Positions 1-64,000 of a DNA stretch of 64,000 bases are shown here, one piece after another. Numbering within the stretch: the stretch's first letter is position 1; each line of letters starts with the position of its first letter. Location of the stretch: positions 2,846,506 to 2,910,505 of the forward strand of contig OX638316.1 of the NCBI GenBank assembly GCA_951812525.1, in the 5' to 3' direction. This stretch comes from an uncultured Poribacteria bacterium (lineage in GTDB: Bacteria; Poribacteria; WGA-4E; WGA-3G). Below the pieces are notes generated by a model, which worked only from the letters and a program-made list of their open reading frames with translations, ran no database searches and was not told the origin of the DNA. Made by a program: the position numbers and the translations under genes.

Positions 1-1
1 G

Positions 2-718
2 GATCTGCTCATGTGGATCGGTGAAGGGAGCGGAAACACAGCAGTTGATGGCACAGGAAACGGAAATGATGGCACCCTCCATGGTAATGCCAAATGGGTT
101 GCGGATGGCAAATTTGTCACCGGAATTTCTCTCAAAGGCGCAGAAACCTACATGGAAGTGCCCGACCTTATCACTGAAGCTGGAAGTCTACTGTTCTGGT
201 TCAAACCCGATTGGGACGGCAAGGACGGCGAGGATTACCGGATTTATGATGCCAGTTTTGGACCCATCTATTTCTTCATCTCCAAGGGTGCTAACCACGC
301 TGACATCAACCCCGAAGACTTTGGCTTCTATTTTGAAGCTGCTGACGATGCAGATTGGCAGGACGTTGAATTTGATCCAGCAGGGGTCATAACAAAAGAT
401 AAATATTTTCATGTCGCAGCAACTTGGGATTTCGATGGCGGGAACCCGTTCCTATATATCGATGGGAAGGAAGCCGCAACCAGTGGTAAGAAAATTACTG
501 GTGGTTTTCCACAGTTGCACGAAAAACCCAGATTCGGATGGGAGACGATTCCCTATATTCCGCTCCAAAACGGAGCAGAAGGTATCATTGATGAAATCTC
601 ATTTTGGTCACGCGCACTTGAAGAGGATGAGATTCAGGAGATGATGGATACAAGTTTGGATGTCGAAGCGGCAGGGAAATTGACTGTTACGTGGGGTGAT
701 TTAAAGGCGACCCGATAA
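2..718 (+). CDS. LamG-domain protein with C-terminal GKL-TW tag (5' end outside window)
   Basis: The frame is open to the first base, so the N-terminus and any signal peptide lie outside the window. An ATG at position 11 falls inside the conserved start of the LamG fold and is not a credible start. The visible 238 residues form one concanavalin-like LamG/laminin-G jellyroll: the opening 'EGSGNTAVDGTGNGNDG' segment, a central 'FHVAATWDFDGGNPFLYIDG' strand pair and the closing 'GIIDEISFWSRALEEDEI' helix. The protein ends 'AAGKLTVTWGDLKATR', a tag shared with four other proteins here. LamG folds usually bind carbohydrate or protein ligands outside the cell; the ligand is unknown. A terminator follows 56 bp downstream. 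The family call is secure, the function is not. Confidence 0.85.
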   Translation, partial: DLLMWIGEGSGNTAVDGTGNGNDGTLHGNAKWVADGKFVTGISLKGAETYMEVPDLITEAGSLLFWFKPDWDGKDGEDYRIYDASFGPIYFFISKGANHADINPEDFGFYFEAADDADWQDVEFDPAGVITKDKYFHVAATWDFDGGNPFLYIDGKEAATSGKKITGGFPQLHEKPRFGWETIPYIPLQNGAEGIIDEISFWSRALEEDEIQEMMDTSLDVEAAGKLTVTWGDLKATR

Positions 719-773
719 TAGTGCGGTTAAGCAACTGTAATTCTAAATACGTTAAGTATAAAGCCTTTTTCTA

Positions 774-810
774 AGTCTGGCGATACAACTCGCCAGACTT
801 TTTATTTTTA
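774..810 (+). terminator. Rho-independent terminator after LamG gene
   Basis: A perfect 9-bp stem (AGTCTGGCG / CGCCAGACT) with an 8-nt loop is followed on the plus strand by TTTTTATTTTT. It lies just downstream of the LamG stop codon and ends that transcript. The rest of the 194-bp gap before the convergent dctM shows nothing else. Confidence 0.85.
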
Positions 811-912
811 CTATCAACCGCCAAAAAGGTAACTTCAACAGGCATCAAGATACTTGAAATCACTAAAATACCAGTGAAACTCAACACATTGACAGGGACA
901 ATTTCCAACTCT

Positions 913-2199
913 TCAAAGCAGCGGTTCAGTTGTTTTACCTAAAACCCGTGGCAGCCAGAGACTCAAATCTGGAACATAAGTTACCAACACCAACGCTATC
1001 AACAACAAGGCAATGAACAAAAGGACCGAGCGGTAAAGCACGACCACTGACCGATCAAACTTCATACTGGAAATGAATAGATTCATTCCCACTGGTGGCG
1101 TCAAATAACCGATTTCGAGGTTCGTTAAGACAATGATACCGAGGTGTGCCTTATCGATCCCGAACTGTTCTGCGATCGGTAGCAACAGCGGTACAACAAT
1201 AATAACCGCTGAAAAAATATCCATCAGACACCCGACAATCAGGAGGAATATATTGAGTCCGATGAGCGTAACAATACGATTTTCTGTTGTCGCTTGGATC
1301 CAGTCAAGGATAGTTGTAGGTACGTCGAGTGTGATGAGGTAGTTTGTCAAACCTAAAGCGATACCGAGGATGATGAGGATTGCACCGACAAGCAGTGTGC
1401 TCTCCTTGACGATACGCGGCAAGACTTTCACTGACATCGAACGGTGGATGCCAATTTCTACGATAAGAGCATAGATAGCTGTTAGCGCAGCCGCTTCATC
1501 CAAGGTAACGATACCAGATATGATACCCCCTAACACAAGAAACGGCAACAGTAGTTCCCATTTCACGTTCCAGAGCGTTCGGATGAAGACGCGTCCGTCA
1601 AAGGATGTCGTCTCAGTCCGTTTGATGACACTCCATCCACAACAGTAAAGACTTAGAATACTCAGAATAAGCAGACCGGGGATCATACCCGCAAGGAACA
1701 TCCTCTCGATAGGTACTTGCGCGATAATCGCGTAGAGGATCAGCGGAACACACGGGGGAAACAGAAGCCCAATACTGCCAGATGCCGTCACCAACCCGAG
1801 TGAAAATCTTTCGTTATAACTCTGACGCAGGATCGGATATAACAACCCGCCGAGGGCGATAATCGTTACACCCGATGCCCCCGTGAAAGTTGTAAAGAAG
1901 GCACAGGTGCCGAGTACCACTACGGCGATACCACCCGGTAACCAGCCGACACTTGCCCGCGCGAACGCCACCAACCGCTGCGGTGCCTGCCCTTCAGCGA
2001 TGACATATCCGGCAAAGGTGAAGAGTGGAATAATTAGGATTGTCGAATTTCTGGTGAGTCGGTTGAAGTCAATTAGGATTGTTGAAATCGGTTCGCCTGC
2101 TGTGAGGTATCCAATGATTGATGCACCAGCTAATAGAACAAAAAGTGCCCCACCAAAGAGAGCGAAGCCTACTAATCCAATGCCGATTATTAAGCCCAT
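913..2199 (-). CDS. dctM: TRAP transporter large permease (DctM family)
   Basis: Large membrane subunit of a tripartite ATP-independent periplasmic transporter, the sodium-driven permease for organic acids. The 428 residues match the usual DctM length and are hydrophobic throughout, with about 12 membrane segments. Family-typical stretches are visible, such as 'STILIIPLFTFAGYVIAEG' near residue 52, 'GSIGLLFPPCVPLILYAI' and 'LEIGYLTPPVGMNLFIS'. The start codon overlaps the stop of dctQ as TAATG, so the two subunits are translationally coupled. No DctP binding protein lies beside them. Two LarA-like enzymes sit upstream in the same direction, suggesting a hydroxy-acid substrate, but that is inference. 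Confidence 0.93.
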   Translation of the reverse strand: MGLIIGIGLVGFALFGGALFVLLAGASIIGYLTAGEPISTILIDFNRLTRNSTILIIPLFTFAGYVIAEGQAPQRLVAFARASVGWLPGGIAVVVLGTCAFFTTFTGASGVTIIALGGLLYPILRQSYNERFSLGLVTASGSIGLLFPPCVPLILYAIIAQVPIERMFLAGMIPGLLILSILSLYCCGWSVIKRTETTSFDGRVFIRTLWNVKWELLLPFLVLGGIISGIVTLDEAAALTAIYALIVEIGIHRSMSVKVLPRIVKESTLLVGAILIILGIALGLTNYLITLDVPTTILDWIQATTENRIVTLIGLNIFLLIVGCLMDIFSAVIIVVPLLLPIAEQFGIDKAHLGIIVLTNLEIGYLTPPVGMNLFISSMKFDRSVVVLYRSVLLFIALLLIALVLVTYVPDLSLWLPRVLGKTTEPLL

Positions 2200-2765
2200 T
2201 AGCTTGACTCTCCTTTGCTAATATCCGAAACCTGTCCACTGCTTCTTAAATTGATACCAATCTGAAGGACTAAGTGAATCCCGATAAGGACAAATCCGAC
2301 CGGAATAATACTCTTCGCCCACCAAAGAGGGATGTTACCAATTAATTTAGCCTCACTTGACTGTTCGTCTCCGAGGAAATCAAAGCCGTAATATGCTAAG
2401 ATCCCCACAACAATCAAAGCGAGACAATCGACAATCAGGTTACTCCAGCGGATGATTTTTTCAGGGAGAATCCGGCTAAGGACATCAATACTGATGTGTC
2501 GCCTTTCGCAGGTAGCCAGTGCCGCACCTAAGAGGCACAGCCAGAGCGTCAAGTGTTGAAGCACTATATCGCTCCACAACAGGCTCGTTTGAAACCCGTA
2601 TCGCAAAACTATTTTGAGTATCGCAAGCCCAAGCATCATCGCAATGATAAGACACAGCAAACCGGTTTCAATCTTACCGAGAGCCGTATTAATACTATAT
2701 AGAAAAGAAATCGCTTTGCTATGAGTTTGCCCACTCTCAGAACTTGCTGTAGAAAAATCACGCAT
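2199..2765 (-). CDS. dctQ: TRAP transporter small permease (DctQ family)
   Basis: Small four-helix membrane subunit that pairs with DctM. The 188-residue length and four hydrophobic segments (about residues 28-50, 66-82, 104-125 and 147-168) are typical. The family-like 'WSDIVLQHLTLWLCLLGAA' and 'RRHISIDVL' motifs are present. A purine-rich GAGAG lies about 10 nt before the ATG. It starts 6 bp after the stop of the upstream LarA-like gene and its stop overlaps the dctM start, so all are one operon. Confidence 0.9.
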   Translation of the reverse strand: MRDFSTASSESGQTHSKAISFLYSINTALGKIETGLLCLIIAMMLGLAILKIVLRYGFQTSLLWSDIVLQHLTLWLCLLGAALATCERRHISIDVLSRILPEKIIRWSNLIVDCLALIVVGILAYYGFDFLGDEQSSEAKLIGNIPLWWAKSIIPVGFVLIGIHLVLQIGINLRSSGQVSDISKGESS

Positions 2766-2771
2766 TGGTTG

Positions 2772-4031
2772 TTATCTCTCTTGTGCTAATACCTGAATTC
2801 CAGCGGATGGCAGCACAGCAACCTTGGTGTCTGACGGGAGCTTCTCAGCGAACAAACCAATCAGCTGATTGAGATCTCGGAAAAGGAGAGACCCTGCGTG
2901 TTTCTTGTAAAAATCATCCACTAAAAAGTGTTCCGACCAGACGTGTAGTTGGTCTTGAGTTCCGAGTTGTGGCGAGGGGAGTTCAGACGCTGTCCTTTCT
3001 GCTTTTTGTTCTACGAACCGGGCATAATCGATTTGATCAAACAGTCCATGATAGCAGATGCCGTCACTTGCGGGATTGAGTGCCATCTTATATGCCTTCT
3101 CAAAATGACGCGTTGCCCACAACGCTTTGCCTGTTTGAATCGGATCGCTGTCAAGCGGGTAACAGTTCAGCACGACCAGATCTGTCTCTTTTCGACTCCT
3201 TTCTGGTATTTCTGTGCCGTAGGTATCCAACGCGAAGTGCGACCCTTTACGATGCGCTTCCACAAAATCGCCTACAAACAACCCACAGATCTCGCGGCGG
3301 CTATTGAGCACGGTATTGACAATCACATCAAGACCGAGGACCCCTGCCACAGCTTCAGAGAAATCGCGATGATCCGGTTCACTGCCTTTTCTTTCAATAA
3401 CGGCGTGTCCGCGACTCGGTGAGAATGAGTGAAAATAGAACATCGTCGCGAAACCCGCGATACCGGGGACAATCAATTTCGCACCACCACCGAAACCGAC
3501 GGAGCCGTGTGGATAAATGCCGCCGAGACAAATCTTGAAATCCGCATCTGCGACGACACGATTAAGATAGATAGGCATACCGTTATCAAGGCTTCCTAAC
3601 GCACGCAGATCACCACTCATAAAATCATGGCTGGTCGCTTCATATTCAGTCGCAACATCTGCACCTATCTTTTTCGCCACCTCTTCTTCAGTGAGCGGAC
3701 GATGCGAACCGCCACCAACAACGAATCGGATCTCCGATTTCGGTACACCCGCTGATGCTAATTCACGCAACAGAAACGGAATGACCGTTGCAGCAGGAGT
3801 CGGACGACTCAAATCATCTACAATGATAGCGGCACTTTTCTTACCTTTCGCGAGTTCCGAAATGCGCGGTGTGCCAATTGGTTCGGCAAATGCCTGTTCA
3901 ATCTGTGCATCAGAAAGTACAGGCGCATCCTTAGGTCCCAAAACTTCTACTTCCCAACCTGCTGGAAAATTCAGGGTCAGTTCTTCATCCCCGTACCATG
4001 CACGGGAGTTGACTGTAGCAGTGTTATTCAT
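2772..4031 (-). CDS. LarA-like nickel-pincer enzyme (DUF2088), copy 1
   Basis: Homologue of lactate racemase LarA, whose family uses a nickel-pincer nucleotide to racemise or epimerise alpha-hydroxy acids. Family motifs are clear: 'VDDLSRPTP', then 'VVGGGSHRPLT' with the conserved His, and 'GGIYPHGSVGFGGGAKLIVPG' carrying a second His and the Lys that tethers the cofactor in LarA. The reading frame extends four codons upstream, but that ATG is part of the ribosome site: GGAGG lies 5 nt before the ATG at 4031, and the paralogue upstream begins at the same place. The protein is then 419 aa. No larB, larC or larE cofactor genes are in the window. Substrate unknown; it need not be lactate. Confidence 0.85.
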   Translation of the reverse strand: MNNTATVNSRAWYGDEELTLNFPAGWEVEVLGPKDAPVLSDAQIEQAFAEPIGTPRISELAKGKKSAAIIVDDLSRPTPAATVIPFLLRELASAGVPKSEIRFVVGGGSHRPLTEEEVAKKIGADVATEYEATSHDFMSGDLRALGSLDNGMPIYLNRVVADADFKICLGGIYPHGSVGFGGGAKLIVPGIAGFATMFYFHSFSPSRGHAVIERKGSEPDHRDFSEAVAGVLGLDVIVNTVLNSRREICGLFVGDFVEAHRKGSHFALDTYGTEIPERSRKETDLVVLNCYPLDSDPIQTGKALWATRHFEKAYKMALNPASDGICYHGLFDQIDYARFVEQKAERTASELPSPQLGTQDQLHVWSEHFLVDDFYKKHAGSLLFRDLNQLIGLFAEKLPSDTKVAVLPSAGIQVLAQER

Positions 4032-4167
4032 TATATCCTCCATTTCTGGTTCACGGATTACGCAAATAAAAGAAGATGTACTCTGCTCTATTGAAAGACA
4101 TTGATGCTCTTATCGGATGTGTGATGCTGCTAATTTCTATAGCCGGTAGACTGCAAGCCAAACCGTT

Positions 4168-5433
4168 TTACTGAGGAAGCGTCGGCACCGGCACCTGAAT
4201 TCCTGCCACGGGTAAAACAGCGACTTTTGCGTCTGCTGGAAGTTTCTCAGCAAACAATTGGATCAGTTGTTCTAGGTCTCGGAACAGAAGCGAGGCGGGA
4301 TACTCCTTGTAGAAGTCATCTGCCAAAAAGTGTTCAGACCAGACATGCAGTTGCCCGCGTCTACCGAGTTTTGGTGCAGGGAGTTCGGGTGGTGCCTGTT
4401 CTGCTCGCTGCCGAAGAAAGCGCGCATAATCAAGTCTGTCAAACAATCCGTGGTAGCAGCTCCCATCGCTCGCAGGATAGAGTGCTATCGTATAAGCGTT
4501 TTCAAAATAACTTAAAGCCGCCAACGCCTTGTCAAGTTGAATCGCATCAGCGTCAAGTGGATAGCAGTTAATCACCACCAGGTTGGCCTCGTTTCGGCTC
4601 GTTTCTGGTACTTCAGTTCTGTAGGTATCAAAAGCGAAATGTGCCCCTTCACGATGTGCTTGTATAAAATCACCCACGAATAGACCACAGATTTCACGCC
4701 TGCTATTAAGCACAACATTGGCGATAGCGTCAAGACCGAGAACCGCTGCAGCTAGTTCGGCGGAGTCGCGACGATCCGGTTCATCGCTTTCGCCTTCAAT
4801 ATTGGCATACCCACGTCCGGGCGGGAAGGTGTGAAAATAGTACATCGTTGCAAAACCGCAGATACCTGGGACAATCAACTTCGCACCACCGCTAAAACCG
4901 ACGGAACTGTGCGGATAGATACCTCCCAAACAGATTTTGAAGTCGGCATCTGCAACAACTCGATTAAAATAAAGGGGCATGCCGTTGTCAAGGTTACCAA
5001 AGGCACGCAGATCACCACTCATAAAGTCGTGGTTTGTTACCTCGTATTCAGCGGCGACATCTGCCCCAATCTTTGTCGCCGCTTCCGCATCCGTGATGGG
5101 TCGGTGCGAACCGACACCGACAACAAATCGAATCTCTGATTTCGGGATACCTGCTGATGCTAACTCACGTAAAAGATAAGGGACAATCCTCGCAGCGGGC
5201 GTTGGGCGACTCAAATCATCTACAATAATAGCCGCACTCTTTTTCCCTTTTGCCAGTTCCGAAATACGGGGTTTACCGATTGGATCAGCAAATGCCCGTT
5301 CAATTTCTGCATCAGAAAGTGTAGGCGCGTCATTCGGACCAAGCACTTCCACTTCCCAGCCTGTTGGGAAATTCAAGGTCAACGCTTTATCTCCGTACCA
5401 TGCGCCGGAGTGAACTGTAATAGTGTTACCCAT
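4168..5433 (-). CDS. LarA-like nickel-pincer enzyme (DUF2088), copy 2
   Basis: Tandem paralogue of the next gene, 421 aa and alignable end to end with long identical blocks ('ELAKGKKSAAIIVDDLSRPTP', 'DADFKICLGGIYPH'). The putative cofactor-binding residues are kept: the His of 'GVGSHRPIT', the His of 'GGIYPHSSVGF' and the Lys of 'GGAKLIVPG'. GGAG lies 8 nt before the ATG. The 136-bp gap to copy 1 holds no obvious terminator, so this is probably the first gene of the larA-larA-dctQ-dctM operon. Two divergent copies suggest either two substrates or a heteromeric enzyme; the sequence does not decide. Confidence 0.84.
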   Translation of the reverse strand: MGNTITVHSGAWYGDKALTLNFPTGWEVEVLGPNDAPTLSDAEIERAFADPIGKPRISELAKGKKSAAIIVDDLSRPTPAARIVPYLLRELASAGIPKSEIRFVVGVGSHRPITDAEAATKIGADVAAEYEVTNHDFMSGDLRAFGNLDNGMPLYFNRVVADADFKICLGGIYPHSSVGFSGGAKLIVPGICGFATMYYFHTFPPGRGYANIEGESDEPDRRDSAELAAAVLGLDAIANVVLNSRREICGLFVGDFIQAHREGAHFAFDTYRTEVPETSRNEANLVVINCYPLDADAIQLDKALAALSYFENAYTIALYPASDGSCYHGLFDRLDYARFLRQRAEQAPPELPAPKLGRRGQLHVWSEHFLADDFYKEYPASLLFRDLEQLIQLFAEKLPADAKVAVLPVAGIQVPVPTLPQ

Positions 5434-5783
5434 ATATAGTGCTCCGTTTTGAAATAATATGATTATAGGAGTACGATTCGCTGGACTTTCTTAGAACATA
5501 ACATATCTGCTGGTTATCAATGGTGGTTTTAACTCTACCGTCGCTTCATCAATTCGGTGTATTTCTATGTATGCTGGTAAATATAGGTGGTAAAAAAAAT
5601 AAATAGACATTTCAGTATACATAGAACTCATTGCTTCCGCTGGCTAGGTTTCCTAATTGGCTACGGTTCGGGTACTGGGAAGGGTTCCCTTCGGGTACTA
5701 GGAAAGGTACTCTATGGGTACTGGGAAGGATACTCAATGGTATCCAAGTAATTGTAGAATTTACTATGAGTGCAATACCTAAC
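5434..5783. other. Gene-free gap with repeats
   Basis: This 350-bp gap between pyrG's 3' end and the first larA-like gene holds no credible ORF. It must contain the promoter of the larA-dct operon, though no strong -35/-10 pair stands out. Bases 5641-5745 carry a GGTTTCCTAA-containing palindrome-like element followed by a three-copy 23-bp tandem repeat, listed separately. Confidence 0.6.
5670..5738 (+). repeat. Tandem repeat, 3 x 23 bp
   Basis: Three head-to-tail 23-bp units at 5670-5692, 5693-5715 and 5716-5738 share GGGTACT-[GA]-GGAA-[GA]-GG and then diverge at their ends. A partial fourth copy (GGTATCC) follows. The units contain inverted stretches such as GGGAAGGGTTCCC. No coding frame crosses them. 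The function is unknown; it may be a regulatory array or simple slippage. Confidence 0.8.
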
Positions 5784-7439
5784 CTAAAATGTAAATGAAG
5801 TTAAAGAGGCAGCACCTTCCTCCGTGCCTTCTTCCGTTTGCTGTTGGTGTCGAAGCACCGCCGCAATAAATTCTCGAAAGAGCGGATGTGGTGCAAGCGG
5901 TTTCGATTGAAATTCGGGATGGAATTGTGAACCCACCATCCACGGATGATCGGCTACTTCAGCGATTTCGACGAGACTTTCGTCAGGCGACAACCCACTA
6001 AAGCAGAGTCCTGCCGCTTCTAATTGTGAACGATATGTGTTATTAAGTTCATAGCGGTGGCGGTGACGTTCTACAATAATCGGTTGCTGATAAGCAGCGT
6101 AGCTTTTGGTCTTCTCTTTGAGTACACACGGATAGATACCCAGTCGCATTGTCGCACCGAGATCAGCAACGGCGCGCTGCTCAAGCATCAAATCTATGAC
6201 GGGGTGCGGTGTTTCTGAATCTACCTCTGTGCTATTTGCCCCTTTTAGGTTGGCGGCGTTGCGCGCAAACTCGATCACCATACACTGCATACCGAGACAT
6301 AATCCGAAATACGGGACGCGATTTTCGCGAGCGTATCGTGCCGCAACTAACATCCCTTCGATCCCGCGATAGCCGAATCCGCCTGGGACCAAAATCCCAT
6401 CAACATTTTTAAAGACGCTGTCGAGATCCGGGTGTTCCGTGAGTGATTCTGAATCTATCCATTCAATATCAACAGAAGTTTCGTTGGCAATCCCTCCATG
6501 CTTGAGGGCTTCCTGTACGCTGATATAGGCATCGCTCCCGGTTGTATATTTTCCAACAACGGCAATCCGTGCCGTGTGTTTCGGATTTTTCAGTTTTTCA
6601 ACCATTGCCGCCCATTCAGCGTCCATTGGCGGTCGTGTTTCGAGACCAAGCCGCTTTAAAACGAGATGTCCCATACCTTGCCGTTCAAAATTAAGCGGGA
6701 TTTCATCAATGCATTTCGTATCGAGTCCTTCAAAAATATATTCTTCGCTAATACCGCAGAGAAGCGCGACTTTCTGACGAAATGCTTCCTCTAACGACTG
6801 ACTCGTGCGGCACAGCAGCAGGTCTGGTTGAACACCTAATTCTTGAAGTTTGCGGATACTATGTTGTGTCGGTTTACTCTTGCTTTCGCCATTAGGTAGG
6901 GTATAAATGAGGGATACATGGAGGAACATCGTGTTCTGACGTCCAACCTCAACTGCCATCTGCCGAATGGCTTCTACAAATGGCGGCATCTCAAAGTCAC
7001 CGATGGTCCCGCCTATTTCGGTAATGACAATTTCGGCTTCGTTATCCTTACCGATCTGGTAGATGCGGCGTTTGATTTCATCAGTGATGTGCGGGATAAG
7101 CTGCACCGTTTGACCGAGATAGTCTCCGCGCCGTTCTTTCGCAATCACTTCACTATAGACAGATCCAGTAGTAAAGTTAGAATATTGATTGAGATCAATA
7201 CCGAAGAACCTTTCATAATTCCCAATGTCCAAATCGGTTTCCGCACCATCGTGAGTAACGAAAACTTCGCCATGTTGAAACGGGTTCATGACCCCCGCAT
7301 CTACATTGAGATACGGATCAATTTTGACCACAATCACTTTGAAACCGCGATTGATGAGCAATCTACCTAAAGATGCGGTAGTGATCCCCTTGCCGATGCC
7401 TGAGATAACTCCGCCCGTCACAAAAATATATTTAGTCAT
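5784..7439 (-). CDS. pyrG: CTP synthase
   Basis: Makes CTP from UTP, ATP and glutamine in the cytoplasm. The 551 aa are the normal length. The N-terminal synthetase domain starts 'TGGVISGIGKGITTASLG' (P-loop), followed by 'GEVFVTHDGAETDLDIGNYE' and 'QTVQLIPHITDEIK'. The C-terminal class I glutamine amidotransferase has the nucleophile elbow 'YFGLCLGMQCMV' (first Cys) and the catalytic 'HPEFQSKP' His-Glu pair. It lies 136 bp downstream of kdsB on the same strand; that pairing makes sense because KdsB consumes CTP. The ribosome site is weak. No oddities seen. Confidence 0.98.
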   Translation of the reverse strand: MTKYIFVTGGVISGIGKGITTASLGRLLINRGFKVIVVKIDPYLNVDAGVMNPFQHGEVFVTHDGAETDLDIGNYERFFGIDLNQYSNFTTGSVYSEVIAKERRGDYLGQTVQLIPHITDEIKRRIYQIGKDNEAEIVITEIGGTIGDFEMPPFVEAIRQMAVEVGRQNTMFLHVSLIYTLPNGESKSKPTQHSIRKLQELGVQPDLLLCRTSQSLEEAFRQKVALLCGISEEYIFEGLDTKCIDEIPLNFERQGMGHLVLKRLGLETRPPMDAEWAAMVEKLKNPKHTARIAVVGKYTTGSDAYISVQEALKHGGIANETSVDIEWIDSESLTEHPDLDSVFKNVDGILVPGGFGYRGIEGMLVAARYARENRVPYFGLCLGMQCMVIEFARNAANLKGANSTEVDSETPHPVIDLMLEQRAVADLGATMRLGIYPCVLKEKTKSYAAYQQPIIVERHRHRYELNNTYRSQLEAAGLCFSGLSPDESLVEIAEVADHPWMVGSQFHPEFQSKPLAPHPLFREFIAAVLRHQQQTEEGTEEGAASLTSFTF

Positions 7440-7575
7440 TTTTTATCGTGGCAATAGAGAAGAAAGTCCATGGACTGTTTTCAGTATCTACCCTACACTG
7501 GCTTTGGAATAAGATTCGCAGATTTCTGTCAAGCAGGGTCCACGACACTTCTCCACCCGCCCTGTAGCACCCTCC

Positions 7576-8328
7576 TTATGCTGTTTCTAAAATTTGTTTC
7601 ACCCGCTCCAAGTCGGCGGGGACATCAACTCCGATAAGTAGTGTATCGGTTTCGACGACATGAATAGGAACACCGTGTTCTAAAAAGCGGAGTTGTTCTA
7701 AACCTTCTGCAAGTTCGTAAGGCGTAGAATCCCATTTTGTGAATGCAAGAAGTTGCTCGCGGCGATAGGCATACAAACCGACATGTCGGTACACTGGAAA
7801 CTTGGACAGTTCGTCGTCCGTGATCCTTCCCGGTATAGATGCTCGTGAAAAATACAATGCATCGCCTTGAAGATTTGTGACAACTTTAACAACGTTGACA
7901 TCTCGGTAATCTGTAGCGGTCTCAACCCGTTGCTTTAAAGTGCAAACTTGAACCTCAGGTCTCTCAATGAAGGGCTGTAGCATCATGTCTATCTGTGCAG
8001 GTTCAAGGAGAGGTTCATCGCCTTGGATATTGGCAACAATGTCGCATCTCAACTCTTCGGCAACAACAGCAACTCGCTCAGTACCAGTCGCACACGGACC
8101 TGTCATCTGGACGTTCCCACCAAATTTGGTTACCGCATCGTAGATCCGCTGATCATCTGTAGCGACAATTACTTCATCAAGTGTTTTTGCACGGCGCGCA
8201 CTTTCATAAACATGTTGCACCATCGGTTTCCCGAGAAGATTCGCTAACGGCTTCCCGTCAAAACGGCTTGAGGCATAGCGAGCTGGAATGATTCCTACAC
8301 TTTGCAACCTTATGCTTCCTCTTGACAT
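7576..8328 (-). CDS. kdsB: 3-deoxy-manno-octulosonate cytidylyltransferase (CMP-KDO synthetase)
   Basis: Activates KDO with CTP for lipid A/LPS core synthesis. The 250-aa protein has the family signature 'VGIIPARYASSRFDGKPL' at the start, 'ATDDQRIYDAV', 'TGPCATGTERVA' and 'VANIQGDEPLLEP' (metal and nucleotide binding), and 'YRHVGLYAYRREQLL'. The ATG at 8328 has little Shine-Dalgarno support. A TTG at 8307, preceded by AGAGGAAGCATAAGG, would start the protein at 'LQSVGIIPARY', which is nearer to the usual N-terminus, so the true start may be 8307. Its presence is strong evidence for a KDO-containing outer membrane. Confidence 0.96.
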   Translation of the reverse strand: MSRGSIRLQSVGIIPARYASSRFDGKPLANLLGKPMVQHVYESARRAKTLDEVIVATDDQRIYDAVTKFGGNVQMTGPCATGTERVAVVAEELRCDIVANIQGDEPLLEPAQIDMMLQPFIERPEVQVCTLKQRVETATDYRDVNVVKVVTNLQGDALYFSRASIPGRITDDELSKFPVYRHVGLYAYRREQLLAFTKWDSTPYELAEGLEQLRFLEHGVPIHVVETDTLLIGVDVPADLERVKQILETA

Positions 8329-8513
8329 TCTAAAATTCTTTATATTTTTCTCTCCGCCTCCTAAATCAGTTTAACGTATAATGAAGTTAAAATCAAATTT
8401 TTTTCCATTTCCGTTTGCAGATGTGGTTAGAAAGGTGGTAAACTTTAATACAAGCGGCTCGTTCATTCGGAGTAGCGAATAAAATAGATGACTTGTATAA
8501 AGGAGATTTTGGA

Positions 8514-9371
8514 ATGAACCTGGGTTTGAGATTAATGATATCAACTTACAAACGATGTTTTCACCTGGTGTGCTTATTTTTAATCTGCGCTTTTTGTCTA
8601 CACGTAGCAGAATTTCCCCTATTTGAAATTCCGGAGGCGTCTGCTGAGGTCGTAGATCCAGATTTAGTGCTGTATTTCGATTATGAGGATTTTGATGGAG
8701 ATACCGTTGTTGAAAAATCTGGCCGCGGTTACGATGGCGCGATTAACGGAAAGGTGACCCAATCCGACGATGGGAAATTCGGGAAAGCAGCACATTTCGC
8801 AGCTTCCAGTTTTCTTGACTTAGATGGACCCAATATTAAGCCCGAAGATATTCCTACTGAAGGCATGAGCATTGTTGCGTGGATTAACGTCGAGGCTGTC
8901 TCGGATATGGCACTTTTTAACGCACGTGCTGGCGATAATACATGGCTTGTCCATCCAGAGGCACGCGGTGATGGAAACTATCGGTGGCTCAATCGGAGTC
9001 CTGGCGGCACAACAATATTTGACATCCGCGCTGGCAAAAACAAAGCCAATGAGTGGGTGCATTACGCGGGTACATTCAGTCGAGCAGACGGATTAGCCGT
9101 GCTTTACATTGACGGTGCGAATGCTGGTGAAGAAAAGGCTCGGGTCGGTACGCCTATCGCATCAGACTGGGATAATGGGGCACGTGTCGGTTTCAACATT
9201 GACAACCAGCGTCCGTTTACTGGACTGATGGATGACCTTAACGTATGGAAACGCGGTTTGACAGAGGATGAAGTCAATACCATTATGAACGATGGCGTTG
9301 AGGCATTTCTTGCCGTGGAAGCACATGGCAAACTGACAACGACTTGGGGCAGACTCAAAACGTCAAGGTAA
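8514..9371 (+). CDS. Exported LamG-domain protein with GKL-TW tag
   Basis: The start was placed at the ATG at 8514 because GGAG lies 8 nt before it; the open frame extends upstream only through the ribosome site. The N-terminus has a basic region and a long hydrophobic stretch ('CFHLVCLFLICAFCLHVA') ending near 'EASAEV', a plausible signal peptidase site. One LamG domain follows: 'DLVLYFDYEDFDGDTVVEKS', 'EWVHYAGTFSRADGLAVLYI', 'GLMDDLNVWKRGLTEDEV'. The C-terminus is 'AHGKLTTTWGRLKTSR', the tag shared with other exported proteins here. Probably a periplasmic or surface binding protein; the ligand is unknown. It appears to be transcribed alone. Confidence 0.85.
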   Translation: MNLGLRLMISTYKRCFHLVCLFLICAFCLHVAEFPLFEIPEASAEVVDPDLVLYFDYEDFDGDTVVEKSGRGYDGAINGKVTQSDDGKFGKAAHFAASSFLDLDGPNIKPEDIPTEGMSIVAWINVEAVSDMALFNARAGDNTWLVHPEARGDGNYRWLNRSPGGTTIFDIRAGKNKANEWVHYAGTFSRADGLAVLYIDGANAGEEKARVGTPIASDWDNGARVGFNIDNQRPFTGLMDDLNVWKRGLTEDEVNTIMNDGVEAFLAVEAHGKLTTTWGRLKTSR

Positions 9372-9446
9372 TGAATCTTTAAGAAACGCATAATCTTTGG
9401 GATTCTCCCGATTATAAACCTATTAAACTGGAAATGCAGGGGTGAC

Positions 9447-9752
9447 TCATTGATCGGATGGCGTGGACGGTCGATCCGCTTCCGGATCGTCAGGCACCGT
9501 GGTAGCTTCTGAAGTAGAATGTATGTTCAGCGTGTTGGCGAGATAATCTTTTTCTGAGAGTAGATCCTTATTTACTCTAAGACTCGCTTCGTGGAAACGA
9601 TAGTCATCTTTACCGCGTCGATAGTAACACTGTAGATGCCCAGCATCGACTGCCTTTTTGAGATCGGCTGGTGGCATGTTGAGCATCGCTGCTGCTTCTT
9701 CCAAATCGTACTCAACCACAGTATGACGTATTTGCATCTTGTTATTTCCCAT
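9447..9752 (-). CDS. Small protein with MerR/excisionase-like HTH segment
   Basis: A 101-aa acidic protein. Residues about 13-60 ('DLEEAAAMLNMPPADLKKAV' then 'AGHLQCYYRRGKDDYRFHEA') resemble the winged-helix DNA-binding fold of MerR and excisionase proteins: helix-turn-helix, then a wing. The tail is Ser/Pro/Asp-rich and probably disordered. The ATG at 9752 is preceded by TTAGGAAA; a second Met five codons in is an alternative start. It is a lone gene between a LamG gene and a PAP2 gene. Regulator is inference; the protein is not recognised at family level. Confidence 0.6.
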   Translation of the reverse strand: MGNNKMQIRHTVVEYDLEEAAAMLNMPPADLKKAVDAGHLQCYYRRGKDDYRFHEASLRVNKDLLSEKDYLANTLNIHSTSEATTVPDDPEADRPSTPSDQ

Positions 9753-9908
9753 TTTCCTAATATAAACCGAGGTTCCGTGCCACTGAACTTATACGTTTGT
9801 CACACTCTTAATTACACCACAAGTACGGGCAATTGTCAAATCGTTTTTAGGAGGAAGCCCGCCTGAATCTCCCTACTAAAGTAAGGACTTTGGCGGAAAA
9901 TCTGATAA

Positions 9909-10517
9909 ATGAATCGCTGGTGTATAGGCTATAAATCTCTCAAAATATCCCCTGTATGGGTGTTGATTTTCTGCTTTTTGGCAACAGGATTCGAGGCGAA
10001 TGCCCAAAATCTGTTGTCCGACTGGGATCAGACGCTATTTGATCGCATATACGACGCACCGCCACGCCAAGAACCGGTGTGGACACTCATGGAGGGTATC
10101 TCGGACCTTGGAGACTATCGAGGGGTCATGGGTGTCTCAATTCTCCTGATGGCATACGGAAATGATTCGCATCGTGAAACTGGGAAACTTTTGTCTTCAG
10201 CATATATGGGTGCGGGGATTCTAACTTATGGTATGAAAAGATTGGTAGGTAGGAAACGACCGCTTGATGAAACTTTGGGAAATCCGTCAATGCCTTCAGG
10301 GCATGCGTCTATTACTTTCAGTGTCGCAACCATTTTAGGCTATCAGTATCCGAAATGGCGAATTCCGCTCTATATTGGTGCTGGACTCGTCGGTTTCTCC
10401 CGCGTCTATTTAGGAAGGCATTATACATCAGATGTGGTCGCCGGGGCAGCAATTGGCACGGCAATGGGAGTACTGGTATGGCATCAACGCTTTACGCTCC
10501 TGAAATGGGAATTTTAG
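9909..10517 (+). CDS. PAP2-family membrane phosphatase
   Basis: Phosphatidic acid phosphatase type 2 family, which removes phosphate from lipid or undecaprenyl phosphates at the outer face of the inner membrane. All three active-site motifs are present: 'KRLVGRKRP', 'PSGH' and 'SRVYLGRHYTSD'. The 202-aa protein starts with a signal-like segment ('PVWVLIFCFLATGFEANAQ') and carries several short membrane helices around the motifs. It is transcribed alone, upstream of a lipoprotein gene that has its own promoter. Candidate roles are undecaprenyl or phosphatidylglycerol phosphate recycling; the substrate cannot be read from sequence. Confidence 0.9.
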   Translation: MNRWCIGYKSLKISPVWVLIFCFLATGFEANAQNLLSDWDQTLFDRIYDAPPRQEPVWTLMEGISDLGDYRGVMGVSILLMAYGNDSHRETGKLLSSAYMGAGILTYGMKRLVGRKRPLDETLGNPSMPSGHASITFSVATILGYQYPKWRIPLYIGAGLVGFSRVYLGRHYTSDVVAGAAIGTAMGVLVWHQRFTLLKWEF

Positions 10518-10568
10518 TGTGCTAAAACCGTTGCATAGAGCAATTAAAGAGTGCTAAAACTAAAATCC

Positions 10569-10597
10569 TTGACAATAAAATGCGCTCAGCATAAAAT
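10569..10597 (+). promoter_or_regulatory. Sigma-70-type promoter for lipoprotein gene
   Basis: TTGACA at 10569-10574 and TAAAAT at 10592-10597 are separated by 17 bp. An AGGAGG ribosome site follows at about 10609-10614 and the ATG at 10624, giving a very short leader. Confidence 0.75.
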
Positions 10598-10623
10598 ATA
10601 ATTGCTATAGGAGGCTAGGACTC

Positions 10624-11412
10624 ATGGCTTATAAGAAAGATCGCATCTATTTCCGGTATCAGATTGTGTGCAGAATCGGTTTGTTTCTTCTGACGGCTGC
10701 AGTGTTGGCGGGGTGTGCTGTTGCACCAAACCCGTCGATTGAAGTCTACATGGAACCCATTGTGGAACGTTTTAACGCCGAGATTGATCCAGAAACTGGT
10801 GCTGCAACCGTCGTGAAAAAGGGAGTTGCTGTTACGATCGAGCCGCTTGATGAGATAGAACTCTTTGAACTCACCGAAGATCCGAGAGTGAATCCGTATC
10901 TCATCCTTGAGAAAAATGGAGCTGTTGAACCTGTCTACACAGTCTTTGAAATTACAGTCCATAATCGAGATAACCGTCGCGTCCTGGTTGATGACATGGC
11001 AGTTCTAATTGATGGAAACGATACGCAATATGTCAATCTATCCAGCGATTACTTTGACACACTTTACGACAACGTGAATCTGTCGCATAACGATACTTGG
11101 AGCACAGGTAATCCTTATGCACCGGCTACTTACCATTCTTATCACGGCTACTACCAGTCCTACGTAGATGCTGAGGCATTAGAATGGGGACGAATTGTGA
11201 TAGAGGATAGCATCTTTGAAAGCGGTAAGTTATTCTCCGGTGCGAAACGAAGCGGCTTTTTAATTTTTGACCGACTTCCGAGTGACACTACAGACATCAG
11301 AATTGTTGTCCCTCAAGTGCGAATAATTCATTCAAACGGTAAAGAGGATAGATTGGAATTTAAACTTGATTTTAGGCAGATCCTGCAGCCAAATTCTACC
11401 CACACGCGGTAG
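10624..11412 (+). CDS. Predicted outer-membrane or periplasmic lipoprotein, unknown function
   Basis: The 262-aa protein begins with a lipoprotein signal peptide: basic n-region, hydrophobic 'IGLFLLTAAVLAGCA' with lipobox L-A-G-C. The mature part is mostly beta-strand by pattern, with a 'VYTVFEITVHNRDNRRVLVD' segment that looks like an immunoglobulin-like or DUF-type sandwich, and a Tyr/His/Asn-rich stretch around residues 155-180. I do not recognise the family. GGAGG lies 9 nt before the ATG. A promoter lies just upstream and a terminator hairpin overlaps the stop codon, so it is a single-gene unit. Confidence 0.7.
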   Translation: MAYKKDRIYFRYQIVCRIGLFLLTAAVLAGCAVAPNPSIEVYMEPIVERFNAEIDPETGAATVVKKGVAVTIEPLDEIELFELTEDPRVNPYLILEKNGAVEPVYTVFEITVHNRDNRRVLVDDMAVLIDGNDTQYVNLSSDYFDTLYDNVNLSHNDTWSTGNPYAPATYHSYHGYYQSYVDAEALEWGRIVIEDSIFESGKLFSGAKRSGFLIFDRLPSDTTDIRIVVPQVRIIHSNGKEDRLEFKLDFRQILQPNSTHTR

Positions 11413-11423
11413 AATTTGTCTTT
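11391..11423 (+). terminator. Terminator hairpin overlapping a stop codon
   Basis: A perfect 10-bp stem (AAATTCTACC / GGTAGAATTT) with a 7-nt loop, followed by GTCTTTGCTTT. The TAG stop codon of the lipoprotein gene (11410-11412) is inside the 3' arm. The T-run is interrupted, so strength is uncertain. Confidence 0.65.
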
Positions 11424-11509
11424 GCTTTACATTTAACGAATAACCTTGATGACTTAATAGGGATTGATGAAGCGTGGGATTGTCAAACAACGAAAGGAGT
11501 ATATCTAAA

Positions 11510-12706
11510 ATGCGAAATTGGCTTGTCGGATTACTGGTAGTAGGACTCATATCCTTTTGGGGGTGTCAGGCACAAGACAAGAGTACAGGCCAAACACAGA
11601 GAGCACCAAAAGAATTAAAAGTTGCTGTTGCCGCTCCATTTACAGGCAATGCCGCTGCATTTGGAGAAATGATCCGCCGTGGTGCTGAACTCCGAGAAAA
11701 AGAAATTAACGATGCAGGTGGAATCAACGGTATGAAGTTGACCCTACTTTTTGAGGATGATGCAGGCAAAGATGCCGAGGCAAGCCTCGTGGCAGAACGC
11801 ATCGCCAGCGACTTGCAAATCTTGGCAGTCGTTGGACACTTTAACAGTTCCTGTTCGTTGGCGGGCAAACCAATTTACAAGCGAGCTGGTATCGTCGAGT
11901 TGTCACCCGGTTCCACAAATGTGACCGTCTGCGAAGGAAGCGACTGGACATTCCGCAATTTGTATCGCGACGATTTTCAAGGGAAATTTATCGCACAATA
12001 TATTGATAAAATTCTGACAGATCTGGAATCTGTTGCTGTGTTTTTTGATAATGACGATTATGGGCGTGGTTTAAGAGACGCATTCGTTGATGAAGCTGAG
12101 AAGATCGGACTTAACCTCGTCGCTTCAGAAGCCTACGATAGGGATAATACCGATTTTAAGGCACAACTCACCAGCATTAAAGCCAAAAGCCCAGATGCTA
12201 TTTTCGTCTCTGGACTCTATAGCGAAGCAGGTTTGATTGTCAAGCAAGCACGTGAGACTGGAATCACAGCTCAGTTTTTCGGGGCTGATGGCGTGGACTC
12301 ACCCGACTTCCTCACAATCGCTGGAACCTCTGCAGAAGGCACTTATCTGACAACGCCTTTTACGTTTGGCGCGGCAGGAGAAGATGCCCTACAGATGGCA
12401 GCTAATTTTGAGGAACTTCACGGTGTGGCGCCCGACACATGGGCTGCATTAACCTACGATGCCGTTGGAATGATTGCAGACGCTCTCGAAAAAACCTATA
12501 GCGCAGAAGCGTCCGTCGCAGATAATCGGAAAGCTATCCGTGACCATTTGGCATCCTTAGATACGCCTGAGGAGGGTTACAAAGGTGTTACCGGGTTAAC
12601 CTACTTTGATATAAATGGTGATACGGTTAATAAACCGGCTTACGTGAAAATTGTGAAGGATAGTCAATTTGTTGCAGCTGATCGGCAGCTACTTGATTTA
12701 AATTAA
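11510..12706 (+). CDS. livK: Branched-chain amino-acid-type ABC transporter binding lipoprotein
   Basis: Periplasmic type I substrate-binding protein of the LIV family (Leu/Ile/Val or related amino acids, amides). The start was set at the ATG at 11510, preceded by AAAGGAG ten nt earlier and giving a clean lipoprotein signal 'LLVVGLISFWGC'. Family features include 'LKVAVAAPFTGNAAAFGE', 'GGINGMKLTLLFEDDAG' and the Ser/Thr-rich ligand loop 'GHFNSSCSLAGK'. It is first in a livK-livH-livM cluster. Lipid anchoring would be consistent with an envelope where binding proteins are tethered. The specific substrate is unknown. Confidence 0.93.
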   Translation: MRNWLVGLLVVGLISFWGCQAQDKSTGQTQRAPKELKVAVAAPFTGNAAAFGEMIRRGAELREKEINDAGGINGMKLTLLFEDDAGKDAEASLVAERIASDLQILAVVGHFNSSCSLAGKPIYKRAGIVELSPGSTNVTVCEGSDWTFRNLYRDDFQGKFIAQYIDKILTDLESVAVFFDNDDYGRGLRDAFVDEAEKIGLNLVASEAYDRDNTDFKAQLTSIKAKSPDAIFVSGLYSEAGLIVKQARETGITAQFFGADGVDSPDFLTIAGTSAEGTYLTTPFTFGAAGEDALQMAANFEELHGVAPDTWAALTYDAVGMIADALEKTYSAEASVADNRKAIRDHLASLDTPEEGYKGVTGLTYFDINGDTVNKPAYVKIVKDSQFVAADRQLLDLN

Positions 12707-12795
12707 TTTTTTAAAACGGATTTTCTCCTTGCAGTAATGTAGGATGGTGGGCACCAGACACCTCTCTATAACATCAATACCCGAAGAAGGGAATT

Positions 12796-13692
12796 ATGGC
12801 GCAATTTTTAGAGCAAATTATTAACGGATTGGTGCTAGGTGGCATTTATGCGCTTATCGCGGTCGGTTATACCATGGTTTACGGTATTATCCAACTGATT
12901 AACTTCGCACATGGCGAAATTTTCATGTTTGGTGCCTATATCGCACTTATGCTTATAACAGTCTTCGGTATACCGTTTTGGATAGCCTTGCCACTAAGTA
13001 TGATTCTATGTGGGATGTTGGGCATGCTGATTGACTTGGTAGCGTACCGACCCCTGCGGAATGCTCCACGTTTATCGGCATTGATTACAGCAATAGGTAT
13101 GTCGCTTGCGTTACAAAACCTCGCGCGAATGATTTGGTCAGCCCGTCCCCGTCAGTTTCCTACCGAAGTTCTTCCGACTATCTTTCTCAGTCAAAATGCA
13201 ATTCAACTCCCCGGCGGTGCACTCTTACCTTATCGGGACGTGTTTATTATCCTATTGGCAGTCGGTTTAATGATTGCCCTAAACAGGTTAATTTATCTGA
13301 CTAAAATAGGTAAAGCGATGCGGGCTTGTGCCCAAAACCCAGTTGCAGCAAATCTGATGGGGATCAGGACGAACCGAGTGATTGCTATGACCTTTATTAT
13401 CGGTTCTGCCTTAGGAGCAGTCGCAGGAATAATGGTAGGTTTGCGAGAAGTGGTTACCCCAACGATGGGCTACTATAAAGGGGTCGCGGCTTTTGCCGCT
13501 GCTGTTCTCGGCGGCATCGGCAACATTACAGGCGCAATGCTCGGTGGCATCATAATCGGATTAGCCGAAGTGTTTGGGGCAGGGTATATCTCATCCGGGT
13601 ACCGGTTAGCTATTGCCTATATTATTATGATCGCAGTAATTGTTGTTCGTCCATCTGGACTATTTGGAAAATCAACAGGAAACCGAGCTTAG
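12796..13692 (+). CDS. livH: Branched-chain amino-acid-type ABC permease LivH
   Basis: Inner-membrane permease subunit, 298 aa, usual length. Recognised by 'GLVLGGIYALIAVGYTMVYG', 'INFAHGEIFMFGAYIAL' and the EAA-like 'AVLGGIGNITGAMLGGIIIG' loop. About eight membrane segments. The start has AAGGGAATT before the ATG. It is followed after one base by livM. The ATPase genes livG and livF are not downstream, so the transporter depends on ATPases encoded elsewhere or is incomplete. Confidence 0.95.
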   Translation: MAQFLEQIINGLVLGGIYALIAVGYTMVYGIIQLINFAHGEIFMFGAYIALMLITVFGIPFWIALPLSMILCGMLGMLIDLVAYRPLRNAPRLSALITAIGMSLALQNLARMIWSARPRQFPTEVLPTIFLSQNAIQLPGGALLPYRDVFIILLAVGLMIALNRLIYLTKIGKAMRACAQNPVAANLMGIRTNRVIAMTFIIGSALGAVAGIMVGLREVVTPTMGYYKGVAAFAAAVLGGIGNITGAMLGGIIIGLAEVFGAGYISSGYRLAIAYIIMIAVIVVRPSGLFGKSTGNRA

Positions 13693-13693
13693 T

Positions 13694-14692
13694 ATGAAAG
13701 ACCAATTGACACCGAAAAACATTATCCTTGGCTTATTCGTCTGTTTGCTACCGCTATTGATGTACGGCATAGATGCGATAGCGCTCTACTTGTCGCAGCT
13801 CGATATTTATCTGGGTCTCCCAAGTGGGGATTACATGCTTCGGATTATCGTCCGCGCATATCTCTATATGCTCCTCGCTATCGGGCTCAATATTGTATGC
13901 GGGTTCACAGGTCTCCTGGATTTAGGCTATGTCGGTTTTTATCTTATTGGGGGCTATACAGCGGGGCTATTGATGGCACGGCTTGGGGTGACTTATTGGA
14001 TTGCACTGCCCCTTGCTGTAATTAATGGCGCATTGTGGGGATTGTTGCGTGGGGCACCTACTTTGCGACTCACAGGCGATTATTTTGCCATTGTCACATT
14101 TGGATTCGCCGAACTGCTCTTCCGTATCGTGAAAAATGAACAGTGGTTGATTGGTGGTCCGAATGGATTTGTTCGTGACATTCCGCCGCCTACCCTTTTT
14201 GGAATGGAATTCAACCAAAATTGGCACAATTACTATCATGTTTTGATCCTACTCATCTTGGTTGTTTTTCTTACCTATCGACTGCAGCATTCTCGTGTCG
14301 GTAGAGCATGGGTGGCTATTCGCGAAGATGAACAAGCGGCGGAAAGTATGGGAATTAATGTCGGTCGCTATAAAGCACTGGCGTTTGCAGTCAGTGCGGC
14401 AATCGGGGCGTTAGGTGGAGGTTTCATCGCGCAATTCCAGGTAAACATTAGTGCCCCATTCTTTGAATTCTGGGAATCAATCCTCATTCTCTGTATGGTA
14501 GTCCTTGGCGGGATGGGAAGTATAAGAGGAGCAATGATAGGCGCAGCGATTCTCGGATCTTTAGGCGAAGTGCTGAGGCCCGGATTCATTGTTCCATACC
14601 AATTTGGCGGGGCACGCTATCTTATTTTTGGGATTATTCTTATCCTCTTAATGCGTTTCCGTCCAGGCGGATTGATACTTAAAAAAGCGTAA
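13694..14692 (+). CDS. livM: Branched-chain amino-acid-type ABC permease LivM
   Basis: Second permease subunit, 332 aa. The start was set at the ATG at 13694, one base after the livH stop, because the longer frame lies inside livH. Family motifs: 'LLAIGLNIVCGFTGLLDLGY', 'GPTLRLTGDYFAIVTFGF'-like segment (here 'APTLRLTGDYFAIVTFGF'), 'RVGRAWVAIREDEQAAESMG' and 'VLGGMGSIRGAMIGA'. It ends 42 bp before a convergent gene, so the usual livG and livF cannot follow in this operon. Confidence 0.95.
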   Translation: MKDQLTPKNIILGLFVCLLPLLMYGIDAIALYLSQLDIYLGLPSGDYMLRIIVRAYLYMLLAIGLNIVCGFTGLLDLGYVGFYLIGGYTAGLLMARLGVTYWIALPLAVINGALWGLLRGAPTLRLTGDYFAIVTFGFAELLFRIVKNEQWLIGGPNGFVRDIPPPTLFGMEFNQNWHNYYHVLILLILVVFLTYRLQHSRVGRAWVAIREDEQAAESMGINVGRYKALAFAVSAAIGALGGGFIAQFQVNISAPFFEFWESILILCMVVLGGMGSIRGAMIGAAILGSLGEVLRPGFIVPYQFGGARYLIFGIILILLMRFRPGGLILKKA

Positions 14693-14733
14693 TATTGAAT
14701 ACGTGAAGACCTGCCTTTACGGCGTGGGTGCTG

Positions 14734-15765
14734 TCATACACGCAACTTGCGGGACCATGCCGCAAAGTGCAGGATCTCACAAATAAGCAGAATTAACGCC
14801 GCTGCTACAAATAATTGGAAACGTTCTTGATATTCACCCTCTTTGCGGATCCTGAATTTCTGCCTTTCCAGTTGTAATAAATCCGTCCTTAACTGGGTGA
14901 TCCCCGCAGTTGCAGGATAATAATTGCCGTTTCCTGCAGTGGCAATTTCTTGCAAGCGAGATTCGTCCAAGACTGTTAGTACAAGCTGTCCATTGGCATC
15001 GCGTTTGTACGGTGTGTTCTCTGTATCAGTCCCCTGCGGAAGCGGAATGGGGACTGACTGGTCAGGATTCCCAACACCAACGCAGTAGACATGCACACCT
15101 GCTTGGCTTGCTGCTTTTGCTGCCGAGATAGTCTCTTCTCCGTGATCTTCCCCATCTGTAAACAGAATCAGAACTTTCTGTCCTCCGAGATCAGTGTCTA
15201 TTGGTGTTGGAGCATCCTGATCTGAAATCAGTCGATCCGTTGCTATCTCAATAGCATTACTAATACGGGTGCCACTGTGGGTGAGTGTGTCAGCGTTTAT
15301 CGCCGCTAAGAATTCTCTGAGTGTAGTGGTATCACTAGTCAAAGGACATACCACGAAACTCGCTTCGGCAAAGTAGAGTAAGCCGAACCGATCCCCCTCA
15401 AGTGCCTCTAAGAGAGAGAAAATAACCTCTTTAGCGTAGGTGAGTCGTCGAACGGAATTTTCATCTGCTGCAAGCATACTGGTTGAAATATCAAGTCCAA
15501 GCATAATATCCAACCTTTCTGCAACCGGTTCAGGCTTCGCTCCCCATTGTGGTCGTGCTATCGCGAGTGTCACAAGCAGATAACTCAAGAGCAGCAACAC
15601 CGCTTGAACTTTGTGGCGTTGTAGATGTGCCGGATTCACATTGCTGTAGAAGTGCAGCAATGCCTTCTGTTTTTGTCGCAGTCCAAAGAGCAGCAACAGA
15701 ACTAAGAGCGGGACTGCCCACAGAAAATGGAGAAATTCCGGATGACCAAAACGGAGCCAGTTCAT
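14734..15765 (-). CDS. BatA-like von Willebrand factor A membrane protein
   Basis: A 343-aa inner-membrane protein with a large VWA domain. The start at 15765 ('MNWLRFGHPEFLHFLWAVPL') gives the usual two N-terminal helices; the frame is open further upstream but would overlap the neighbouring gene. The metal-ion site is complete by pattern: 'GLDISTSM' (DxSxS), a downstream Thr in 'SGTRISNAI' and 'LFTDGEDHGEE'. A C-terminal helix ('LFVAAALILLICEILHFA') precedes a short tail. Bat proteins often sit with a MoxR ATPase and DUF58 protein; none is here, so it is an orphan. Role likely envelope assembly or stress, by analogy only. Confidence 0.85.
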   Translation of the reverse strand: MNWLRFGHPEFLHFLWAVPLLVLLLLFGLRQKQKALLHFYSNVNPAHLQRHKVQAVLLLLSYLLVTLAIARPQWGAKPEPVAERLDIMLGLDISTSMLAADENSVRRLTYAKEVIFSLLEALEGDRFGLLYFAEASFVVCPLTSDTTTLREFLAAINADTLTHSGTRISNAIEIATDRLISDQDAPTPIDTDLGGQKVLILFTDGEDHGEETISAAKAASQAGVHVYCVGVGNPDQSVPIPLPQGTDTENTPYKRDANGQLVLTVLDESRLQEIATAGNGNYYPATAGITQLRTDLLQLERQKFRIRKEGEYQERFQLFVAAALILLICEILHFAAWSRKLRV

Positions 15766-15829
15766 ATTTTCGTTATGTGTTTGTAGCCTTTGCACTTCTG
15801 ATGCAGGCTCACCCGTGTGGGGTATTATA

Positions 15830-16825
15830 CTACAATGAAGATAGGATAGAGTTGCGGGAGCGTTCAAACATCTCGATGGCATAGTCAAGATGTGCTTTGG
15901 ACGCAATGTTGAATGAGATCCCAAAATTCTTGACTGTCACATTAGGCAAATTAGCTCTGCACTCGACAACTTGAAGTGGCGTGAAATCACCGTGAACATC
16001 AACGCGGCAGTGGGTGGCTCTTCTTGAGGGATAAGTGTCAAGCCACCAGTGTCCACCGATAGTCATTCGAAGCTTTGCGATGCGAGGTCTGAGTGTTGCC
16101 CCACATGTGTCAACGTACGCCAAAAATTCATGAACAACTTCTAGAAGCTCCTCGTTCGCTTGCAACGTTTCAGTGAATAACGCCAGCGTCATGAACTGCT
16201 GCGCAGTTGTCCGATAGGTGCGTTCTTCTTCCTTGACGAGTGTCCCACCCAGAACAGTTTCGGTGGCGACTAAAATTTCATCGGGCGCGTGGTAAGAAAA
16301 ATAAGAGATATAGGTAAGATCCAGTCCTAGCGTTCGTAGATATTCTGCAACTTCCAAGACGCGGGTATCAACACCCTCTGAAACGAGAACTAATCGTTGT
16401 CGTTGATTGAATGCTGATCGTCGGATATCACCAGCCTCGTATTCGAAGAATTCGCTGTGGAGTGCCGTAAGCGATGAGAACTCTTTCCCCTGTTGTTGGC
16501 ACCATCGATAAGTAAGCTGCTCCAATTCTATGTAGGAAAGTTGAGAAACTCCGGCAGCATATTCGAGAATCTGCGTGATTGCTGTCCGAGAGGGTTTCCC
16601 TCGTTTGAGTTCAATAATTACACAATTACCCTGTCGGTCGAGTGCCAGCAGATCGATTTTCTGTTTTGATGTACTAAGTGGGGGTTGCCTGCTGATAACG
16701 CAGAGTGGTTCACCAAGGACCAGAGTCGCATCTTTTTCGAGTAAGTCCTCGAAATCACGTTCTGCTCCAAAACGTAAAGGTTCCAGTTTCCCGAATTTCC
16801 GGTCTTCCCAGCGATAAACTTCCAT
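15830..16825 (-). CDS. NucS/DUF91-like PD-(D/E)XK nuclease-type protein
   Basis: A 331-aa cytoplasmic protein. The N-terminal third has the nuclease core pattern: 'KIDLLALDRQGNCVIIELKR', where the Asp and the E-x-K motif are spaced as in NucS/EndoMS and related DUF91 proteins, then 'TAITQILEYAAGVSQL'. The remainder is not recognised and is only loosely similar to the NucS fold. NucS proteins cut mismatched or branched DNA; many DUF91 proteins are uncharacterised. It lies just upstream of the VWA gene on the same strand with a 64-bp gap, which may or may not be functional linkage. Confidence 0.7.
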   Translation of the reverse strand: MEVYRWEDRKFGKLEPLRFGAERDFEDLLEKDATLVLGEPLCVISRQPPLSTSKQKIDLLALDRQGNCVIIELKRGKPSRTAITQILEYAAGVSQLSYIELEQLTYRWCQQQGKEFSSLTALHSEFFEYEAGDIRRSAFNQRQRLVLVSEGVDTRVLEVAEYLRTLGLDLTYISYFSYHAPDEILVATETVLGGTLVKEEERTYRTTAQQFMTLALFTETLQANEELLEVVHEFLAYVDTCGATLRPRIAKLRMTIGGHWWLDTYPSRRATHCRVDVHGDFTPLQVVECRANLPNVTVKNFGISFNIASKAHLDYAIEMFERSRNSILSSL

Positions 16826-16877
16826 GGTTTCTTCGTATTTTGTGCTACCTAATCCAGTCGTAGCAATGGCTTTGTGT

Positions 16878-18572
16878 CTATAGATTGGAATTTAGCCAAC
16901 GGATACGTTCGCGGTATGTTTCCACCTCTGCCGTGATTCTGGCTTGATCCCAGTTGTTTTTCTTACCTAAGAACTGTGCAATTTGAGGGGCAAGGTCAAG
17001 TCCTTGTCCTGGTGTCCAACCGATTCGGGTACGTCGCCAGAGAAGATCATCTAATGTCATCGCCATCTCTCCCCAACAGGCGTAGAGTAGTTCCGCCTTT
17101 GTGAACGGAAGAGATGGTGTTATTGGTTCCGCAAGCGTAGGGTCGTCGCATATAAAGTCTTGAATCGCCCGATGCCCTTCGCCATATCGTTTAATGAGGC
17201 GTTCCTTGTCAGTGTTCGATTGCAAATTATGATTCTGATCCGTACTGGACACCTCGCCTACTGCATTAGGCAATGGTTGAATGTCAGTTTTACAGTGACG
17301 CCGGACGTTCAGAGACCGAGCAAGTAGATTTACCGTTTCTTCCGCTATTTGTCGGTGTGTGGTAAGTTTCCCGCCATACAAATACATTACGCCGCTTGGA
17401 CTCTCTGTAATTAAGTGCTCTCTTGAAACAAAATCAGTCTTGATGAACCCTTGCCGATGTCGATTCGCTGCGATGAGTGGGCGTGTGCCTGCGTAGGCAC
17501 CGATGATTGTATCGTTGTTGAGCGTTTTTTCTGGGAAAATTCGTTGTGTTTCTGAAAGTAGATACGCTACCTCATCAGCCGATGCACGAACCGACGATAG
17601 TTCTTCCGATGGTGTTGTTTCAGTGGTCCCAACAATGGAGGTGTTGTGAGCACCCGGCAAAATAAAAATAACGCGTGGTTTACCACCGTGTTTCCTTTCT
17701 GACCGTGTCAAGGTGACTAAACCGGGCATCCCCGAATCGTGTTCTTTCCCACATCTGGGTAAAACAATATGGATACCTTTTGCATTTTTCGTTACCAAAC
17801 GCGAAATCCCATCGTAACTTGGGTCTTTACGCCATATATGATCGCTCCAAGGACCGGTCGCTGATACAATCTTCCGCGCAGAGATTTCAAAACGTTGTCC
17901 CGAAATAACATCTTCAGCCGTTATCTTGTACGTGCGATTGCCACTGTTGACAGGATCGGGTTGATTGACAAAATCGAGAAATTGGACATAGTTTGTAATA
18001 ACGGCACCATGTCGATGGGCATCCTTGAGTGTCGCGAGCGTCAGTCTCGCATCCTCAACTGTACTGTCCCATAGAACAACACAACCCTTTAGTGTACTCG
18101 TGTCAACAGATCCGAGTAAATGTTGAATTTTTTGAGGATCTCGGATCGCTACTGATCTTTCCGCCTTATCTACTTTAGAGAGGCTATTGTAGTAGTGTGC
18201 AGCGAGTTGCATACCAAACAACGGGTAGGGATCACCTTTGTGACAGAGAAGTGCTAAAGGAATCGGTTTGACCAGATTCGGTGCAATACGGCGGAGAATC
18301 TCGCGTTCTTGGCGTGCCTGTTTGACAAGATCAAAGTCGCGTTTAAGAAGGTAGCGAAACCCACCGTGGATAAGCTGCGAGGTAGCACTACTTGTCCCAC
18401 TGGCAAAATCGCTTTGTTCAATTAAACCTGCTTTGATACCTCCGTTGAGTGCAAGATCGCGAATTGCCCCCGCGCCGACGATACCACCACCAATAACAAG
18501 GACATCCAGCTGTTGCGTCTTGAGGATTTTGATATTCTTGGATCGAGTTCGAGCTGAAAATTCTGTCGGCAT
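16878..18572 (-). CDS. glpD: Glycerol-3-phosphate dehydrogenase (FAD)
   Basis: Membrane-associated FAD enzyme that oxidises glycerol-3-phosphate to dihydroxyacetone phosphate and passes electrons to quinone. The 564-aa protein has the dinucleotide motif 'VLVIGGGIVGAGAIRDLAL', the glpD signature 'FASGTSSATSQLIHGGFRYL', the phosphate-binding 'GGKLTTHRQIAEE' and the C-terminal DAO_C domain ending 'RIRWLNSNL'. It starts 9 bp after the stop of a DegT-type gene and is likely cotranscribed. No glycerol kinase or facilitator gene is adjacent. Confidence 0.95.
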   Translation of the reverse strand: MPTEFSARTRSKNIKILKTQQLDVLVIGGGIVGAGAIRDLALNGGIKAGLIEQSDFASGTSSATSQLIHGGFRYLLKRDFDLVKQARQEREILRRIAPNLVKPIPLALLCHKGDPYPLFGMQLAAHYYNSLSKVDKAERSVAIRDPQKIQHLLGSVDTSTLKGCVVLWDSTVEDARLTLATLKDAHRHGAVITNYVQFLDFVNQPDPVNSGNRTYKITAEDVISGQRFEISARKIVSATGPWSDHIWRKDPSYDGISRLVTKNAKGIHIVLPRCGKEHDSGMPGLVTLTRSERKHGGKPRVIFILPGAHNTSIVGTTETTPSEELSSVRASADEVAYLLSETQRIFPEKTLNNDTIIGAYAGTRPLIAANRHRQGFIKTDFVSREHLITESPSGVMYLYGGKLTTHRQIAEETVNLLARSLNVRRHCKTDIQPLPNAVGEVSSTDQNHNLQSNTDKERLIKRYGEGHRAIQDFICDDPTLAEPITPSLPFTKAELLYACWGEMAMTLDDLLWRRTRIGWTPGQGLDLAPQIAQFLGKKNNWDQARITAEVETYRERIRWLNSNL

Positions 18573-18581
18573 TTTGTATGC

Positions 18582-20003
18582 TTAACTTCGGTCCCTTACG
18601 GTTATCAGATGACTATGTAAAGAGACCTTGCGAATAGCACTCAGAATTCTCGATGCAGCACCTACTACCGGTTTCGTCAACAATGGTAAAAATATGAGCT
18701 GGGAACAAACCTTTTCAGTGATAGGTAAATCCCCTACTGTATAGGTTTCAAACGCGCCACCCGTATCGACGGTACAGAGAGGACCGCGGTTGTTCATGTA
18801 CATATCGAGTCCGTGTGTGAAGAGCGGCAAGGTGTGAAGAAGTGGATAAGGATTGCTGTTTGTCGGGAGGCTGTCTGAAAACAGAGGCACACCGTTGCCA
18901 ACAAGAAGTGGGTAAGGATTATTATTTGCCAAGACCCCTTCTTTCCGAAGTGCCTCTGCGAACACTGGTGCTGGGAGTCCGTGCATCTCCTCTTCATGGT
19001 ATCGAATTGGGAACCCGAAGAATCCTGCCGATTCAGTGCCTTCGTAAGTTTCAACAGGAGAGACACCCGGAATCTCTCGCAGTCCATCTAAGATTTCTTT
19101 AATATAGGCGCGGCGGTTCGCGTTGAGTTCATCAAGCTTGTTCAGTTGGACGGAAGCGATACCGATAGCGAGTGGGTGCGCGCGAAATTTAACGCCGAGT
19201 CCTATTGGTGGTAGATGGGCATAGCGCAATTCTTCTGCTGATGCTTCGCTTACGGCACCCGGGACTCGATTAACCTGACCGAGTAGACAAGCTCGTTCAA
19301 AAACCGTTGTGTCGTTGGTCGCAAGCATTCCTCCTTCACCGCCACTAAGCGGTTTGTTACCCTGCAAACTCCATGCACCTGCTTGACCGATACTTCCACA
19401 CGGTACGCCTTTGTAGGAAGCCCCGTGTGCGTGAGAGCAATCTTCGATAACCGCTATGCCTGTCTCCGCGCTGAGTGCCATTAGGGCATCCATATCGCAC
19501 ACATTACCCCACAGATGCACTGCTACAATCGCTTTGGTCCGTGGAGTAATACGCTTCCGAACATCAGCGACATCAATGAGCAAGGTTCCCGGATCTACTT
19601 CACAGAAAACCGGTGTTGCCATCAATGCCAACGCCGGTGTAATTGAACCCATCCATGTGTAGGTCGGGCAGATAACTTCGTCGCCAGGTCCAACCCCAAC
19701 CCCAAACATTGCGCTATGGAGTGCCGCTGTGCCATTAGTAAGGCTCAACGCGAATCGAGTTTGATGACGTTCGCGCCAGGTTTGTTCAAATTTCTGGACA
19801 GTCGGAGAAGTACCGGAGAGTTCGTTTCGCAAGGTCATTTCATAGACAACCTGCGCCTCTTCTTCTGTGATTTGTTTCCATTCGTCTAACTTCGGATAGG
19901 GTGCATCAGTGGATTGTTCAAAGACGGGTGTGCCACCTAAAATGGCGGGAAGATCTCTTGAGTTAATCTTAAGATGAGCCGATTTTGCTCTTTTCATCTC
20001 CAT
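18582..20003 (-). CDS. DegT/DnrJ/EryC1/StrS-family aminotransferase-like protein
   Basis: PLP-dependent fold type I protein of the sugar aminotransferase family. Motifs: 'GVGPGDEVICPTYTWMG', 'VIEDCSHAHGASYKG' (PLP Asp) and 'SLQGNKPLSGGEGG', where the Lys would bind PLP. At 473 aa it is about 80-100 aa longer than usual, with extra sequence after residue 390. AGGAAA precedes the ATG; a second Met at codon 3 is an alternative. Neighbours (glpD, not sugar genes) do not reveal the substrate. Amino-sugar or aminocyclitol synthesis is the family default. Confidence 0.88.
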   Translation of the reverse strand: MEMKRAKSAHLKINSRDLPAILGGTPVFEQSTDAPYPKLDEWKQITEEEAQVVYEMTLRNELSGTSPTVQKFEQTWRERHQTRFALSLTNGTAALHSAMFGVGVGPGDEVICPTYTWMGSITPALALMATPVFCEVDPGTLLIDVADVRKRITPRTKAIVAVHLWGNVCDMDALMALSAETGIAVIEDCSHAHGASYKGVPCGSIGQAGAWSLQGNKPLSGGEGGMLATNDTTVFERACLLGQVNRVPGAVSEASAEELRYAHLPPIGLGVKFRAHPLAIGIASVQLNKLDELNANRRAYIKEILDGLREIPGVSPVETYEGTESAGFFGFPIRYHEEEMHGLPAPVFAEALRKEGVLANNNPYPLLVGNGVPLFSDSLPTNSNPYPLLHTLPLFTHGLDMYMNNRGPLCTVDTGGAFETYTVGDLPITEKVCSQLIFLPLLTKPVVGAASRILSAIRKVSLHSHLITVRDRS

Positions 20004-20122
20004 GGAGTTTCCTCGGTATCTCTTTCTGGAACGGCAAATTGTTTTTAATCTGGACCTGTGTTATATTAAGCGTTGTGTATTATTGATTCAATATTAGGCA
20101 TAATAACATGTCTTAAGAACTT

Positions 20123-21271
20123 TTGTCAAATTTTAGCAGAGAGATTGAAAGACTCTTGAATATCCGAAAAGCGATCACTTCGCTGTTGAAGAGCAGAACA
20201 TCTCAGGCAGGGATCCCCATAGCGATTCGCGTATGGGGCAAAAATCTGTTTGTTAATTGTGTCCCGCCCCTCCTTGCTATCTTTGGATTTTTCATTTTAT
20301 GTGGCGTTGTACTCTTGATACAAGGGCAGAGTCCCTTAGAATTCTATAGCATCATTCTTGTCAGCGCGTTTTCAAGTTTTGACGATTTCGGTTATGTGTT
20401 GTTTAACGCAACACCGCTTATTTTTACAGGTCTCGCTGTAGCTATTGCCTATAGAAGTGGACTGTTTAATATCGGTTGCGAGGGACAACTCTACAGTGCA
20501 GCGTTTGCCGCTGCATGGATAGGCATACACCTAAATCTTCCCGCCTTTTTGTTGATTCCCCTTTGTATAGTTAGCGCAATGATTGCTGGTGCTGGATGGA
20601 GCGCGATACCGGGTTTCTTAAAAGCCAGATACGGTGCACATGAAGTTATCAACACGATCATGATGAACTTCATCGCGTTTGCACTTATGAACTACCTTGC
20701 CACGTCTGTGTATCAAGAGCCCGGGCAGATGATTCCACAGACCTCTCAGATTTATGAAGCGGCGCGACTTCCACGATTAGGATCTCTATTGCCAATTCTG
20801 CCACACAGCAATCCGCTAAATTTGAGTTTTTTGTTTGCCTGTGCGTGTGTGGTGTTGTGCTATATTTTCTTAACATACACCCGTTGGGGATATGAACTCC
20901 GATTGTTAGGAAACGCACACGATGTTGCCGCTTATGGTGGGATAAATCCACGGGCTGTGACTGTGTGGGTAATGGCATTAAGCGGGGCAGTTGCGGGGTT
21001 AGCCGGAGTCGCTGAGGTGTTAGGATACCGCTACCGGTTTTTGGATAATTTCTCGTCGGGTTGGGGCTTTACCGGGATTGCAGTTGCGCTCTTGGGTAGA
21101 AATAATCCCTTTGGTATTTTTGCGGCAGCTGTACTGTTCGGATTATTAAATAAAGTCGCCTTAGATATCGAAATTTTACTGGAAATTCGGCGCGGCATAT
21201 TCCTGGCAGGGCAAGGCGTATTGATTATCTGGTTGGTTTGCACAGAAGGTATTTTACGGAAACGAACATGA
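20123..21271 (+). CDS. Nucleoside/sugar-type ABC permease (BPD_transp_2 family), first subunit
   Basis: Inner-membrane permease resembling the YufP/NupB/RbsC-like subunits that import nucleosides or sugars with a BmpA-type binding protein. Recognisable segments: 'TPLIFTGLAVAIAYRSGLFN', 'NIGCEGQLY', 'HEVINTIMMNFIAFALMNYL' and 'FTGIAVALLGRNNP'. About nine membrane segments, 382 aa. There is no ATG near the start; TTG at 20123 gives the full-length frame, and TTG at 20156 is an alternative. Its stop overlaps the next gene as ATGA. No ATPase or binding protein is adjacent. Confidence 0.88.
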   Translation: MSNFSREIERLLNIRKAITSLLKSRTSQAGIPIAIRVWGKNLFVNCVPPLLAIFGFFILCGVVLLIQGQSPLEFYSIILVSAFSSFDDFGYVLFNATPLIFTGLAVAIAYRSGLFNIGCEGQLYSAAFAAAWIGIHLNLPAFLLIPLCIVSAMIAGAGWSAIPGFLKARYGAHEVINTIMMNFIAFALMNYLATSVYQEPGQMIPQTSQIYEAARLPRLGSLLPILPHSNPLNLSFLFACACVVLCYIFLTYTRWGYELRLLGNAHDVAAYGGINPRAVTVWVMALSGAVAGLAGVAEVLGYRYRFLDNFSSGWGFTGIAVALLGRNNPFGIFAAAVLFGLLNKVALDIEILLEIRRGIFLAGQGVLIIWLVCTEGILRKRT

Positions 21272-22110
21272 TTTTTGAATTGATCCCAAGCACTTTGCGA
21301 ATGGCGACACCGTTAGGATTTGCCTCTCTCGCCGGAATTTATTCGGAACGTTCCGGGGTAATTAATCTCGCTCTTGAAGGGATGATGCTTATCGGAGCAT
21401 TTGGCTATGTTGTCGGAACACAACTCTCAGGTTCAACGTGGATCGGGCTGCTCGTAGGTATAGGTTTCGGCGTAATGTTTGCCTTGTTACATGCCGTTGC
21501 GACTATTACCTTTCAGGCAGAACAAATTGTCACTGGGATCGCAATCAACATTTTAGCGTTAGGGATCACAGAGTTTCTTGCACCCACGCCTGAACAGGTG
21601 GGTGGGCTTCCACACTGGAAGTTACCGTTTATCGGTACCTATAATTTCCTTGTTTATCTACTGCCGATATTGATGGTGGTGAGTCATATTCTTTTGTTTA
21701 AAACGCCGTGGGGTTTACGATTGCGTGCTGCCGGTGAATCAACCGAGGCACTTGCAGCAATGAGTCTAAGTCGTTCAAAATGGCAGTACGTGGGTGTTCT
21801 GCTAAGTGGTGTCTTAGCCGGGATTGCTGGATGCTTTTTAGCATCGGAGGTCCACTATTTCACAAAGGGTATGACCGCAGGACGGGGCTACCTTGCGCTC
21901 GCTGCGGTAATCTTCGGAAATTGGCGTCCATTAAGCGGTGTAGCAGCGTGCTGTCTCTTTGGATTCGCCACTGCTTTAGAACTCGCAAATCGGTGGAACA
22001 TTCCGGTGCAGCTCCTACATAGTTTGCCTTATATCTTAACGATGGTGGTGCTTGCTGGTTTTGTCGGGAAATCACGTCCGCCAGCAAGTTTGGGGAAGAT
22101 TGAGTCGTAG
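21268..22110 (+). CDS. Nucleoside/sugar-type ABC permease, second subunit
   Basis: Partner permease (YufQ/NupC-like), 280 aa from the ATG at 21268. That start overlaps the upstream stop codon as ATGA, a classic translational coupling; the longer frame has no support. Family-typical: 'ATPLGFASLAGIYSERSGVI', 'NLALEGMMLIGAFGYV' and 'GRGYLALAAVIFGNWRP'. About eight membrane helices. With the previous gene it would form the heterodimeric channel of a Bmp-type importer. The gene ends 24 bp before the convergent polysaccharide kinase gene. Confidence 0.9.
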   Translation: MIFELIPSTLRMATPLGFASLAGIYSERSGVINLALEGMMLIGAFGYVVGTQLSGSTWIGLLVGIGFGVMFALLHAVATITFQAEQIVTGIAINILALGITEFLAPTPEQVGGLPHWKLPFIGTYNFLVYLLPILMVVSHILLFKTPWGLRLRAAGESTEALAAMSLSRSKWQYVGVLLSGVLAGIAGCFLASEVHYFTKGMTAGRGYLALAAVIFGNWRPLSGVAACCLFGFATALELANRWNIPVQLLHSLPYILTMVVLAGFVGKSRPPASLGKIES

Positions 22111-22134
22111 ATGTCTTGCTTCGCGTACAAAGGG

Positions 22135-24489
22135 TTAGGATTCGCTGCTTTCATCTGTAAGTTCATAATAACTGGAATGGCGACTGTAGTACCCGTAGGA
22201 TTTAGCCTGTTTGGGGTCGATCATGTTGCAAAGGACACCGATACCTTTTGTCGGAAAGGCGTCCGTCAGATCCCGTAGTCCAGTAAGAATATCAGACCGT
22301 CGGGTTTTCGTAATGTCAAATACATAGATAATAGCGTCAACGATGTTTGCCAGAATCATCGGATCAGCCACAGCGCGTATTGGCGGCGAGTCGATCACTA
22401 TCACGTCATACTCCGATTTCGCGAGTTCCAGCCAATGGGTCATCATCTCTGAGTTGAGGAGTTCGATTGGGTTCGGTGGAACCGTTCCACTGGGAACTAA
22501 GTGCAAATTAGGAATACCAGTCTGTTTAATTGTTGTGTGAAGTACGTCTTCTCCATTTTCCGAGTTTAACTGGATGAGTGCTTCGCTCAACCCCGGTTTG
22601 CGGGTATCGACGCGCACCACTGGGAATTCAGAATTAGGCGTATCGCTTGCCTCTTCGAGATGAAGCAGTTCTTCTCTTGGAAAGGTATTGTGCTGCGAAG
22701 GTCGGCGCATATCGGCATCTATTAGTAAAACCCTGTTTCCTCTTTGTGCCAGGGCAACAGCAAGGTTGGATGAGGTAGTGCTTTTGCCTTCCCCACGGGT
22801 GGCACTCGTGACAAGAACCGTTTTCACAGGGGCACCAGGGTTCAAAAATGGAAGTTTCGCTTGTAGCACGCGGAATGCTTCTGCTGTCCTAGATTGTGGG
22901 GCATCATGAACAATAAGTGGCAGTCGATATGCCCGGCGTTTTTTAATGGACGGCAGAACACCAAGGAAACTTGGCGATTCAGGCAACGTGTGCAACTGCC
23001 GCACCGCTTCCTCTAACCGGAGATATGTATCTTGGAAGTAATTTTTGGCTACAGCAAACGTCATGCCGAGCAACATTCCAACGAAGGCACCCAGAGCGAG
23101 GTTGAGTTTTAGCCGTGGCCTCAGTGGCTCTTCTGGCGCACGTGCTTCATCCAGTACCTTGATACTTTCCGTGCGCGCTTGAGAGAAAATTTCTGATTCC
23201 CGTAGTCTCGTCTCCAAAGCGAGGACTTGCGCGTTGTAGATTTCAACATCTCGTTTGAGTCGATAGAATTTCAACTGATCAGGCGACCACTCCCGCAGCT
23301 CAGCAAAATGTGCAGCGATCTGGGCGGTGACTTCTTCCTTCTGTTGCTTGAGGCTAATAAAAGCTGCCTGTGCCTCATTTACTTTCTCCGAAAGGACTTG
23401 GTAGAGCGGATTGTAAGAGGATGTTGTGCTTGTTATCTTTTTTTCCTCTTTATCGAGTCGTAATTTGGTCTCTCTAATTTGCTCATCTACAGAGGTGACT
23501 TCAGGGTGCGTCTCATCGTATTTTCCAAGCAAGGCAGCACGGTCGATTTCGTACTGGTTCAGGCTATCTCGCAATTTGGCATGCGACGGATTCTGCGCGA
23601 TTGTTTCCGATATGACATCTTCTGATAGTTTTTCTAACTCTGTCTGATAAGTGGTGAGTCTCAGTTCAGCACCCGCTAAAAGATTTATCAATTCATTTTC
23701 TTTCACTTGAAGTGCCAGAATGATCTGCGCTTGCGTCCCCCCTTCCGCATTTAGGGTAAGTTCTGGATGTTGTTTCTGAAATGCAAATAATTCTTCTTCG
23801 GCATCCGTAAGGCTTTCCCGCGTCTGATTTAGCATTGTTTGCGGGAACGGTTTTTGCCACCAGTCCATTTGTTCAACGGTTTCTACCTCGACAACTGCCT
23901 GAAATACCGTCGCGATTCTATTGACTAAATTTTGTGCCCGTTCTGGTGTCCGTTGTTTTACACTGACAGTAATCGTATTCCTATCTAGTACCTCTTCAAC
24001 CTTTAACTGCTCATCAATGAGAGTCTTAATGAAGAAGTCTTCCCATTCGGTAATTGTAAGTTCGCCTTGTTCTGTTGCATTCGGGTCGAGTTCAATGTTC
24101 AGCAAGTTTGCAAACCACACCAGAGATTTCGCACGATGGACAGGTAGTGGTTCGAGTAACCCCTCTTCTCTGAGTTGGCGAACTGCCGGTGCGACGACAA
24201 GGTCACGCGACTGTAATTGGGCAGCGTGTGCACCTAAAGATGTTCCCTTCAATAGTCCAGCAATAGGTAACTGAGAGAGCAATGTAGAACTCGGTTGGCC
24301 GTCTACCGTACGAAGCACTGTTTCGGATTGATAAACTGGCGGCGTAAAGTCTGTTACGAGAAACGCTCCAAGAACAGAAAGCAAGAAAATGAGAAGGACA
24401 CTCCACTTGTTCCGAAAAAGGATCCAAAAATAGTCTGATAATCGTATTTCTCTAATTTCTTCAAAGTGCCTATCGGTTGTTTCTGGCAT
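22135..24489 (-). CDS. Polysaccharide chain-length/tyrosine autokinase (Wzc type)
   Basis: Inner-membrane copolymerase with a cytoplasmic BY-kinase. The start was set at the ATG at 24489, where GAGG lies 6 nt upstream; the frame extends to a TTG four codons earlier. Order: Wzz domain with a first helix 'WSVLLIFLLSVLGAFLV', long coiled periplasmic part (about 190-430), second helix 'NLALGAFVGMLLGMTFAVA', then kinase: Walker A 'ATRGEGKSTTSSNLAVAL', Walker A' 'VLLIDADMRRP', Walker B 'VIVIDSPP'. The C-terminus carries a tyrosine cluster ('YGYYSRHSSYY'), the usual autophosphorylation site. It lies just downstream of the export protein gene. Confidence 0.94.
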   Translation of the reverse strand: MPETTDRHFEEIREIRLSDYFWILFRNKWSVLLIFLLSVLGAFLVTDFTPPVYQSETVLRTVDGQPSSTLLSQLPIAGLLKGTSLGAHAAQLQSRDLVVAPAVRQLREEGLLEPLPVHRAKSLVWFANLLNIELDPNATEQGELTITEWEDFFIKTLIDEQLKVEEVLDRNTITVSVKQRTPERAQNLVNRIATVFQAVVEVETVEQMDWWQKPFPQTMLNQTRESLTDAEEELFAFQKQHPELTLNAEGGTQAQIILALQVKENELINLLAGAELRLTTYQTELEKLSEDVISETIAQNPSHAKLRDSLNQYEIDRAALLGKYDETHPEVTSVDEQIRETKLRLDKEEKKITSTTSSYNPLYQVLSEKVNEAQAAFISLKQQKEEVTAQIAAHFAELREWSPDQLKFYRLKRDVEIYNAQVLALETRLRESEIFSQARTESIKVLDEARAPEEPLRPRLKLNLALGAFVGMLLGMTFAVAKNYFQDTYLRLEEAVRQLHTLPESPSFLGVLPSIKKRRAYRLPLIVHDAPQSRTAEAFRVLQAKLPFLNPGAPVKTVLVTSATRGEGKSTTSSNLAVALAQRGNRVLLIDADMRRPSQHNTFPREELLHLEEASDTPNSEFPVVRVDTRKPGLSEALIQLNSENGEDVLHTTIKQTGIPNLHLVPSGTVPPNPIELLNSEMMTHWLELAKSEYDVIVIDSPPIRAVADPMILANIVDAIIYVFDITKTRRSDILTGLRDLTDAFPTKGIGVLCNMIDPKQAKSYGYYSRHSSYYELTDESSES

Positions 24490-24567
24490 CTCTAACCTCA
24501 ACCTGTATTTTTTAGCTTAGTCTCTGATAGATTGTGCTTTTCAAATCTGTCTATCTTCATAATTAAT

Positions 24568-25806
24568 TTATCTCGTCAGGATATTGAAGAACAGGTTCAC
24601 AAATGATATAGTGGAGTTGATTATTCGCCAATCTAAGCGTAGCCGTTCACGAACTCGAATTTGATCTTTGGGGTGTAGATAAATCTCCGACTGCACCAGA
24701 TCAAAGTTTACTTCCTCTTCGGTTCCATCTGCCCGCGTTAAAACGCATTTTTTCGGATTCGCCCTATCCTCGTTGAACCCACCTGCCATGACAATTGCTT
24801 CTCTTAAAGGCACGGGTGCAGTGATCACGTATTGCCCGGGTTTCTCTACTGCCCCCGTAACACTTATTTTTGCCTCGGCGAGGGGAATATACAGTGTATC
24901 ACCAGGGGACAGCGTTGCATCGGCATTTTCGCCACTTAGGTCCACCAAAATACGTTCTTTGCTAGTAAGGACTTCTGCGTTGCGTAAATCTGCGAAATCG
25001 GATCTTGACCCACCCGCAAGTTTCAACGCTTGGACTGCTGGTATTTGCGGACTTGTTATAGGATAGACTCCTGGCGCAGTTACTGCACCTATAACACGCA
25101 CAGGACGCTGTTGAAAAACAGACGAAACGAAGATCGTATCATGGTCCTCTAAAGGGATGTCGGGACCACCATCGTTGATAAGTTGGAGGTAATCAACCTT
25201 TTTGTAAAGTTGTCCATCGCGCCAGATGGCAATATTCGTCAGGTCAGCGATTTCATAATTGATACCTGCTGATGCTAATGCTTGGAGGAGATAGACTTGA
25301 CCGACTTCAAAGGCATGCAGATTGCCGCGCGCTCGCGGCGTAATCGCACCGAAAACAAGAATCGTCCGCTTCGGTTGCATGAGCGTTACAAACACGCGCG
25401 CTGTTGGAAGGTGTTCTGAGAAGGCAGACTGCATCTGTGCTTCAAGCTCGGAAACAGTGAGACCAGTTGCCTTAATAAGCCCAATAAGCGGATAGGAAAC
25501 ATAGCCGTCTTGTTGAATTGGCACTGGAATTCTGTCTCTGCTATATTCTGGATATCCATCAACGGTAACGACGAAACTATCGCCAACTTGCAATTTGTAT
25601 GTGGACAATTGTTCTGGGGCATTTTGATCCTTTGATGTAGTTTCCGTATCGGTAGGAGGATTTGCAGCGGGAGGATCTTCAGCAAAAAGCGGCACGGAGA
25701 AACAGAGTTGGACAATTAACAGGTACAGCGCGAAATCGTTTATGGTGAGTTTTAGAAATTTGCTAATGCCGCTCGAAAGCTGTCCGTGTAAAGAAAGTGC
25801 GTTCAT
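24568..25806 (-). CDS. Polysaccharide export protein with SLBB domains (Wza type)
   Basis: Periplasmic/outer-membrane export component that works with Wzc-type kinases. After a signal-like segment ('LYLLIVQLCFSVPLFAEDPP') comes a Poly_export domain ('YKLQVGDSFVVTVDGYPE', 'VPIQQDGYVSYPLIGLIKA'), then SLBB domains ('RTILVFGAITPRA', 'RPVRVIGAVTAPGVYPI', 'KISVTGAVEKPGQYVI'), and a C-terminal hydrophobic segment. No lipobox cysteine is visible, unlike classic Wza, and the C-terminal 'NSTISFVNLFFNILTR' may be the outer-membrane helix. 412 aa, next to the kinase gene (gap 78 bp). Confidence 0.92.
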   Translation of the reverse strand: MNALSLHGQLSSGISKFLKLTINDFALYLLIVQLCFSVPLFAEDPPAANPPTDTETTSKDQNAPEQLSTYKLQVGDSFVVTVDGYPEYSRDRIPVPIQQDGYVSYPLIGLIKATGLTVSELEAQMQSAFSEHLPTARVFVTLMQPKRTILVFGAITPRARGNLHAFEVGQVYLLQALASAGINYEIADLTNIAIWRDGQLYKKVDYLQLINDGGPDIPLEDHDTIFVSSVFQQRPVRVIGAVTAPGVYPITSPQIPAVQALKLAGGSRSDFADLRNAEVLTSKERILVDLSGENADATLSPGDTLYIPLAEAKISVTGAVEKPGQYVITAPVPLREAIVMAGGFNEDRANPKKCVLTRADGTEEEVNFDLVQSEIYLHPKDQIRVRERLRLDWRIINSTISFVNLFFNILTR

Positions 25807-26182
25807 AAAAATTTACTGTTCACCTTTTCCAAAGTGTTTTCGTTTTTCGTTGCTTTCAGACGCAGCGTTATCATATTAAGGTCACAGTCTGCAAGCATCC
25901 ATTCAATATTTTAGCAGCTATGTGCCGGAGATGCAAAAGAAAATCACGCAAGTCATTTGTGAGGCAAACTCTCGTTTTTAGTTCTAAACCGTGGTGTGTT
26001 TCTTCAAAAAATGTACGGTTATAAAAAACCGAATGCTGAGTGCATGTTGTTAAGCAGGGTCAATTTTGGGCGTTTTGTGAGGACATTTTTCCCTAAAAGA
26101 AAAGCGAATCGCTTTAACTACTGACAACCACTAAGGTAAATGTTTGTTGATTTAACCTAGGGATATGTGCTAATATAATCTC
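25807..26182. other. Divergent intergenic region, polysaccharide export / heptose genes
   Basis: A 376-bp gene-free region separating two divergent operons, so it should hold both promoters. A TATAAT at 26174-26179 is only 3 bp before the GTG of the heptose kinase gene, too close for an ordinary leader. At 26101-26115 there is a palindrome (AAAGCGA-A-TCGCTTT) that could be an operator. No ORF or stable long hairpin was seen. Confidence 0.5.
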
Positions 26183-27223
26183 GTGAAATTAAAAGCACTT
26201 TTTGCACAACTTCAAGGCAAACGGGTAATGGTTATCGGAGACATCATCGTGGATGAATATATCTGGGGGGATGTAAACCGAATTTCGCCTGAAGCTCCTG
26301 TTCCAGTGTTTGAAACTTCCACCGAAACTGCCGGTTGTGGTGGCGCGGCGAACGTCGCACAGAATGTTGCCAGCCTCGGTGCCAACGCATCACTCTTCGG
26401 TGTCATTGGGGAGGACAGAGTGGGTGAAAAGTTAGTCCAGATGGCTACCGAGATGAACTTAGACATCGCCGGGGTCTGTGTTGATTCCCAGCGACCGACA
26501 AGCACTAAAACCCGTGTAATTGCCCGCGCTGCTTCCGCAACTTCCACCGAGAGAACGTGGGAACCAGGACAGCATCTACTCCGTATTGATAGGGAGTCTA
26601 AAAAAGAGATCCCTACTCGGTTGCGAGAACGCTTGTTAGTCGAGGTTGTTTCTCAACTGCCAGCAAGTGATGCTATTGTTTTTTCTGATTACGATAAGGG
26701 CGTTGTAAATGCTCAACTTATCAAGGAAGTGGTGAAGCAGGCGCAGTCTTACGATATTCCGATTATTGTCGATCCAAAGCGCGATAATTTCTGGCATTAT
26801 GAGGGCGTAACCGCTATAACACCGAATCATAAAGAAGCGGGTGTTGCTGTCAGTGAGGAAATTACGGATATGACACAGCTTATTGCTGTTGGAGAGAGAA
26901 TTTTAAACCGATTATCACTGAAGGCATTATTAATTACGCGTGATGCCAAGGGAATGTCTCTATTTCAGCGTGGTGCCGATGGTGCGCTACAAGTGAAGCA
27001 TTTACCGCCGCGCTCCAATGCCGTGACCGATGTGACGGGCGCAGGGGATACAGTCGTTGCAGTTTTCACACTTGCCCTTGCCGCAGGTGCCGAATTTCAG
27101 AGTGCTGCGGTCTTATCCAGTCTTGCTGGCGGGATTGTTGTTGGGAAGATGGGATGTGCAACTGCTACATCAGAGGAACTGCTCCAGGCGATTGAGACAA
27201 CACAGATCGTTCCTATGTATTAG
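26183..27223 (+). CDS. hldE1: D-glycero-beta-D-manno-heptose-7-phosphate kinase
   Basis: PfkB-family sugar kinase of the ADP-heptose pathway for LPS core. 346 aa, kinase domain only (no cytidylyltransferase half as in bifunctional HldE). Signatures: 'VMVIGDIIVDEYIWGDVNRI', 'GGAANVAQNVASLGA', 'GVIGEDRVGEK' and the catalytic 'TDVTGAGDTVVAVF'. The start is GTG with no Shine-Dalgarno; a Met at 26228 is an unlikely alternative because it removes conserved residues. The next genes, gmhB and a UDP-sugar dehydrogenase, complete a surface-sugar operon. Confidence 0.92.
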   Translation: MKLKALFAQLQGKRVMVIGDIIVDEYIWGDVNRISPEAPVPVFETSTETAGCGGAANVAQNVASLGANASLFGVIGEDRVGEKLVQMATEMNLDIAGVCVDSQRPTSTKTRVIARAASATSTERTWEPGQHLLRIDRESKKEIPTRLRERLLVEVVSQLPASDAIVFSDYDKGVVNAQLIKEVVKQAQSYDIPIIVDPKRDNFWHYEGVTAITPNHKEAGVAVSEEITDMTQLIAVGERILNRLSLKALLITRDAKGMSLFQRGADGALQVKHLPPRSNAVTDVTGAGDTVVAVFTLALAAGAEFQSAAVLSSLAGGIVVGKMGCATATSEELLQAIETTQIVPMY

Positions 27224-27234
27224 AGAATATCGAA

Positions 27235-27816
27235 ATGAAAACCGTCTTCCTTGATCGCGATGGCGTTATCAACCGAAATCCTCCGAATATGGGTTACGTC
27301 CGGAGATGGACAGAATTCTCATTCATTCCAAACTCCCGCAGAGCAATTCGCGAACTCACACAAGACGGTTATCGGATCTTTGTGATAACCAATCAAGCCG
27401 GAATTGGAAGAGGGCTTTATTCGGAAGAGAGCCTGAAAGATATACATTGTCGGATGGTTACTGATATTACAGAAGCAGGCGGAGCAATTGAAGCTGTTTA
27501 CTACTGCCCACATCACCCTGACGCCGGTTGCGAATGCCGAAAACCGAAACCTGGTATGCTAAAACGCGCTGCACAAGAACACAATGTTAACCTCTCAAGT
27601 GCATACTTCATTGGTGATACAACTACAGATATTCAGGCTGGCAAGCGTGCTGGGACTATGACGTTCCTCGTTTTAACCGGACTCGGAGGCGGGAGTTATC
27701 ACGATTACATTAATGCTGAAGGTCATCAGCGTGGGAACAGAGAAGAGTGCCGCCCTGACAAAATATTCACGAACCTTTATACAGCAACGCGCTGGCTACT
27801 AAAAAATGATGCTTGA
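27235..27816 (+). CDS. gmhB: D-glycero-D-manno-heptose-1,7-bisphosphate 7-phosphatase
   Basis: HAD-superfamily phosphatase that follows the heptose kinase in the ADP-heptose pathway. Motif I 'FLDRDGVINR' (nucleophile and acid/base Asp), motif II 'VITNQAGIGRG', motif III/IV 'KPKPGM' and 'FIGDTTTDIQAG'. The zinc-binding loop typical of GmhB is present as 'CPHHPDAGCECRKP'. 193 aa, usual length. It starts 12 bp after the kinase stop and overlaps the next gene by 11 bp. Confidence 0.95.
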   Translation: MKTVFLDRDGVINRNPPNMGYVRRWTEFSFIPNSRRAIRELTQDGYRIFVITNQAGIGRGLYSEESLKDIHCRMVTDITEAGGAIEAVYYCPHHPDAGCECRKPKPGMLKRAAQEHNVNLSSAYFIGDTTTDIQAGKRAGTMTFLVLTGLGGGSYHDYINAEGHQRGNREECRPDKIFTNLYTATRWLLKNDA

Positions 27817-29131
27817 AAAAATAGAGAACCGCAGTGCTCACGCCGGTGTTATCGGACTCGGCTATGTTGGATTGCCACTTATGGTTGCCATTGCGAGCGC
27901 AGGGTTCCGAGTTACGGGTATCGATATTTGCCCACAAAGAATAGCGCAGCTAAAACAAGGCATATCTCATGTGCCAGATGTCACCAATGAAGTGCTTGAA
28001 TCCCTTATGACATCTGGGCAGATCCAAGTCACGACGGACTACGAGGTGCTTCGTGAATTAGATACAGTTAATATCTGTGTGCCGACCCCTTTGGGTGAGA
28101 ATCGAACACCCGATATGCAGTTCATCATCGCTGCTGTCCAGCAAGTTGCACAGTATCTGCACGCCGAACAACTTATTATCCTCGAAAGCACCACCTATCC
28201 CGGTGCAACCGAAGAAATCGTCCTGCCAATGCTCAATGCTCGTTTTAGACGGAGCACGGATTCTCTCCCTGCCGAAGTGGGGCGCGATTTCTACCTCGCT
28301 TTTTCACCCGAACGCATTGAACCCGGAAATAGCACCTACTTTGTGGCAAATACCCCCAAAATTATCGGCGGTGTTACCCCGCAATGCACCCATATCACCA
28401 AAACTTTCTATGAGCAGTTTATCAACAAGACACACACCGTTTCTTCTCCCCGAATGGCAGAGATGGTCAAGTTATTGGAAAACACGTTTAGAAGCGTCAA
28501 TATTGGTTTAATCAATGAAGTCGCACTTATCTGTGACCGAATGGATTTGGATGTATGGGAAGTTATTGATGCTGCTGCAACAAAACCTTTCGGGTTTATG
28601 CCATTTTATCCGGGTCCAGGGCTGGGTGGTCACTGTATACCTATTGATCCGCATTATCTTTCTTGGAAAGCGCGGATGTATGAATACCACGCCCGTTTTA
28701 TTGAACTTGCCAGCGAAATCAACGACGAAATGCCCAAATATGTAGTGGATAAAATCGTTCATGCCCTGAATCTTCAGCGTAAATCCCTTAATGGTGCTCA
28801 ACTTTTAATCTTAGGTGTCGCTTACAAAAAGGACATCGGAGACACTCGCGAATCTCCCGCACTTGAAGTAATTCGTTTAATTCTTGACAAAAAAGCAAAA
28901 TTTCTGTATCATGACCCGTACGTGGAGTCCTTGTCTCTCAATAAACAGAAAACCTGTCGTTCAGAACCGTTGACAGCGGCTTTGGTCCAAAATATGGATT
29001 GTGTCGTCATTCTGACCGATCATAGTGCCGTGGATTATAAGTGGCTTGTTGAACATGCACAATTGGTTGTTGACACGCGCAACGCCACACACGCTGTGCA
29101 ACAGGGACGAGAAAAGATTATCAGAATCTAA
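27806..29131 (+). CDS. UDP-N-acetyl-glucosamine/mannosamine 6-dehydrogenase-type nucleotide sugar dehydrogenase
   Basis: NAD-dependent two-step oxidation of a UDP-sugar to a uronic acid. N-terminal Rossmann 'AGVIGLGYVGLPLMVAIASA', 'TVNICVPTPLGENRTPD', the 'FYLAFSPERIEPGNSTY' segment typical of WbpA/WecC-like enzymes, and the catalytic cysteine in 'PGPGLGGHCIPIDPHYLSWK'. 441 aa. The start ATG lies inside the end of gmhB, so translation is coupled. WbpA (GlcNAc) and WecC (ManNAc) types cannot be separated by eye. Product likely feeds exopolysaccharide or LPS. Confidence 0.92.
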   Translation: MMLEKIENRSAHAGVIGLGYVGLPLMVAIASAGFRVTGIDICPQRIAQLKQGISHVPDVTNEVLESLMTSGQIQVTTDYEVLRELDTVNICVPTPLGENRTPDMQFIIAAVQQVAQYLHAEQLIILESTTYPGATEEIVLPMLNARFRRSTDSLPAEVGRDFYLAFSPERIEPGNSTYFVANTPKIIGGVTPQCTHITKTFYEQFINKTHTVSSPRMAEMVKLLENTFRSVNIGLINEVALICDRMDLDVWEVIDAAATKPFGFMPFYPGPGLGGHCIPIDPHYLSWKARMYEYHARFIELASEINDEMPKYVVDKIVHALNLQRKSLNGAQLLILGVAYKKDIGDTRESPALEVIRLILDKKAKFLYHDPYVESLSLNKQKTCRSEPLTAALVQNMDCVVILTDHSAVDYKWLVEHAQLVVDTRNATHAVQQGREKIIRI

Positions 29132-29161
29132 TTCACCACATCTTTTGGAGCCCAACTACCT

Positions 29162-30784
29162 ATGCCAAACCCAAATCTAAAATTAAAAGTGCGGCGGAAT
29201 CAACTCACGTGGTTTCTGGATCTACTTTTAGATGAAAGAGAGATCTTCCAGTTGAGTGCTTCTGCCAGTATTATTCCGGATTTTGACCGGTTGTACGCCT
29301 TGTCGAAGCGGGAGTTATTGGTAAGTCTAACGGATGCCTTTTTGGGGATAACTGGTGAACCCAAAATTGCTATTGAAAATGGTCGGACTTACGCGCCTAA
29401 ATCTCCAGGAATAAATAGAGATACCTCAGTGGAAGAACTCGCGAGCCAGTTCTTTACCCAAAAGTCGCAAGCAGCGATCTCCCGAGTCGGATACATGGAA
29501 GTCTCTGAAATCGAAACGTTTTTTAAAACATCCGAAGTGCTCATTGAAGCCGGTGATTTTGCCGAAATTGTTTGGGCACTCTTAACTGACCAACGCACAG
29601 AAGTTGTTGAACACGGTTACAAACTACTTAACAAAACCTACGATTCATTAGAAGAGTCACACGTAAACGGACAAGAAATCCTATCAAATACAGAACCGTT
29701 GTCAGAAATTCATCAGCAATATGTCTACGATTCAGAAGGCGAACAGCAACAGGAGCGTCCTGTGCAAGAAATTGAGCAACTTGAACAGCAATTGGCAAAT
29801 TCCAAGGCAGATTATACCTCGCTTGAGCAAGAACGCATCAGGTTGGATGAACAGCGCGCCTTTTTATTAGAAGAAAATAGAGGATTGAAAAGCGAGGCAG
29901 ATACTTATCACGAAAACAGCAAACGGTTAGAGAATCTTGAAGAAGAAAATCGCGTGCTCCGTGAACAAGTAGCACAATATGTACAAGACACAACGGAGCT
30001 TCAGCAACTTGCTGAGGATCGCGAACTTCTCATCGTAGAAAAAGAGCAATTGGCAGAAAAGCTGAGGGGGTATGAACAAGTCAAGGCAGCCAAGGAGACT
30101 TTTACGACCGATCTCAAATTGGTTGAGGAGGCAGTCTACAAGGGGCACCAAGGTCTCGAAGATTTTCAAAGAAGCTTAGATACCCATTTTGATGCGTTGG
30201 AAAATTGCCATCAAGCGGCGAGAGGTGCGCTGAACCAGATTCGCCAAACCCTTGCTTATCTGGATTCACAGCGGCTCACCGATGGAGAAAGACGTTACGG
30301 TATAACATCAGAGCAACCGCGCGTCGGGGTTTTCGTCGATGTGCAGAATATGTTCTATGCCGCCAAAGACCGGTTTGGACGTAGGGTCGATTATATCAAA
30401 CTTCTTGACCTGATCGTTGGACCGCGATACCTCATGGTCGCTTACGCCTATGTAGTTCAAATACCCGAAATCAATCAATCCAGTTTTCTATCACTTCTTG
30501 AACACAACGGATATACGATTAAGAGCAAAGATTTGCGCTTGCGGGGCGACGGTTCAGCAAAAGGCGATTGGGATGTCGGTATTGCTGTGGATGTCGTTTC
30601 GATGCTTGGATCATTGGACGTTGTCATTTTAGCAAGCGGCGATGGTGATTTTTGTCCGCTCGCCGAACTTATCAAGCAGCAGGATAAACGGGTAGAGGTC
30701 GTCGCTTTCGAGCACAATACTTCTATGGACTTACAACAAATCGCAGACCAGTTTTTTCCAATCGGAGATGAATTGCTTATCTAA
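29162..30784 (+). CDS. Coiled-coil protein with C-terminal NYN (PIN-like) nuclease domain
   Basis: A 540-aa cytoplasmic protein of three parts. Residues about 1-185 form an unrecognised helical domain. Residues about 195-355 are a long Glu/Gln-rich coiled coil. Residues about 385-540 are a NYN/LabA (DUF88) domain with the acidic residues placed as in PIN-like ribonucleases: 'VGVFVDVQNMFYAAK', 'GDWDVGIAVDVVSM' and 'VVILASGDGDFCPLAELI'. NYN domains cut or bind RNA. The coiled coil would drive dimers or tethering. It follows the UDP-sugar dehydrogenase by 30 bp but has no obvious link to sugar synthesis. Confidence 0.82.
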   Translation: MPNPNLKLKVRRNQLTWFLDLLLDEREIFQLSASASIIPDFDRLYALSKRELLVSLTDAFLGITGEPKIAIENGRTYAPKSPGINRDTSVEELASQFFTQKSQAAISRVGYMEVSEIETFFKTSEVLIEAGDFAEIVWALLTDQRTEVVEHGYKLLNKTYDSLEESHVNGQEILSNTEPLSEIHQQYVYDSEGEQQQERPVQEIEQLEQQLANSKADYTSLEQERIRLDEQRAFLLEENRGLKSEADTYHENSKRLENLEEENRVLREQVAQYVQDTTELQQLAEDRELLIVEKEQLAEKLRGYEQVKAAKETFTTDLKLVEEAVYKGHQGLEDFQRSLDTHFDALENCHQAARGALNQIRQTLAYLDSQRLTDGERRYGITSEQPRVGVFVDVQNMFYAAKDRFGRRVDYIKLLDLIVGPRYLMVAYAYVVQIPEINQSSFLSLLEHNGYTIKSKDLRLRGDGSAKGDWDVGIAVDVVSMLGSLDVVILASGDGDFCPLAELIKQQDKRVEVVAFEHNTSMDLQQIADQFFPIGDELLI

Positions 30785-30822
30785 ACTCAAAAACGCCTCG
30801 CGAACACAACTCGCTGTATAAA

Positions 30823-32313
30823 ATGACGCATCTTCTTCAGTCTATCTGTGGTGCTCTTAGCACGCCTTCAAACCTGGGTTCCTTTCTGCGTGCCCGATCA
30901 TGTCTTGCGCTTACGATCCTTTCCGCCCTCATTATAATAAATATAGCGAATGCGGACTGGCCACCTTCAGCGACAGAAAACCTACCGTTATGCACAGCAC
31001 AGAACGAACAACATTTTCCTGTTCTTGTCGCCGATGGAGAGAACGGAGCTATCGTGGCGTGGAGCGATGCACGTAACGCGAATCGCGATATTTTTGCGCA
31101 GCGCGTCAACGCTGCGGGCGATATGCTCTGGAAACCCGATGGCATCCCAATCTGTGATCTACCCTCATCGCAGAGTTGGCCACTGATTGTCAGCGACACG
31201 AAGGGTGGTGCTATTCTCGTTTGGGGTGATACTCGGCATGGAAATCAAGACAGCTATTCACAACGGATTGATGCTGACGGCAACAAACTTTGGGATTCAG
31301 AAGGGGTCCCCGTCTGTACGCATCCAACGCTACAAGATGATGTCAAGGCTATCGCAGATGGTAAAGGCGGTGTAATCGTCGTATGGGAGGATTGGCGGAA
31401 CGGGAATCAAGATATTTATGCCCAAAGAATCGATGCCTCTGGAAAACCGTTATGGGAGACGAATGGGGTGCCGGTTTATAGTGGCGATGGAGATCAGTAC
31501 GATCCTGTTCTTATCGCTGATGGAGAGGGCGGTGCTATCTTCGCATGGTGGGACATTAGCACCCCGGATTGGAACATCTTCGCACAGCGACTCTCGGCAG
31601 ATGGAATACCTATGTGGCACTCTAACCCTGATTCAGAAAACAGTCCTATCCCCCTCTGCACAGCAATAGGGAACCAAGGCGCACCTGTTGCTGTTAGTGA
31701 TGGAAATGGGGGTGTATTCTTCGTCTGGTCGGATTACCGCAATGACCCTCAACTGTATACAAGGGCTCAGTTATACGCCCAACATCTAACCGCTCAGGGA
31801 GAGGCGTTGTGGGAAAAAGACGGTATTCCTATCTGTGAACTGCAGGTCAATCAACAACAACCGCACTGTATCTCGGATGGAAGTGAGGGTTTCATCGTTG
31901 TTTGGTGGGATGAGCGAAATATTTTCGCTGATATCTATGCCCAACGTATTGACGCAAGCGGTAAGCCTCTATGGGGTGGTGAAGATGCTGATTCGCAAGC
32001 CGGTATTCCTGTATGCACTGAAGCAGGTGTCCAACGACTCCCTCAACTTGTTCCAACCGATGAGGCAGGGGTTATCGTCTATTGGCTCGACTATCGAGAG
32101 GATTTCGCCGATTCAACCGAGGACGCAATCTATGCGCAACGGCTTGATGCTGACGGCAACCCGGTTTGGGAAGTTGATGGTATCCCTGTCTGCAGTGCTC
32201 CAAAAGAGCAAATTAGCCCACAAGCCGTGACCACAGGTCTTGATGCCGCAATTGTCGTCTGGAGCGACGCACGCGGTCCAGATTATGATATCTATATCCA
32301 ACGCGTTCCATAG
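30823..32313 (+). CDS. Exported eight-repeat beta-propeller-like protein
   Basis: A 496-aa protein with a signal peptide ('LALTILSALIIINIANADW'). The rest is eight repeats of about 55 residues with the pattern Q-x-P-x-x-x-[SA]-D-G-x-G-G-[AV]-[IF]-x-x-W-x-D-x-R-x-x-x-x-D-I-[YF]-A-Q-R-[ILV] followed by G-x-x-x-W-x-x-[DN]-G-I-P-[VI]-C. The first repeat starts inside the unit ('NLPLCTAQNEQHFP') and the last ends at 'DIYIQRVP', so the missing strand of the last repeat would be supplied by the N-terminus, as in closed propellers. Ligand unknown. The phosphodiesterase gene follows 18 bp later. Confidence 0.8.
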   Translation: MTHLLQSICGALSTPSNLGSFLRARSCLALTILSALIIINIANADWPPSATENLPLCTAQNEQHFPVLVADGENGAIVAWSDARNANRDIFAQRVNAAGDMLWKPDGIPICDLPSSQSWPLIVSDTKGGAILVWGDTRHGNQDSYSQRIDADGNKLWDSEGVPVCTHPTLQDDVKAIADGKGGVIVVWEDWRNGNQDIYAQRIDASGKPLWETNGVPVYSGDGDQYDPVLIADGEGGAIFAWWDISTPDWNIFAQRLSADGIPMWHSNPDSENSPIPLCTAIGNQGAPVAVSDGNGGVFFVWSDYRNDPQLYTRAQLYAQHLTAQGEALWEKDGIPICELQVNQQQPHCISDGSEGFIVVWWDERNIFADIYAQRIDASGKPLWGGEDADSQAGIPVCTEAGVQRLPQLVPTDEAGVIVYWLDYREDFADSTEDAIYAQRLDADGNPVWEVDGIPVCSAPKEQISPQAVTTGLDAAIVVWSDARGPDYDIYIQRVP

Positions 32314-32331
32314 CAGATAAGGAGAATTTTT

Positions 32332-34290
32332 ATGGCAAAACGCACGCAGCTTTCCCCAGCGAAACGGGCAATTATTATCGGGATGGATGGGGCAAGCATG
32401 GAACTGGTTAAAAATATGATTGATTGGGGACATACCCCTAATATGGCGAAGCTCCTTCAGAACGGGGTTTACCGACCAATGATCGGTGTGTTTCCAACCT
32501 TGACGCCACCCGGGTGGACAGCACTTTCTACCGGTTCATGGCCCGGCACGCATGGGGTAATGGACTTTAACATTCGCGCCTTGGGTGAACGTCTTGATAA
32601 AACGACTTGGGGAATTAACACAGGATTATGCCAATCTGAATACCTCTGGAACCTCGTAGAACGGGCGGGTGGAAAACCTATTTTAGTGAAATGGGAAATG
32701 TCCTGGCCCCCTACTGTGAAAACAGGTATTCAGGTCGAAGGCACGGGACCAGGGGTCTCGAATCACCATCAGATTTCAGGTTATCACCTCTTTGTAGGTG
32801 GAAAGTGGGCACCTCGTCCTATCGGTGGGCAGCGCGATCCAGAGACACTCGATCCGAGTGCATTGCAGACAGTACGGAACGTTGATCCGGTGGACATTGA
32901 ACCTATCGAAAATCAAGGTTGGGATGCCTTACCCGATTCCGCGGAGCCGGTGCGAGAGGTTGAACTCACTATCAGACCTTTGGCGCGTGGTAGGGAAGAC
33001 GTGATGCCTTCAGTCTATTCCCAAGGCGAAGCCTCCGACGAAACGCGTGTTCCAAAACCCTTTTATGGCTTGATTTACGCCTCTGGAGATAACGGCTATG
33101 ACCGAGTGCGAATTTGCAAGAGTCGCTCTGGATCGGATGCTGTTGCTGATCTCGGTGTTGGAGAGTGGAGCGAGTGGTGGTTGGATACGTTTGAGATTGA
33201 TGGTAACGGCGTTGAAGGCTACGTCCGGATGAAACTCGTGTCGCTTACATCTACTGCTGATGCTTTTGAACTTTTTGTGCCACAGATTTGGCCGAGATCG
33301 GGATACACTGTGCCAGATACAGTCGCCACCACGATTGATAAGGAAATCGGATCATTCCTTCAAAACCCAGCTCGCGATGCGCTTGGACAAATGGACGACG
33401 ATACATATTTTGAAGTGTTAGACTACCATCATCAACGTATCGCCGATGTTGCAACGCATCTCGCAGCAAACAACGACTGGGATGTTCTGATGGTCGAGAG
33501 TCATGCACCCGACTACGCCAGCCATTTCTTCCTTAGTCAAGCAGATGAAATCAGCGGTGCAGCACCTGAGACAATGCACCGATGTCTTGAAGGTCTGCGG
33601 CGAACCTATGAATCTGTGGATCGGATGATTGGACGGGTGGTGGAACAGGCAGATGAAGATACTGTTGTGCTTATTTGTTCCGATCACGGTGGTACACCTA
33701 ACCAATTTCGTGCTGTAGACATTGAGCAGGTCCTGGAAGAGACAGGCTTCATCGTTAAGGATGCGAATGGAGCGATAGACTGGACGAAAACACGGGCAGT
33801 CAATGTCGGGTTGGTACATGTCTTCATTAACTTAGCCGGACGTGAACCGAATGGAATCGTTGCCCCTGAGGATTACGAGGCGACACAACGTGAGCTTATC
33901 GCAGCCTTGCATACTTATAAGGACGCAGAGACAGGGAGACATCCGTTTACGTTAGCCGTCACTCGTGCGGATGCAGAGATGTTCAACCTACAAGGCGATT
34001 TAGTAGGGGATGTTGTTTATGCGCTGCAACCCGAATTCGATGGCGCGCACGGTAAGCAACTGCCTTCCGTGAGTTTCGGTATTGGCGGACAGCACTCTAC
34101 ATTTATTTTGTCGGGGGCTGGTGTCCAGCAAGGAATCGCTTTGCAAGGGCAGGTTCGCGTCGTTGATGTCGCACCGACGCTCTGTTATCTACTCGGACTT
34201 CCAATGCCTGACAAAGTAGAGGGTGGTGTCGTTTACGAGGCACTAACGGATCCGAATTGGCATTTAACCCAACTTGCGGCTTTAGAATAA
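32332..34290 (+). CDS. AlkP-superfamily phosphodiesterase/nucleotide pyrophosphatase
   Basis: Type I phosphodiesterase / alkaline phosphatase superfamily enzyme, 652 aa. The metal and nucleophile region is clear: 'IIIGMDGASMELV' (Asp), 'FPTLTPPGWTALSTGSWPGT' with the nucleophile Thr, 'GTHGVMDF', then 'MVESHAPDYASHFF' and 'VLICSDHGGTPNQF' (Asp-His). AAGGAG precedes the ATG by 8 nt. No signal peptide, so the protein is probably cytoplasmic, unusual for secreted phosphatases but known in this family. Substrate not predictable. It converges on the PolX-like gene. Confidence 0.88.
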   Translation: MAKRTQLSPAKRAIIIGMDGASMELVKNMIDWGHTPNMAKLLQNGVYRPMIGVFPTLTPPGWTALSTGSWPGTHGVMDFNIRALGERLDKTTWGINTGLCQSEYLWNLVERAGGKPILVKWEMSWPPTVKTGIQVEGTGPGVSNHHQISGYHLFVGGKWAPRPIGGQRDPETLDPSALQTVRNVDPVDIEPIENQGWDALPDSAEPVREVELTIRPLARGREDVMPSVYSQGEASDETRVPKPFYGLIYASGDNGYDRVRICKSRSGSDAVADLGVGEWSEWWLDTFEIDGNGVEGYVRMKLVSLTSTADAFELFVPQIWPRSGYTVPDTVATTIDKEIGSFLQNPARDALGQMDDDTYFEVLDYHHQRIADVATHLAANNDWDVLMVESHAPDYASHFFLSQADEISGAAPETMHRCLEGLRRTYESVDRMIGRVVEQADEDTVVLICSDHGGTPNQFRAVDIEQVLEETGFIVKDANGAIDWTKTRAVNVGLVHVFINLAGREPNGIVAPEDYEATQRELIAALHTYKDAETGRHPFTLAVTRADAEMFNLQGDLVGDVVYALQPEFDGAHGKQLPSVSFGIGGQHSTFILSGAGVQQGIALQGQVRVVDVAPTLCYLLGLPMPDKVEGGVVYEALTDPNWHLTQLAALE

Positions 34291-34296
34291 ACATAG

Positions 34297-34325
34297 TAGG
34301 TGCGCGTTTTACGAGCGCGCGCCTA
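34297..34325. repeat. REP-like palindrome between convergent genes
   Basis: TAGGTGCGCG and CGCGCGCCTA form a 10-bp stem (one G-T pair) with a 9-nt loop. It lies between the phosphodiesterase stop and the 3' end of the PolX-like gene, and its right half is read as the last codons and stop of that gene. It resembles palindromes at 41298, 44238, 58539 and 61505. Confidence 0.6.
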
Positions 34326-36210
34326 TTCCGCATATCTCGCCCAATTTCTCCAGAGAGTATGTATTAATAACCTCGGATTTTGTCAACCACCCGCGACGCG
34401 CCACATTCAACCCAGAATGCCGAAGCGCGAGTCGTTCGATGCCGTGTGCATCGGTGTTGACCGCTAATAGAACGCCAGCGTTTTTTGCCATGCGTACAAA
34501 TTCAGGATCTAAATCTAATCGGCTCGGTGATCCGTTAATTTCCAAAACTGTGTTGTTTTCCGCCGCGGCTTCAATGATCTCTTCAATATTCACTGGATAC
34601 ATCGGTCTACGTCCCAGCAACCTACCCGTAGGGTGACCAATGATGTTAACGAACGGATTTTCAATTGCGCGAATAATGCGCTTGGTCATTTCCGCTTCGG
34701 TTAGCGTGAAATTGCTATGAACGCTTGCGACAACGATGTCGAGTTGCGCTAAAACCTCATCGGGGAAATCCAATTCGCCATACCGCCGGATATCTACCTC
34801 AGAGCCAGCGAAAACTTTAATACCTTCGATCTTTGCATCCACTTCACGAACTAGTGCCACCTGTTGGAGGAGTCGCTGCTGATCTAATCCATTCGCGACA
34901 GTGGACGAGACAGAATGATCCGTGATAGCGAAGTATTCTAAACCTTCTGCCTTTGCCGCCTCCACCATATCCTGAAGCGTATATCTTCCGTCACTCCAGT
35001 TTGTATGTGCGTGCAGGTCTCCCCGTAAGTCTGTAAATTCAACTAGGTCGGGCAAGGTATGGTCTTTAGCTGCTGCAACGGATGTTTCGTCCTGTCGAAG
35101 TTCCGGGGGGATGTAGGAGATTCCGAATTTTTTGTAGATTTCTGTTTCTGTTAGGTCGTCCATTGCGTTGAATGTGGTTTCTGATCCTAATGCCTTTGCG
35201 TCGGTAAGTGCGCCAAGGTGTTCATCTGTCGCTGTTGTTAAGAAGAGGGTTGACGTGTAAGTGGCGGCGACGCATAGATAGATAGACACTGGAAAATTCC
35301 CGTCAATACAGAATTGAATGGCAGGGAGTGTGTCGCGTACATCCTCTGTCGATTCGCCTTGACTTTTTTCCACAAGCGTCGCGCTGTCTGGGTCATATAT
35401 ATACTGAATTTGGTTTGTTGTTTTGAAAACTAATTGCGGACGCGAATTTTCTATGGAATGTGATGGATTAAATTGAAGTTGGGAAAATAGTTCAAGTAGC
35501 GATTGCAATGACGGAGGTGCTGTCCCGTTTTCACATTGAAATATAGTTTCGTTCTCGCATTCGATGACGAGTTCTATACTTCGGCACATCTCTTCACGCC
35601 TACGTAAATCTCCTGTGAATTCAGGTTCGCGCTTTATCCATCCTTCCTTTACAAATTGTGCTAAACGCTCGACAATCCGCTCCGCCATCGACAAAGCGTT
35701 CCATAAGGGACGTTTATTTTTTTCTTCCATGTAAAACGCCAGACTCTCGGTTATCATTCGGAGCGTTTTACGTCCGATCCCTTTTATGCCACTAAGCTTT
35801 CCAGCCTCCAGCAACGCCTGAAGATCCTCAGGGTCCCTAACACCGAGGTCGTGATAGAATCTACTGGCTGTCTTAATACCGATGCCTCGGAGTTCCAACA
35901 GTTCAAGGACACCTGTCCCCATTTCTGCTACCAATTCGTCATAGAATTTGCAGCGTCCGGTTTCAAACATTTCAACCGTTTTGTCTTGGATAGCTTTCCC
36001 AATGCCGGGTGTAGCGCGGAGCTGTTCTAATGCTATTATGTTGTATGCGGGTGTGTTTTCTTCGGAGGACTCGGCAGCCAGTTCGTGTGGAAATTCTTCG
36101 ATTACATCGGCTGCTCGCTCATAAATACGTGCGCGGAATGTATCGGCACCACGAATTTGTAGAAGAGATCCGATGGCTCTGAATACAGCACTAATGTCAC
36201 TATTGGTCAT
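34309..36210 (-). CDS. PolX homologue with intact PHP domain but degenerate polymerase site
   Basis: A 633-aa protein with the layout of bacterial PolX: N-terminal 8-kDa-like region with helix-hairpin-helix motifs ('ATPGIGKAIQDK', 'LRGIGIKTASRFY', 'IKGIGRKTLRMI'), a polymerase palm, and a C-terminal PHP exonuclease. The PHP metal motifs are complete: 'DLHAHTNWSDG', 'AITDHS', 'GSEVDI', 'ASVHSN', 'GHPTGRLLG', 'LEINGSP', 'NTDAHG'. The palm motif that should read G-S-x-R-R...D-x-D is 'TGDLRRREEMCRSIELVI', so the two metal Asp are Ser 211 and Glu 213, and the third is probably Ser 309 ('FPVSIYLCV'). The protein should be a nuclease rather than a polymerase. GGAG precedes the ATG by 10 nt. Last gene of a topA-ftsE-ftsX-polX run. 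Confidence 0.85.
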   Translation of the reverse strand: MTNSDISAVFRAIGSLLQIRGADTFRARIYERAADVIEEFPHELAAESSEENTPAYNIIALEQLRATPGIGKAIQDKTVEMFETGRCKFYDELVAEMGTGVLELLELRGIGIKTASRFYHDLGVRDPEDLQALLEAGKLSGIKGIGRKTLRMITESLAFYMEEKNKRPLWNALSMAERIVERLAQFVKEGWIKREPEFTGDLRRREEMCRSIELVIECENETIFQCENGTAPPSLQSLLELFSQLQFNPSHSIENSRPQLVFKTTNQIQYIYDPDSATLVEKSQGESTEDVRDTLPAIQFCIDGNFPVSIYLCVAATYTSTLFLTTATDEHLGALTDAKALGSETTFNAMDDLTETEIYKKFGISYIPPELRQDETSVAAAKDHTLPDLVEFTDLRGDLHAHTNWSDGRYTLQDMVEAAKAEGLEYFAITDHSVSSTVANGLDQQRLLQQVALVREVDAKIEGIKVFAGSEVDIRRYGELDFPDEVLAQLDIVVASVHSNFTLTEAEMTKRIIRAIENPFVNIIGHPTGRLLGRRPMYPVNIEEIIEAAAENNTVLEINGSPSRLDLDPEFVRMAKNAGVLLAVNTDAHGIERLALRHSGLNVARRGWLTKSEVINTYSLEKLGEICGIGARS

Positions 36211-36237
36211 CTTCTATAATCTCCAGTAAGCGCAATG

Positions 36238-37095
36238 CTACACGTATTTCCGTTGCGTAATGAGACCCACAAGGAGTCCGATGAACATCCCACCCATAAC
36301 AACCGAGATGAGTTGATAAATATTGAGGAAATCAATTGCACCTAATTGCGCTCTGAATACGTAAAACATTCCGTAGAAGCAGCCGAGTCCGCACAACGCG
36401 CCAAGCGCGCCAAGGAAAATTCCGTGAAAGACAAAGGGGGAGAGGAGATAGTATCGAGGCATACCCAAGAACTTCATAAGGGTGATCTCTTCAGCACGGA
36501 CAGCCGCTGTTTTCTTGAGAAGAGAACCGATGATAAGCCAAACAACGACGACAGCTATTCCCATACCGATGAAAATCGTTCGCTCTGAGTTGCGCAACCT
36601 ATCGTTTAACTGCCCCTGTCCTGTTAGCGATACATCTTCAATTTCATCGTAGGCTTTCATGTCTAATGCAATCTGCTCTAATGCTTGGCGTGTTGCCAGT
36701 TCTTCGTCTACATAAATGTTGAGGGATGCCGGGAATGGATTTACGCCTTTCGTTTCTGCAAACGCCTCTTTAATCAAAATCCCTAAATCTCGGAACTCGG
36801 TCTCGCCGCGAGTGAGGTTTTCTGCCTTGGATGTGTAGTTCGCCGCGAGAATCTGTCCGCTTTTTTCTATTTGACTGAGCAGTGTGCGTCCTTCTGACTC
36901 GCCCACGCTATCTTTTAGGAAAGCTACAAGGGTCGGCGCGTGGCTTTTAAATTCAGAGTTTTCTGATATAGATGAATGGTTTAGCAGCAGGGCGGCAAGG
37001 AGAGTTGCGACGAATGCGATACCTACGATGCTCATAATATTGGAGGTGCCAGCACGCGAGATATGAGATATGGCATTTTGGAAGCGGTAGCGCAT
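36238..37095 (-). CDS. ftsX: FtsX-like cell-division membrane protein
   Basis: Inner-membrane partner of FtsE that controls peptidoglycan hydrolases at the septum. 285 aa with four helices: one near the N-terminus ('SNIMSIVGIAFVATLLAALL'), an extracytoplasmic domain of about 120 aa, and three near the C-terminus ('IFIGMGIAVVVVWLIIGSLL', 'VFHGIFLGALGALCGLGCFY', 'LISVVMGGMFIGLLVGLI'). The conserved cytoplasmic 'EEITLMKFLGMPRYYLLSPF' loop is present. It follows ftsE by 73 bp. Family call supported by topology and position. Confidence 0.88.
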   Translation of the reverse strand: MRYRFQNAISHISRAGTSNIMSIVGIAFVATLLAALLLNHSSISENSEFKSHAPTLVAFLKDSVGESEGRTLLSQIEKSGQILAANYTSKAENLTRGETEFRDLGILIKEAFAETKGVNPFPASLNIYVDEELATRQALEQIALDMKAYDEIEDVSLTGQGQLNDRLRNSERTIFIGMGIAVVVVWLIIGSLLKKTAAVRAEEITLMKFLGMPRYYLLSPFVFHGIFLGALGALCGLGCFYGMFYVFRAQLGAIDFLNIYQLISVVMGGMFIGLLVGLITQRKYV

Positions 37096-37168
37096 TTTTT
37101 TTCCATTTTTCTCTGTTAACCAAAATGAAACGAGGCGAACGAGAGGGACAAAGGTATCGCTCTACATC

Positions 37169-37840
37169 TCAAATGGACGGGGACGACGGATCCCAATGAA
37201 TAGCACCATCCCTCAGTTCAATAATCCGTTTATTACATTTTTCGGCAAGCTTTCGGTCAGCTGTGGCAACGAAGATAGTCATGCCTTGAAAGTTAAGTGC
37301 ATCGAGAAGTGCCATTATCTCAAGTGAAAGCCTTAAGTCTAAGCCTTCCGTAGGGGCATCGGCAAGGAGTAGTAAAGGTTTATTGATAATAGCTCGCGCG
37401 ATAGCGAGTTTGCGTCGTTCGTTGCCGGATATTTCTGCTGGGCGCGCATTCTGATGATGACTCAGCCCCATTTGATGGAGCAGCTCGTTTACGTTATCCT
37501 TCAGCAGCCGAGGTGCTGTACCTATCAGTTTTTGTGGGAGTGCCAAGTTTTCCTTTACTGTTTTGTCTGTTAATAACTTGAAGTCTTGAAAAACGAGCCC
37601 TATCTTCTGCCGAAAATACGGTAGGTTTATCTTGTTCAATTCAGCAAGGGGTTGTCCAGCTACGCTCAGGTCACCACCTATAGGTACTAAGTCGGCGTAT
37701 AATAGTCGTAGGAGTGTCGTCTTGCCGGACCCACTCGGACCGACAAGGAATACGAACTCACCACGCTCAACACGGAAGCTTACTTTTTCCAGCACACTGA
37801 GTTCGTCGTAACTGAAACTAATCTGGTGTACCTGTATCAT
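37169..37840 (-). CDS. ftsE: FtsE-like ABC ATPase with altered catalytic residues
   Basis: Cytoplasmic ATPase of the FtsEX pair. The start was placed at the ATG at 37840 ('MIQVHQISFSYDELSVLEKV'); the frame extends 20 codons into the spacer without support. Walker A 'GPSGSGKTT' (34-42) and Q-loop 'GLVFQDFKLL' are normal. Three key positions are not: the signature is 'ISGNERRK' rather than LSGGEQQR; Walker B is 'LLLLADAPTEGLD', so the catalytic Glu is Ala 162 (codon GCC); and the switch is 'VATADRKL', so the His is Ala 194 (codon GCT). The protein may bind ATP but hydrolyse it poorly. Gap of 69 bp from topA. Confidence 0.88.
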   Translation of the reverse strand: MIQVHQISFSYDELSVLEKVSFRVERGEFVFLVGPSGSGKTTLLRLLYADLVPIGGDLSVAGQPLAELNKINLPYFRQKIGLVFQDFKLLTDKTVKENLALPQKLIGTAPRLLKDNVNELLHQMGLSHHQNARPAEISGNERRKLAIARAIINKPLLLLADAPTEGLDLRLSLEIMALLDALNFQGMTIFVATADRKLAEKCNKRIIELRDGAIHWDPSSPSI

Positions 37841-37909
37841 CTCACAAGCTTTCCAATAGGTTAAGACATGGTTTAAAATCGTGCCTAAAATACTGACCAA
37901 GAAACGCCA

Positions 37910-40198
37910 TTACGTTGTTTTTGTATATTTACATTCTGATGAGGGGCAGTTGATAGAGGTACTCACGGTTTCACTGCCTCTCGTCTTTTTCGTTTTTTCA
38001 ACCAAAAACGGAGCATTGCATTCTGGACAAGGTTCAGGAATAGGTTTATCCCACGTCGAGAACTCACACTTCGGGTAGTTGCTACACCCGTAAAAGACTT
38101 TTCCACGACGACTGCGACGTTCACCGAGATAGCCATCACAATTGGATTCTGGACAATCAATACCCATTGAGATTGGTTTGGCATTTTTGCATTTAGGGTA
38201 TCCGCTACATGACAAAAATTTACCACCAGCACGGCTTGTTCTGACAACCATCGGTTCACCGCATTTGTCACACGCAGTGTCAGTTGGTTCAGGTTCCGCA
38301 GCAGGTGTGTCATCTGTGGTTAGCGGTTTGATATTCTTACACTCTGGATAGCTGGCACATCCAAGGAACCGTCCATATCTACCCCACTTAACGATCATAT
38401 TCCCACCGCATTTATCACACGTTTCTCCCGACTCCTCTTCCAATTCCCTGCGGGCTTCATACATCTTATCAGGTGCTTCTTTCAGGGCAGTTTGGAAAGG
38501 CGGGTAAAACGCCCCTAAGGTTTGTGCCCACTTAACTTTGCCATCTGCAATGGTATCGAGTTGCTCCTCCATTTTTGCTGTGAATTCGACATCAACGATG
38601 TTAGGGAAGCCGTGAATCAGTAGGTGGTTAACGAGTCTCCCAACATCCGTAGGTAAAAGTTGTCTGCGCTCTTTGGTTACATAGCCTCGATCCTGAATGG
38701 TTGACAAAATGGAGGCGTAGGTACTCGGTCGCCCGATCGCTTTTGCTTCCAGCATCTTGACGAGCGTTGCTTCGTTGTATCTCGGTGGTGGCTGTGTAAA
38801 ATGTTGCTTCGGCTCCAATTTGCGTAGATCGAGTGTGTCGCCTTCTTTAATTGTGGGTAAGTTGATGTTCTCTTCGTTAGTTTGGCTTTCATCAGTGGCG
38901 GTGTCATCTCTACCTTCCATATAAATACGCCTGAATCCATTAAACTTGATAACTGACCCAGTGGCTCGGAACAGGTAATTATCTGCTTTGATGTCAATTG
39001 TTGTCGCATCCAAAATAGCCGGGTTCATTTGGCTCGCAATAAATCGCTTCCAAATCAAGTCGTAGAGACGATACTGTTCGTTATTCAAATAAGATTTCAA
39101 GTCTGCTGGGGTTCGCAAAGGGACAGTAGGACGAATAGCTTCGTGTGCATCTTGTGCTCCCTTTTTGCTGCGGTAAGTAACCGAGCGGGCAGGTAGATAT
39201 TCTTCACCGTATGTTGTTTTAATGTGATTTCGTGCTGCTTGAACTGCTTCTTGGGCGACACGTGTCGAATCGGTACGCATGTAGGTGATAAGACCAACTG
39301 AACCTTCACTCCCCAACTCTAATCCTTCATAAAGCTGTTGCGCAATAAACATTGTCTGTTTGGCAGCGAACCGAAGTTTTCGAGATGCCTCCTGTTGCAG
39401 GGTACTTGTGATAAACGGCGGGACCGGTCTCTGCTTGCGTTCCCGTTTTTCGACTTTTTCCACAACATAGTTCTTTGTCTTTGCGTCTGCAGCGAGTTCT
39501 TTTGCACGCGTCTCATCTATGCGGAAGCCGTAATTATTAATCTCCCCTTTCTTACTACCAATCTTATGTAATTTTGCTGGGAAAAGGTGATCAACATCAA
39601 CAGGAGTCAGTGTTGCCGTGAGTGTCCAATACTCTTCGGGTTTAAAGGCTTCAATTGCTGCCTCACGTTCACAGATAAGTCGTACTGCAACCGATTGGAC
39701 TCTTCCAGCACTAAGACCCGGTTTAACGCTCCGCCATAAAATCGGACTAATCTGGTATCCGACAAGCCTATCGAGAACGCGCCGTGCCTGTTGCGCGTCG
39801 ACGAGAGACATATCAATCTCACCCGGATTTTCGATCGCATTTAAAATTGCGCTCTTGGTGATTTCGTTGTAGATTATCCGATAGATAGGCTTTTTAGTTT
39901 TCTTGAGTTCTTCGGCGAGATGCCAACAGATGGCTTCGCCTTCTCGATCGGGATCAGCAGCAAGATAGATATTGTCTACCTTACGTGCTTCGCTTTGGAG
40001 AGATTTCACAACCTTGCCCTTCCCACGAATAAGGACATATTTAGGGGCAAAGGCGTTTTCGATATCGACACCAAGTTCTTTCGTCGGTAAATCACGAATA
40101 TGTCCGACGGAGGATTCAACGCTATAATCTCGCCCTAAGATCTTTTTGATAGTTCTTGCTTTCGCTGGCGATTCAACAACGACGAGTGACTTCGGCAT
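37910..40198 (-). CDS. topA: DNA topoisomerase I
   Basis: Type IA enzyme that relaxes negative supercoils. 762 aa. The Toprim domain has 'VVESPAKARTIKKILG', 'GHIRDLP' and 'YLAADPDREGEAICWHLA'. The catalytic tyrosine lies in 'SVGLITYMRTDSTRVAQ' (about residue 309). The C-terminus carries four topoisomerase zinc ribbons with C-x2-C type pairs, e.g. 'CDKCGGNMIVKWGRYGRF', 'CDKCGEPMVVRTSRAGGKF' and 'CPECNAPFLVEKTKK'. It begins a minus-strand series topA-ftsE-ftsX-polX. No oddities. Confidence 0.97.
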   Translation of the reverse strand: MPKSLVVVESPAKARTIKKILGRDYSVESSVGHIRDLPTKELGVDIENAFAPKYVLIRGKGKVVKSLQSEARKVDNIYLAADPDREGEAICWHLAEELKKTKKPIYRIIYNEITKSAILNAIENPGEIDMSLVDAQQARRVLDRLVGYQISPILWRSVKPGLSAGRVQSVAVRLICEREAAIEAFKPEEYWTLTATLTPVDVDHLFPAKLHKIGSKKGEINNYGFRIDETRAKELAADAKTKNYVVEKVEKRERKQRPVPPFITSTLQQEASRKLRFAAKQTMFIAQQLYEGLELGSEGSVGLITYMRTDSTRVAQEAVQAARNHIKTTYGEEYLPARSVTYRSKKGAQDAHEAIRPTVPLRTPADLKSYLNNEQYRLYDLIWKRFIASQMNPAILDATTIDIKADNYLFRATGSVIKFNGFRRIYMEGRDDTATDESQTNEENINLPTIKEGDTLDLRKLEPKQHFTQPPPRYNEATLVKMLEAKAIGRPSTYASILSTIQDRGYVTKERRQLLPTDVGRLVNHLLIHGFPNIVDVEFTAKMEEQLDTIADGKVKWAQTLGAFYPPFQTALKEAPDKMYEARRELEEESGETCDKCGGNMIVKWGRYGRFLGCASYPECKNIKPLTTDDTPAAEPEPTDTACDKCGEPMVVRTSRAGGKFLSCSGYPKCKNAKPISMGIDCPESNCDGYLGERRSRRGKVFYGCSNYPKCEFSTWDKPIPEPCPECNAPFLVEKTKKTRGSETVSTSINCPSSECKYTKTT

Positions 40199-40478
40199 GT
40201 GTTGTTCCTATTCTCATGTATTGGCAGTGGCAGATGTATTTATTTAGTGAATATCTGCCTTCAATTGGGTGTCAGCAGTTTTCGTCAACGGTGCAATTTG
40301 TAAGGAGCGATATGTTGGCATCTATATTTTCAACAACACGTGATGATCTCATAACTACACACTTTTGTTAACGAATAATGCTGTTAATAGTTTCATATCC
40401 TATTTATCAGCCTGTTTAAATATGGACATCAATTCTGTTTCTCGGATAGGGAAAAAAAAGAGACGATAGTTTCGCGCA

Positions 40479-41252
40479 TTAGGACGCAAAAGCAATCAGA
40501 TCGGTAAGCATCTGGCGCATATCTGCGCGGTGGACAATAGAATCAATAAACCCGTGATCAAACAACGATTCTGCTTTCTGGAAGTTTTCTGGAAGTTCTT
40601 CGCGGAGGCTCGCAACGGCTAATGGTCCTGCGAACCCGATACGTGCCCCGGGTTCAGCGATGATCACATCTCCAAGTGAGGTGTAGCTGGCGGTAGCACC
40701 ACCAAAAGTCGGATCGGTGACAACGGATATATAAAAAACGCCCGCTTTGGCATACTCGACGCAGGCGGCAGCAGTTTTCGCCATCTGCATCAAAGCGAGT
40801 GTGCCTTCCTGCATCCGCATTCCGCCGCTCACCGAAACAATCACTAATGGCAATTTCTTTTTAAGGGCGCGTTCAATACATCGGGTAACTTTTTCGCCAA
40901 TGACTGAACCGCATGTTCCTCCTATGAAACCGACATCGCCGACCGCTATCGCAGCCGGATAGCCACCGATCTTAGCTATGCCGGAGAGCATTTCGGATCT
41001 AAGTCCTGTTCTTGCGACATCTCTCTCCAGTTTTTCCGGATATTCTGGGAACTCTAATGAATCGATAGAGTAAAGGTCCGCGTCGTATTCCTCAAAACTA
41101 TCCGCATCTACAATAAGATTGAGTCGCTCTTGGGCACTCATATAGTGATGGTAATCGCAGTGTGGACAGACGTTGAGATTTTTAGCGAATGCGTTTACCG
41201 TAATTTGTGTGTCGCAATTTCTACATGCGATTGTTTTTGAAGTTTCAGACAT
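40479..41252 (-). CDS. accD: Acetyl-CoA carboxylase carboxyltransferase beta subunit
   Basis: Transfers carboxyl from biotin to acetyl-CoA in fatty acid synthesis, as a complex with AccA. The start at 41252 ('MSETSKTIACRNC') matches the family; the frame extends 12 codons further without support. The N-terminal zinc finger is present ('CRNCDTQI...CPHCDYHHYM'). Carboxyltransferase motifs: 'GFIGGTCGSVIGEK', 'LVIVSVSGGMRMQEG' and 'VTDPTFGGATASYTSLGD'. 257 aa. accA is not in the window. A palindrome separates it from the LamG gene upstream. Confidence 0.96.
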   Translation of the reverse strand: MSETSKTIACRNCDTQITVNAFAKNLNVCPHCDYHHYMSAQERLNLIVDADSFEEYDADLYSIDSLEFPEYPEKLERDVARTGLRSEMLSGIAKIGGYPAAIAVGDVGFIGGTCGSVIGEKVTRCIERALKKKLPLVIVSVSGGMRMQEGTLALMQMAKTAAACVEYAKAGVFYISVVTDPTFGGATASYTSLGDVIIAEPGARIGFAGPLAVASLREELPENFQKAESLFDHGFIDSIVHRADMRQMLTDLIAFAS

Positions 41253-41297
41253 TTTTTCTGAGTGGTAAAGTGCGTTTGGAAGACACACTTTAGAAAA

Positions 41298-41321
41298 TGG
41301 CGAGGTTAAAAAACCTCGCCA
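41298..41321. repeat. Palindrome, possible terminator
   Basis: TGGCGAGGTT and AACCTCGCCA form a perfect 10-bp stem with a 4-nt A loop. On the minus strand it lies after the LamG gene and is followed by ATTTTCTA, so it may terminate that transcript before accD. Its GGCGAGGTT...AACCTCGCC core matches the palindrome at 58539. Confidence 0.65.
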
Positions 41322-41360
41322 GCAAAAATTGTTCTTTCAGATTTCGGTCTTGCGCCTACC

Positions 41361-42137
41361 TTAACGTCCTTCTTTAAGGTAACCCCAAGTTGTCGAGAGT
41401 TTCCCGGCTGCTTCAACAGCGAGAGCGTCCACTCCCTGCTCCATAAACTCGTTAATCTCATCTTCGCTCAACGCACGATTCCAGAGACGAACCTCGTCGA
41501 TAATTCCAGCAAAAATGTAGTTAAGACGTTCGCAATCCTGGCCAATCCGCCACGGGTCATCGTTGGCACCGAGTTTGCCGGGGACATCCCCTTCAATTTC
41601 CTCGTTACCATCGATGTAGATTTTGCCTTTCTTCGTGTCGTTGGTGAAAGCGATATGAATAAATTTTCCAGTGTCGGGCAAATCGGTTGCAATATCGGCT
41701 CGTCCGGCTTCCGTTTCAAAGCGGAGTTTGAAGGTACCGCCTTCACTGAACAGACCGTATTGGACCCTGCCACCGCAGCCGCCGTGGACGGATTTACCTA
41801 CAATTTGGCGTGTGCCGTTCCAATGCTCGGCGTTAACCCACGCCATAAATGTCATTTCATCCACGTTGAGTTCCGCTGTGCTTTCAACGGTGACGAATGT
41901 GCCACTGTTTTCACCCTCGAACTCCAATGCTTTTCCAAATTTTCCGTCAACCCAATTCGGGCTATCAATTTCACCCTCGTGTCCGTTACCACTCAGATCT
42001 TCGGCTTTAGCACCAGCCCCTTCATCGTAAGCGTGGTATAGTACCAAACCATCCAAAAATTCTTCTGGACCAATAGACATCGCGAAGGGAGTCAATGCCA
42101 AAAGCATAGCGATTGATAAACAAATAGTTAATTTCAT
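41361..42137 (-). CDS. Exported LamG-domain protein with GKL-TW tag
   Basis: A 258-aa protein: signal peptide 'MKLTICLSIAMLLALTPFAM', one LamG domain ('DGLVLYHAYDEGAGAKAEDL', 'FIHIAFTNDTKKGKIYIDG', 'GIIDEVRLWNRALSEDEI') and the C-terminal tag 'AAGKLSTTWGYLKEGR'. AAGGAGG lies before the ATG and a consensus promoter lies upstream. It is a close paralogue of the protein at 44276, sharing long blocks such as 'TRQIVGKSVHGGC' and 'DDPWRIGQDCERLNY'. Probably a periplasmic or surface carbohydrate-binding protein; the ligand is not known. Confidence 0.88.
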   Translation of the reverse strand: MKLTICLSIAMLLALTPFAMSIGPEEFLDGLVLYHAYDEGAGAKAEDLSGNGHEGEIDSPNWVDGKFGKALEFEGENSGTFVTVESTAELNVDEMTFMAWVNAEHWNGTRQIVGKSVHGGCGGRVQYGLFSEGGTFKLRFETEAGRADIATDLPDTGKFIHIAFTNDTKKGKIYIDGNEEIEGDVPGKLGANDDPWRIGQDCERLNYIFAGIIDEVRLWNRALSEDEINEFMEQGVDALAVEAAGKLSTTWGYLKEGR

Positions 42138-42172
42138 CGTCAGAATTTCCTCCTTACAGGTAAAGATATGGT

Positions 42173-42202
42173 ATTATAACAAACGGTAGAAATATCTGTC
42201 AA
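42173..42202 (-). promoter_or_regulatory. Promoter of LamG gene
   Basis: On the minus strand TTGACA (42202-42197) and TATAAT (42178-42173) are separated by 18 bp, about 35 bp before the LamG start. The same arrangement recurs before the paralogue at 45064. Confidence 0.8.
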
Positions 42203-42359
42203 GAAAAAAGGCAGGATCATTCAGTTCTTCTGTAGGAGGGAACTCCGATTCCCGACTTTCTCATTGAAATGGTCAAAAACCCGAAAACGGTGTGAATAAT
42301 GAACCATTTCATGTAAAGTGCCGCCGTTTATTTGAAAGTGGCAACTTGGGTTATATACA

Positions 42360-44171
42360 TCAAACGTTCAAGCCGAGTTGATCGCTCAGTTCCACCAAAC
42401 GCCTGTTAATTCCTGTTTTGTCGATACGATTTCCGTCTACGAATTCTTGGTATGTTGGTAGCAGTGCCTCTGGGATCATTATGCGAGAATTGGCTTCTCG
42501 AAGTGCTAATAACCCCATAAATAGCTGCATCTCCGGTGAATATGCGGGTATGAAATCGTCTAAGGCTTGACGTAGGTCGGATTCCGTGAGCCGATCGCGT
42601 TGATTATGTTTCGCGATATTGTGTGCGCGTTGGACAATTAGGAAAAGATCGCGCCAGGTCAACCCGTCTGTCCCTGCTTCTCCAACGAGTGCACGGAAGT
42701 TAATCTCGTGTTCGGTTTGTCCTTGACAAAAGATCCTCAAAATTTCCATTCTACCTTCTGCGATTGGTGGTAACATAATGAGCTTCGTGTCGAAAATGCC
42801 GTACTGACGAAAAATCTGCGGCATCAAATCCGGACGGTGCGATGCCCCGACCCATATCACTCTACCGTGTAGCGACGGATCACTGATAGCGTTCACAAGG
42901 CTTTGCGGAAACGGCTGCCGTTCTTCGGGATGCATACTTGTATGTGGCGGTGCCTGCTCAATTTCATCCATAAAGACCACTACAGGTGAAATTCCGCGGA
43001 TAAAACTGATAGCAGCTTTCAAGTTTCGCTCATAAGAATTCCCGTTTTCATTGATGTTGGCTACCACCTCGCCGACCTGACTGGCGTAGCGGAGTTGTAC
43101 AAACGTCATATTCGCTTCGCCAGCGAGTAACTGCGCCGCGTAAATCTTACTAGTGCCGGGCGGACCCAAAAAAAGGACACCGCGTGGCACGCGCCGTAGA
43201 TCCCGATTTTTCATCCCCTCCGCAATATTCCTAATTGTCCACATTACATACCAACCGTCAGCATCGGAATTTGTCTGCGTTTCACCCAGTTCCAAGACAC
43301 CGTGGCTGAAGGCTCTAATGCTCTCACGCCGGTATCTCACAAGCGGTTCACCACCGGCTTTCTGCTCCGCCGATTCTGCTTGCCGAACGACATCGTGAAT
43401 GCCGAAGAGGTTGAGTCCTATGGTATCACGTGCCAACATCTCTCTATCGCGATCGTCGTCGAGGGTTTTGCGCATCTGCGATGAATCATCTGAAATGGCA
43501 TGTAAATGTTCAATAAAGTGGTGTCGTTGGCGGTAATCTGGAAACGGAATTTCTATCACAGGGATCTCTGGATTAACAGTGAGGCTCGGATGAATATCAA
43601 AAGTGTTTTGGGTGAGGAGTAGTATAATGTGTCCACGTCTTCGAATCTCTAAGTCGGAAGCCCAATTATGGATCCGACTGAAAAAGCGGTATGAATCGTA
43701 GCTATCTCCTCTGCCCAAAGAAAGATAGTTAGGTGCCAGCTGCTCCAGGAAATTGATAACCAATCCAACTTTTGCTCTACCTTGGTGTAGGAGATTGTTC
43801 AGTTGCTCTTGTAGTTCCTCCGATGGTTCTGGATCGACATTTATAAACGAGTCTTCATGCGGTTTATCGATTGCCAAATTGGCGTTGATTCTCGGGCGTT
43901 CAGTTTCCGGTACTTCTTCATCTGAAGGGATGAGTTTTAGCATCTTCTGCGTATTTTGTCGCCGCCCAATATTCGGCCAAATGATCCCTTGTGACGTGTT
44001 ATATCCGAGAACAAGATCACAACCTAACACATTAAGTTGCTCCATGAGATAGTCGAGGGTAGGCAGGTAGCCGTAAACATCGTCATACAGGAGGTCCTGT
44101 ACGTTGAAATGGAGCAGAAATTCGTGTGCGGAACCTGCGTTATAGTATCTTTTTACCTGTTCCCAAAACAT
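42360..44171 (-). CDS. AAA+ ATPase with divergent Walker A, Ycf46-like layout
   Basis: A 603-aa cytoplasmic protein. The N-terminal half (about 1-250) looks like a degenerate ATPase-like domain ('VGLVINFLEQLAPN', 'GHIILLLTQN', 'IPVIEIPFPDYRQRHHFIE') as in Ycf46-type proteins. The C-terminal AAA+ module has Walker A 'GPPGTSKI' at 336-343 instead of GPPGTGKT, Walker B 'VVVFMDEIEQA', sensor 1 'VIWVGASHRPD', and 'RQYGIFD' where most relatives read R-x-G-R-F-D. The altered P-loop Thr and missing Arg suggest weak or atypical ATPase activity. It lies between two LamG paralogues on the same strand. Partner unknown. Confidence 0.8.
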   Translation of the reverse strand: MFWEQVKRYYNAGSAHEFLLHFNVQDLLYDDVYGYLPTLDYLMEQLNVLGCDLVLGYNTSQGIIWPNIGRRQNTQKMLKLIPSDEEVPETERPRINANLAIDKPHEDSFINVDPEPSEELQEQLNNLLHQGRAKVGLVINFLEQLAPNYLSLGRGDSYDSYRFFSRIHNWASDLEIRRRGHIILLLTQNTFDIHPSLTVNPEIPVIEIPFPDYRQRHHFIEHLHAISDDSSQMRKTLDDDRDREMLARDTIGLNLFGIHDVVRQAESAEQKAGGEPLVRYRRESIRAFSHGVLELGETQTNSDADGWYVMWTIRNIAEGMKNRDLRRVPRGVLFLGPPGTSKIYAAQLLAGEANMTFVQLRYASQVGEVVANINENGNSYERNLKAAISFIRGISPVVVFMDEIEQAPPHTSMHPEERQPFPQSLVNAISDPSLHGRVIWVGASHRPDLMPQIFRQYGIFDTKLIMLPPIAEGRMEILRIFCQGQTEHEINFRALVGEAGTDGLTWRDLFLIVQRAHNIAKHNQRDRLTESDLRQALDDFIPAYSPEMQLFMGLLALREANSRIMIPEALLPTYQEFVDGNRIDKTGINRRLVELSDQLGLNV

Positions 44172-44237
44172 TCTGTACTCCGATATGAGATGTCAATTTT
44201 TTCTGGTAGATGTAGAGCAGGTAGGATGGAGAAGAGA

Positions 44238-44264
44238 GTGGGCGCGCTCAGAAAGCGCGCCTAC
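44238..44264. repeat. REP-like palindrome
   Basis: GTGGGCGCGCT and AGCGCGCCTAC form an 11-bp stem with one G-T pair and a 5-nt loop. It lies 11 bp after the stop of the LamG gene at 44276-45064 (minus strand) and upstream of the AAA+ gene. No T-run follows on the minus strand, so it is more REP-like than a terminator. Confidence 0.55.
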
Positions 44265-44275
44265 ACAATTTTGTT

Positions 44276-45064
44276 TTAACGATCGGTCTTGATATCGCCC
44301 CAAGTAGTGGCTAATTTCGCAAGAGGATCGACAGGGGTAAGCAAGCCTTGTCCCATGACGATTTCATCGGCACTCAATGCGCGGTTCCAGAGGCGAACCT
44401 CGTCTATCGCACCCGCGAAAACGTAGTTAAGGCGTTCACAATCCTGCCCGATTCGCCACGGATCGTCGTTTGCATTCAACGCGCCTGGCACATCGCCTTC
44501 GGCAACGGATTCACCGTTAATATAAATTATCCCTTTTTCACCATCGTTGGTAAAAGCAACATTAATCCACTCACCGGTTGCCGGGAGATCGGTTGTGATA
44601 TCGGCTCTGCCACCATCGGTCTCAAAGCGGAGTTTGAAGACACCACCCTCGCTAAACAGGCCGTATTGTGTTCTACCTGCACAGCCACCGTGGACGGATT
44701 TACCTACAATTTGGCGTGTGCCATCCCAATGATCGGCGTTAATCCACGCCATAAATGTGCACTCGTTCACGTTCAAGGTACCCGTGCTCTCAACAGTGAC
44801 ATAGGCATCACTGCCTTCACCACCAAAGCGAAGTGCGCCGCCGAATTTGCCAGAATCCCAATCCGGATTGGAAATTTCACCATCATGACCATTTCCACTC
44901 GCATCTGCAGCGGTTGTACCTTGCCCTTCATCGTAGGAATGATGTAGGACAAGTCCTTCTTTAAGATCTGCCGAGACGAACGGTGTGAATAACATCGATA
45001 GTGCTACCAAGAAGCACACAGTTCCGTAAAAGGAAAACGAGCAAGTCAATATTGTGTTTTTCAT
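44276..45064 (-). CDS. Exported LamG-domain protein, paralogue, with variant tag
   Basis: Start at the ATG at 45064, which follows AAGGAGG by 8 nt; the longer frame is the ribosome site itself. 262 aa: signal peptide with core 'GTVCFLVALSMLFTPFVSA', LamG domain ('EGLVLHHSYDEGQGTTAADA', 'WINVAFTNDGEKGIIYING', 'GAIDEVRLWNRALSADEI') and an ending 'AKLATTWGDIKTDR', a diverged copy of the shared tag. Closest relative in the window is the 41361 protein. The promoter is equally close to consensus. Function unknown; probably a ligand-binding surface or periplasmic protein. Confidence 0.88.
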   Translation of the reverse strand: MKNTILTCSFSFYGTVCFLVALSMLFTPFVSADLKEGLVLHHSYDEGQGTTAADASGNGHDGEISNPDWDSGKFGGALRFGGEGSDAYVTVESTGTLNVNECTFMAWINADHWDGTRQIVGKSVHGGCAGRTQYGLFSEGGVFKLRFETDGGRADITTDLPATGEWINVAFTNDGEKGIIYINGESVAEGDVPGALNANDDPWRIGQDCERLNYVFAGAIDEVRLWNRALSADEIVMGQGLLTPVDPLAKLATTWGDIKTDR

Positions 45065-45092
45065 GTTTTTCCTCCTTGAAAAATATAGCAAC

Positions 45093-45122
45093 ATTATAGC
45101 AGATTTTTAATGACGCTGTCAA
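45093..45122 (-). promoter_or_regulatory. Promoter of LamG paralogue
   Basis: TTGACA (45122-45117) and TATAAT (45098-45093) on the minus strand with an 18-bp spacer, 28 bp before the ATG at 45064. Divergent from the MATE promoter 50 bp away. Confidence 0.8.
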
Positions 45123-45171
45123 AGGAAAAACACGCTAAATTGAACGTCCATAAACTGTGTTAGGATTCCGC

Positions 45172-45200
45172 TTGACATCTGAGCCGAATTCTGCTAACAT
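45172..45200 (+). promoter_or_regulatory. Promoter of MATE transporter gene
   Basis: TTGACA at 45172-45177 and TAACAT at 45195-45200, 17-bp spacer. Transcription would begin near 45207, giving a leader of about 90 nt. Confidence 0.75.
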
Positions 45201-45206
45201 GAACGA

Positions 45207-45297
45207 GACTAAGGTGGAACCCACTAGTCTGACTCCGCCAGATTTCAATCCGGTGGAGAAGCCAAGCGGTCCTAAATAGGAACTAGAATACAACAAT
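45207..45297 (+). ncRNA. Structured 5' leader of MATE gene (candidate cis-regulatory RNA)
   Basis: Two good hairpins lie in the predicted leader: AGACTA-AG-GTGG-AAC-CCAC-TAGTCT (about 45210-45232) and CTCCGCC with GGTGGAG around a 12-nt loop (about 45235-45261). A short TCCTAAATAGGA hairpin follows near 45270-45283. No ribosome site of normal strength precedes the ATG. I cannot match this to a named riboswitch. MATE transporters are among the genes controlled by known ligand-sensing leaders, so the leader deserves attention. Confidence 0.4.
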
Positions 45298-46671
45298 ATG
45301 AAAAAAGCACGGGGCGATTTGACCCGTGGAAGTCTTTTTAGACACCTTCTACGGCTCTCGGTACCGATAATATTCAGCTACATTCTCCAAGATGCCTTTA
45401 ACATCGTTGATATGATTTTCGTCGGGAGACTTGGTCCCGGTGCGATAGCGGCTGTCGGCGTGAGCGGCAATTTGCTCCGATTAATCGGTGTCTTCTCGCT
45501 CGGTGTCTCAACCGGTGCTGGGATTATGGTAGCGCAGTATCTCGGTTCCCGAAACCTAGCTCAGGCTGAGCACATTGCGATGCAGGCAATCCTGCTGTCT
45601 GTTTTCTTCTCCGTTGGCGTTACGCTTGTGGGCTACCCGCTGGCGGAACACGGATTACGTGCTGTCCGAATGGTTGATCCAGAGGTGCTACGTCTCGGAA
45701 CAACTTACATGCATATCACGCTCGTGGGTATCAGCACAATGTTTGTATCTTTTACCCTCGGTTCTATCTTCCGGGCTGGCGGGGACTCGTTTACGCCAAT
45801 GGTCGTGTTAGTCTTTTCAACATTGATTAACATTGTGTTAGATCCGTTATTGATTTTCGGCTTGTGGGGATTCCCTAAGCTCGGGGTTGCTGGGTCGGCA
45901 TACGCAACGCTAATCGGACGTGGCACGGGAGCGGTTGTGCTACTTTATCTATGTTGGACGAACCGCGCACCCGTTTCGCTGCGACGCGTTCAATATCGAG
46001 TGGATTTCTCAGAAATGCTTGACATTTTAAGGCTCGGTGTTTATAGTTCTATGCAAGGGTTCTGGCGGCATTTCTCAAGACTCGGTTTCTTATGGGTAAT
46101 TGGACCCTATGGTAAGACTATCGTTGCCGCATATACAATTTGCATGCGACTTCGGATTCTGGTAATGAATCCAGGTTTTGGTATTGCAAACTCAGTTTCA
46201 CCGTTGGTTGGGCAAAATTTAGGCGCGAATCAGATGGAACGTGCCGAAAAAGCGACCCAGATCGCGAACCTTTTCGGTGCTGCGCTCATGGCAGTAATTG
46301 GGGCAGTTTTTCTCGTTTTCCCAGAAACGTTCGTTCGGATCTTCACACCGGATGAGACTGTCATCGAAATTGGTGCTGTTTATTTGCAGTTTCTGTCTCC
46401 AACATTTGGATTTATCGCTTTTTCGCTTATTTTGGGCAGAGCACTCAATGGAGCTGGTGATACGCGTTCTCCAATGGTGATTACGCTTGTTTCACAGGTA
46501 GGGATCGGCTTAGGACTTGTGATTCTACTGTCCCACCTGATGGGACTTAACGGTGTTTGGTTGGGCATTGCGCTCTCAAATGTCGTGCAAGGGATCGTAA
46601 TGTGGCTTTGGTATCGTACTGGAAGATGGAAAGCAATAAAACTTATTAAAAAGGTGCCGAAACCGGCGTAG
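45298..46671 (+). CDS. MATE-family efflux transporter
   Basis: Inner-membrane Na+/H+-driven exporter of organic cations, drugs or metabolites. 457 aa with about 12 helices in two homologous halves. Family features: 'SVPIIFSYILQDAFNIVDMI', 'FVGRLGPGAIAAVGVSG', 'GAGIMVAQYLGSRN', 'SIFRAGGDSFTPM' and, in the second half, 'SVSPLVGQNLGANQMERA' and 'GRALNGAGDTRSP'. The rhodanese gene follows 51 bp later and may be cotranscribed. The transcript has a structured leader. Substrate unknown. Confidence 0.92.
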   Translation: MKKARGDLTRGSLFRHLLRLSVPIIFSYILQDAFNIVDMIFVGRLGPGAIAAVGVSGNLLRLIGVFSLGVSTGAGIMVAQYLGSRNLAQAEHIAMQAILLSVFFSVGVTLVGYPLAEHGLRAVRMVDPEVLRLGTTYMHITLVGISTMFVSFTLGSIFRAGGDSFTPMVVLVFSTLINIVLDPLLIFGLWGFPKLGVAGSAYATLIGRGTGAVVLLYLCWTNRAPVSLRRVQYRVDFSEMLDILRLGVYSSMQGFWRHFSRLGFLWVIGPYGKTIVAAYTICMRLRILVMNPGFGIANSVSPLVGQNLGANQMERAEKATQIANLFGAALMAVIGAVFLVFPETFVRIFTPDETVIEIGAVYLQFLSPTFGFIAFSLILGRALNGAGDTRSPMVITLVSQVGIGLGLVILLSHLMGLNGVWLGIALSNVVQGIVMWLWYRTGRWKAIKLIKKVPKPA

Positions 46672-46722
46672 GGCAACTGAAGCACACCAACGGCATCCTA
46701 AATAATTTCAGAAGGAGTTGCA

Positions 46723-47559
46723 ATGGCAGGTTACAAGGGCTATGAGAATCCGCAGCTGATTATCTCTGCTGAGGAATTGAAAGGCACGCTGGACGATGAA
46801 ACGTTCTGCATTGTCGATACGCGACCGACTTATGAATATCTGCGGGGGCATATCCCTGGCGCACTTCATTTGGATCTGTTCGGTTTAAGCCTGATTGATA
46901 CCAGCAAAGAGACTTTTGATACCTTCATGTGGATGATAGCGTATCTATTTCAGCAACGCGGACTCGATCCGGGGAAACCCATTGTATGGTATGAGGACAT
47001 CTCTGGAACACGTGCTTCTCGGGGATTTTGGTTTTGTGAGTATTTGGGACATCCCGAAACCCGTTTGCTGGATGGTGGTTTCAAGGCGTGGTTAGCAGCC
47101 GACGGACCTGTGAGTACGACGGGTGTTGAACCGCCGGACGTGCCACCCTTTCCGATAAACGCTAAACATGATACGCACATGGATGCTGATGTGATCCGTG
47201 TTCTGCTAAGTCGAGACGATTTTATCCGTCTCGATACGCGTACCGATGATGAACATTACGGCAGAGTTGCCCGTGCAGAACGCCCTGGCGCGATTCCGGG
47301 CTCTATTCACATTGAGTGGCTTGATAACCTTGATGAAGAGGGGGCTTTTAAATCTGCCGATGAACTCCGACAAATGTATGAAGCGGTCGGTATTACACCC
47401 GATAAGCAGGTAATGTGCTACTGACAGGGCGGATACCGCTCTTCTCAAGCCTATTTGGCGTTGCGGCTTTTGGGATATCCGAAAGTGAGCAACTACATTG
47501 GGTCGTGGAAAGAGTGGGGTGACCGGCTGGATTTGCCGGTCGAAATTCCGCAGGCTTAG
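46723..47559 (+). CDS. Two-domain rhodanese sulfurtransferase with in-frame TGA at catalytic Cys (candidate selenoprotein)
   Basis: Thiosulfate or 3-mercaptopyruvate sulfurtransferase type with two rhodanese domains. The N-terminal domain has '[20 protein letters not shown]' and 'DGGFKAWLA'; the second has '[20 protein letters not shown]' and '[13 protein letters not shown]'. At codon 234 (47422-47424) the frame meets TGA, then continues without interruption with '[19 protein letters not shown]' and '[20 protein letters not shown]' to TAG at 47557. Relatives have Cys at exactly this place (Y-C-Q-G-G-Y-R-S). A Sec in place of the catalytic Cys is the simplest reading. A hairpin at the right distance follows. 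Alternatives are a recent nonsense mutation or one-base sequence error. GAAGGAG precedes the ATG. Confidence 0.8.
47426..47469 (+). promoter_or_regulatory. Candidate bacterial SECIS hairpins after the TGA
   Basis: Just after the TGA a 7-bp hairpin forms (47426-47442, stem AGGGCGG/CCGCTCT, loop ATA). A second stem AAGCC/GGCTT (47447-47451 with 47465-47469) has a 13-nt loop containing GG at 47457-47458. The second loop begins about 28 nt after the TGA, within the range where bacterial SelB binds. Both structures are also coding sequence, so chance folding is possible. Confidence 0.45.
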
Positions 47560-47661
47560 TACGTCCCTGAAGATGAGGATATCTGGGTACTCATTCCTGA
47601 GGCGGTTTTTATATCGAACTCAGGTTAAATAATACGATATGTTACCAGATATGGACGCTGC

Positions 47662-48390
47662 CTACTCATTTGGCGTGAGGCAACGAACACAGATTTCTGC
47701 AACTTCAGTTGGACATTCGTGCGGTAGGTAATGTCCAGCGTTGGGAATCCAAACCCATTGGATCATCGGATTGGGCGGAACGCGCAACTGTTGTTCAGTT
47801 GAATCATTCCGTCCCATACCGCCAAAGGTTTCATAGATTGGGATGCGCGCTTGTTCGAGGTAGGTGTAGCCATCGAAATTTTTAACGGATTCCCAGAAGT
47901 TGTTCCAGACCTCGGACTTAAAGCGATTTTGCGTCTCTTCAGATTTCCGCTGAATTTGCACAATCGCTGTTTGTAGCAGCGAACCATAAAATCGTCCGGG
48001 GTCAAACGCACTACCCGCTGACGAGAGGCTTGTCCATCCTTCCAACAAAACCAGCCCAGCAACACACGGTGAACGCCTCGCTACCTCCATCGCCACCATA
48101 CCGCCAAGACTGTGCCCCACAATCACTAACGATTGAAGACTCAAATAGTTTACGAGATATAAAACATCCTCGGCGAGGTTGGTTAATGTGAAAGATTGCG
48201 TGGGTACTGTGCTCTGCCCATGCCCGCGAAAATCGAGAGCGATGCAGCGTCCATTGCGTGGTAATCCTTCAATCACCGCTGTCCAGTCCGATGAATCACA
48301 TCCAGTGCCGTGTAAGAAAAGAAACGGCTGACCTGAATTGTCTGAATCCAAGTAAGCCATTTCTCCCCAGTCCATTGGAATTTTTATCAT
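47662..48390 (-). CDS. Alpha/beta-hydrolase
   Basis: Serine hydrolase of the alpha/beta fold, 242 aa from the ATG at 48390 ('MIKIPMDWGEMAYLDSDNSG'). The longer frame overlaps the neighbouring gene and is rejected. Features: oxyanion strand 'FLFLHGTGCDSSDW', 'IALDFRGHGQST', nucleophile elbow 'VIVGHSLGGMVAMEVARR' and the catalytic His in 'PNAGHYLPHE'. It follows the amidohydrolase with a 16-bp gap, which suggests a shared catabolic task. Substrate unknown. Confidence 0.87.
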   Translation of the reverse strand: MIKIPMDWGEMAYLDSDNSGQPFLFLHGTGCDSSDWTAVIEGLPRNGRCIALDFRGHGQSTVPTQSFTLTNLAEDVLYLVNYLSLQSLVIVGHSLGGMVAMEVARRSPCVAGLVLLEGWTSLSSAGSAFDPGRFYGSLLQTAIVQIQRKSEETQNRFKSEVWNNFWESVKNFDGYTYLEQARIPIYETFGGMGRNDSTEQQLRVPPNPMIQWVWIPNAGHYLPHECPTEVAEICVRCLTPNE

Positions 48391-48406
48391 AACGCACGAT
48401 TTCGCT

Positions 48407-49252
48407 TCAGGTCGATAAATTCCAGATCTGTGCTGCTGTACCGCCGAGTATCCGATCTTTGTCATTCTCGGTCAAGAAGGGGAGTCCTTCCGTGATGAGG
48501 CGGAGTTCCTGCCCCAAAGAGGGCCAGTTGTGTTTTTGTCTGTGATGTCCAGGATATCCGGTTCCCCATACCGTCCGTGACGCACTGAAAGCTGACAGTA
48601 ATCTCTCTATGAACGGATGGACATCTGTATACGGAAAATCTTGATTAGAGCGTCCGGCAACATCTGATAATTTGAAGTAAACATTATCGTATTGAGCGAG
48701 TTCCACAATGGGTTGGAAAGCGGCTGCGTCGGCATCTATTTGTGGATACCCCATGTGATCAAGGATGAGTGTAAGATGCGGATACTGTTGCGCGATGACC
48801 GCAACCTGATCGGCAAACTCAGCGCGCAGGTGGAATTGGATAATCGCGTCCAGGGCGGCGATCTCTTCCCACATCGGTCCGTTCTGCCGAGTTAGCAGTA
48901 TCTTCTCATCGGGATAGTACATCGGATGGAAACGGAAGCCTACCAAGCCCCTATCTTTTATCCAATAGCGGACCTGTTCTGCGTTCTTTGGGTCTTGTGG
49001 ATCAATTAAACCGTGTCCGATGAATCGGTCTGGAAAGCGTGCCACCGAGTCTGCTATATAACCGTTATCCCATGTTGACCAACTCGTTTGAACCAGGATT
49101 GTCCAGTCCACGCCGTGTACGTCCATTTCCGCCAGTAGTTCGTCGGCGGTACCGGGTTCATCTGGATAGGAATTCCAAGTTGGGGCAGTGGGACCAACTG
49201 GATATTTTGGTGGATCAATTTCCCAAACATGAACATGGGTATCTACAATCAT
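48407..49252 (-). CDS. Amidohydrolase family 2 metal-dependent hydrolase
   Basis: TIM-barrel hydrolase/decarboxylase-like protein (amidohydrolase_2), 281 aa. The start has GAGG 8 nt before the ATG. Motifs: 'DTHVHVWEIDPP' (metal His pair), 'HPMYYPDEKIL'-type strand with 'FRFHPMYYP', 'LILDHMGYPQID', and near residue 230 'TVWGTGYPGHHR'. In most relatives the last motif is W-G-[ST]-D-[WY]-P, where the Asp is a metal or catalytic ligand; here it is Gly. It may therefore use a different metal set or be inactive. Next to an alpha/beta hydrolase in one operon. Confidence 0.85.
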   Translation of the reverse strand: MIVDTHVHVWEIDPPKYPVGPTAPTWNSYPDEPGTADELLAEMDVHGVDWTILVQTSWSTWDNGYIADSVARFPDRFIGHGLIDPQDPKNAEQVRYWIKDRGLVGFRFHPMYYPDEKILLTRQNGPMWEEIAALDAIIQFHLRAEFADQVAVIAQQYPHLTLILDHMGYPQIDADAAAFQPIVELAQYDNVYFKLSDVAGRSNQDFPYTDVHPFIERLLSAFSASRTVWGTGYPGHHRQKHNWPSLGQELRLITEGLPFLTENDKDRILGGTAAQIWNLST

Positions 49253-49274
49253 TCATAACTCCTCGTCCCTGAAT

Positions 49275-50477
49275 TTAGAACAGGAACTGCGCATCAACCG
49301 TTTCCCCGGCGCGTAGCGTTACCCCTGCTGGCACGGTGATCAATCCATTCGCTAATACAAGAGAATGGAGAATACCTGATCCTTGGGGTCCAGTTGTTTC
49401 AGCGGTGTATTGCCCATCGGATTCTCTGAGGATCGCACGCATATAATTAACGCGTCCATCTCTATTCGTAACGGATTCTGCGAGGGTTGCTTTGAAGGTC
49501 GGACGCAACAAATCTATGTGTCCCGCCATTTTCAAAAGTGCCGGACGCACAAAGAGCTCAAACACGACAAGCGAAGAGACCGGATTACCGGGCAATCCAA
49601 AGATTGGCTTTCCATCTGCGATGCCGTAAGCCTGTGGTTTTCCCGGCTTCATAGCGACGCGCCAGAAGTTAATCTTACCTAATTTTTCCAAAACACTCTT
49701 TACAATATCGTGCTCGCCTACCGAAACGCCGCCACTTGTGATAAGCGCGTCCGCTTCTGCGAGTGCGGCTCGAAAGATTCGCTCTGTTTCAGCCTCGTCA
49801 TCGCGCGCAATCCCCATGTCGATCGGTATACCGCCAGCCTCCTCGACTTGGGCATAGAGACCGTAGCGGTTGCTGTCCCGAATTTTTCCCGGTTCGAGCG
49901 ATTCACCGAGCGGTGTCAGTTCATCACCTGTTGAGACAATCGCAACGGTAGGCTTACGATGGACCGAGACCTCCGCGCAATTCAGAGAGGCAAGCATTGA
50001 GATCTCTGGCGGACGTAGGTGCTTCCCTTTTCCCATGACCAGGGTGCCTTCCTTGACACTTTCACCTGTGAAACGGACGTTTTCAGAATCCTCAACACTT
50101 TCAAAAATCTTGACAGTATTACCTTCTTGTTCGGTGACTTCCTGCATAACGACCGCATCAGCACCTTCAGGCATCATTGCCCCGGTCATAATACGCGCTG
50201 CTTGCCCTGCCTCGACCTGTTTTGTAGGCGCATACCCTGCAGCGATCATCTCTGCAACTGATAGAACAGCCGGGTTATCTTTGGAAATATCCTTTACGTC
50301 TGCTGCACGCACCGCATATCCGTCCATCGCCGAATTGTCAAATGGTGGGATATTTTCAGCAGCATGCAGCCCCTCTGCGAGAACATAACCGGTACAGTTA
50401 AGAATACCTCGCGTTTCCGTTGGTAAAACCGGGATTGTATTTAGCATCTGTTGACGGGCTTCTTTGACACTTAGCAT
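49275..50477 (-). CDS. moeA: Molybdopterin molybdenumtransferase
   Basis: Inserts molybdate into adenylated molybdopterin to make Mo cofactor. The start at 50477 follows GGAG by 10 nt; the frame extends upstream into the spacer. Conserved segments: 'ENIPPFDNSAMDGYAVRA', 'GQAARIMTGAMMPEGADAVV', 'PTVAIVSTGDELTPLGE', 'ALITSGGVSVGEHDIVK', 'FWRVAMKPGKPQAYG' and 'PIFGLPGNPVSSLVVFELFV'. About 400 aa. With mobA at 61.6 kb it shows that the cell makes Mo cofactor; no Mo enzyme is in the window. A divergent metal-uptake promoter lies upstream. Confidence 0.96.
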   Translation of the reverse strand: MLSVKEARQQMLNTIPVLPTETRGILNCTGYVLAEGLHAAENIPPFDNSAMDGYAVRAADVKDISKDNPAVLSVAEMIAAGYAPTKQVEAGQAARIMTGAMMPEGADAVVMQEVTEQEGNTVKIFESVEDSENVRFTGESVKEGTLVMGKGKHLRPPEISMLASLNCAEVSVHRKPTVAIVSTGDELTPLGESLEPGKIRDSNRYGLYAQVEEAGGIPIDMGIARDDEAETERIFRAALAEADALITSGGVSVGEHDIVKSVLEKLGKINFWRVAMKPGKPQAYGIADGKPIFGLPGNPVSSLVVFELFVRPALLKMAGHIDLLRPTFKATLAESVTNRDGRVNYMRAILRESDGQYTAETTGPQGSGILHSLVLANGLITVPAGVTLRAGETVDAQFLF

Positions 50478-50563
50478 ATAATTTTTTCTCCTTTGTGTAA
50501 GTTTGTATAGAATATAATAAAGCATCACACTGATAAGTGCAAGCCCATCTTTTCAAACTTCGT

Positions 50564-50608
50564 TTGACATTAGCGCGATCGTGTGATATAATATTCTGAA
50601 AATTATAT
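50564..50608 (+). promoter_or_regulatory. Consensus promoter with palindromic operator over the -10 box
   Basis: TTGACA (50564-50569), 17 bp, TATAAT (50587-50592): a near-perfect sigma-70 promoter reading toward the metal-uptake cluster. The -10 box is the left arm of a palindrome ATATAAT-N9-ATTATAT (50586-50592 / 50602-50608) that also covers the expected start site near 50599. An AT-rich palindrome at this place is what a Fur/Zur-type repressor would use. The regulator itself is not in the window. Confidence 0.7.
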
Positions 50609-50647
50609 TGACAGCTATCTTTTCAACAATGGCATGGATCTTGGCTT

Positions 50648-50989
50648 ATGAAAGATACGACAGTTTTCATGAAAACATACACATTTGGAAGGACTCTGAA
50701 AGCCTACATTCTAATAGGTTTATGTGTCTATGTTGTTCTCTTGGGTGTCACTGCCCTGACGCATAATCATGACGAACATGCCCATTCTGAGGATGCTTGT
50801 ACAGCCTGTTTCTATATCAGTCAGCATGTCGGGACTGAGATTAAATCCACAGCACTCATCTTTCCATTCCTTTCCAGTACGACACTCCCACTTTATGAAG
50901 ACGTTTTTCTTCCTTTAAGACTTACCACGAACACGCGTAGTCGTGCCCCACCTGTATTCTCCGATAACCTTACAAATTCTGTTTCTTAA
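50648..50989 (+). CDS. Small exported His/Cys-rich protein, putative metal binding
   Basis: A 113-aa protein with one hydrophobic N-terminal segment ('AYILIGLCVYVVLLGVTALT') and, right after it, a metal-binding-looking stretch 'HNHDEHAHSEDACTACFYIS'. The rest is Pro/Leu-rich without known motifs. The pattern recalls small His-rich proteins of copper or zinc operons (DUF2946-like), but the match is only by feel. It is the first gene behind the palindrome promoter. The start ATG at 50648 has no clear ribosome site; the Met eight codons in is an alternative. Confidence 0.65.
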   Translation: MKDTTVFMKTYTFGRTLKAYILIGLCVYVVLLGVTALTHNHDEHAHSEDACTACFYISQHVGTEIKSTALIFPFLSSTTLPLYEDVFLPLRLTTNTRSRAPPVFSDNLTNSVS

Positions 50990-51326
50990 AGGCAGGCTTT
51001 GTTTTTTGCTTGCTTATATCTTTTATTGTCTAAAGATCGCGGGGTTCCTATACGCGTCCCGCGCTTTGTAAACCTCTGCTTTGCGACATGATGATAGTGT
51101 CTCTGTAGTAGACACTACTTGATTGTGCGTATCCATGAACTCTCGTTCAGGAGTTTTATGGGTATACCTATTATCCTAACAAAGCATGAGGCACTTGCGA
51201 CATGTCAACACGCGCTCCATATCTTTCGCGGGATATGTCCGTTGTTAAGTGTAATTCCATTTTAGAAGCGATGGACACACGCTATGTGCCATCAGATTAA
51301 AGAATTTTAAAAAATTGGAGAATACT
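50990..51326 (+). other. Structured untranslated region before the lipoprotein gene
   Basis: This 337-bp stretch has no credible ORF but several strong hairpins: CGCGGG/CCCGCG (51038-51063), TAGTGTCT/AGACACTA near 51089-51111, a long TATCCATGAACTC stem (51130-51164, one bulge and two G-T pairs), and CATATC/GATATG (51218-51237). Spacing suggests a folded leader or an intergenic RNA rather than a plain promoter region. I cannot match it to a known riboswitch. It may also contain an internal promoter for the downstream genes. Confidence 0.45.
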
Positions 51327-51962
51327 ATGTTTACGTACTTTCTTGGACGCGACGTATCTGTCGCCTTTTCTCGATTAATGTTACTAACTTTTGTCACCGT
51401 ACTTCCTCTCATGGGAGGTTGTGGTGAAGATGATAACCCCATTGTGGATGAACACGCCCACGAAGAAGAGGAAATTCTTCACGCTGATGCAGACGGCTTC
51501 GTTTTAGAAGTTGACGGAGCCGAAGTCTATCGCCAGTTTCAAGGCACCGAGTCCGGTGGTCTCACCGTTGGGGTCGGCGAGGAAATTGAGGTCCATGTTG
51601 AATTTCTCGACGGGACAGGCGCGGAGTTCCACGTCGGCGAAGAAGAGGAAGAAGGCGAACATGAACATGATGAAGAGGAGGCCTTCAACCTCGGCTTAAC
51701 CGGTTATGATTCTTCTATTATTGAGATTCACCTCTCTGGACACGAAGATGAACATGACGAAGATGAACACGAAGGTGAAGAGCATGAAGAGGAAGAGCAC
51801 GAGGAGGAAGAACACGAAGAGGAAGAACATGGTGAAGAAGGGTTTGCGCGTTTTGAAGTTGTTGGACTGAAAGCTGGTACAACACAAATCACACTCCAAC
51901 TTCTTCACGGTGACCACCCTGATTTCACGGGAGCACTCCCTATACCGGTAACCGTTCAATAA
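51327..51962 (+). CDS. His/Glu-rich lipoprotein, putative zinc binding
   Basis: A 211-aa lipoprotein from the ATG at 51327 (GGAG 6 nt upstream). The signal peptide ends at the lipobox 'LMGGC'. The mature protein has a very acidic region with His every fifth residue (units of H-E-E-E-E, about residues 140-172) and a C-terminal beta-rich part ('FARFEVVGLKAGTTQITLQL', then 'HGDHPDF'). The repeated His/acid pattern is typical of metal-storage or delivery tails. It sits directly before a TonB receptor with only 12 bp between them, so it is likely the surface or periplasmic metal-capturing partner. Confidence 0.75.
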   Translation: MFTYFLGRDVSVAFSRLMLLTFVTVLPLMGGCGEDDNPIVDEHAHEEEEILHADADGFVLEVDGAEVYRQFQGTESGGLTVGVGEEIEVHVEFLDGTGAEFHVGEEEEEGEHEHDEEEAFNLGLTGYDSSIIEIHLSGHEDEHDEDEHEGEEHEEEEHEEEEHEEEEHGEEGFARFEVVGLKAGTTQITLQLLHGDHPDFTGALPIPVTVQ

Positions 51963-51974
51963 GGAGAAATGTCT

Positions 51975-54233
51975 ATGTTAGGCATTTGTCCCTGTTTGCC
52001 CTGGTCATCTCTGGTAGGTGCGCTTTTTAAGTGTACCTGCCTATTTGTGTTAGGCACTGCCTGTCTTCCCTGCTATTTTGGGAATGCCCAGAGCACTCAA
52101 AATACAACGCGATCTCTGGAAGGAGAAGTCCTTGATTCACAGGGTCGCGCTCGACTCTCCGCGGTTACCGTCTCTATTATTGAGCTTGAGAAGAGCGTAC
52201 AGACCGACGCAAACGGTCGGTTTAAGTTTGACAATGTGCCGGAAGGGCAGCACACACTTCAGTTCGTGAAAATCGGCTATCGGCGATTTGAACAGGTAGT
52301 TGATGTCGAGGCATCCACTCCTTATATCCGAATTGAGTTGCAGGCACTGCCGTTTCAGCTGAGAACAATCGAAATATACGGTTCAAACCGAGATCTGGCG
52401 CAGTTTGAAGAAACGACTGACTTGGCGCTTAGTGAGGCTGAACTCCAAAGAAAAGTCGGTATGACCTTGGCGAACTCACTCGCAAATGAGACAGGCGTTT
52501 CGCAACGAACGATGGGGCGGGCGATCGCACGTCCTGTCATTCGAGGGTTGGGTGGAGACAGGCTGCTTATTCTTGAAAACGGCGGACGGACAGGCGATAA
52601 ATCTGCGTCCAGTGCCGATCATGCCGTTTCGATTGACCCAACGAGTGCTAAAGGTGTTGAAATCACGCGTGGGCCCGCATCCCTTATCTACGGATCAAGC
52701 ACGTTGGGTGGCGTTATCAACGTCAAGAACAACAATATTCCTCAAGTTTTGCCAGAACGGCTTGACATGCATCTAACGTTCCAGAGTGAATCTGTGAACT
52801 CTGGTTTGACGGGAACAACAGGTTTTACCGTTCCAATCGGTGATTTTGCGGGAAACTTAGAATGGAATCGTCGTCTTGCGTCTGATATACGGACGCCGGT
52901 AGGCTTGCTTGAAAACACTGCCCTTTCAAACGTCAATTTTTCAGGTGGTGCCTCCGTAATTAAGCCGTGGGGTTTCATCGGTGCCTCTGGGAGCAGGTAT
53001 CGTTCAGATTACGGCGTTCCTGGTTCCCCAGAAGGACATATCAGCGGCGTTAACATCGCACTCGACAAGCAACGGTATGAAGGGCAGATGGAGTACCGCT
53101 TCAATACAAGGATGCTTGAAAAGGTAAAACTTCAGACAGCCTACACCCGTTACCAGCATCAAGAGTTGGAGTCGAACGGGAGACTTGGTGTCGAATTCGG
53201 TTTGCTAACCTACAACGTCTCAGCGATGGCGCACGTGTTAGACAACGCTATCGCAGGTGTTTGGGGTGAATATCGCGACCATGCGACCGGTGGATTTTAC
53301 TGGACACCCCACACTCGCGAGTTCGCTGCCGCAGGATTTTATCTCAATCAGCATAACTTCGATAAGTTCACATTACAAGGGGCTGTCCGCTACGACATTA
53401 GGCGGTCAGAACCTTTTAGACCTGGTGCAGTTATCCGAGCCGGAACCGTCCAACGCCGAGATTTCAACGGCTTGTCGGGGGCTACCTCTGGAATTTACCA
53501 CTGGACAGATAAGTTGAGCACCGGACTTTCCTTGATGAAGACGTTCCGTCCACCCGGTATCGAAGAACTTTTCAGCGATGGTCCGCACTTGGCTGTCTAT
53601 TCCTATGAGATAGGGAACGCCGCGTTGGAACCTGAGATCGGATATGGTGCTGATCTCTTTACCAAATACTCAACTGACAGGTTCAAACTCAATTTTGCCT
53701 TGTTCCGAAACCGTATATATAACTACCTCATTCCGACGAACACCGGTGAAAAGGAGTGGGGTAGCGGTGCAGCGGGATGGTTGTGGATTTATCAATACAT
53801 GGGGCATGATGTTCTGATGAACGGGGCTGAGGTCCAGATTGGTGGTGAAGTTCTGCCGCAGGTTCACCTCCAATTCGATATGAGTTACGTGTATGGATTT
53901 CTTACATCCAACCGACGACCGTTGGAGCGTATCCCTCCGCTCAACGGAAAAGTTGTTCTCAGCTACACACCTTCCCCTTTTCATTTCCACGTGACATCTC
54001 GTTTTTCAGGAAGCCAGAACCGACTCGGTGAATTTGAGGAAGCGACTGACGGGTATCTCATCTATGATATCGGCGGCTATCTCAATTTCTCGTGGTGGCA
54101 GCTTCAGAACATGCTGGTTTTCGAGATTGAAAATCTCCTTGATACGGAATATCGCGAGCATCTATCCCGTATCAAAGCGATAATGCCGGAACCCGGTCGG
54201 AACGTGAAGTTCCTGTATAAACTGAATTTTTGA
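51975..54233 (+). CDS. TonB-dependent outer-membrane receptor (ZnuD-like)
   Basis: Outer-membrane gated channel. The second ATG (51975) is the better start: AAGGAG is 8 nt before it, only 2 nt before the first. Order: signal peptide, N-terminal carboxypeptidase-regulatory-like domain ('LEGEVLDSQGRARLSAVTVS'), plug ('VSQRTMGRAIARPVIRGLGG', 'RTGDKSASSADHAVSIDPTS', 'VEITRGPASLIYGSSTLGGV') and a 22-strand barrel ending in 'RNVKFLYKLNF' with a terminal Phe. The 'SADHA' loop in the plug is found in zinc receptors of the ZnuD type. Probably imports zinc; the neighbours support this. 752 aa. Confidence 0.88.
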   Translation: MLGICPCLPWSSLVGALFKCTCLFVLGTACLPCYFGNAQSTQNTTRSLEGEVLDSQGRARLSAVTVSIIELEKSVQTDANGRFKFDNVPEGQHTLQFVKIGYRRFEQVVDVEASTPYIRIELQALPFQLRTIEIYGSNRDLAQFEETTDLALSEAELQRKVGMTLANSLANETGVSQRTMGRAIARPVIRGLGGDRLLILENGGRTGDKSASSADHAVSIDPTSAKGVEITRGPASLIYGSSTLGGVINVKNNNIPQVLPERLDMHLTFQSESVNSGLTGTTGFTVPIGDFAGNLEWNRRLASDIRTPVGLLENTALSNVNFSGGASVIKPWGFIGASGSRYRSDYGVPGSPEGHISGVNIALDKQRYEGQMEYRFNTRMLEKVKLQTAYTRYQHQELESNGRLGVEFGLLTYNVSAMAHVLDNAIAGVWGEYRDHATGGFYWTPHTREFAAAGFYLNQHNFDKFTLQGAVRYDIRRSEPFRPGAVIRAGTVQRRDFNGLSGATSGIYHWTDKLSTGLSLMKTFRPPGIEELFSDGPHLAVYSYEIGNAALEPEIGYGADLFTKYSTDRFKLNFALFRNRIYNYLIPTNTGEKEWGSGAAGWLWIYQYMGHDVLMNGAEVQIGGEVLPQVHLQFDMSYVYGFLTSNRRPLERIPPLNGKVVLSYTPSPFHFHVTSRFSGSQNRLGEFEEATDGYLIYDIGGYLNFSWWQLQNMLVFEIENLLDTEYREHLSRIKAIMPEPGRNVKFLYKLNF

Positions 54234-54240
54234 AACTGTA

Positions 54241-54277
54241 GGACGGGGACGATAATTTCTATCATTCCGCCCCGTCC
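54241..54277 (+). terminator. Strong stem-loop after the TonB receptor gene
   Basis: GGACGGGG (54241-54248) pairs with CCCCGTCC (54270-54277), with an inner GATA/TATC stem. It is followed by TTGATTTTC, not a full T-run, and lies about 10 bp before the AAGGAG of the next gene. It may partly terminate transcription or protect the upstream mRNA, so that receptor and downstream genes are made in different amounts. Confidence 0.6.
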
Positions 54278-54299
54278 TTGATTTTCTAAGGAGATAATA

Positions 54300-54701
54300 T
54301 TGAAAAGATATTTTAACCACGAATTAGCGGATACGACTGGCGCGTGTCTCTCTGTCACATGCGCGATCCATTGCCTTGCGATGCCGCTCTTGGTGGCAGT
54401 TCTACCGTTAATTGGGTTGGGTTTCCTTGCGAATGAACGTGCTGAATTGGTCCTTATCAGTGGTGCAATTGCACTGGCAATCGGGAGTTTAGCCTGGGGC
54501 GTGCGACACCACCGGAGATGGCGAGCATTGTTGATACTGATAGTGGCATTGGTATTCATCGCCACCGCTCGGACAGCCGTTGAAGGCACTTTTGAAGTGG
54601 TCTTCTACAGTGCTGGCGGAATTCTACTTGCATCTGCACATCTCGTGAATCGGTACCTTTGCAAAACCTGTCCAGCATGCGAACCGGAAGGTGTAAATTA
54701 A
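54300..54701 (+). CDS. MerC-domain membrane protein
   Basis: A 133-aa inner-membrane protein with about four helices. It starts at TTG (54300), preceded by AAGGAG at normal spacing. The N-terminal 'CLSVTCAIHCLAMPLLVAVL' motif with paired Cys and His is the MerC signature, and a C-terminal 'CKTCPACEPE' adds more thiols. MerC moves mercury in classic operons; in metal-uptake clusters MerC-domain proteins are thought to help other metals pass. The role here is inferred from position between a TonB receptor and a TroA/ZnuA-type binding protein. Confidence 0.8.
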   Translation: MKRYFNHELADTTGACLSVTCAIHCLAMPLLVAVLPLIGLGFLANERAELVLISGAIALAIGSLAWGVRHHRRWRALLILIVALVFIATARTAVEGTFEVVFYSAGGILLASAHLVNRYLCKTCPACEPEGVN

Positions 54702-54708
54702 AAAAATT

Positions 54709-55671
54709 ATGCAGAGAATATACATTTCAGTGTGTTTAATAGGCATTTCAGTGTGTTTAATAGGCATACTGGTAGGTCTTGGCTGTGATTCGAAGGGACA
54801 ACCGGATGCTGCTACAGGCGATAAACTTCGCGTTGTTACTACGATCGGTATGATTACTGATATTGCTAAAAATGTTGGCGGTACGCGCGTTGAGGTGAGC
54901 GGGTTGGTGAAACCTGGCGTAGACCCACACCTTTACAACCCGACGCCTAAAGATGTTCAAAGGCTGGGTTCAGCACACATCATCTTATATAACGGGCTGC
55001 ACCTTGAATCAAAAATGGCGGACATCCTTGCGAAGATGTCGAGGGATACGCCGACGGTCGCCGTAACAGACGATGTAGATCGGAGTCTACTGCTAACACC
55101 CCCAGAATACGAGGGACTCTACGATCCGCACTTATGGTTTGACGTGAAGCTTTGGATGCAAGCTGTGGGAAAGGTTCGCGATGCCCTGAGTGAATTCGAT
55201 GCCGATAACGCTATCCTCTACCAAAGTAACACCGAACGCTATCTCACGGAGCTCATGGAACTCGATGAATACGTAAAGTCGCAAGTGGAACGCGTGCCAT
55301 ATCAGCAACGCGTCCTTGTGACGGCACACGACTGTTTTAACTATTTCGGAAAGGCGTACGGGTTTGAGGTACGCGGATTACAAGGTATTAGCACCGCGAC
55401 AGAAGCCGGTATCGCTGATGTACAGGAATTGGCGATGTTTATTGCGGCGCGGCGTATCCCTGCTATTTTTGTAGAGTCATCCATCTCTTCACGGAGTCTC
55501 GAAGCGGTGAAAGCTGCTGTGAAGTCAAAAGGATTTGATGTAGAGATTGGTGGTGTGCTCTTCACAGATGCTATGGGAAACAAGGGAACACCTGAAGGTA
55601 CCTACGTCGGGATGATCCGACATAATATTGATACGATTGTCCATGCTTTGATTGGAGAATCGGAGTTATAA
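54709..55671 (+). CDS. Metal-binding lipoprotein of ABC importer (ZnuA/TroA family)
   Basis: Cluster A-I solute-binding protein for zinc or manganese, 320 aa. Lipobox 'VGLGC'. Three predicted ligand histidines are visible ('VDPHLYNPTP', 'YDPHLWFDVKLW', 'VTAHDCFNYFGKAYG') and an acidic fourth ('LFTDAMGNKG'). There is no long His-rich loop of the E. coli ZnuA kind, so it is nearer to TroA/MntA by eye. The signal peptide contains a 21-bp exact duplication (54724-54765). ABC permease and ATPase genes are not in the window. Placed 7 bp after the MerC-like gene. Confidence 0.9.
   Translation: MQRIYISVCLIGISVCLIGILVGLGCDSKGQPDAATGDKLRVVTTIGMITDIAKNVGGTRVEVSGLVKPGVDPHLYNPTPKDVQRLGSAHIILYNGLHLESKMADILAKMSRDTPTVAVTDDVDRSLLLTPPEYEGLYDPHLWFDVKLWMQAVGKVRDALSEFDADNAILYQSNTERYLTELMELDEYVKSQVERVPYQQRVLVTAHDCFNYFGKAYGFEVRGLQGISTATEAGIADVQELAMFIAARRIPAIFVESSISSRSLEAVKAAVKSKGFDVEIGGVLFTDAMGNKGTPEGTYVGMIRHNIDTIVHALIGESEL
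54724..54765 (+). repeat. 21-bp direct repeat inside a signal peptide
   Basis: Two exact, adjacent 21-bp copies (54724-54744 and 54745-54765) encode I-S-V-C-L-I-G twice in the hydrophobic core of the ZnuA-like signal peptide. In-frame slippage lengthened the core by seven residues without breaking the gene. Confidence 0.9.
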
Positions 55672-55730
55672 CCCGTTTCTACAAGAGAATCGGGGATCCT
55701 AACCTCTTATACGACGGAGGCTATACAACA

Positions 55731-55991
55731 GTGCTGAAATTTTTCAATTCACAAAAAGAGCGTGACCCAGGGCAACTCGTCCAAGTCAAATCGTGGGTCT
55801 CGCAAGCCTTTGACCTCTCAGAAGATGTCTCCGTGATGATTACTCAGTTGCAATGCACCGAAGAAGGCTGCCCGCCTATTGAGACGGTTATTGCAATCAT
55901 GGAGACACCGGGAAAGCCCCGGCAATACAAGATTCACAAACCGCTAGCGGAGGTAAAGCAGACGGACATCGTTGGCTTGACCGTTGGCTAA
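55731..55991 (+). CDS. Small conserved-looking protein between znuA-like and COG0523 genes
   Basis: An 86-aa soluble protein starting at GTG (55731), with GGAGG 10 nt upstream. It has one C-x4-C pair ('QCTEEGCPPIETVIAIME') and ends 'ADI'-type strand 'QTDIVGLTVG'. I do not recognise a family. The Cys pair and its place directly before the COG0523 GTPase (19 bp) suggest it is the GTPase's partner or metal client, but this is inference from position only. Confidence 0.65.
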   Translation: MLKFFNSQKERDPGQLVQVKSWVSQAFDLSEDVSVMITQLQCTEEGCPPIETVIAIMETPGKPRQYKIHKPLAEVKQTDIVGLTVG

Positions 55992-56010
55992 ATTCAACAA
56001 GGAGAGAAGG

Positions 56011-57363
56011 ATGAACACAACTATGCTAAACAATCAGGTCCCCGTCACCGTATTGACGGGCTTTTTGGGGTCTGGTAAAACCACGCTTCTCAACCGCATT
56101 CTCACCGAAAACCATGGCAAACGTATCGCCGTCATCGAAAACGAGTTTGGCGAGATCGGCGTTGATAATGATTTGGTCATAGGTGCCGAAGAAGAGATTT
56201 TCGAGATGAATAATGGTTGCATCTGCTGCACGGTGCGCGGTGATCTCATCCGTATTTTGGGGAATTTGATGAAGCGTCGCGATAAGTTCGACTACATCAT
56301 GGTCGAAACCACAGGGCTTGCGGACCCCGGGCCAGTTGCTCAGACGTTCTTCATGGATGCCGAAATGCAGGAGAAACTGCAACTGGATTCCGTCACGACG
56401 GTGGTTGATGCCAAACACATTTGGCAGCACATCGATGACAGCGACGAGGCGCGTGAACAGGTTGCCTTTGCCGATGTCATTTTGTTGAACAAGATTGACC
56501 TTGTGACCGAGGGAGAGTTAGATCAACTGGAAGCCAGAATTCGCAGCATGAACGCTGCAGCGAAGATTTATCGAACGAAAAACGCCGTGGTTGAAATGGA
56601 CAAGATTCTCAATGTCGGCGGATTCGATCTGGACCGAGCGATGGAGGTTGACCCACAGTTTATGGAACCGGAGTATCCATTTGAATGGGCTGGTGTTTAT
56701 AACCTTTCGGAAAGCGCGCATGAACTGGTTCTCCAAGAAGGTCCTGACCCGACGATGAAAGTCGCGTTGGTGCCCGTAAATGAGTCAACTGATGAAGCTT
56801 TGGAGGCCGCTGTTGAGCCAGTCGTTATGGTTTTCTCCGATGACGAGCATGAACTTTCGGCGGGTGGCACCCTTCAACCGAGTGGACAACTCATTGCGTT
56901 GAATCTCACAGCCGATGAATTACGCTTTGACGTGCAGATCGACCGCCCCGGTGCTTACGCGCTGTTTACCGAGCATCACCCCGACGAATTTCAAGCACAA
57001 CTCTTTGGCAGTGGTGCCCTTGTCAAGCCAGTTGTTGAACGCGAATTTAAGCCAGACCACGAACATGATGACGAAGTTACATCGGTCGGCATCACAACCC
57101 CTGGCGACCTTGACCCCGACCGGCTGAACGATTGGATTAGCAATCTGCTTCGGACAAAGGGTCTTGACATCTTCCGTATGAAAGGTATTCTGAGCATCAA
57201 GGAGCAGCCAAACCGATTCGTCTTCCAAGGTGTTCATATGCTCTTCGACGGTCGCCCTGACCGCCCGTGGGATGGTGAACCGCGCTACAATAGCCTCATC
57301 TTCATCGGGCGCAACCTTGACCGGACCGAATTGACTGAAGGGTTTGAAGCATGTCTCGTTTGA
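56011..57363 (+). CDS. COG0523/CobW-family GTPase, putative metal chaperone
   Basis: G3E GTPase that binds and delivers metal, often zinc under scarcity. The ATG at 56011 has GGAG 6 nt upstream; the longer frame overlaps the previous gene. GTPase motifs: 'TGFLGSGKTTLLNRIL', 'NEFGEIGVDNDLV', metal-binding 'GCICCTVRGDLI', 'ETTGLADPGPV', 'NKIDLV'. Between GTPase and CobW_C (about residues 225-350) lies an extra domain with beta-sandwich-like 'PSGQLIALNLTADELRFDVQ' and a His/Asp run 'KPDHEHDDE'. The C-terminal domain ends with 'FVFQGVHMLFDGRPDRPW'. 450 aa. The WD40 gene overlaps its last 13 bases. Confidence 0.92.
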   Translation: MNTTMLNNQVPVTVLTGFLGSGKTTLLNRILTENHGKRIAVIENEFGEIGVDNDLVIGAEEEIFEMNNGCICCTVRGDLIRILGNLMKRRDKFDYIMVETTGLADPGPVAQTFFMDAEMQEKLQLDSVTTVVDAKHIWQHIDDSDEAREQVAFADVILLNKIDLVTEGELDQLEARIRSMNAAAKIYRTKNAVVEMDKILNVGGFDLDRAMEVDPQFMEPEYPFEWAGVYNLSESAHELVLQEGPDPTMKVALVPVNESTDEALEAAVEPVVMVFSDDEHELSAGGTLQPSGQLIALNLTADELRFDVQIDRPGAYALFTEHHPDEFQAQLFGSGALVKPVVEREFKPDHEHDDEVTSVGITTPGDLDPDRLNDWISNLLRTKGLDIFRMKGILSIKEQPNRFVFQGVHMLFDGRPDRPWDGEPRYNSLIFIGRNLDRTELTEGFEACLV

Positions 57364-58406
57364 ACAACCTGAGCAACCGCATTCTCCAGCCCTCTCAACT
57401 GCGCGAAAATTGGACCGCAACCATCAGCGACCACGTCATTGATCTGGCGTGGTCGCCTGATGGGAGATACATCGCTGCCGCGTCGGTTCTCGGTCCGGTG
57501 ACAATTTTTGAGGGTCATCGTCGAGCGGTTATCCATACCTTTGAAGGGCATGAATTCGGCACAATGTCAATCGCTTGGCATCCAAACAGCAAGGTGCTTG
57601 CAAGCGCAGGACAGGATGGGAAAATTCGGTTGTGGGATATGACAAGTGGCGAAGCGACCCATTCGCTTGACGGGGGCGCAGCATGGGTTGAGCACCTATC
57701 TTGGAGTGGCGGCAAAAGACCGATACTCGCCTCTGCTGCTGGTCGTAAACTGAAACTCTGGAACGCTGTCGGCGATCTTGTTCGCGAATATCCCGACCAT
57801 CAGAGCACGATTTCTGGTGTCCAATGGAAACCGCGTGTCAGGCAACTTGCCTCGATTGCCTACGGCGGTGTCACGCTGTGGGATCCACAACAGTCGGAAG
57901 CCGTCCGCCGGTTGGAATGGCAAGGCTCATCACTGGTGGTTGCGTGGAGCTCTGACGGCAAACACATCGCCACCGGAGATCAAGATTCGACTGTACACTT
58001 CTGGATTATGTCTACCGGTAAGGACTTGCAAATGACTGGCTATCCGACGAAAGTGCGAGAACTCTCATGGGATGCCGCGAGTCGATATTTGGCTACGGGA
58101 GGCGGTCAGGAAGTTACGGTGTGGGATTGTTCCGGTCGCGGACCAGCCGGTACCGAACCCATTACGCTTTCCGGGCATCAGGATTTTCTCAGCGTTGTGC
58201 GTTTTCAACATCGCGGAAAACTGCTTGCCTCAGGCGGTACCGACGGTCTGATCTACGTCTGGCAATTGCGAGGCAGCCTCCGTTCTCTGGCGGTTCATGA
58301 AACCGCTCTGACAGCGGGAGTCACAAGCCTCGTTTGGTCCCCGAATGACCAGTATATTGCTGTTGGCGACGAGTCGGGTGGGGTGAGCGTTTTTTCGATA
58401 AGTTAA
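57351..58406 (+). CDS. WD40-repeat protein coupled to COG0523 GTPase
   Basis: A 351-aa cytoplasmic seven-bladed beta-propeller with no signal peptide. Repeats are recognisable by their ends, e.g. 'GKIRLWDMTSG', 'RKLKLWNAVGD', 'GGVTLWDPQQS', 'STVHFWIMSTG', 'QEVTVWDCSG', 'GLIYVWQLRG' and 'GGVSVFSIS'. It starts inside the end of the GTPase gene, so the two are translated together. COG0523-WD40 pairs are known in several bacteria, and the propeller may be a platform for GTPase or client. Last gene of the cluster. Confidence 0.9.
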   Translation: MSRLNNLSNRILQPSQLRENWTATISDHVIDLAWSPDGRYIAAASVLGPVTIFEGHRRAVIHTFEGHEFGTMSIAWHPNSKVLASAGQDGKIRLWDMTSGEATHSLDGGAAWVEHLSWSGGKRPILASAAGRKLKLWNAVGDLVREYPDHQSTISGVQWKPRVRQLASIAYGGVTLWDPQQSEAVRRLEWQGSSLVVAWSSDGKHIATGDQDSTVHFWIMSTGKDLQMTGYPTKVRELSWDAASRYLATGGGQEVTVWDCSGRGPAGTEPITLSGHQDFLSVVRFQHRGKLLASGGTDGLIYVWQLRGSLRSLAVHETALTAGVTSLVWSPNDQYIAVGDESGGVSVFSIS

Positions 58407-58538
58407 AGTTCAACATTCAAACGGAGTCAGTTGTCCGAGTTCTTACTTTGGTTATTTAACCGAGGGTGGTGCATAAATATCCTCGTAGGGTTTGGGTTCC
58501 TCAACCCGTAAGATGAACAGATAGCAGAGTTTGCCAGA

Positions 58539-58557
58539 GGGCGAGGTTCCCTCGCCC
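58539..58557. repeat. REP-like palindrome
   Basis: GGGCGAGG-TTC-CCTCGCCC, an 8-bp stem, between the convergent WD40 and ABC-2-like genes. The same core (GGCGAGGTT) appears at 41299. Confidence 0.6.
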
Positions 58558-58609
58558 CTACGTTAATTAATGAATTCATCTTCATCAACCGCGCCTACCC
58601 GTAAAGTTC

Positions 58610-59275
58610 TCACTTGAGATCGCATTTCAGATAGGACAACTGCGCTGCAGTGAAGAATAGGAGATTAAAAATAATCAACAACCCAATAGGAAAAATCACG
58701 CTTTGATATGAGGGACGCTCTTCAAATCTTGGCACAGCGTTTGGGTCCACCGGTTTCTGAGACAACCCTTCTCTCACAGGGAAGATATGTAAACTCTCCG
58801 GATCCTCTCGATCCTCCGTTTTGATGAAATCTATAAAGGTCTCTCTATAACGGCGCGCCTGTTTAACGAAGTTCATATAACTGACGATGCCGGTATTCGC
58901 AAGCTCTTCCATGGCATAGAGGAACGGGTTATCGGAGCCGTGTTTCTGTGCGACTTTTTCCCAGATAGGTGTTGCGAGTTGAATGCTCACCAGATCGGCA
59001 CCGGATTTTTCCATACCGACGTTGAAGATACTGAGAGGGTTAGGTTCTCTGTGTGCCTTGGGATTAATTTGGCTGTAGAGTTCCCATGTTCGGACTGTTT
59101 CTTGATGTTCCTGAACGGCGATGTGATAGGCTGCTAAGCGTTTCTTATAATCTTCAACCTGCACAAAAACTGCGGCGGCGGTCGATAACAGGCAGATGAT
59201 AAAACCGATTATGAATCGGGATGTCAATACATTTGAAATTAATTCCCGCTGAATAACCAGCCAAAGTGTTGCCAT
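58610..59275 (-). CDS. Membrane protein with two terminal helices, ABC-2-permease-like
   Basis: A 221-aa protein: one helix at the start ('FIIGFIICLLSTAAAVFVQV'), an extracytoplasmic domain of about 140 residues, one helix at the end ('VIFPIGLLIIFNLLFFTAAQ'). The opening 'LVIQRELISNVLTSRF' resembles ABC-2 transporter permeases, but the protein is much shorter than those and has only two helices. It may be a truncated permease or a distinct membrane protein. No ATPase gene is adjacent. The sigma-Kelch gene lies upstream with an 84-bp gap. Confidence 0.6.
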   Translation of the reverse strand: MATLWLVIQRELISNVLTSRFIIGFIICLLSTAAAVFVQVEDYKKRLAAYHIAVQEHQETVRTWELYSQINPKAHREPNPLSIFNVGMEKSGADLVSIQLATPIWEKVAQKHGSDNPFLYAMEELANTGIVSYMNFVKQARRYRETFIDFIKTEDREDPESLHIFPVREGLSQKPVDPNAVPRFEERPSYQSVIFPIGLLIIFNLLFFTAAQLSYLKCDLK

Positions 59276-59359
59276 AAATTTATGCGTATCAGAACAGTTT
59301 TCTGGTCTATCTGACCGCTATGCCTGCTTGCTAATTGATAGAAACGCTTAGCGAAAATC

Positions 59360-61345
59360 TTAATGGGTTTGCCCTGCTGTTAGTATTTTTTGGCGCTGCG
59401 CTTTCAGTTGATCCCAACGTGTAGACAATTTACCATTTGCCTCGGCAGCTCGGAACCCGGTGTCAAACACTTCAACAGTTGATAAAAGCTCACCATCCTC
59501 TGCCTCACCGCCGAAGACATAAATTTTACCTTTAACGATTGCCACCCCAAGGGGTGTTTTCCCTGTTGGCATTGGTGGAACATCACTCCACTCGTCTGTC
59601 TCTGGATGGTATACATCCACAGTGGCAGGATCCTTACGCAGTCCGTTTTGCCAAACGAAACCACCAATCAAATAAATTTCATCGCCAACAACAACGGTCG
59701 AGGAATAAAGCCTGAGGTCTAATATATCGTTTTTCTTTCGCCATTGATCGGTTTTCGGATTATATTCCTCAACGACCGTAAGAAACGAATCACCCAGATT
59801 ACCGGTTTGTGGCCATCCATGTCCTCCGATGACATAAATGCGATTGCTGACAACGCCTACACCAAAGTAATCGCGCCGGGTCAACATTTTGGCGCGCGCT
59901 GTCCATGTATCCGTCTCCGGATCGTAGACTTCAACGCGGTCTGTCCACTCATGCGAATTGGGAATATCCGCATTGAAATCCGCGAAACCTCCGATAACAT
60001 AGACCTTTCCAGCAATCACACCTGTGCCAAAGTTGATACGGGGGAAGGACATATCCTGTTTCCTAACCCATGTATCCGTCTGTGGGTTGTATGCCTCTAC
60101 GATATCCAAAAATTTGAAGTTCTCACCGCGATTGTCTATCCCGCTATATCCTCCAAAAACGTAGATGGTTCCATCAATAACTGCTGTTCTAACACCAGCA
60201 CGAGGCGTTGGCATATCTGCGATTTTCTGCCAATTATTCATTTTCGGGTCGTAGACCTCCACGGTTGAAAGCCCAAAAGGACCCCGTCCATTTTCAAAGA
60301 GGGTGCCACCTATGAGATAAATTTTATCATCTACGACAGCAGTAGAAAATCCCTTTCTTTTTGTGGGAATTTCAGTTATCGGTTCCCAGTGTGAGATAGG
60401 AAATATAGAGACACTCTTTTGGGCATCGGGTACTGAAACCGCCTCGGAGATCTGCGAACCTGTATCCCCATTTTTACCAGTGTCCTCAGACCGTCCGACC
60501 TGATTTCGCACGGCTGGTTTTGATTCAACATCAAGAACAATAGTCGCATCAATGATTTCAATGGTGGCTTCACCTGCTGCATTGAAACTATATGGTTTCT
60601 GAAACCGGGCGAGATATTGATCACTTCCACCCAGCAGCAAGGCAATTAATAACGTAGCCGTACCAAAAGCAATCCACGGTAGGAACGGCTTGCCGACTGA
60701 AGGATGTCCTGGTTTTATGTCGGCGATTTGCCGCATGATGTTCTCAGTTAGATTCAGCGGTAATAATACACTACCGAGTACTTCGCTAATTAAGAGTTCT
60801 TCTTCTTTTTGTAAACGTATCCGTGCTCTGCGGAGCCGACTCTTAACCGTGTTCACCGACACCCCTAAGAAATTGCCGATCTCCTTTGTTGTCATTTCAC
60901 CCAGATAGTAGAGTGTTACAACGGTGCGTTGGCTCTCCGGCAGTTTTTCGAGGAGTTGTTTGACGATTTCATAGCGACGCTCGGCATTTTCTTTTTCTCG
61001 CTCCTCCGATATGTAACGTGTATAAATGAATTTCTCTATTTCTTGTGTGTCTGTGTTCTCTAACGATTGCATGTCGGTTTTTTTTCGCTGAACCCAATTA
61101 ATGCAAAGCCGATTTGCAATAACATAAAGCCACCCCGCAAACTGATTGGGGTTTTTTAACGTAGCGAGTCTTTTGTATGCGTGGAGGAAGGTATCTTGTG
61201 TAATCTCTTCAGCAAAGTGGAAGTCGCCAATCTTACGCCACACGAGCGCGTGAACGCCTTTTTCGTACTTGCGAACTAAGGAGCTGAATGCGTTGTCGTC
61301 CCCTAACAAAGTGTTTTGAACCAATTGAGCATCATCTCTTACCAT
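59360..61345 (-). CDS. ECF sigma factor fused to membrane segment and Kelch propeller, with GKL-TW tag
   Basis: One unbroken 661-codon frame with four parts. (1) Residues about 5-185: ECF sigma factor, region 2 ('FAEEITQDTFLHAYKRLATL', 'QFAGWLYVIANRLCINW') and region 4 ('LPESQRTVVTLYYLGEMTTK', 'FLGVSVNTVKSRLRRARIRL'). (2) About 223-243: one membrane helix ('FLPWIAFGTATLLIALLLGG'). (3) About 325-635: six Kelch repeats ('DKIYLIGGT', 'TIYVFGGYSG', 'KVYVIGGFAD', 'RIYVIGGHGW', 'EIYLIGGFVW', 'KIYVFGGEAE'). (4) Near the end 'ANGKLSTRWDQLKAQR', the tag of the LamG proteins, plus 13 residues. GGAGG precedes the ATG. The likely topology is sigma inside, Kelch outside. Confidence 0.88.
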   Translation of the reverse strand: MVRDDAQLVQNTLLGDDNAFSSLVRKYEKGVHALVWRKIGDFHFAEEITQDTFLHAYKRLATLKNPNQFAGWLYVIANRLCINWVQRKKTDMQSLENTDTQEIEKFIYTRYISEEREKENAERRYEIVKQLLEKLPESQRTVVTLYYLGEMTTKEIGNFLGVSVNTVKSRLRRARIRLQKEEELLISEVLGSVLLPLNLTENIMRQIADIKPGHPSVGKPFLPWIAFGTATLLIALLLGGSDQYLARFQKPYSFNAAGEATIEIIDATIVLDVESKPAVRNQVGRSEDTGKNGDTGSQISEAVSVPDAQKSVSIFPISHWEPITEIPTKRKGFSTAVVDDKIYLIGGTLFENGRGPFGLSTVEVYDPKMNNWQKIADMPTPRAGVRTAVIDGTIYVFGGYSGIDNRGENFKFLDIVEAYNPQTDTWVRKQDMSFPRINFGTGVIAGKVYVIGGFADFNADIPNSHEWTDRVEVYDPETDTWTARAKMLTRRDYFGVGVVSNRIYVIGGHGWPQTGNLGDSFLTVVEEYNPKTDQWRKKNDILDLRLYSSTVVVGDEIYLIGGFVWQNGLRKDPATVDVYHPETDEWSDVPPMPTGKTPLGVAIVKGKIYVFGGEAEDGELLSTVEVFDTGFRAAEANGKLSTRWDQLKAQRQKILTAGQTH

Positions 61346-61500
61346 CAGAACCCTCCGTTTTCAAAAACAAGTTTCGCAAATTTCACACAAAACCCTTCCT
61401 TATTTTTCTCGCCTTTAAATATAATTCCAATTGTTAAAGACACAATTTGTAGGCGAAAAGGGTGCATAATTTGAAAAAATGGAAGATCTGAACCTCTACT

Positions 61501-61556
61501 CGGTGGGCGCGGTTTCCTAACCGCCCCTCTATTCGGTAGGCACGGTTTCCTAACCG
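61501..61556. repeat. Two tandem palindromic repeats
   Basis: A 23-bp unit (CGGT-[GA]-GGC-[GA]-CGGTTTCCTAACCG) occurs at 61501-61523 and 61534-61556, 33 bp apart, with two mismatches. Each folds through GGTT-TCCT-AACC. The 269-bp gap between the sigma-Kelch gene start and mobA holds nothing else recognisable. A degenerate relative (GGTTTCCTAA) occurs near 5647. Confidence 0.75.
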
Positions 61557-61614
61557 AGCAGGTTCACAGCGTCTAAGTCATTCTAAAATTCACTATAGTG
61601 AGATGGAAGGTGAT

Positions 61615-62286
61615 TTACCGCTGCGTTTGCGATTTGATATAGGAATTTGCGCGATTAAAATCTTCAGGGGTGTTGATATTGAAAAAGGACATGCCTTCTG
61701 GATCGAACCGCTCCCAGACTTCAGGTGGAATACACTTTATATCTGCTCGTTCCTGTAGCGCGTGAACCCGCAACTCAGATTCTTGGAGCATCAGTTCTAT
61801 GATAGGCAAGCACCGTTTAGAGTAGACGGCACACAACGTCTGGAGTGTTATCCGCGCCGCGTCACTGTAGGAGCGGTTTCTAACCTCGATTTCCTCGCAG
61901 GTATAGGGCATCACCGCATCGTATTCACCCAAAACGGAGAGGAGATAGGCGAGTAGTTTCGGTTCTAAAAACGGGCTATCGCACGCAACACAGAAGACAG
62001 CGTCGTGTGAAGCGTAGGTCAAGCCGGTATAGACCCCTCCCAACGCGCCAGCGTTGGAAACAGCGTCTTCGTGCGTCGGTAGGTCTAAGTGTGCATATTC
62101 AGCAGGACTATTGGTAATAAGAAGGAGTTCATCCGTAATAAGGCGCATACGATGGATAACATGCCCAATCAGAGAGTCTTCTCCAAGCCGCAGCAACGCC
62201 TTGTTTTTCCCCATCCGCCGACTCTTACCCCCTGCAAGGATAACGCCTGTGACTGGCAGCCTTTTTTTAGGTGCGTTCAATGACAT
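61615..62286 (-). CDS. mobA: Molybdenum cofactor guanylyltransferase
   Basis: Attaches GMP to Mo-molybdopterin. The 223-aa protein has the GTP-binding start 'GVILAGGKSRRMGKNKALL', 'VSNAGALGGVYTGLTY' and 'VACDSPFLEPKLL'. A C-terminal 'FFNINTPEDFNRAN' segment is typical. The start lies inside the end of the M28 peptidase gene (20-bp overlap), so translation is coupled. With moeA it indicates Mo-bisPGD enzymes such as DMSO-reductase-type proteins elsewhere in the genome. Confidence 0.93.
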   Translation of the reverse strand: MSLNAPKKRLPVTGVILAGGKSRRMGKNKALLRLGEDSLIGHVIHRMRLITDELLLITNSPAEYAHLDLPTHEDAVSNAGALGGVYTGLTYASHDAVFCVACDSPFLEPKLLAYLLSVLGEYDAVMPYTCEEIEVRNRSYSDAARITLQTLCAVYSKRCLPIIELMLQESELRVHALQERADIKCIPPEVWERFDPEGMSFFNINTPEDFNRANSYIKSQTQR

Positions 62287-63430
62287 CGGTAAGTAACACT
62301 CCTACTTGTTGTAGACTTTTCACATCCAGCAGGTCGCTGCGATCCTGTTTTGAGTGGATTTTCAATGCGACCCTGCTCACATCGCCTGCTGTTAACGTGA
62401 CCACTTCAAATCCACGACTCGCAATCGGAATGCTATCCAGTCCTACGCCAATCGGTAGATAGCGTTCTGACACCTTGATGTCGAGCGACTCACCCGATGT
62501 CCGAAACATCTCAGCTAATGTACGCGTCGTGTGAACCGGTGGAATACCGTAACGTGTAACGACATTAACACCATTTCCAGCACCCAGTCCATCTAAGTTG
62601 ATGACGTAAGTGTAGTTGTGGTCGTATTCGTTAGCATGCTTTTGGATATAACGTAATGCGCCACACATGCCGTACTCTTCTGCACCAGCGGCGAGGAAAG
62701 TAATAGGCTTTTTCTCACCACGCGCCATCACCACGCGTGCCACCTCAAGCATAACGCCAACGCCAGAAGCATTGTCAAAACCGCCAGGTGAATGATTCTG
62801 CGTAAAATTGATTTGCAACAGCAAAAGGCAAAAAGTAGTAATCCCAGCGACGCTCCAGACGATATATTCAGGCAGCCAAACAAAGGTGATAACCTTAATC
62901 ACCATTGCGATTGTAAGTCCAATGAGTCCGAGGATCGCGATACCGTAAGCAATTGCACGAACAGCAATCGGCAATACCTGCGATTTGGAGTCATAATGTG
63001 CAACGAAAAGAAGGGAAGGAGTATTGCTGTTTTGTTCTACACCGTTTGTTGCGACAATGTTTTCTGAGTAGTACCTTCTACCAACATCGTATAAGCCTTC
63101 AAACCGCTGCTGCCATTGGGTGAAAAACAGTGCTACAGAGAGGCTGAATAGACAAGCGAGAGATATGAGTATCGGAAACTGTTCACCCAACCACGGGACA
63201 GAAAGGACTATGGGTACAAAAAGACCACAAAGGATACGGGGAAACACTTCAGCCGGAAACTTTGTGAAAGAGAAAGTTTCTTGAGAGACTTCCAATCCTA
63301 ATGCCTTAAAATGTTCGATGATATACGCTTGGGCGTTTGCCTCACCTATGCTGCCCACCAGCCTCGGAAAAGCGAGTCGTGTAATGTGATGATACGCACG
63401 TTTTGCATCGTAAATAAGGTTGGCATCCAT
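62267..63430 (-). CDS. M28-family metallopeptidase with inserted membrane helices
   Basis: A zinc aminopeptidase-like protein of 387 aa. Zinc ligands by pattern: 'LFVAHYDSKS' (His), 'SPGGFDNASGVGVMLE' (bridging Asp), 'AAGAEEYGMCG' (Glu pair), 'YVINLDGLGAG' (Asp) and 'KIHSKQDRSDLL' (His). Unusually, membrane helices interrupt the domain: two before the first ligand ('RILCGLFVPIVLSVPW', 'ISLACLFSLSVALFF') and about three between the first His and the Asp ('AYGIAILGLIGLTIAMVI', 'VWSVAGITTFCLLLLQI'). Possibly a membrane-embedded peptidase. It starts 6 bp after the sulfatase stop. Confidence 0.85.
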   Translation of the reverse strand: MDANLIYDAKRAYHHITRLAFPRLVGSIGEANAQAYIIEHFKALGLEVSQETFSFTKFPAEVFPRILCGLFVPIVLSVPWLGEQFPILISLACLFSLSVALFFTQWQQRFEGLYDVGRRYYSENIVATNGVEQNSNTPSLLFVAHYDSKSQVLPIAVRAIAYGIAILGLIGLTIAMVIKVITFVWLPEYIVWSVAGITTFCLLLLQINFTQNHSPGGFDNASGVGVMLEVARVVMARGEKKPITFLAAGAEEYGMCGALRYIQKHANEYDHNYTYVINLDGLGAGNGVNVVTRYGIPPVHTTRTLAEMFRTSGESLDIKVSERYLPIGVGLDSIPIASRGFEVVTLTAGDVSRVALKIHSKQDRSDLLDVKSLQQVGVLLTDVIERT

Positions 63431-63436
63431 TGGAAT

Positions 63437-64000
63437 TTATCGCTCTGTCCCTAATTCTGACCGGAACCGTCTTCCCAAACGTCCACTGAGTGTTCTGACG
63501 ATTTCGCGCTCCGACGCTGCGATGTTATGCAATTCCGCAGGATCGTTCTCCAAGTCGTACAGTTCCGTTACATCGCTGTAGTTTTCAATGAGTTTATGTG
63601 TTGCTGTACGAATGCATCGGAAGTTTCGGAGCGCGCTCACGGTTTCGGAGTGATGTGTTTCCGTTTCACCGCGAAGGACAGGGGCAATAGACCTCGCGTC
63701 GATGTGCGGCAGCACGGGTACGCCAGCCATATCGCAGATCGTCGGATTCATGTCGATTAACTCAACCAAACTATCTGAAATTCGGTTGCCCGCGATACCC
63801 GGTCCGGCAACGAGAAGGGGGACTCTGAGTGATGCTTCGTAGGCGACACTCTTTGTGTAAAGTCCGTGATCTCCAAGCATTTCGCCGTGGTCGCTTGAAT
63901 ATATAATGTAGGTATTATCAAGCATGCCGCGTTCTTCAAGTGCACGGAGCATTTCGCCGATTTGGTCGTCAATCAGTTCCGTCGCCGCGCAGTATTGTTG
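63437..64000 (-). CDS. Sulfatase, C-terminal part (5' end outside window)
   Basis: The frame runs off the right edge of the window, so the N-terminal part with the formylglycine Cys/Ser motif is not visible. The visible 187 residues carry the sulfatase metal motif 'TYIIYSSDHGEMLGDHGLY', preceded by 'ATELIDDQIGEML', and then 'RVPLLVAGPGI', 'SLVELIDMNPTICDMAGVP' and 'ATHKLIENYSDVTELYDLEN', typical of choline-sulfatase-like and polysaccharide sulfatases. First of a sulfatase-M28-mobA run. Confidence 0.9.
   Translation of the reverse strand, partial: QQYCAATELIDDQIGEMLRALEERGMLDNTYIIYSSDHGEMLGDHGLYTKSVAYEASLRVPLLVAGPGIAGNRISDSLVELIDMNPTICDMAGVPVLPHIDARSIAPVLRGETETHHSETVSALRNFRCIRTATHKLIENYSDVTELYDLENDPAELHNIAASEREIVRTLSGRLGRRFRSELGTER

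Follow-up and report, generated by a model that had tools for sequence, protein, structure and literature searches.

At positions 46723-47559 (+ strand) of the window, that is, the whole stretch of 64,000 nucleotides analysed, lies the reading frame of a two-domain rhodanese (sulfurtransferase, COG2897/PF00581 type) with an in-frame TGA, and the question is whether this TGA ends the gene or encodes selenocysteine (Sec). The frame begins at an ATG just downstream of a putative ribosome-binding site, GAAGGAG (46711-46717, + strand), runs through 233 codons up to the TGA (47422-47424, + strand), which is codon 234 and the only internal stop, and continues with 44 sense codons to a TAG at 47557-47559. 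An open stretch of 44 codons is by itself unremarkable, as such lengths are commonly stop-free by chance; a chance readthrough frame is excluded because of the homology and because the TGA is conserved in 67 of the 70 Poribacteria genomes that have the gene. A gene caller treating TGA solely as a stop would cut the rhodanese at residue 233, and the active site would be lost. The window was also scanned for further frames with a single TGA, and no other candidate was taken up from it.

With codon 234 read through, the protein has 278 residues and two PF00581 rhodanese domains (5e-36). Among solved structures it is closest to tandem rhodaneses, namely RhdA of Azotobacter (1e0c, E 2e-39) and a Thermus enzyme (1uar). 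The predicted structure, in which Cys was modelled for Sec, has a mean pLDDT of 93.1 and matches both nearly over the full length (Z 32.9 for 1uar and 32.2 for 1e0c). Codon 234 lies in the active-site loop of the C-terminal domain; this arrangement, with two PF00581 domains and a C-terminal catalytic loop, is characteristic of COG2897-type two-domain rhodaneses. The first-pass annotation, made from the sequence of the window, had placed the sole internal stop at the catalytic Cys position and had likened the 44 codons after it, up to the TAG, to the C-terminus of the family; the alignment to RhdA, whose active-site Cys aligns with codon 234, confirms both.

Selenocysteine machinery and the meaning of TGA

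The genome is a single contig of 5.06 Mb, 96% complete, and the named assemblies closest to it are without exception MAGs of Candidatus Poribacteria. The selA, selB, selC and selD genes, which had been proposed as the first thing to look for, are all present: SelA scores 514.7 bits, SelB 336.1 bits (above the curated cut-off) and SelD 358.5 bits, the last with its own in-frame TGA near the N-terminus, and a tRNA-Sec with anticodon UCA (78.1 bits) lies around 40 nt from selB. Among near genomes, tRNA-Sec is above the cut-off in 52 of 60, and selB is present in each genome with the Sec form that was tested for it. This agrees with the enrichment reported for sponge-symbiont genomes, where SelA and SelB co-occur in most symbiont bins and are absent from most related references (PMC5649159).

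Regarding the decoding of the TGA, a suppressor tRNA or a change of the code could give Cys or Trp, and the presence of Cys at that site in homologues would fit with this. However, the tRNA-Cys has anticodon GCA and the tRNA-Trp has CCA, and among the tRNA loci scanned no second tRNA with anticodon UCA was seen besides the tRNA-Sec beside selB. The rhodanese gene has no TGA at other positions either. Furthermore, six orthologues (L037, L065, L067-L069 and L076) have a terminal TGA as well as the internal one, and therefore TGA means Sec and stop at once in these genes. The earlier claim that TGA is also an ordinary stop here, and not a Trp reassignment, is thus borne out by the six genes and the CCA anticodon, and we consider decoding as Cys or Trp very unlikely.

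Conservation of the TGA and of the codons around it

We surveyed 85 Poribacteria genomes and counted the gene at E <= 1e-80, which gave 70 genomes. Exactly one internal TGA was found in 67 of them and none in the other three, which belong to one family (f3) and have TGC or TGT at the Sec position. At the codon 234 site of 80 loci from named assemblies we found TGA in 71 cases and TGC or TGT in nine, and no other codon; this is the alternation that the first-pass annotation expected if homologues were aligned. Assemblies with the MAG labels Latescibacterota, Gemmatimonadota and Nitrospinota, which are taken as given here, have the Sec form as well. A sequencing or assembly error at 47424 (the reads were not inspected) is untenable, because dozens of assemblies, made independently in different projects, have the same codon, and its probability is practically negligible.

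A quick maximum-likelihood tree needs three changes between Sec and Cys, whose direction and number are not firm, since several branches are long or unsupported. Two of the three Poribacteria with the Cys rhodanese (G037 and G040, loci L071 and L070, from another family) nevertheless retain selB and tRNA-Sec, whereas in the third (G042, 80% complete) neither was seen. Loss of the Sec machinery as the cause of a switch from Sec to Cys is thus not general. Sec is then dispensable for the fold, since three Poribacteria have Cys instead, two of them along with the machinery.

In order to compare selection on both sides of the TGA, 41 codons either side were examined in 34 sequences of the same genus. 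The 41 codons after the TGA showed no gaps, with 24 codons varying only synonymously and 4 changing the residue, versus 19 and 19 for the 41 codons directly before it. On this codon comparison, the codons 3' of the TGA are under purifying selection, and decay of the frame after the TGA, which had been named as a pattern that would speak against Sec, is absent.

These results also bear on the possibility of a Cys-to-stop mutation, leaving either a pseudogene or a truncated protein without the catalytic loop. Such a mutation needs one base only, as TGA is one step away from TGC and TGT, and the 233-residue product would be an open frame. Nevertheless, 67 of 70 Poribacteria genomes share the TGA, as do relatives assigned to other phyla, the gap-free downstream codons are under purifying selection, and truncation would entail loss of the catalytic loop, all of which stands against it. 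The first-pass annotation had called this explanation less parsimonious; we go further and regard it as refuted by the conservation of the TGA, with hardly any probability left to it.

Three of the features by which bacterial selenoproteins are recognised are found at this locus: a TGA aligned with Cys and homology on both sides of it, selA to selD in the genome, and conservation together with purifying selection. The gene at 46723-47559 is almost certainly a genuine selenoprotein gene, and the initial reading as a Sec rhodanese gains support from the machinery, the conserved TGA, the downstream selection, the fold and the active-site position.

The recoding signal

Bacterial SECIS elements lie in the region just around or after the UGA. 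We scored the conservation of synonymous codons at sites with a conserved residue and found it raised where a SECIS would be expected, at codons -2 to +16 (47416-47472, + strand), with a mean excess of 0.467 versus 0.176 elsewhere, the first of 167 windows scored. In a broader set of 71 sequences, scored over 119 windows, the codons around the TGA were again at the top. The same genomes also have a Cys paralogue, in which conservation rises less at the equivalent place (0.252 vs 0.153); part of the signal therefore goes with the active site, and the remainder is specific to the Sec genes. Synonymous codons are invariant in one more stretch, CGG CTG GAT TTG CCG at 47524-47538 (codons +34 to +38), far outside the usual SECIS range; its CGG, CTG, GAT and CCG are fixed in 43 of 43 Sec sequences.

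Four candidate structures were compared in 36 Sec orthologues, and covariation above shuffled controls was found for none of them. Immediately 3' of the UGA, the hairpin AGGGCGG-AUA-CCGCUCU (47426-47442, + strand) pairs in 94% of cells, but most of the kept pairs lie where the Gly-Gly-Tyr-Arg codons fix the bases. A two-part hairpin pairs in 86.5% of cells, and a candidate SECIS stem-loop of 11 bp with bulges (47443-47475, + strand), whose loop UUUGGCGU starts 29 nt after the UGA, pairs in 75%. The fourth is the hairpin of the first-pass annotation, GCC-UAUUU-GGC (extended with CAA/UUG), described there as having a GG-containing loop around 28 nt after the TGA. It does form in the sequence of the window, but its loop has no G, and with pairs in 67% of cells and no covariation it is not conserved.

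RNAalifold gave no common fold beyond +21 on the Sec orthologues, and an Rfam scan of 46600-47700 found nothing at E values up to 10. We also applied the bSECIS rule, which asks for a stem-loop 16-37 nt 3' of the UGA and a G in the first two loop positions. The published criteria include an energy limit of -7.5 kcal/mol, and the best hairpin with a G in the loop in the window has about -6.8 kcal/mol, so that it is a borderline case (PMC13188914). The hairpins fitting the published consensus showed no consistent excess of energy over synonymous shuffles. Regarding the same rule, the selD gene (L020:1501-2424 = G000:C1:3914052-3914975) is itself a selenoprotein gene, with its in-frame TGA in ...TVKCAG-U-ASKLAPGEL..., and this TGA is followed by a compact hairpin, GGCUCC-AGG-GGAGCU, whose AGG loop conforms to it.

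As a mechanism we propose that SelB, carrying Sec-tRNA(UCA), would insert selenocysteine at UGA 234, directed by an element of the mRNA that would overlap the next ~50 nt after the UGA.

Function, precedents and genomic context

Rhodaneses work through a persulfide on the catalytic Cys: thiosulfate or a comparable donor gives up its sulfane sulfur to the Cys, which passes it to an acceptor. The product of this gene would be a 278-residue tandem-domain rhodanese whose N-terminal domain is without a catalytic residue and in whose C-terminal domain a catalytic selenolate would replace the usual thiolate. This selenolate may be loaded with sulfane sulfur by thiosulfate, persulfides or another such donor, forming a Sec-S selenosulfide, and then hand the sulfur on, and/or may outpace a thiol against oxidants of the glutathione or peroxide type. 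The most likely function is thus selenolate-based sulfane-sulfur transfer and/or thiol-redox chemistry. To our knowledge, a Sec-S selenosulfide is known as a catalytic intermediate for no characterised rhodanese.

We favour sulfur transfer as the main reaction, with moderate confidence. A main role in redox chemistry, that is, GSH-dependent removal of peroxides or radicals, possibly with a C232-U234 pair, is the less probable of the two, though a serious contender. Thiol oxidoreductases are the homologues of most predicted selenoproteins (PMC9312934), and Cys230 of RhdA, its only Cys and the equivalent of U234, is needed for glutathione binding and the scavenging of glutathione thiyl radicals, and it can also hold persulfide sulfur (PMC3458005). 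In this scavenging Sec could be advantageous, we infer. The loop U-Q-G-G-Y-R-S is invariant among 81 of 81 distinct Sec forms, and the Cys two residues ahead of Sec (C232, giving CYU) is found in 69 of them, which would suit a redox pair. However, UxxGxR is a regular sulfurtransferase loop, and the other 12 forms have Pro or Ser in place of C232, which is therefore no obligatory or universal resolving residue.

The neighbouring genes were examined as well. Upstream of the rhodanese lies a MatE transporter gene, and downstream, on the opposite strand, MoeA is encoded; both neighbours are common within the genus and not elsewhere, and no conserved partner gene was found in the neighbourhoods compared. 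As this linkage is restricted to close relatives, no functional partner can be named, and since the neighbours are uninformative and C232 is not obligatory, the choice between sulfur transfer and redox chemistry remains inferential.

Regarding precedents, the first-pass annotation implied an unprecedented finding, which does not hold. Sec-containing COG2897 rhodaneses were already predicted in 2005 from Sargasso Sea data (3 sequences; PMC1088965), and the GOS data of 2008 added Sec rhodaneses of cd01449 (8 sequences) and COG2897 (1 sequence; PMC2398784). COG2897 (SseA) is in a selenoprotein listing of 2022 (PMC9312934), and a review of 2026 describes a 'Rhodanese-like domain-containing protein form 4' with the motif UxxG and the published example MCY3690685.1 (PMC13188914). 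The gene studied here belongs to the same COG with Sec for Cys, and its U234-Q-G-G237 fits UxxG; its assignment to form 4 is by the domain (PF00581) and the motif. Other rhodanese-domain families with Sec fit less well: the protein scores 35.8 bits with NF041203 (rhodanese-related (seleno)protein, form 3, CxU; curated cut-off 115) and 23.3 with NF045694 (TsoB, form 5; cut-off 805), both far below the cut-offs. It is also below the curated cut-off of NF008557, the equivalog of 3-mercaptopyruvate sulfurtransferase (99.8 vs 250 bits).

In comparison with the characterised RhdA of Azotobacter vinelandii (1e0c), the Poribacteria protein is likewise tandem-domain, with 30% identity and U234 aligned with the catalytic Cys230, whereas RhdA has Cys in a CQTHHR loop and the Poribacteria protein has Sec in a UQGGYR loop. 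The Cys paralogue of the same genomes (G000:C1:2224444-2225271) is a two-domain rhodanese too, with 32% identity and a YCRIGERS loop, but it has TGC or TGT in 38 of 38 genomes examined and weaker synonymous conservation around the site.

The literature searched yielded no biochemical work on a Sec rhodanese and no publication mentioning both Poribacteria and selenoprotein. On sequence grounds, it is very well supported that the Poribacteria gene is a member of the already predicted, uncharacterised class of Sec rhodaneses. What is new is the breadth: the reported cases of Sec COG2897 are few, whereas by our survey Sec is the standard form of a phylum, dominant across Poribacteria and common to other phyla too. 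What had been a sparse metagenomic prediction is now a clear orthologous family that uses Sec as a rule throughout the phylum. As a sister family offers natural Cys counterparts and the same cell also has a Cys paralogue, the benefit of selenium to a rhodanese is directly testable. A stronger proposal is that this lineage-wide Sec rhodanese of sponge symbionts and related phyla both carries sulfane sulfur as a stable Sec-S and uses a class of bSECIS outside the published consensus; taken together we consider the two rather unlikely, and offer them as a speculation.

Two further observations concern the surroundings of the gene. On the - strand at 47662-50528, convergent with the rhodanese, there are genes for an alpha/beta hydrolase, an amidohydrolase and MoeA, whose order is retained in much of the genus. 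Two genes for Laminin_G_3 (LamG-like) proteins, at 41361-42137 and 44276-45094 on the - strand, lie either side of an AAA-ATPase gene (42360-44171), all upstream of the MatE gene.
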